A stretch of DNA of 20,003 nucleotides. It comes from a virus. The notes under the pieces are model-generated. The model made no database searches. It saw only the letters and a list, made by a program, of their open reading frames with translations, and was not told the origin of the DNA. Made by a program: the position numbers and the translations under genes. This document shows positions 1 through 20,003 of the stretch, in pieces; position 1 is the first letter of the stretch, and each line of letters starts with the position of its first letter. The stretch spans positions 1-20,003 of the IMG/VR virus record IMGVR_UViG_3300031227_000569, one strand, 5' to 3'.

Positions 1-249
1 CGAGCCAACGCGCAGAACGTCCAGGCTGTTAATCTCCAGGCGCTCCAGAACGCCGGGCCGTGTGACGTCAGTTCCCTGACGTGCAGCGGCGGCTACTGGA
101 CGTTCACCATGACGCACGCCGTATCGGGGCACAGTTGCACCTATCAGAAACCATCAAACTCCGTCTCGTGCCCCGACGGCACATACACGAAGAGTAGCGG
201 CAACTGCAGCGACTGCCCGGACGAAGCCATCCTGTTCGAGACCACATGA
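1..249 (+). CDS. Cys-rich protein, C-terminal part (5' end outside window)
   Basis: An open frame enters from the left edge and ends at TGA 247-249, leaving the last 82 residues. The visible part has six cysteines, several in short SC/CP/CSDC contexts, suggesting a small disulfide- or metal-stabilised module. I recognise no family. A stretch reading HSCTYQKP followed by SCPDG closely matches the N-terminal part of the next gene (HTCVYEKP, then SCPAG), so the two genes share a module. It lies just upstream of other putative virion-surface genes. A role as the end of a tail or fibre protein is inference from position only. Confidence 0.65.
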   Translation, partial: RANAQNVQAVNLQALQNAGPCDVSSLTCSGGYWTFTMTHAVSGHSCTYQKPSNSVSCPDGTYTKSSGNCSDCPDEAILFETT

Positions 250-262
250 GAGAGGTGATGTG

Positions 263-574
263 ATGGCAGCGGTCAACATGCACACGTGCGTCTACGAGAA
301 GCCGGCCACGGCCTCAAGCTGCCCGGCCGGCAGCACCTCGTCAAGCCCTACATCGAGCAGTTCGTCATCCAGCACAAGTACAAGCTCCTCATCTAGCAGC
401 AGTACAAGCTCAACACCCACCCAGTTGTCATCGACAAGTTCAAGTTCAAGTTCAAGTAGCAGTTCAAGCTCGACATCATCCACACCTCCCCCGCCGCCTT
501 GTGAACGGGCGGAAATCAGTGTTATAGTGGCTGGACCTGTGATTGAAGTGATGATACTTCCGCGTTCTGCATGA
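263..574 (+). CDS. Small protein with long Ser/Thr tract
   Basis: The predicted product has 103 residues. ATG 263 is preferred over the in-frame GTG at 260 because GAGAGG (250-255) sits 7 bases upstream of the ATG. Three parts are visible. Residues 1-23 carry a CVYEKP...SCPAG module shared with the preceding gene. Residues 24-73 are almost entirely Ser and Thr with a few Pro. The C-terminus starts with a run of five prolines and a Cys and ends in a hydrophobic strand (VIVAGPVIEV). The following gene ends in a very similar strand (VIVYGPKVEV). This is no enzyme; a displayed or linker protein of the virion is the most reasonable guess. Tracts of this kind in phages are often flexible stalks. 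No homologous family is recognised. Confidence 0.6.
   Translation: MAAVNMHTCVYEKPATASSCPAGSTSSSPTSSSSSSSTSTSSSSSSSTSSTPTQLSSTSSSSSSSSSSSSTSSTPPPPPCERAEISVIVAGPVIEVMILPRSA
332..481 (+). repeat. Ser/Thr-coding low-complexity tract
   Basis: About 150 bases encode almost only Ser and Thr. Part of the tract (about 435-470) is a near-tandem repeat of the hexamer AAGTTC, which could change length by replication slippage. Elsewhere codons are mixed. Confidence 0.8.
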
Positions 575-589
575 TAGAGGATAAAGAGT

Positions 590-2251
590 TTGGCACGCAA
601 CTACTACATAGGTCCGTGGCGCTGGGTTGACGACCCGGAGATGGGCGAGTATTGGGACGCCCCGCCGGGGACGGTCGGCAGGATCGACCTGCGCCCATTC
701 GCCGCCTGCGCTCAGGCCGGTGGCACCCACCCGCAGAACTACGGGCTGTTCGTCACCGAGAAGCCGCTGCTCGACGCGAAATACACCCTTCTGGCAACTG
801 ACCTCGACGCCGCGCTGAAGCCCGACATCCTGACCGCCGTGCAGGCGAAGCTCAAGACGGCCGCCCTCAAGGCGAAGACCGTCCGCGAGTTGTTGGTTGA
901 ACTCCTCACCACCCACGCCGACCCCGACCAGATTGATCGTGTGGCGTGTGTGGTGCCGAAGCAGAACGGCATGATGGAGATTTGGCTTTGCAATGAGCGT
1001 ATCTGGCAGCGCCCCTTCTCTGGCGAGACTGACTCCGCATGGCCGAACATTCAGAAGGTCGTGCAGAAGGTCTACCGTGAGACGCGGGCGTGGGCATTGG
1101 CGGAAGCCGCAATCATCCGATCCTTCACGATGGAACCACCAGAGGAGCCGTATCCGGCTCCGCCCGGGGCGATGTACGAAGCCCTCCGCCAGCGAATGAT
1201 TGCCGACGCTAAAGGTGAGGCCGAAGCCTTCAACGCCTTGGTTGAGGCGGCCGCCCAGCAAGCTGAAAGTCTGCACCGCAAGCGCCTGACCGACTGGCAG
1301 GGCAAGCTCGGAATCCGCGACTCCACGAAGTTCATCCCCGATGACCTGCCGCAAGACGAGTTGCCCGCGCCGAAGGAGACGAGCTACACCGACGACTTCA
1401 ACCGCAGCAACGAGGAGCTTGGCGATTCGGCAAACTGGACGGAGGTTGCTGGGGATTGGGAAGTTATCAGCAACGAGGTTGGCATCGGCGCGAGCGGCCA
1501 TTACCAAGCGCGTTTCGAGCAAGACCTGTCGAGCGATGACCATTATGCACAAATCGACATTACGACTTGGGGTGGTAGCTCCGGCACGGGCGCACACATC
1601 GACCCCGTGGCCCGGTTTGCTGCTGCGTTGTGGACGGGATACTCAGCCATCACGCGGCGCTCGGACAATGAGATTAACGTATACAAGATCGTGTCAGGCA
1701 GCTATACCACGCTGACCGCTACGGGCATAACATTCAGCCTGCCAGACACCATCAAAATCGAAGCCGATGGATCCTCGATCAAGTCATACTTCAACGGCGT
1801 CGAAAAGTCTGACGACACAGACGCAACGATTACCGGCAACACGCGCACCGGCCTATGGGGGAACGGCCACGGCGACGTATCCCTTGGCGACAACTTCGAG
1901 GCCGCCGACCTGGGCGGGGGAACTACCACCACCGCTGCTCCTACTACCACCTCTAGCTCCTCGTCTTCTACAAGCTCGTCTCCTACAACCTCCAGCACGT
2001 CATCCTCAACAAGCAGCACGCCCAGTACTTCTAGCAGCACGTCATCTAGCCCTTCTACGTCCAGCACGTCGTCTAGTACATCCTCAACCCCTACGACGCC
2101 TGAATGTTCTACATCCTCGTCTAGCACCAGCACCAGTTCCTCATCGAGTTCTACGTCGTCAACGCCTACAACCGAGCCTCCCCCATCCTCATGCGAGATT
2201 TTCGTTACAACCGTCATCGTGTACGGTCCTAAAGTAGAGGTGACTATATGA
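590..2251 (+). CDS. Virion protein with LamG-like domain and Ser/Thr stalk
   Basis: The product has 553 residues and starts at TTG 590, 9 bases after AGAGG (576-580). The first roughly 260 residues hold a mixed region beginning MARNYYIGPWRW, with a helical part after residue 80, of a type often seen in phage structural genes but with no assigned function. Residues about 267-440 look like a concanavalin/LamG-type jelly roll. They open with DDFNRSNEELGDSANWTE, alternate strands throughout, and include a KIEADGSSIKSYFNGVE segment typical of such folds. Residues about 447-527 are a Ser/Thr/Pro tract, and the last 25 residues form a short hydrophobic tail led by PPPSSCE. The stop overlaps the next start (ATGA). 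I infer a carbohydrate-binding or decorating virion protein. It is confidently a real gene; the receptor or substrate is unknown. Confidence 0.8.
   Translation: MARNYYIGPWRWVDDPEMGEYWDAPPGTVGRIDLRPFAACAQAGGTHPQNYGLFVTEKPLLDAKYTLLATDLDAALKPDILTAVQAKLKTAALKAKTVRELLVELLTTHADPDQIDRVACVVPKQNGMMEIWLCNERIWQRPFSGETDSAWPNIQKVVQKVYRETRAWALAEAAIIRSFTMEPPEEPYPAPPGAMYEALRQRMIADAKGEAEAFNALVEAAAQQAESLHRKRLTDWQGKLGIRDSTKFIPDDLPQDELPAPKETSYTDDFNRSNEELGDSANWTEVAGDWEVISNEVGIGASGHYQARFEQDLSSDDHYAQIDITTWGGSSGTGAHIDPVARFAAALWTGYSAITRRSDNEINVYKIVSGSYTTLTATGITFSLPDTIKIEADGSSIKSYFNGVEKSDDTDATITGNTRTGLWGNGHGDVSLGDNFEAADLGGGTTTTAAPTTTSSSSSSTSSSPTTSSTSSSTSSTPSTSSSTSSSPSTSSTSSSTSSTPTTPECSTSSSSTSTSSSSSSTSSTPTTEPPPSSCEIFVTTVIVYGPKVEVTI
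1921..2175 (+). repeat. Ser/Thr/Pro-coding low-complexity tract
   Basis: This stretch encodes an approximately 80-residue Ser/Thr/Pro linker within the LamG-like protein. Ser codons are freely mixed (AGC, TCG, TCT, TCC, TCA), so the amino-acid composition rather than a DNA repeat seems to be conserved. Confidence 0.8.
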
Positions 2252-2652
2252 GCAGCGCAATAGATGCAGACTACACGGAGAATACAGGCCCCATCGTTCG
2301 TGCAGGGCGCTGGCCTCCTGCGGATGGAAGCATCAAGGTTATTCTGACTCGCACCGAGAATGGCGTAGCCCTAGATTGGCCTATTGGGGCCGATGCGTGG
2401 ACGTGGGAAATGCTCATATCCCGGAACCAGTATGGTGGAACCCCCGACTTGACGTTGACTGCGTTCAGCGTCACGCGGGCTCCTACGAACGTAATGACTC
2501 TGTGCTTCTTTGCCTCCAGCGCAGAGACGAACACGCTGCCTGGAACAGACAGACGCAGGGACTTCGTTCACATCAAGAGCACAAATGGTGCTACTTACGG
2601 CTACTACGCTTACGGACGCGCAGCAGTTGAATCCCGTGTTGGTGAGGCGTAA
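2248..2652 (+). CDS. Small beta-rich phage protein
   Basis: The product has 134 residues. Its ATG overlaps the preceding stop (ATGA), with GAGGTG a few bases upstream, so it is translationally coupled to the LamG-like gene. The sequence alternates polar and hydrophobic residues and includes a central DAWTWEMLISRN strand and a C-terminal GATYGYYAYGRAAVES segment. This resembles the layout of small baseplate or fibre adaptor domains (BppU N-terminal-like), but that is only a pattern impression. There is no signal peptide or membrane segment. It likely works with the upstream virion proteins. Confidence 0.65.
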   Translation: MSSAIDADYTENTGPIVRAGRWPPADGSIKVILTRTENGVALDWPIGADAWTWEMLISRNQYGGTPDLTLTAFSVTRAPTNVMTLCFFASSAETNTLPGTDRRRDFVHIKSTNGATYGYYAYGRAAVESRVGEA

Positions 2653-2656
2653 ACCA

Positions 2657-3073
2657 ATGAGGTTTGATGTAAATATTGACAAGCTTCGAGAAGGGCTTGA
2701 GAAGGCTAGTGCGGCGGTTAAAAGTTTACATTTTGAGGAGAGAATTATGGAAAGCCTGGAGCCCATTCAAGGGTGTATGGATTGTGGAACGAAGACTGCC
2801 CCCCACTTCTACAAGCAAGTTGGCGCAAACTTGTCGATGGGTTTGGTTTGTGGCGAGTGCAGGGATAAGATGTTGAGGGGTGAGAGCATGGAGGAAAAGA
2901 ACAGGAAGACACTTGAAGCTATCAGGGTTGCCCCCATCATGAGGAAGCTGGCAAAGGAGCAGAAGCACATAGATAAGGTGAAGGGGCGTGAGCGCTTGGA
3001 CAGTATTCGGTGGCAACGAAACATTCGAGAGAAAAAGGCTATTGGTGAAGCAGCCCAACAGACCACAGTATAG
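2657..3073 (+). CDS. Small zinc-finger protein, unknown function
   Basis: The product has 138 residues from ATG 2657, supported by GGTGAGG (2641-2647) 9 bases upstream. A longer in-frame start at 2510 lies inside the previous gene and lacks such a site. Cysteines 40/43 (CMDC) and 65/68 (CGEC) make a clear four-Cys metal site, probably a zinc finger of treble-clef or ribbon type. The C-terminal half (70-130) is strongly charged and helical (repeated Lys/Arg/Glu). This could bind nucleic acid or a partner protein, but no family is recognised. GC content and codon choice appear lower in GC than in the genes before it. Confidence 0.65.
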   Translation: MRFDVNIDKLREGLEKASAAVKSLHFEERIMESLEPIQGCMDCGTKTAPHFYKQVGANLSMGLVCGECRDKMLRGESMEEKNRKTLEAIRVAPIMRKLAKEQKHIDKVKGRERLDSIRWQRNIREKKAIGEAAQQTTV

Positions 3074-3146
3074 CCAAAGAAAATACACACGATAAAGGAA
3101 TATCAGTGCTCTTCGGGCTGCGTCATCTCCAACAAAGAGGTGTGAA

Positions 3147-3983
3147 ATGATCCGACTTGTAACAGTTATGGTAATGGCTTCCTTCATGCTTGGGTGTGGG
3201 ACGTTCTGGTCGAACAGAACGATAGTTGAGCCTGCTATGGCAAAATCCAGCCTGTCTGAGGAAACGACTCCTCCCTCTCAACGAAGAATAGACAGGGTGA
3301 TAGCTCTTGCTAAGTGGCTTACTGAACAAGAATCTCCCAGTGTTGAGATGGACGGTCATGTCGCAACTGCTGCTGGGGCGTCTAGTTTGTCAGTAACAAT
3401 AGAAAAGGAAGATGCCTCTACAGAAGAAGGCCAGAAGAAAGAGACAGAAGCATCTGCAACTGGGCTGGGCATCAGCACTACCTCTAGCGAGCTTGTCGGA
3501 ACAATGGAGTTTACCCCCCCTACCGCGACTACGAATGGAGCACATTCCGATGCCGGGGGAATGACATTCGACATCCAGAAGATGAGCAGCGGTGGCAGCA
3601 TGTACATTCTTTTCGGTCTTGGTGGAGTCTGTGTCATTGGCGGTTTGGTCATTCTCGTTTTGGTTAAGCAGGTCAAGCTCGGCCTCATTGTCTCGGCGGG
3701 CGGCTTTGCTCTGATCTTCACTGGAAAGCTTCTTGAAACCTACCCCTGGGCTGTTCTTGTCGCCTTTGGCGTCATTCTGGTAATCGGCGTCCTGTTTGTC
3801 TACAACGCACTGGTTGGCAAGAAGAAGGACATCGCCTTGAACGCCGTCGTTCGTGCTGTCGAGAAGTCTCCTGATGGTGGCAAGTCAGTCAAGGAAAAGG
3901 TGGGACAGGAATCAGGCAAGAACAAGGAACTTGTTAAGGACGTAATTACTAAGGTAAAGCGAGAGGAAGGGCTGGCGACATGA
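3147..3983 (+). CDS. Putative lipoprotein with C-terminal membrane helices
   Basis: The product has 278 residues; AGAGGTG lies just before ATG 3147. The N-terminus is a short signal ending in a lipobox-like FMLGC, which would lipidate Cys17. Residues about 30-150 are Ser/Thr/Glu-rich and probably disordered. Three hydrophobic segments follow at about 152-173, 177-197 and 201-222, the first two reading GGVCVIGGLVILVLV and LGLIVSAGGFALIF. The last 54 residues are Lys-rich. The architecture would anchor the protein in the cell envelope. In a phage this could mean a holin-, spanin- or superinfection-exclusion-like role, but no family is recognised. It overlaps the next gene by ATGA, indicating coupled translation. 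Confidence 0.6.
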   Translation: MIRLVTVMVMASFMLGCGTFWSNRTIVEPAMAKSSLSEETTPPSQRRIDRVIALAKWLTEQESPSVEMDGHVATAAGASSLSVTIEKEDASTEEGQKKETEASATGLGISTTSSELVGTMEFTPPTATTNGAHSDAGGMTFDIQKMSSGGSMYILFGLGGVCVIGGLVILVLVKQVKLGLIVSAGGFALIFTGKLLETYPWAVLVAFGVILVIGVLFVYNALVGKKKDIALNAVVRAVEKSPDGGKSVKEKVGQESGKNKELVKDVITKVKREEGLAT

Positions 3984-4903
3984 CTCAAGTTGCAATCACT
4001 GGCGGGGCTGGTCTTTTGGGATCGAACCTCATTACGCAACTATCTTCTAGGGGAGAGAACATTCGTGTCATCGACAACTTTACGAGTGGGCATTCTTCTA
4101 ACATAGGAAATGGTCACGGGTGGCTTGATGTTCGGATGGGCGATATCTGTCAAAGAGAGATGTTGATGGAAGCGTTCAAGGATGTAGACGTTGTCTACCA
4201 CCTAGCTGCCCAGACTGACCCTGTTGCGGCATGGCTGGCTCCCGCTGCCACCTCGAAGGTTAACATCGACGGGACACTGGCTGTCGTTCGTGCTTGCGTT
4301 CACTGCAAGGTGAAGCGCCTTGTGTTTGCCTCTTGTGGGGCAGTCTACGGCGAGTGTGGTCCTGAACCTGTAAACGAGGGTGCCCCATTTCGCCCGTTGG
4401 GGCCTATTGGGATCACGAAGGCAGCAGGTGAAAGCTACTGTTTTACCTGGGGAAAGAACAACAACCTCGATATTGTCTGCCTACGTCTGTTTGAAGTATA
4501 CGGACCTACTACTTACTTGACGACAAACGATAACAGGACAATCCCAAGGCTGACTGTGAATATAAAAATGGGGAAACCTGTGTTTGTTTCCAATGTTGAA
4601 TGCACCCACGATTTCATTTACGTAGAGGATGCAGCGCAGGCATTTGCCTTAGCAGGTGAGTCAGATAAGGCTATTGGGCAGTGCATAAACATAGGAAGTG
4701 GCGTTGGAACAAAGGACAAGTATGTCATCGACTATATGGAATCGTTGGAAGGAAAGACCGTAGAGCGGATATACAAAGACCCCGAGAAGGACACCCCGAA
4801 GTACTGCGTGTCCGACAACGCTCTTGCAAAAGACTTACTTGGTTGGGAACCTACGACCAAAATAGAAGACGGCCTAAAGAAAACATTGGGGGGCACAAGA
4901 TGA
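3980..4903 (+). CDS. NAD-dependent epimerase/dehydratase-like protein (extended SDR) with altered active site
   Basis: The product has 307 residues, the usual length for extended short-chain dehydrogenases acting on nucleotide sugars. The N-terminal GGAGLLGS gives the GxxGxxG NAD-binding motif (G8, G11, G14). VVYHLAAQTDP, FASCGAVYG, LRLFEVYGP and FIYVEDAAQAF match the normal family blocks. The catalytic triad is abnormal. The family's Ser/Thr before the VYG block is Cys119, and the Tyr of the YxxxK motif is Ile143 (PIGITK), while Lys147 is kept. Either the enzyme has lost oxidoreductase chemistry and binds NAD or a sugar nucleotide for another purpose, or a neighbouring residue substitutes. 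Its start overlaps the preceding stop and its stop overlaps the next start, placing it within an operon. Fold assignment is secure; activity is doubtful. Confidence 0.88.
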   Translation: MTQVAITGGAGLLGSNLITQLSSRGENIRVIDNFTSGHSSNIGNGHGWLDVRMGDICQREMLMEAFKDVDVVYHLAAQTDPVAAWLAPAATSKVNIDGTLAVVRACVHCKVKRLVFASCGAVYGECGPEPVNEGAPFRPLGPIGITKAAGESYCFTWGKNNNLDIVCLRLFEVYGPTTYLTTNDNRTIPRLTVNIKMGKPVFVSNVECTHDFIYVEDAAQAFALAGESDKAIGQCINIGSGVGTKDKYVIDYMESLEGKTVERIYKDPEKDTPKYCVSDNALAKDLLGWEPTTKIEDGLKKTLGGTR

Positions 4904-5610
4904 TTCGCACAGATGCCAGCATAGCAACAAGTGTGCATGTGACAGGGACATCCAATCCGCGCCTCGTCGTCATGTTGAAATCCTCTAACGACGAATGGGC
5001 AATGGAGGGGCAACTCTCGTTTACAAACCTTGGGGCTACATCTATCGACCAGATCGAGGACGAGTTGGTGAGGCGGCTGCATGGCAGATGTACATTATCT
5101 ATCGGTCCAGCCCACACTTTTGATATAATGAATAACACAAAGATTGGACCTGCTTTGTCTTCTTTCTGTAAGGACTGGGGACTTACCACAAAAGATATGG
5201 CAAGGAAGTCAGGATTGGAAGAGAGTACCGTAAAAGATTGCATGGGCAAGGATGGGAAAACGCGCAGCCACACGAGGCGTGTTATTGCTTCGACGATTGA
5301 CAGGATAGACCAGCACCCAACAATCGGAGAGTATCTTCGCCATAGAAGGCTTCAGGCTGGCTATCACTCGAAGGTGGCTGCGCGTTTTCTTGACACAGAC
5401 GAGGAAACAGTACTGATGTGGGAACGGGATGAAGATGAGGTTCCTGTACGTTGCCGTTGGGTTATGATGAACATGTATGGTATAGCCAATGACGTATGGA
5501 ACAATACAACCCCAACCGTTAGGGATATCATGGCCCCCGTAACAGGGACATCCCCTATGGAATGGGGTGCTGGATCAATGGAGAAACTGGAAGCAACAGA
5601 AGGAACATAA
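4900..5610 (+). CDS. DNA-binding protein with two helix-turn-helix regions
   Basis: ATG 4900 overlaps the epimerase stop (ATGA), giving 236 residues; the longer frame from 4681 lies entirely in the epimerase gene and is rejected. Residues 1-75 look like a small alpha/beta domain. Two XRE/Cro-like HTH regions follow. The first contains LTTKDMARKSGLEESTV (about 93-109). The second contains IGEYLRHRRLQAGYHSKVA and ETVLMWERDEDEVP (about 146-185). The tandem arrangement suggests a DNA-binding regulator or packaging-related recognition protein. Its position directly before the portal, where small terminase is often found, makes a terminase-small-like role conceivable, but there is no direct sequence support for that. 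Confidence 0.6.
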   Translation: MIRTDASIATSVHVTGTSNPRLVVMLKSSNDEWAMEGQLSFTNLGATSIDQIEDELVRRLHGRCTLSIGPAHTFDIMNNTKIGPALSSFCKDWGLTTKDMARKSGLEESTVKDCMGKDGKTRSHTRRVIASTIDRIDQHPTIGEYLRHRRLQAGYHSKVAARFLDTDEETVLMWERDEDEVPVRCRWVMMNMYGIANDVWNNTTPTVRDIMAPVTGTSPMEWGAGSMEKLEATEGT

Positions 5611-5611
5611 A

Positions 5612-8104
5612 ATGGCAAGACGAAGAGTGGCGAAGCGTCAGGAAAATCAACAGCCAGTAGAAAAGGCGTTTAGTGAAAACGTAGGCCCGCTAATCGTCGC
5701 CAACTTGTTTGGCTCTGGCGAGATACCTATATCAACGGGCTACCTGGCGTATGCAGGGGACTACCAGCAACTTGCGTGGGTATATGCCTCTGTGTTTGCT
5801 CTCGCCACTGGGTCTGCCATTGTGCCTTGGAACATCTGGAAGGGTAAGCCAGGAGAGTCGGACAAGCTTGAATACGAGAGCGAGCAGGTTCAGTTGTTTG
5901 AGCACCCGAACCCCGATATGACCTGGTTTGACCTGCTCGAAGCTACGATGACGTTCCTTGAGTTGCAGGGGGACGAGTACTGGGAAGTAGGTAGGAACAA
6001 AACAGGCACGTCGAAGCCAAAAGCGTTGTACCCACTTCGGCCCAATAGGCTCACCATCATCCCGACGAAGGATGGAAAGGAAGTCCACACATTCAGGTTT
6101 AAGATGTCCCCATATGCTAAAAACAAGGTAGACTTTCCTGCGAAGGACATCATCCATTATCTCTACTTCAACCCCCTGGACGATTGGTATGGGCAGTCCA
6201 CATTGAGCGCAGCCGCTCAGGCGTGCAGAAGCGAGCGATACACAGTTTCGTACAACCAGGGTTTCTTCAAGCGTGATGCAACACCCGCTGGCTATTTGCA
6301 TACCGACAATCCGATGAAGCGTGAACAGGCTGAGGAGATTGCAAAAAAGTGGAGCAGAAACCTTGCCGGTGTCAACCAGTCCCACAAGACCGTTGTTCTT
6401 CCTTCTGGGCTTAAGTACACGCCTATTGGCATCACACCCCAGGACATGCAGTTCCTTAAGCAGCGTGAATACAACCGTGAGGAGATTCTGAGCGTGTTCG
6501 GTGTGCCTCCTGTCAAGGTGGGGCTAACTGCGGATGCAAAATACTGCCTGCCTCCAGACGCGAGGGTGTGGGCTTCAGATGGCCCAACTAGGATAAAAGA
6601 TGTAACAGTTGGGCAGAAAGTATGGTCTTTTGTAGACAATAAGCTGGAACTTCGGGACGTGAAGTGGTCCGGGTCTAGAGGAAGAAAGCCCCTCTTAGAG
6701 ATCAGAACCAAGAATAGAACAATTCTGGCATCACCTAATCACCCATTCCTTGTCAGAAAAAATGGGAATCGTCAGATTTCCAAACCAACAGTTGAGTGGA
6801 AAGTGGCAAGTGAGTTGGAAGTTGGTTCTTTGGTAACTCAGCCAAAGTTCCTCCCAGATATTGGAAATACTGCTGCGCCAGACGGCGAAGAGATTACAGA
6901 GAGTATGGCACAGTTTTTGGGAGCAATCATTGGAGATGGAACTGTAGACAGTAGAGAAATTCGCTTGGCTGTTGAGAAAGAAAGTGAGCTTGGACGTTAT
7001 TATTCAATGCTTGCTCAAGGTTTGTTTAGGCAGACCAATGGAAGCTTTGTGAATGAAGGAAGTGGAAAGTCTTTTGGTTTAAGGTTCTCCTCGGTTCCAG
7101 CAACAAAGCAACTGTGCAGTTGGGGCTTTTGTGGAAGGCTGAAGTTTGGCGAAAAAGATAAGCGCATCCCTGGATGGATTTTTGGTCTATCCAGAAGCCT
7201 TCGGTTGGCCTTTTTGGCAGGGCTAATAGACACAGATGGGCACATTGATAGTAGGGGTGTGCTAACAATCGGTTCTTGCAGCAAAGAGTTAGCGTACGAC
7301 TATCGTGATCTTTTTGTTTCTGTGGGAATCCAATGTAGCAACTTGTTTTTTCATAGTGTAAGCGCATCAGTAATAGCAAAGAGTCTCCCAAACCAGAATT
7401 TTAGCAAGGAAAGCTATGATTTTTGTACAGTCGCTTGCTCGTCAGCTTTCAAGCTTGCTGAGGTGCCTTTTGCCGACACCCGTTACCGGAATCGTGTTGC
7501 AAATAATCTGCACAGATTCAAGCCTGATGGGATGGATGCACAAGCAGTCGGCCTCGACGACTGTCTTGGGTTCTATACCGTGTTGGAAATAAAGGATGCT
7601 GGAGAGTCAGAAGTTTACGACATTGAAGTTGAGGATGGTCATAGTTTTGTGGCTGATGGTTTTGTTGTCCACAACTCTAACTACCAGCTTCAGGAAGCTG
7701 CTTTCTACAGGGACACCCTCCAGCCCAAACTGATCAAGATAGCAGGCAAGTTGACCGCATTCCTACGAAGGGAATGGGGCGGGACGTTGACGTTTGAGTT
7801 CGACATGTCGCAGTTCCTCGTAGCTGACAAAGATGCAGAGATCAACCAAATGTACAAGGAGTTCTCGATGGGCGCCCTTACGCCTAACCAGGTCATCGCA
7901 GAGACGAAGCGTGGCGAAGCCTACGGTGATGAAGGTGATGAGCACTACGTTCATACAGCGTTCATCCAGGTTGGTGCCGCTGCTGTTGCTTCAGGCGAGC
8001 GGCAGGCTGCTGCCGTTGTAGAGGAAACGAAGCAGGAGATGGAAAAAGTAAGAACGGAAATAAAGGCACTGATGGATTCTGACAATAAGGTGGAGGACGA
8101 ATAG
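5612..8104 (+). CDS. HK97-type portal protein containing an intein
   Basis: The precursor has 830 residues from ATG 5612, with AAGGA (5600-5604) 7 bases upstream. Without the intein (residues 312-688) it has 453 residues, normal for the HK97 portal family. Portal features are the VYASVFALATGSAIVPW helix, the ALYPLRPNRLTI block, KDIIHYLYFNPLDDWYGQS, and FGVPPVKVG before the conserved region that joins as KY/SNYQLQEAAFYRDTLQP. The portal is the dodecameric ring at the capsid vertex through which DNA is packaged and to which the neck attaches. The C-terminus is helical and charged. The MuF-like gene follows 3 bases later. Identification is firm. The protein must splice to function, since the insertion falls in a conserved motif. 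Confidence 0.95.
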   Translation: MARRRVAKRQENQQPVEKAFSENVGPLIVANLFGSGEIPISTGYLAYAGDYQQLAWVYASVFALATGSAIVPWNIWKGKPGESDKLEYESEQVQLFEHPNPDMTWFDLLEATMTFLELQGDEYWEVGRNKTGTSKPKALYPLRPNRLTIIPTKDGKEVHTFRFKMSPYAKNKVDFPAKDIIHYLYFNPLDDWYGQSTLSAAAQACRSERYTVSYNQGFFKRDATPAGYLHTDNPMKREQAEEIAKKWSRNLAGVNQSHKTVVLPSGLKYTPIGITPQDMQFLKQREYNREEILSVFGVPPVKVGLTADAKYCLPPDARVWASDGPTRIKDVTVGQKVWSFVDNKLELRDVKWSGSRGRKPLLEIRTKNRTILASPNHPFLVRKNGNRQISKPTVEWKVASELEVGSLVTQPKFLPDIGNTAAPDGEEITESMAQFLGAIIGDGTVDSREIRLAVEKESELGRYYSMLAQGLFRQTNGSFVNEGSGKSFGLRFSSVPATKQLCSWGFCGRLKFGEKDKRIPGWIFGLSRSLRLAFLAGLIDTDGHIDSRGVLTIGSCSKELAYDYRDLFVSVGIQCSNLFFHSVSASVIAKSLPNQNFSKESYDFCTVACSSAFKLAEVPFADTRYRNRVANNLHRFKPDGMDAQAVGLDDCLGFYTVLEIKDAGESEVYDIEVEDGHSFVADGFVVHNSNYQLQEAAFYRDTLQPKLIKIAGKLTAFLRREWGGTLTFEFDMSQFLVADKDAEINQMYKEFSMGALTPNQVIAETKRGEAYGDEGDEHYVHTAFIQVGAAAVASGERQAAAVVEETKQEMEKVRTEIKALMDSDNKVEDE
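6545..7675 (+). mobile_element. Intein with LAGLIDADG homing endonuclease in the portal gene
   Basis: This in-frame insertion of 377 codons begins with Cys (CLPPDARVWASDG, block A) and ends in VVHN followed by Ser as the +1 residue. Block B is LASPNHPFL and block F is VYDIEVEDGHSFVADGF. The endonuclease has two LAGLIDADG motifs, FLGAIIGDG (Asp442 of the precursor) and FLAGLIDTDG (Asp542), both keeping the catalytic acidic residue, so it may be active. Base composition is more A/T-rich than the flanking extein, fitting later acquisition. Splicing boundaries are predicted from the conserved terminal residues and from restoration of the portal motif. Confidence 0.95.
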
Positions 8105-8107
8105 AAC

Positions 8108-10132
8108 GTGCCTGTTGCAACTAGAAACCTTAAAGCATTTCAGAGGAGGTTTGAGCGAGAAGTAGGCAAACAGTCTGCCTACTTCCGTAAGGAGTTCGAC
8201 AAGTGGGCATGGGTGATGAACAATGAGTACGAAAAGGTTCTTCGCCACATCCACCTGATCAAGAATGTAGAGAAGATGAGCCAGGGCGAGATGTTTGAGC
8301 GCCTTATGCCCTGGCTGGTCATCGCGGAAGTAGGAAGGAACATACTACGAGCCGCCGAACTGCATATGTTCCTGCGGGGTGCGGAACACGGTATGCAGAT
8401 TGCCGGACTAGGGTTTGCATTCGACGTGAATAATCCCCTGTTTGTGGAGGCCGCAAGGCTGCGTGCCGCTTCGCTGGTGAAATACGTATCTGAGGCTGCT
8501 CGTAAGAACTTGCACGATATGACGATGCAGGCACTCGATGCTGGTTGGAGCGTGGACACTTTGGCTGTTAAGATGCGTGGACACCTCACCGCGTTGCCCG
8601 TCAGCCAGAGGCGCATAATGCGTGAGGCGACAGAGAGGTTGGCGTCTGGTGCATCGCAGGGGAAAGTGGATGTTTGGGTTGGACGCGAGATGACGAGGAT
8701 GACGAACTACAGGGCGTTCATGATAGCCCGAACAGAGTCCAGTGCTGCGATGAATGACGGCGCTTTGATGGGATACAAGCAAGCAGGGGTGAAAATGGTA
8801 GAGTGGCTTGCTCAGTTTGACGCATGTGAAGTGTGTTCCTCGTTTGCTGGGGAACTGTTTACAGTAGAAGAATCATTTGGTTTAATGCCGGAACATCCAA
8901 ATTGTTTCACAAGCCCCGATACGCCAATATATACTGCTGATGGGTGGAAGCCAATCGCTAAAGTCGAGGTTGGTGATTTGGCATTGACCCACAAGGGAAG
9001 ATTCCGGAAAGTGACTCAGCTACATCGTGTTGAAAAGCAACTGCCAGAGATTGTTTCCTTAAGGGCGGGTGGAGGAAAGTATGGGCACGCAGAACTGCGT
9101 GGGATAACATCGAACCATCCTGTTCTGATAGATGGACGATGGACAGAAGTGGGGAAGGCGAAGCCGGGACAGAAGATTCACATGCTTGCTAAGAAGTGCG
9201 CTGGGTGTGAAAAGATGATACCTTACTTTCGTAAGTTTTGTTCACGGTCGTGTACTAGCAAGGCGATAACGAAAAAGCAATGGGCTGATCCGAATCATCG
9301 TAAGAACGTTCTTCCTAAGTTGAAGAAGGGCAGAGAAAAGCTTAGTAGGATGATTAAGGATGGAATAATCGACACGCATCAACTTACACAGGCTGCTCAT
9401 GATGTGTTGAGAAAGAGAATAGAAGAAGGAACCCACCCACTCCAGTTGTGGGACAGAACCGGAGACAACAACCCATCCAAGAGGCCAGAAGTTAGACGAA
9501 AGATTAGGGAATCAAAGCTTGGCACCAAGAATCCAATGCACAAGTCTAAGCACTCGGATGAGTATTGGAACAAGGTTGCAAATCGAGTGCGGGATTACTA
9601 CAAGAAGCACCCAGAGAAGCATCCAAATGCGATACTTGCGAACAAGGCTCGTGTAAATGACTCTGCTAAGACAGGCATTGAGCAGATAATGGGGATCGCC
9701 CTCGAAGATTCCGGACTAAAGCCCGACTACAATCATCCAGTCGGAGGTTTGTGGATCGACTACGCTTTGGCTAACGACATGATTGCAATCGAGTGCGATG
9801 GAGAGTACTGGCATAAAGACAAGCAACGAGAGAAGAAACGGGATGAAAAGCTGTGCTCTTTGGGGTGGACTGTTCTTCATTTTACAGGAGCCCAGATAAA
9901 GAATAACGTGGATGCATGTGTGGAAAAGGTTCATAGGGTTTTGGCAAATCACAACGGCGAGTACGAGTTTGCCGACTTCCAGATAGAGGAAGTGAAAGTG
10001 TCCACACGTGGGAAACGCACAACCACGTATAACCTGTCAGTAGACGAAGACGAAAGTTACGTTGCAAAGGGATTCGTTGTTCATAATTGTTTATGCAGTT
10101 GGGCACCCCAGATTGGAACTGAACTGTTGTAG
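8108..10132 (+). CDS. MuF-like head morphogenesis protein containing an intein
   Basis: The precursor has 674 residues starting at GTG 8108, 3 bases after the portal stop. No strong ribosome site is visible, but the portal terminus supplies GGAGG near 8093-8097. The exteins are residues 1-265 and 661-674, giving a mature 279-residue protein. It is mostly helical, with MIARTESSAAMNDGALMGY and FDACEVCSSFAGELF leading to MPEHPN/CLCSW, the C-terminal signature of the phage Mu gpF/SPP1 gp7 family (usually HPNCRC). These proteins sit inside the procapsid near the portal and help assembly or DNA ejection. Only 14 residues follow the intein, so a failed splice would remove just the metal-ligand-like end. 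Identification is firm. Confidence 0.92.
   Translation: MPVATRNLKAFQRRFEREVGKQSAYFRKEFDKWAWVMNNEYEKVLRHIHLIKNVEKMSQGEMFERLMPWLVIAEVGRNILRAAELHMFLRGAEHGMQIAGLGFAFDVNNPLFVEAARLRAASLVKYVSEAARKNLHDMTMQALDAGWSVDTLAVKMRGHLTALPVSQRRIMREATERLASGASQGKVDVWVGREMTRMTNYRAFMIARTESSAAMNDGALMGYKQAGVKMVEWLAQFDACEVCSSFAGELFTVEESFGLMPEHPNCFTSPDTPIYTADGWKPIAKVEVGDLALTHKGRFRKVTQLHRVEKQLPEIVSLRAGGGKYGHAELRGITSNHPVLIDGRWTEVGKAKPGQKIHMLAKKCAGCEKMIPYFRKFCSRSCTSKAITKKQWADPNHRKNVLPKLKKGREKLSRMIKDGIIDTHQLTQAAHDVLRKRIEEGTHPLQLWDRTGDNNPSKRPEVRRKIRESKLGTKNPMHKSKHSDEYWNKVANRVRDYYKKHPEKHPNAILANKARVNDSAKTGIEQIMGIALEDSGLKPDYNHPVGGLWIDYALANDMIAIECDGEYWHKDKQREKKRDEKLCSLGWTVLHFTGAQIKNNVDACVEKVHRVLANHNGEYEFADFQIEEVKVSTRGKRTTTYNLSVDEDESYVAKGFVVHNCLCSWAPQIGTELL
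8903..10087 (+). mobile_element. Intein with zinc finger, NUMOD3-like and Vsr-like nuclease domains
   Basis: This 395-codon intein starts at Cys266 (CFTSPDTPIYTADG), has block B ITSNHPVLIDG and ends VVHN before Cys (+1), so Cys/Asn/Cys splicing residues are present. It has no LAGLIDADG motif. Instead it carries a Cys4 finger (C364, C367, C378, C382). Next come NUMOD3-like DNA-binding repeats (NNPSKRPEVRRKIRESKLG and NPMHKSKHSDEYW, about 454-490). Last is a Vsr/DUF559-like PD-(D/E)XK nuclease with WIDYAL (Asp551), IECDGEYWH (Glu562, Asp564, His569) and KRDEKL (Asp579). The site is the conserved HPN/C motif. Inteins with Vsr-like nucleases are known but uncommon compared with LAGLIDADG types. 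Confidence 0.93.
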
Positions 10133-10142
10133 GAATACCAGC

Positions 10143-10538
10143 ATGAAATGGAAAGATAAAGCGATGGAAGGATTAGAGGTTATTGCTAATCTTTCAGAAG
10201 ATTGGGATGGGGAGGGTAGCCCAAAAACAGACTTCGATCTTGTGGTAGTGGCAAGGAGCCTTCTTTCTGGGCTTAAGGATGATGTAACAAATAACCTTCC
10301 AGTACCATATGTGTGTCCCATATCAGGTGGTAGCTTTCAGTTTGAATGGCATCTGCCCACAAAGTATCTGGAACTTGAATTTACAAGACGCCAGAAGTTG
10401 GAGTTTGGTGATTGTGGGATGTCAATATTGTTTCTGAGAGAAGAAATGGTTGGAAAGAAACCAAAAACGGTTTGCGGAGAACTCAATGTATGGGATATAC
10501 ATTCGGTAATACAGTTGCTCAGTTGGTTCGTTTCTTGA
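10143..10538 (+). CDS. Small soluble protein of unknown function
   Basis: The product has 131 residues from ATG 10143, with TAGGAAT (10130-10136) just upstream; the longer frame from 10062 would run through the intein and the end of the MuF gene. Visible features are ANLSEDWDGEGSPK near the N-terminus, GGSFQFEWHLP in the middle, KYLELEFTRR next to it, and a helical VIQLLSWFVS end. Proteins with an N-terminal L..L..(D/N)WDGxG pattern and a central Gly-rich/EW strand are common, uncharacterised small proteins of bacteria and mobile elements. I recall the pattern but cannot name a family. It sits between two head-assembly genes, so it may be a cargo gene. There is no membrane or signal segment. 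Confidence 0.65.
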   Translation: MKWKDKAMEGLEVIANLSEDWDGEGSPKTDFDLVVVARSLLSGLKDDVTNNLPVPYVCPISGGSFQFEWHLPTKYLELEFTRRQKLEFGDCGMSILFLREEMVGKKPKTVCGELNVWDIHSVIQLLSWFVS

Positions 10539-10548
10539 GGAGAAGGAT

Positions 10549-11964
10549 ATGAGGATTGAAGACGTAACAATCGAGAAGGTAGCATCCATTTCTGACGTGG
10601 ACCTGTACAACATCCGCCTGCGGGCCGTCCAGATATGGGACAAGCACTTCGCCAAGACGACTGCGCAAACTTCAGGCACGATCTCACGCGCCTACCTGCT
10701 CGACCAGTATGGGGCCGTCAAGGGGGAGATGTCGAATCGCGCCTTGCGTCCTGCATGGGCTGCTATTGATTCTTACGTCCTTCGGCACAAGATGATGGAG
10801 GGGCTGGACCCTACGATCATCGGCGACATCGTCTTAGAGCCAGCCTGCGTCATCGTAGGGGGCGATTTCGCCCATGACCCGAAGGGCGCTGAGGTCTGCG
10901 ACCTGTTCATCTCGCCAGAGGTGGGACATCCTGACATCTTCAAGCGAGCACTCAGCACTCGTATCGTCAAACAGGTAAGCAAGCCCGTAGAGTTCCATTT
11001 CCACCAGGACGATGTAGGGGAAGTGTACTTGCCTCTGTTCGACCTCGTTCTTCGTCCACGGGCTGCACTGGAGAAGGTGCGTGGTCAAGGCATGGGGCAG
11101 GGCAACGAGCGTCAAGGTGATGGCGGAACGAACTTGTGTTACTGTCCGGAATGTGGCACTACGGCTACGCATGATCGTGGGACTCCCTGCAACAAAGTAG
11201 ATTGTCCCGACTGTGGAACGACGATGACCGGCATTCCTCCTGTTAAGAAGCATCACCCCAACAAGATTGTTGTTACACAGCCTGGGTTTGAAGAGACTGA
11301 TAGCGAAATCCAGTATCAGGTGCGCGAGCCTGGTAGGTTTGATGATGATAGTTTCCGTCGCATTGCCCTTCAGAAGAAGATTCCTCGTGTTTATGCCATC
11401 ATCGGCAAGTTGATGGGGGAGTCCTCGACTACTATTCAGGCACTTTGCTTCTCGAAGAGTGATGTGCTGACAATACAAAAGGCACATTCTTGGGTTAGCT
11501 CCCATCGCAGTGTGATGAAGATGGGCGTTGACCTGATGAAGATTTCCGCAGAAGGCGGCTTGTCTGAGAAAGATGTGGATGAGGTAGTGGACGAAGTAGA
11601 GAAGGGTGTAGGGTTTACTGTTCGCAAAGTAGATGATGATGAGCACATTGTTGGCGGCGTGATCTACGAGCCAATGGTAGAAGACGCAGACGGCGATTTC
11701 GCAACTGCTGAGGATATTCGTAAAGCAGCCTACGGATATATGGCTGCAAGCCAACAGATAAAACTGATGCACAAAGGATTGCCAATCAGGGCAAATGTAA
11801 TCGAATCCTTTATTGCCCCTGTTGATTTTAAAGTAGAAGATCAGATAATCAAGGAAGGCAGTTGGTGGGTATCTGTTCATGTGTCTGATGATAATGCGTG
11901 GGCTGCAATAAAGTCAGGAGAAATTACAGGATTCTCTATGGGTGGTATTGCAAGAACAGAGTAG
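10549..11964 (+). CDS. XkdF-like prohead protease, truncated by insertion, with N-terminal extension and zinc ribbon
   Basis: The product has 471 residues. GAGGAGAAGG lies just before ATG 10549. Residues about 370-468 match the XkdF-type putative serine protease of prohead maturation: GGVIYEPMVEDADGDFA, His408 (KLMHKG), a VIESFIAP strand, GSWWVSVHVSDD, and Ser463 in GFSMGG. The protein ends five residues after that motif, before the usual strands and linker to a scaffold; those occur at the start of the gene at 12539. Residues 197-223 form a zinc ribbon (CPEC, CPDC). Residues about 35-185 are an extra domain with IVGGDFAHDPKGAEVCDLFI and PLFDLVLRP blocks, faintly like a nucleotidyltransferase fold. 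The protease role is well supported; the extension is speculative. Confidence 0.85.
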   Translation: MRIEDVTIEKVASISDVDLYNIRLRAVQIWDKHFAKTTAQTSGTISRAYLLDQYGAVKGEMSNRALRPAWAAIDSYVLRHKMMEGLDPTIIGDIVLEPACVIVGGDFAHDPKGAEVCDLFISPEVGHPDIFKRALSTRIVKQVSKPVEFHFHQDDVGEVYLPLFDLVLRPRAALEKVRGQGMGQGNERQGDGGTNLCYCPECGTTATHDRGTPCNKVDCPDCGTTMTGIPPVKKHHPNKIVVTQPGFEETDSEIQYQVREPGRFDDDSFRRIALQKKIPRVYAIIGKLMGESSTTIQALCFSKSDVLTIQKAHSWVSSHRSVMKMGVDLMKISAEGGLSEKDVDEVVDEVEKGVGFTVRKVDDDEHIVGGVIYEPMVEDADGDFATAEDIRKAAYGYMAASQQIKLMHKGLPIRANVIESFIAPVDFKVEDQIIKEGSWWVSVHVSDDNAWAAIKSGEITGFSMGGIARTE

Positions 11965-11989
11965 GGGAATACATCAAGGAGGTTGCATC

Positions 11990-12271
11990 ATGAGCCGTTC
12001 ACGTCGCAACAGTCCGGTAATTCCAGTTACTTGTGCCAAGTCGGACAGGTTCTTCAAGACGAACGCACATCGTAGATGGAGGCGTAGGATTAAAGAGCAG
12101 ATTGCTACATGCCGAGACTGGGATAGTTTCGTTCCAGCAGACATTCGTGAAGTAAGTGATGTGTATTATTCTGCAAAGGATGGAAAGACATACTACACAC
12201 AAGATGACTTCAATCGCTGTGCGGACAGAAACGGACTTGAATGGGCAACGAAAACCATATGGGGAAAGTAG
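11990..12271 (+). CDS. Small basic protein inside the split protease region
   Basis: The product has 93 residues from ATG 11990, with an excellent AAGGAGG (11976-11982) 7 bases upstream. It begins MSRSRRNSP and continues with a basic helix rich in Arg and Lys (AHRRWRRRIKEQI), then IREVSDVYYSAKDGKTYY and a C-terminal ATKTIWGK. Small proteins starting MSRSxRKxP followed by an Arg-rich helix and a REVSxVW..AKDGKxY-like segment are, as I recall, widespread in phages and bacteria and uncharacterised. The strong charge suggests nucleic-acid binding. It lies within the segment that separates the two halves of the protease-scaffold gene, so it may be the cargo gene of that insertion. No nuclease motif is seen. 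Confidence 0.7.
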   Translation: MSRSRRNSPVIPVTCAKSDRFFKTNAHRRWRRRIKEQIATCRDWDSFVPADIREVSDVYYSAKDGKTYYTQDDFNRCADRNGLEWATKTIWGK

Positions 12272-12328
12272 CCATACTCTGGAAGTACTTTTGCCCATTC
12301 CTTCATCGAATTTCTAAGTGGTATTTGT

Positions 12329-12356
12329 CACTACTTGTAATATTACGCAAGTAGTG
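12329..12356. other. Stem-loop with TAATATTAC in the loop
   Basis: A perfect 9-bp inverted repeat (CACTACTTG / CAAGTAGTG) encloses a 10-base loop that starts with TAATATTAC. There is no T-run after it, so it does not look like a terminator. It lies in the non-coding part of the segment splitting the protease gene. The loop string is identical to the nonanucleotide of rolling-circle origins of geminivirus-type DNA viruses; whether that means anything here is unknown. Confidence 0.5.
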
Positions 12357-12417
12357 TATGGATAACTACTTACTACTTTCTGGTTTGCCCTCGAAGCAAC
12401 ATTTGCCATTCTAAGGA

Positions 12418-12446
12418 TTGACAAGATTACATACTTCGCTTAGTCT
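12418..12446 (+). promoter_or_regulatory. Possible sigma70-type promoter
   Basis: A perfect TTGACA (12418-12423) is followed after 17 bases by TAGTCT (12441-12446), a weak match (3 of 6) to the -10 consensus. Transcription from here would reach the terminator-like hairpin about 40 bases downstream, or read through into the scaffold and capsid genes. Downstream, TCGCAGAG occurs twice (12468-12475 and 12477-12484). The call rests only on the -35 box and spacing. Confidence 0.25.
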
Positions 12447-12484
12447 ATGTAGTGGAAGTCGGGTCAGTCGCAGAGTTCGCAGAG

Positions 12485-12526
12485 ACGTGACGCCAGATGT
12501 CGGATTCTGGCGTCACGTTTTTTATT
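12485..12526 (+). terminator. Rho-independent terminator-like hairpin
   Basis: Bases 12485-12497 (containing GTGACGCCAGA) pair perfectly with 12506-12518 (containing TCTGGCGTCAC): 13 bp around an 8-base loop, directly followed by a run of six T (12518-12523). This is a textbook intrinsic terminator. Oddly, it ends just before the ribosome site (GAGGTG 12527-12532) of the scaffold gene, inside a head operon. It would close transcription of the small gene at 11990, or act as an attenuator for capsid genes. Confidence 0.75.
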
Positions 12527-12538
12527 GAGGTGCTAACA

Positions 12539-13159
12539 GTGGGACGGCGACTTTACGATATGCGGATTCACGAGATCAGCCTCGTGGATATGCCTGCAAA
12601 TAAACGGAAGTTTGCCATCATCAAGCGCCAAATGGAGACACAAATGGACGAACTGAAGAAGATGATTGAAGCGTTCCTGGGTAAGGAACTGGACGAGGAA
12701 ACCGTTACGAAGGCTAAGTTGGCTCCCGAAGTCCAGAAGATGCTTGAGGACCAGCTTACGCTCATCGAGAAGTACCGCGCTGACCTCCCTGTTGATGTTG
12801 CTGTCGCTATTGGTACGTTGTCGCAGCACGCCGCTTTCGGGATCACTAAGGCAGATGAGGCCGATAAGGATACCGAAGACAAGGCGAAGGACAAGGGCAC
12901 CAAGGACGATGTTACTGTGGAGTCAGTGATTGACGGTGCTGTCGAGAAGGCGGTTGCCAAGTTCAGTGAAAGTAACCAGAAGGCTCTCGAATCTACTCTG
13001 GTCAAGCTCGAAGAGTTCAGCAAGACGATTGCCGACCTGAAGGATGTTGTGGATAAGTCCACAACTGTCGAGAAGGTTGAAGACGAGGACAAGGAAGTCG
13101 ATGCGGAAACTCTCCAGAAGATGATCGACGAGAGGGTCAGGCGCGTCGAGGGTAAGTAA
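12539..13159 (+). CDS. Scaffold-like protein carrying the C-terminal end of the prohead protease domain
   Basis: The product has 206 residues from GTG 12539, 6 bases after GAGGTG (12527-12532). ATG 12560 is an alternative but has no site. Residues 1-25 include RIHEISLVDMPANKRKF, the EISLVD.PAN segment that normally lies a short way after the GFSMGG motif of prohead proteases. Here that motif is in the gene ending at 11964. The rest is acidic, Lys/Glu/Asp-rich and predicted to be helical or coiled-coil (about 30-75 and 115-206), typical of the scaffolding or delta region released during capsid maturation. It ends 33 bases before the capsid gene. Scaffold function is inferred from composition, position and the protease remnant. 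Confidence 0.8.
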   Translation: MGRRLYDMRIHEISLVDMPANKRKFAIIKRQMETQMDELKKMIEAFLGKELDEETVTKAKLAPEVQKMLEDQLTLIEKYRADLPVDVAVAIGTLSQHAAFGITKADEADKDTEDKAKDKGTKDDVTVESVIDGAVEKAVAKFSESNQKALESTLVKLEEFSKTIADLKDVVDKSTTVEKVEDEDKEVDAETLQKMIDERVRRVEGK

Positions 13160-13192
13160 CTAACTCAATAACTGAAAATGAGGAGCTACGAT

Positions 13193-14293
13193 ATGGCTCT
13201 CACGATGAAGGATGTTCAGAAGATGCTCGATGAAGCATTCGAGCCTCTGGAAAAGACGGTTCGTAAGTCGCGCGGTGAGCTTTCTGCTGACACTGTTTGG
13301 GCTGACAAGCATTTCAGCATCGCCAAGTACATTCGTGGTGCGCGAGACGGTAATTGGCGAGAGGCCGATTACGAAAAGGCGCGCTTCGAGGAAGTCAACA
13401 AGCAGCTTACCGGCTCTGTTGGCACTTCTGGTGGATTCCTTGCGATTCCCGAGTACAACAAGGAACTCATTGAACTTTTGCACGCACAGGCTGTTGTGCG
13501 AAGCATGGGTGCCCGTTCGTATCCCATGAACGGCAACACGTTGTTCTTCAACCGCAAGACCGGTTCGTCAACTGGTTATTGGGTTGCTGAGGGTGCCGAG
13601 AAGACCACCTCCGAACTCACGTTCGGTCAGGCGTCATTGGTCCTCAAGGAAGTTGCTGGTCTCGTTCTTGTAACCAACGACCTTCTGGATGATGCCAGCC
13701 CGTCTGTTGACGCAATCATCAAGCTGGACCTGGTCTCTCAACTCACCTTGGCCGAAGACCTCGCCTTTATCTCTGGTACTGGTGGGACTCAGCCTCTTGG
13801 TGTCTACAATGACCCGCTCGTTCCTACCGCGACTCTTGGTGGTGGAAACGGTGCTGTCCCCACGTTTGATAACCTCATGGACATGATGTACGCCATCGAG
13901 GCTGCCAATGCCAGTTACACTGGCTGGCTCATCCATCCGCGCACCAAGAACACGCTGCGTCAGTTGAAGGATGGTAATGGCCAGTATATCTACACTATTG
14001 GCGACCTCAGTAAGGCCGAGCCCGACCGTCTGTTGGGCCTGCCTGTCTTCAAGTCCACCCAGATTCCGATCACCCTCACGTTCGGAACCTCGGCTGCGGC
14101 TTGTTCTTACATCATCCTCGGCGACTGGCGCGAGTTCGCCATTGGCGAGAAGTCTGGCGCGGGTATCGTTCTCGACGTGTCGAAGGAAAGGTACTTTGAA
14201 CTCGATCAGACTGCGATTCGTGCAGTTAGACGTGTTGACTGCTTGGTCCGCCAGCCAAATGCGTTCTACATTCTAAGGGGGGTGCTTCCCTAA
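13193..14293 (+). CDS. Major capsid protein, HK97 fold
   Basis: The product has 366 residues. ATG 13193 is chosen because AGGAG (13181-13185) lies 7 bases before it; the in-frame ATG 13178 precedes that site. The first roughly 70 residues are helical and charged (delta-like, probably cleaved). The core starts near GTSGGFLAIPEYNKELIELL. Further family marks are WVAEGAEKTTSELTFGQ, LVLVTNDLLDDASPSVDAII, AFISGTGGTQPLGVYN, WLIHPRTKNTLRQLKDGNG, LLGLPVFKSTQIP and IILGDWREFAIGEKSG. All are standard HK97/phi-C31 type capsid blocks. It forms the icosahedral shell, assembled with the scaffold and protease encoded just upstream. A terminator-like hairpin follows at 14327, consistent with separate high-level expression. 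Confidence 0.97.
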   Translation: MALTMKDVQKMLDEAFEPLEKTVRKSRGELSADTVWADKHFSIAKYIRGARDGNWREADYEKARFEEVNKQLTGSVGTSGGFLAIPEYNKELIELLHAQAVVRSMGARSYPMNGNTLFFNRKTGSSTGYWVAEGAEKTTSELTFGQASLVLKEVAGLVLVTNDLLDDASPSVDAIIKLDLVSQLTLAEDLAFISGTGGTQPLGVYNDPLVPTATLGGGNGAVPTFDNLMDMMYAIEAANASYTGWLIHPRTKNTLRQLKDGNGQYIYTIGDLSKAEPDRLLGLPVFKSTQIPITLTFGTSAAACSYIILGDWREFAIGEKSGAGIVLDVSKERYFELDQTAIRAVRRVDCLVRQPNAFYILRGVLP

Positions 14294-14326
14294 TTGATGG
14301 GGTGATTGTTTGATGTTGAGTGCGGA

Positions 14327-14353
14327 AGGGGCTAACAAACCTTAGCCTCTTTT
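14327..14353 (+). terminator. Hairpin after the capsid gene, possible terminator
   Basis: A 9-bp stem with one G-T pair (AGGGGCTAA with TTAGCCTCT) and a 6-base loop is followed by TTT after CTC. It lies 33 bases after the major capsid stop. The short T-run means termination may be partial, a common way to express the capsid gene above later genes. Confidence 0.55.
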
Positions 14354-14394
14354 GCACATCCGAGACGTAACCGTTTTGTTGAAGGAGTTCAGAT

Positions 14395-14778
14395 ATGAGT
14401 GGTGGGATCAAGGACTTTCTCTCGTACTGCGAAGTCGAGGAAGTTGTTGCTGCTGGCGTTCTTGGCGTGACCAGTGCGGCAACGGCTTCCGTCGATCTTG
14501 GGATGTGCAGAAATGCTCTGATCATGATCGACCTCGTTGTTGGAACTGACGTTCCTACGACTGCGCTTATCCAGCACTCGCCGGATGATGTCACGTTCAC
14601 TACGCACACGACTATTGCGAACGCCGATCTTGCGGCAACCACTCTGGCGACGTACGACTGCTACAACTTGCAGCGTTACGTTCGCGTTACTTGGGTGCGA
14701 GCAACGGCGAATGCGGATAGTCATTGGTGTGTGCTGGCGATTGGCGACCTGATGGTTAGGGCACCGGCTGGTACCTAA
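14395..14778 (+). CDS. Small beta-rich virion protein next to capsid
   Basis: The product has 127 residues from ATG 14395, with AAGGAG (14382-14387) 7 bases upstream. The sequence is rich in Val, Thr and Ala with regular strand alternation (SYCEVEEVVAAGVLGV, RYVRVTWVRATANADSHW, VLAIGDLMV). There is no signal, helix bundle or catalytic motif. A small beta-sandwich protein immediately after the major capsid gene is typically a decoration or cement protein, which is the most likely role here by position. I recognise no named family. Hairpins lie on both sides of the gene, suggesting its own expression level. Confidence 0.65.
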   Translation: MSGGIKDFLSYCEVEEVVAAGVLGVTSAATASVDLGMCRNALIMIDLVVGTDVPTTALIQHSPDDVTFTTHTTIANADLAATTLATYDCYNLQRYVRVTWVRATANADSHWCVLAIGDLMVRAPAGT

Positions 14779-14792
14779 TGGAAATGCAGTCT

Positions 14793-14820
14793 GGCCCCTG
14801 TTCCAGCAGGAATGGGGGCT
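14793..14820 (+). other. Intergenic hairpin without T-run
   Basis: GCCCCTGTTCC (794-804 of the 14 kb line) pairs with GGAATGGGGGC (809-819): 11 bp with two G-T pairs and a 4-base loop, just after the stop at 14778. No T-run follows, so it may stabilise or process mRNA rather than terminate. Confidence 0.45.
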
Positions 14821-14853
14821 AGGCTCTTACATCAATTGAAGGAGGAACAGTAA

Positions 14854-15786
14854 ATGCCACGTAATGAAGGCTCTCGTCAGACTAACATTCAGTACGTCCA
14901 GCAGTTTCCGCATTTGCTGGAGATTCGTGACGGTGGACGACTTGAGATTTTCCCTGTTCAACTTCACGATGACTTTCTTGGCGACCAGATTCAGGATGAG
15001 TGGAACGTAACGGCAGATGGAACGGGCGGCGGTCTTGTTCGCGTTGCAGTGAATGGTATCTATGAACTGCGTACTGATGCCACGAACGACCATACCGTCG
15101 AACTGGCGCATGAAACGAACTGGCGTGCCGCTGACGAACAGACGACTGAGACGTATCCGAGTCGCCTTGTGTTCGAGGCAATTGTTGCTCCTGCTGCGAT
15201 CACAACCCTCAATTTCATGGCGGGCCTTACGGATCGTGTCAACTACCCTCCGGGGCATTTGGCATTTGAGAATCCGGATACTGGCAACGCTTTTGCGGTT
15301 GATGCTGTTGTCATTGCCTTCGATACGGATGGTGTGACGAACACCAACTTTACTGCGCTTGCCACCAACAACGGCACCGAACAGGTTCTTGACCTGGGTG
15401 TTGCTCCCGTTGCTGGTGCATACAACGCGCTGCGTATGGAGCTTGACGGCCTCGGCAATGCAGATTTCTTCATTGATGGCACGTATCGTGGCACGATTGC
15501 TACGGCTGTTGCCATCGCTCAGTTGCTCACCCCGTACTACGGTATCCAGACGCGGGCGGCCGCTGTTCGGAATATGGGCATCGACAATTGCCGTGTCTAC
15601 AAGCGGCGTAACTACACTGACCAATCGTTCACCGCGACGACCACGACTACCTCTAGCACGAGTTCGAGCACGTCTACGACTTCGAGTTCGACATCTACAA
15701 GTTCGACTACGTCGAGTTCGAGTAGCACGAGTTCGAGCACGTCCACTAGTTCCAGCACGTCTTCGTCCTCGTCCACTGCTCCTTAA
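14854..15786 (+). CDS. Putative capsid decoration protein: jelly-roll domain with Ser/Thr tail
   Basis: The product has 310 residues from ATG 14854, with a strong AAGGAGG (14839-14845) 8 bases upstream. Residues about 35-255 look like a LamG/concanavalin jelly roll. They start LHDDFLGDQIQDEWNVTADG and include FIDGTYRGTIATAVA and YYGIQTRAAAVRNMGIDNCRVY, where strands end near a final Cys-Arg-Val-Tyr. The last 50 residues are Ser/Thr only, apart from AP at the end. Its location between capsid and connector genes and its strong ribosome site suggest an abundant protein on the head. The fold resembles that of the LamG-like gene at 590. Glycan binding or glycosylation of the tail is possible but not shown. 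Confidence 0.75.
   Translation: MPRNEGSRQTNIQYVQQFPHLLEIRDGGRLEIFPVQLHDDFLGDQIQDEWNVTADGTGGGLVRVAVNGIYELRTDATNDHTVELAHETNWRAADEQTTETYPSRLVFEAIVAPAAITTLNFMAGLTDRVNYPPGHLAFENPDTGNAFAVDAVVIAFDTDGVTNTNFTALATNNGTEQVLDLGVAPVAGAYNALRMELDGLGNADFFIDGTYRGTIATAVAIAQLLTPYYGIQTRAAAVRNMGIDNCRVYKRRNYTDQSFTATTTTTSSTSSSTSTTSSSTSTSSTTSSSSSTSSSTSTSSSTSSSSSTAP
15637..15783 (+). repeat. Ser/Thr-coding low-complexity tract
   Basis: The 3' end of the decoration gene is built from related units such as AGTTCGAGCACG and TCCAGCACGTC, encoding about 49 Ser and Thr residues up to the C-terminus. Confidence 0.8.
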
Positions 15787-15801
15787 TAGGAGGGGTGTAA
15801 T

Positions 15802-16947
15802 ATGGCACTTGTTACTGCCAGCGAGGTCAAGTCGTATCTGGGACTGTCGGATAGTCAGTTGCGAGTACAGGGGCTTCGGGTTCTTGTTGAGCCAAGCCCC
15901 GTGTCCGCAACAGTCCAGGTGAAGTCTACCAGCATCGAGTTCGTCATTGTTGGTGGAGCGGACCCTGGGACTTACACATGGGATTTGACCGACCCTCTGT
16001 ATGCTACCCTCACGCTTCTAGCCGCTGATATGAATGCCTCAGTGGCAGACATTACGTGTGAGGTTCTGGCTCCAGGAGATTCAGACGCGAACGATCTTGT
16101 TCCCACGTCTGCAACTGACTGCCTTGCCGAAGCCAATGCTCAGACATTGAACATAACGAACAACTATCTCCTTAACCAGATAGCTGATCGCATATCCAGC
16201 ATGGCAGAAACCTACTGCCAGATTGATTACGAAGAGGCTACTATCTCCGAGAGGCATGATGGAGATGGCGGCTCCCTGTTGATGCTGGACAATAGGCCCG
16301 TCAACTCGGTATCCAGGATAGCTGTGAGCCCCGTTACGGGCATTAGCATTACCAACACCCTGAGCACTGCCACAGGTGCTTACGTGGCTGTGAGCGATAC
16401 CACACTGACCCTTACGGTCGATGTGGGAGCAGGAACTACTACGAGCACGCTTACACTGGCTACCTATGGCACGATGACGTTGCTCGCAGCCGCCATAAAT
16501 GCCCTCAGTGCCGCTGGATGGACGGCAACGGTGTCGTCTGCATATGAAGGTCACGATCCTTCCGACCTGATCGTTATGGAGACATCGTACGCACTGAACA
16601 CCGCCGTCTCGCTCAAACTGTTCGTGGGTGGTGAATCTAACTACACCCTTTACCCGGATAAGGGGTGGATCGTTCTCAAAAGTGGTGGGTTCTCTCCTGG
16701 GCACAGGAACGTAGTCGTTACTTACAACCACGGCTACGCGGTCATTCCTGGTGCTCTGAAGGAGCGAGTCCTACAACTAATCGGCTATGTCTACTATCAG
16801 TCGAGGACGGACCCCACGTTGCAGAGCGAGAGGCTTGGTGATCATTCATGGTCGAGGGCAACAGGTTTAATAGCGTCTACTTCGTTTGATAGCATGATGG
16901 AATCCGCATTGTCCCTCTGGCGCAGGTTCGACATTGTGGTGACGTGA
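15802..16947 (+). CDS. Head-tail connector (gp6-like) with two inserted beta domains
   Basis: The product has 381 residues; AGGAGG is upstream of ATG 15802. The start MALVTASEVKSYLGLSD, the AETYCQIDYEE helix (about 135-145), and the end VVVTYNHGYAVIPGALKERVLQLIGYVYYQ with SERLGDHSWSRA fit the HK97 gp6/SPP1 gp15 adaptor family, which forms the ring under the portal. The family is normally about 100-200 residues. The excess is explained by two segments, about 36-118 and 192-275, which resemble each other (each has a TLTLLAA or TMTLLAA core, then SDLI/NDLV). The gene therefore carries a duplicated or twice-inserted beta domain. It is followed one base later by the stopper gene. The connector assignment rests mainly on its termini and gene order. 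Confidence 0.8.
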   Translation: MALVTASEVKSYLGLSDSQLRVQGLRVLVEPSPVSATVQVKSTSIEFVIVGGADPGTYTWDLTDPLYATLTLLAADMNASVADITCEVLAPGDSDANDLVPTSATDCLAEANAQTLNITNNYLLNQIADRISSMAETYCQIDYEEATISERHDGDGGSLLMLDNRPVNSVSRIAVSPVTGISITNTLSTATGAYVAVSDTTLTLTVDVGAGTTTSTLTLATYGTMTLLAAAINALSAAGWTATVSSAYEGHDPSDLIVMETSYALNTAVSLKLFVGGESNYTLYPDKGWIVLKSGGFSPGHRNVVVTYNHGYAVIPGALKERVLQLIGYVYYQSRTDPTLQSERLGDHSWSRATGLIASTSFDSMMESALSLWRRFDIVVT

Positions 16948-16948
16948 T

Positions 16949-17275
16949 ATGGCGATTACCGACTTCTACAAGAACAAGGCGAATGTTGAGCGCCCGACAA
17001 GGATAGAGAATAGTGTAGGAACTTGGGAAGAGGTGTGGACAGTTGTTCACAATGATGTAGCCTGCTGCATTCAACCGCGCAAAGGCTACGAGTTTGTTGC
17101 ACACGACAAAGTTCAAAGTGACACCACGCACGTAATGTACTGTGACGTAATGGAGATACGGCCCTCTGACAGGATTGTGGCCGAAGGCATCACGTTCGAC
17201 GTTCTGGATGGTCGGGACATCGACTTCCTCGGGCGATTCCTCACAATTGATTTGAAAAATGTGGTAACGAACTGA
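16949..17275 (+). CDS. Head-tail stopper / head closure protein
   Basis: The product has 108 residues, normal for the SPP1 gp16-like head closure family. ATG 16949 is one base after the connector stop. Recognisable blocks are DFYKNKANVERP at the N-terminus, SDTTHVMYCDVMEIRPSDRIVAEGITFDV in the middle and DFLGRFLTIDL at the end. These match the family's beta-barrel pattern in which strands end in 'CDV...DRI'. The protein caps the connector after DNA packaging and provides the surface for tail attachment. It is tightly coupled to both neighbours, consistent with a neck operon. Confidence 0.82.
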   Translation: MAITDFYKNKANVERPTRIENSVGTWEEVWTVVHNDVACCIQPRKGYEFVAHDKVQSDTTHVMYCDVMEIRPSDRIVAEGITFDVLDGRDIDFLGRFLTIDLKNVVTN

Positions 17276-17276
17276 T

Positions 17277-17840
17277 ATGGCAACGAGAGTAAATTGGTAT
17301 GGGCCGCAGGTAAAAGGGGCCCTCGACAAGAAAGTTGCGAAGCGCCTTACGCTTGCTGCCTACGTTGTTGAGGGCGAGATAAAGCGGTCGATGTACAACG
17401 AGCCAAAGACAGGCAGGATGTATCAGAAGCCGAACACGAAAGCATGGTATCAGGCCAGCGCGCCCGGAGAGGCACCTGCTATAAGGACTGGGATGCTGGC
17501 AAGAAGCATATCGCATAAGCCCCCGTTCAAAACTGGCCGTGCTCAGTGGCATTGTTACGTAGGAACGTTCGGGAAGAAGAGTGAGTCGTCGGGTCTGGGA
17601 ACAGGGAAAATGACTTCTTGGGGCGACACCAGTGTTCCTACTGGGCTATTCGCTGGTGTAGCATCAAGATCGAACACGGACGTATCGGGGATATCTGGAG
17701 TCGAGGGTGCAAAGTATCCTCTGTATCTTGAGCTTGGGACTCGGTATATGGCACCTAGACCCTACCTTCGCCGAGGATTGGACAAGTCAAAAAAGAAGAT
17801 CAAAGCCCTGTTCAGAGGAACGCCGCTTCGTTTGGCGTAA
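17277..17840 (+). CDS. HK97 gp10-like tail-joining protein
   Basis: The product has 187 residues; ATG 17277 starts one base after the stopper stop. The N-terminal helix (KGALDKKVAKRLTLAAYVVEGEIKRSM) and the C-terminal YPLYLELGTRYMAPRPYLRRGLDKSK are the standard signature of the HK97 gp10-like family, the tail completion or neck protein in siphoviruses. A central insertion of about 40 residues, rich in Gly and Ser, is longer than usual. The C-terminus is basic. It follows the connector and stopper and precedes a pair of small beta proteins. Confidence 0.86.
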   Translation: MATRVNWYGPQVKGALDKKVAKRLTLAAYVVEGEIKRSMYNEPKTGRMYQKPNTKAWYQASAPGEAPAIRTGMLARSISHKPPFKTGRAQWHCYVGTFGKKSESSGLGTGKMTSWGDTSVPTGLFAGVASRSNTDVSGISGVEGAKYPLYLELGTRYMAPRPYLRRGLDKSKKKIKALFRGTPLRLA

Positions 17841-17852
17841 GGAGATGAAATC

Positions 17853-18242
17853 ATGCCAATGACATACACAATTGTCCGCAGAAACGTTGATGTTGTTGCA
17901 GAGGGTGGTTACCAACGAGAGATTACGCGAATCGTTTTCGATTTCACCACCAACGACACCACCACAGTCACAACGAGAGAGTATTTCACAGGAGAGGTGC
18001 TTCGGATATGTACCATTCCAGATGTAGCGGCTGCTGACTGGGATGCCTACGTATACGATGATGACAACTTGGATGTTGCGAACGGCCAAGCCATAGACCG
18101 TTCTGCTACTTTGCCAGAACAGGTCCATCCGTCTCTTGGTGGTGCAGGTGGCACGTTGGCGATAAGCAATACGAATCTTCGCTGCGTTGTTGCAAACTGT
18201 GATCAGGGCGCAGAAGGTCGGGTAATTGTCTACATAGTTTGA
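17853..18242 (+). CDS. Small beta-sandwich protein, first of a paralogous pair
   Basis: The product has 129 residues from ATG 17853, with AAGGAG (17839-17844) 8 bases upstream; ATG 17859 is a less well spaced alternative. It consists of beta strands with ITRIVFDFTTND, IPDVAAADWDAYVYDDDN, NTNLRCVVANCDQGAEGRVIVYIV. These line up with the next gene's ITKIRWDWVSEAD, PNADYTVGVYDDEG and NSTLRITVGATGG...RTGAVILYIM. A tandem duplication is therefore clear. Function is unknown; by position it is probably a neck, tail or fibre-accessory virion component. No family was recognised. Confidence 0.7.
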   Translation: MPMTYTIVRRNVDVVAEGGYQREITRIVFDFTTNDTTTVTTREYFTGEVLRICTIPDVAAADWDAYVYDDDNLDVANGQAIDRSATLPEQVHPSLGGAGGTLAISNTNLRCVVANCDQGAEGRVIVYIV

Positions 18243-18252
18243 GGTAACTGCC

Positions 18253-18651
18253 ATGCCAGTAACGTTTACATATGCCACGAAAGTTGCACCCCCGCCTATT
18301 GATGGCTATGCGCAGGCCGCAATTACGAAGATTCGTTGGGACTGGGTGTCGGAGGCTGATGGTGGGACGACAGGAGATGCAACGGAATTACGGTTTGGTG
18401 GTGTGCCTTCTCGTATTGTGTTCATTCCTGGGGATGTTCCTCCGAATGCTGACTACACAGTTGGTGTTTATGACGACGAGGGTTGCGATCTGCTTTGGTG
18501 GGAGCTAGAAGACGTGCTTATCCCTGCCAGAATAATTGACCTTCCTCTATGGCAGATAATATCAAATAGTACGTTGCGTATTACTGTTGGAGCGACGGGT
18601 GGTGCTGGAAGGACTGGGGCCGTCATTCTTTACATCATGAACTTTGGATGA
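18253..18651 (+). CDS. Small beta-sandwich protein, second of a paralogous pair
   Basis: The product has 132 residues; GAGGT sits 7 bases before ATG 18253. It shares layout and short motifs with the preceding gene, including a terminal VILYIM strand matching VIVYIV, and a YDDE/YDDD turn. It differs in its N-terminus (VTFTYATKVAPPP) and a Trp-rich central region (DLLWWELEDV). Divergence is substantial, so the duplication is not recent. A pair of related proteins may form a hetero-oligomer. No enzyme motif is seen. Confidence 0.68.
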   Translation: MPVTFTYATKVAPPPIDGYAQAAITKIRWDWVSEADGGTTGDATELRFGGVPSRIVFIPGDVPPNADYTVGVYDDEGCDLLWWELEDVLIPARIIDLPLWQIISNSTLRITVGATGGAGRTGAVILYIMNFG

Positions 18652-18661
18652 GGAGATGAAG

Positions 18662-18979
18662 ATGACGGAACAAGCTGAGAACAGACCAGCCTCCATCAAT
18701 GGGTGCTCCTGGGGAAGGGAAACTCGTGTAATGGTGGACAACATGAAAGACTATGTCATTGAGATCAAGGAGTCCGTTAAGGACCAAAACATTAAACTAG
18801 ACTCGGTAATAAAAGCTACGGCAGGCAAGCCAAGCTGGTTTGTTACTGGATTGATAAGCGTTTTGGGCATGCTGTGTGTTGGATTGATCACATATATCGT
18901 CACTTGCCAAGATGATCATACAGCAAGTGCCAAGCAAGATATACGTCTTGTTAGCCTTAGTCCCAAGGAACCCAAGTGA
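18662..18979 (+). CDS. Small protein with one membrane helix
   Basis: The product has 105 residues. ATG 18662 is preferred because AGGAG (18651-18655) is 6 bases upstream; ATG 18656 is too close. Residues 20-55 form a charged helix (ETRVMVDNMKDYVIEIKESV). A single hydrophobic segment follows at 59-81 (WFVTGLISVLGMLCVGLITYIV), then a short soluble end. A coil followed by one helix resembles phage XhlA-like or holin-type proteins, but without the family's typical motif I leave it as a membrane protein. Its stop overlaps the next gene's GTG (GTGA). Membrane genes among neck genes are unusual but reported for phages. Confidence 0.65.
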   Translation: MTEQAENRPASINGCSWGRETRVMVDNMKDYVIEIKESVKDQNIKLDSVIKATAGKPSWFVTGLISVLGMLCVGLITYIVTCQDDHTASAKQDIRLVSLSPKEPK

Positions 18980-19398
18980 AAGAACTGTTTGAAAGCATAC
19001 TTGATAAGTTCAAGCAAGATGTTGAGCTATTCAACCTGCTCGATGGTCGCATGTATGCTGATCGTGCCCCTCAGAAGGAGATGACTGAGTTTGTAACTAT
19101 CCACCTCATCGACGTCATGCCGGATGAAGAGTTCGAGTATGGGCGTCGTCTGGAGGTGGCACGAGTTCAGTTTTCGATACGGTCGCAATCAAGCGATTCT
19201 ACGCGAGCTATGGAGATATTCAAGGCACTGACTGAAGTCTACGACCGGGCAGTCCTCACGTTCCGGGCGGACAACTACAAGTCAGTGTCTATGGGCAGGG
19301 AGATGGCTATCCTGACGCGGGAGCCAGACAACTTTTGGCACTATGCAGTTGACTACGTGTGCATGATTCAGCCGGTGACATCAACCACGGGGCCGTAG
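18976..19398 (+). CDS. Tail terminator / tail completion protein (DUF3168-like)
   Basis: The product has 140 residues starting at GTG 18976, overlapping the previous stop. The opening helix (KELFESILDKFKQDVELFNLLDGRMYADRAPQ) followed by TEFVTIHLIDVMPDEEF and later ARVQFSIRSQSS, AMEIFKALTEVYD and NFWHYAVDYVCMIQ matches the layout of the DUF3168/HK97 gp11-type family, which ends the tail tube at the neck. It follows the gp10-like protein at the expected distance, interrupted by three accessory genes. The major tail protein would be expected next but is not in the window; a mobile endonuclease gene comes instead. Confidence 0.78.
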   Translation: MKELFESILDKFKQDVELFNLLDGRMYADRAPQKEMTEFVTIHLIDVMPDEEFEYGRRLEVARVQFSIRSQSSDSTRAMEIFKALTEVYDRAVLTFRADNYKSVSMGREMAILTREPDNFWHYAVDYVCMIQPVTSTTGP

Positions 19399-20003
19399 AT
19401 GAAAAAGGGAAGCAAACATACACCAGAAACAATAGCTCGAATGTCTGAAGCCCACAAAGGACATAAGCACACAGAAGAATCAAAAGCAAAGATGTCGATT
19501 GTCCAAAAAGGCAAGAAGGTTTCTCAGGAGGTGAGGGACAAAATAAGTCGTTCGCGTCGTGGAAAAGGAACTGGGCCTTTTTCTGAGGAGCACAAAGCTA
19601 AGTTATCTGCCTCAAACAAAGGAAAAAAGCGATCCAAAGAAACTTGCGCGAGAATATCTGCTGCTAAAAAAGGCTGCAACCTTGGGCGTAAGCATACACC
19701 AGAAACAAGAGCTAAAATGTCAGCAGCCCTCAAAGGAAAGCCTAGACCAAAAGGGTCTGCTGCTTTGATGGGACATAGCGTTTCGGAAGAAACACGTGCC
19801 AAGATATCGGAATCATTGAAGGGGCGGAAACTTTCTGCTGAACATAGGAAAAGTCTATCTGTTTCCAAGAAAGGAAAACCACGACCATATTTGGTGGGAC
19901 GAGAACATTCTCCTGAACACAAAGCTAGTATATCTGCCGCCCTAAAAGGCAGATTACGCCCTGGGATATCTGGACCAAAACATCCTAGATGGCTAGGAGG
20001 CAT
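19399..20003 (+). CDS. NUMOD3-repeat homing endonuclease, N-terminal part (3' end outside window)
   Basis: ATG 19399 follows the terminator stop directly and the frame stays open to the edge (201 codons). The visible protein is about nine NUMOD3 repeats, each a variant of [HS]-[ST]-x-E-x-[RK]-x-K-[MI]-S-x-[AS]-x-K-G (for example HTPETRAKMSAALKGK and VSEETRAKISESLKGRK). They are followed by GPKHPRWLGG, the usual lead-in to an HNH nuclease in these proteins. NUMOD3 helices bind DNA along the target. It is a free-standing selfish endonuclease, probably inserted between two tail genes. Base composition is A-rich compared with the neighbouring genes, fitting later arrival. Identification as a NUMOD3 protein is firm; the nuclease domain lies outside the window. 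Confidence 0.93.
   Translation, partial: MKKGSKHTPETIARMSEAHKGHKHTEESKAKMSIVQKGKKVSQEVRDKISRSRRGKGTGPFSEEHKAKLSASNKGKKRSKETCARISAAKKGCNLGRKHTPETRAKMSAALKGKPRPKGSAALMGHSVSEETRAKISESLKGRKLSAEHRKSLSVSKKGKPRPYLVGREHSPEHKASISAALKGRLRPGISGPKHPRWLGG

Follow-up and report, generated by a model that had tools for sequence, protein, structure and literature searches.

In-frame intein nucleases other than LAGLIDADG or HNH enzymes are little described, and the Vsr-like type is seldom seen in inteins. Work by Dassa and colleagues in 2009 is said to have tied Vsr-like homing endonucleases to the split-intein 'fractured genes' of phage-like DNA, in which a free-standing endonuclease gene lies between the intein halves (cited in PMC12350094 and PMC10448857). 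The EDxHD enzymes (I-Bth0305I, PDB 3R3P; phrog_559, phrog_3339) are an accepted homing endonuclease family (PMC3943268, PMC6083498). I-Bth0305I, their prototype, resides in a group I intron; VSR-type nucleases occur in Bacillus phage group I introns (PMC11878797), and distant relatives occur in group II introns of phages (PMC12350094). In 2004 a MuF-like protein from a Mu-like prophage of Methylococcus capsulatus was reported to contain an intein, and regulation of head assembly by its excision was proposed (PMC517821). MuF inteins are also found in Gordonia phages (Nordenberg, L012), at an insertion point identical to that described below (N|CRC). The M. capsulatus and Gordonia inteins resemble the present one in their host protein, but are without a recognisable in-frame nuclease.

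The element described here is best explained as a class-1 intein with an embedded EDxHD (Vsr-like) homing endonuclease, which would splice and home as set out below; we put the probability of this reading at roughly 0.8. The association of EDxHD nucleases with introns and with fractured split-intein genes is already known, and the in-frame fusion appears to be the new part. A literature search of partial coverage found no account of an EDxHD nuclease fused in frame within a contiguous intein, and an in-frame EDxHD intein specialised on MuF appears to be undescribed.

A contiguous intein in a minor head gene

The window, that is, the whole stretch of DNA analysed, is an entire IMG/VR virus record of 20,003 bases, linear and possibly a fragment. 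No Rfam families or tRNAs were found within it. Long Ser/Thr (TSSSS) low-complexity stretches lie near the C-terminal part of the proteins encoded at 260-574, 590-2251 and 14854-15786. Immediately 3' of the portal gene, a single continuous ORF on the plus strand (8108..10132, GTG start) encodes a 674-aa minor head protein of the MuF / SPP1 gp7 type, which shows the CxxC...HxxCxC motif in alignment and matches TIGR01641 (phageSPP1_gp7, 1.1e-7) and the PHROG minor head family phrog_115 (4.6e-17). The Phage_Mu_F, TIGR01641 and PHROG minor-head matches all end at residue 266. The 265-aa N-extein (8108..8902, plus strand), which ends ...CEVCSSFAGELF...LMPEHPN, is alignable to intein-less homologues; used alone as a query against viral contigs, it gave zero matches. 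The intein follows (8903..10087, plus strand), with 395 aa from C1 to N395, or protein residues 266-660. The C-extein CLCSWAPQIGTELL (10088..10129, plus strand) begins with the +1 residue, Cys661. The insertion point is HPN|C-L-C, and the spliced junction, HPNCLCSW, is that of the intein-less Pediococcus phage cIP1.

The splicing domain is divided into two halves. The N-terminal half (8903..9187, plus strand) contains Cys1 and T69-x-x-H72, all in invariant columns, and is modelled with pLDDT mostly above 90; the C-terminal half (9959..10087, plus strand) ends in GFVVHN. Profile matches are to Intein_splicing (3.9e-4) and intein_Cterm (3.7e-7). Across a 46-member alignment C1, T69, H72, C99, D286, E297, D299, H304 and N395 are invariant, and H394 is conserved in at least 90% of the relatives. 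An AlphaFold2 model built on 46 homologues (pLDDT 87.8, pTM 0.70), which replaces an earlier model from five sequences, has the Hint fold, and in Foldseek searches with the predicted structure this part matches the gp41-1, DnaB and DnaX inteins and hedgehog. The locus combines the features of a class-1 intein: Cys1, a block B TxxH, a penultimate His, a terminal Asn, a +1 Cys, the Hint fold and intein-less homologues. The evidence supports residues 266-660 as a complete, contiguous intein of this class, and the catalytic residues together with the intein-less homologues predict that it splices. The first-pass annotation had placed an intein with intact splicing ends at 8903-10087, in the HPN/C motif of MuF. 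Its coordinates proved exact (C266-N660, +1 Cys661), and the location is borne out by profile, structure and family evidence.

A split intein of the fractured-gene kind was considered and rejected: the ORF at 8108-10132 is continuous, with no separate halves and no nuclease gene between them. Both arrangements associate a Vsr-like homing endonuclease with an intein in phage-like DNA, but the MuF intein and its nuclease form one uninterrupted protein. No LAGLIDADG or HNH Pfam domain was matched in the insert. The adjacent portal gene (5609-8101) carries a second, unrelated intein at about residues 313-690, with a LAGLIDADG_3 match (2.5e-8), so that two head genes side by side each bear one intein, with nucleases of different types. 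LAGLIDADG inteins such as PI-SceI and this portal intein share with the MuF intein a splicing domain and a nested homing endonuclease, but their nuclease fold is unrelated to the EDxHD fold.

Finger, linker and nuclease

Within the intein the insert runs from a Cys4 finger through helical linkers to a Vsr-like nuclease. The finger, CAGC-(10)-CSRSC (9197..9253, plus strand), has its cysteines at residues 364, 367, 378 and 382, as first annotated. The four spaced cysteines are kept in 46 of 49 distinct relatives, and the DUF2116 treble-clef profile is matched by 14 of 46; a zinc finger or treble clef is predicted, which would bind zinc. The helical linker (9278..9484, plus strand) starts near a QWxDPxHRxN module conserved in the alignment consensus and includes predicted helices at 130-152 and 158-174 (intein numbering); we infer that it contacts DNA. 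NUMOD3-like repeats had also been claimed. What stands is a marginal stretch at 9485..9565 (plus strand, within NNPSKRPEVRRKIRESKLGTKNPMHKSKHS), with a Pfam E-value of 0.019-0.038 and a score of 14.4-15.3 bits against a cut-off of 20.4, seen in only four of 46 relatives when E-values up to 0.1 are counted. Elsewhere in the window, an ORF at 19399-20001 that runs past the contig end has about nine NUMOD3 repeats (4.6e-37) and probably encodes another homing endonuclease, the third in this DNA, with the nuclease portion falling outside the record.

The nuclease domain (9668..9958, plus strand) is of the EDxHD/Vsr-like PD-(D/E)XK type, with E525, D551, E562, D564 and H569. It matches DUF559 (2.7e-10 and 1.2e-10 in separate searches) and MTES_1575 (7.4e-10), and an hmmsearch profile search against the PDB returned 3hrl (1.1e-12), 3r3p (2.3e-12) and Vsr 1cw0 (1.9e-5). 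The Vsr Pfam profile matches 30 of the 46 relatives, and 1cw0 was among the Foldseek matches of the earlier five-sequence model. With the 46-homologue model, Foldseek finds the I-Bth0305I catalytic domain (3r3p) at a TM score by target of 0.83 and an rmsd of 2.2-2.4. The structure comparison proposed by the first-pass annotation was thus answered with a Vsr/EDxHD-like fold. Its active-site assignment needs one amendment: all the residues named lie where it placed them, and D551, E562, D564 and H569 (D286, E297, D299 and H304 in intein numbering) are the invariant ones, but D579 (D314) is not conserved among the 46 relatives, whereas E525 (E260) is, in at least 90% of them. At two of the positions aligned in this putative active site, 3r3p has Ala. 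Among predicted viral structures the hits were inteins and DUF559 proteins, none superposing over the full query (best TM by query 0.32).

The modelled fold supports the EDxHD homing endonucleases, and not the bacterial mismatch-repair Vsr enzymes, as the closest relatives of the nuclease. With I-Bth0305I it shares the catalytic-domain fold, an acidic/His core, multi-domain DNA-binding arms and, as its carrier, a self-splicing element of a phage gene. The two differ in that I-Bth0305I is intron-borne, whereas the MuF nuclease forms an in-frame part of an intein, behind the Cys4 finger.

Relatives, mobility and competing explanations

The suggestion that the three-part composition may mark a distinct variant needs recasting: the Cys4 and Vsr-like combination is not unique to this element, and defines a family of tens of distinct inteins. 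An IMG/VR profile scan detected relatives encoded in 207 stretches, and 79 loci were retained from these; removal of near-copies left 49 distinct inteins, the window counted in, and 47 of these have E-x-D-[GS]-x-x-[WY]-H. Such inteins are common in environmental phages. Almost all of the 49 come from viral contigs, and most occupy one of four cysteine positions in the metal motif of MuF; one full-length member is in a bacterial MAG (L093, Patescibacteria). In a tally that leaves out L073 and L089, the majority are inserted at HPx|C or its equivalent, four at CR|C (L044, L048, L058, L085), four at the second Cys of CxxC (L050, L061, L062, L071) and two at the first Cys (L084, L093). Outside MuF, L064 is inserted in a DnaE fusion, in what looks by eye like its uracil-DNA-glycosylase portion. 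The tree joins the window to L014 (98/91), and it recovers both the DI|C group (100/100) and the RT|C pair (99/96) as clades. The CR|C label requires four changes on separate branches, which points to repeated two-codon shifts relative to HPx|C. The family is a sequence-defined set of EDxHD enzymes whose natural target sites can be read from the host gene. One relative (L016:2992-4665) has two inteins in a single MuF gene: the one at HPY|C is of the Cys4-EDxHD kind, and the one at RT|C is a mini-intein with no nuclease.

Empty sites are common. Among the best 80 MuF relatives of intein-bearing alleles, a sample biased because the queries carry inteins, 70 are uninterrupted and eight carry an intein; the continuous HPNCxC motif that the first-pass annotation had sought is also present, as HPNCLCSW, in the cultured phages cIP1 and ATCC8014. 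A near-identical pair of alleles with and without the intein was sought and not found, the best uninterrupted allele being 63-65% identical to the query allele. At HPN in L175 a different insert was considered and rejected: it continues into MutS2-like sequence (by eye), matches no RNA family and is probably part of a chimeric contig. Nuclease-less mini-inteins occupy the same site in L077 (193 aa), L088 (173 aa) and L134 (140 aa). L077 and L088 retain the Cys4 finger; L134 has neither finger nor nuclease but keeps its splicing motifs, so the finger is dispensable for their persistence. As full-length inteins, minis with only the Cys4 finger and bare minis all occur at one protein position, gain and decay of an intein endonuclease become directly traceable. 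The nuclease domains of the relatives evolve under purifying selection, with dN/dS of 0.06-0.17 for the full-length pairs that gave an estimate (L022/L023, L035/L047, L069/L075/L081). Distances for Hint and nuclease are strongly correlated (r 0.78), and those for extein and intein clearly so (Mantel r 0.65-0.76), with exceptions such as L021/L045, where exteins are 20% and nucleases 58% identical. The correlations and their exceptions together suggest that the element moves as one piece, chiefly with or between related phages, and now and then makes a long jump.

The proposed cycle is as follows. The MuF precursor would be translated whole, and the Hint domain would excise itself and ligate HPN to CLC, so that the metal-binding motif CxxC...HPNCxC is re-formed, as the intact catalytic residues and intein-less homologues suggest. 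With its Cys4 finger and its helical or NUMOD-like arms, the freed intein would then bind an intein-less MuF gene carried by a co-infecting phage. By homology to I-Bth0305I, the nuclease would cut this gene, and repair from the intein-bearing copy would spread the element. Insertion at a residue that is hard for the phage to change may protect against imprecise loss, and the nuclease may decay later, leaving minis. The proposal draws on the splicing residues conserved in 46 relatives, the I-Bth0305I-like fold, the empty sites, the purifying selection, the relatives in unrelated exteins (L021/L045; the DnaE-UDG fusion) and the minis at the same site. Three points count against it. The extein-intein correlation implies much descent with the host gene or exchange among near relatives, the search for near-identical alleles with and without the intein yielded no pair, and the nuclease of the window copy could be inactive despite its intact residues.

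Other explanations fare less well. MuF proteins can bear toxin domains, and a weak PT-HINT (pretoxin) match would suit a polymorphic toxin with a Hint-processed C-terminal nuclease effector in place of an intein. However, the nuclease lies within the Hint domain and not downstream of it, the splicing residues (penultimate H, terminal N, +1 C) are all in place, and the C-extein completes HPNCLCSW just as uninterrupted homologues have it; this explanation is rejected as hardly credible. Very unlikely, too, is a domesticated intein whose splicing, perhaps made zinc- or redox-sensitive by the Cys4 finger, times assembly of the head protein while the nuclease is a passenger. Retention of the finger in L077 and L088 accords with such a role, as does the idea, put forward for the MuF intein of M. 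capsulatus (PMC517821), that excision regulates head assembly, but L134 has lost the finger and kept its splicing motifs, and the nuclease dN/dS in relatives is unlike that of a passenger. A further alternative makes the element chiefly an inter-phage weapon, whose main effect is to cut the MuF gene of a rival, its own spread being secondary. Phage homing nucleases are known to interfere with co-infecting phages, and intein-less MuF alleles are common enough to supply targets. Sequence, however, cannot separate a weapon from ordinary homing, and presence in unrelated exteins is what homing would be expected to produce; we regard this alternative as unlikely, and prefer the homing intein.

Nucleases in other frames of phage inteins

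With little more than even confidence, we lean towards a broader interpretation: that these inteins are a widespread, undescribed phage class with an in-frame Cys4-helical-EDxHD nuclease, specialised on the four MuF-motif cysteines, and that nucleases enter inteins as whole genes and fuse later. The second part is suggested by the occurrence of a similar module out of frame, and of a related nuclease in antisense, inside other phage inteins. Four family queries were searched against cultured phage records (tblastn, E 1e-3), and no single place covered at least 80% of any query. Partial matches led to the helicase inteins of Pseudomonas phage MR14, Corynebacterium phage phi673 and Vibrio phages. 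Like the MuF intein, these contain a Cys4 finger, an NNPM/NUMOD3-like stretch and a DUF559/EDxHD-type nuclease, but their nuclease is not fused to the intein: it is encoded by an ORF of 209-241 aa in the +1 frame relative to it. Such ORFs lie in the helicase inteins of MR14, phi673 and Vibrio phage 159E43-1b (L192:2279-3004, L193:2345-2983 and L194:2351-2980), where they carry no annotation. Identity among them is 41-48% in the hidden frame against 26-28% in the sense frame over the same interval. The Cys4/NNPM/DUF559 ORF is common to 40 phage records, its out-of-frame position having been checked in these three. The hidden copies suggest a route by which an intein captures an endonuclease gene, a step otherwise hard to observe. 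Two minor-head inteins have a nuclease-like ORF on the opposite strand: a strong DUF559 match (1.9e-10) in Vibrio phage 1.266.O (L195:1785-2522), and a weak MTES_1575-like match (0.0013) in Escherichia phage vB-Eco-KMB36 (L196:1988-3019).
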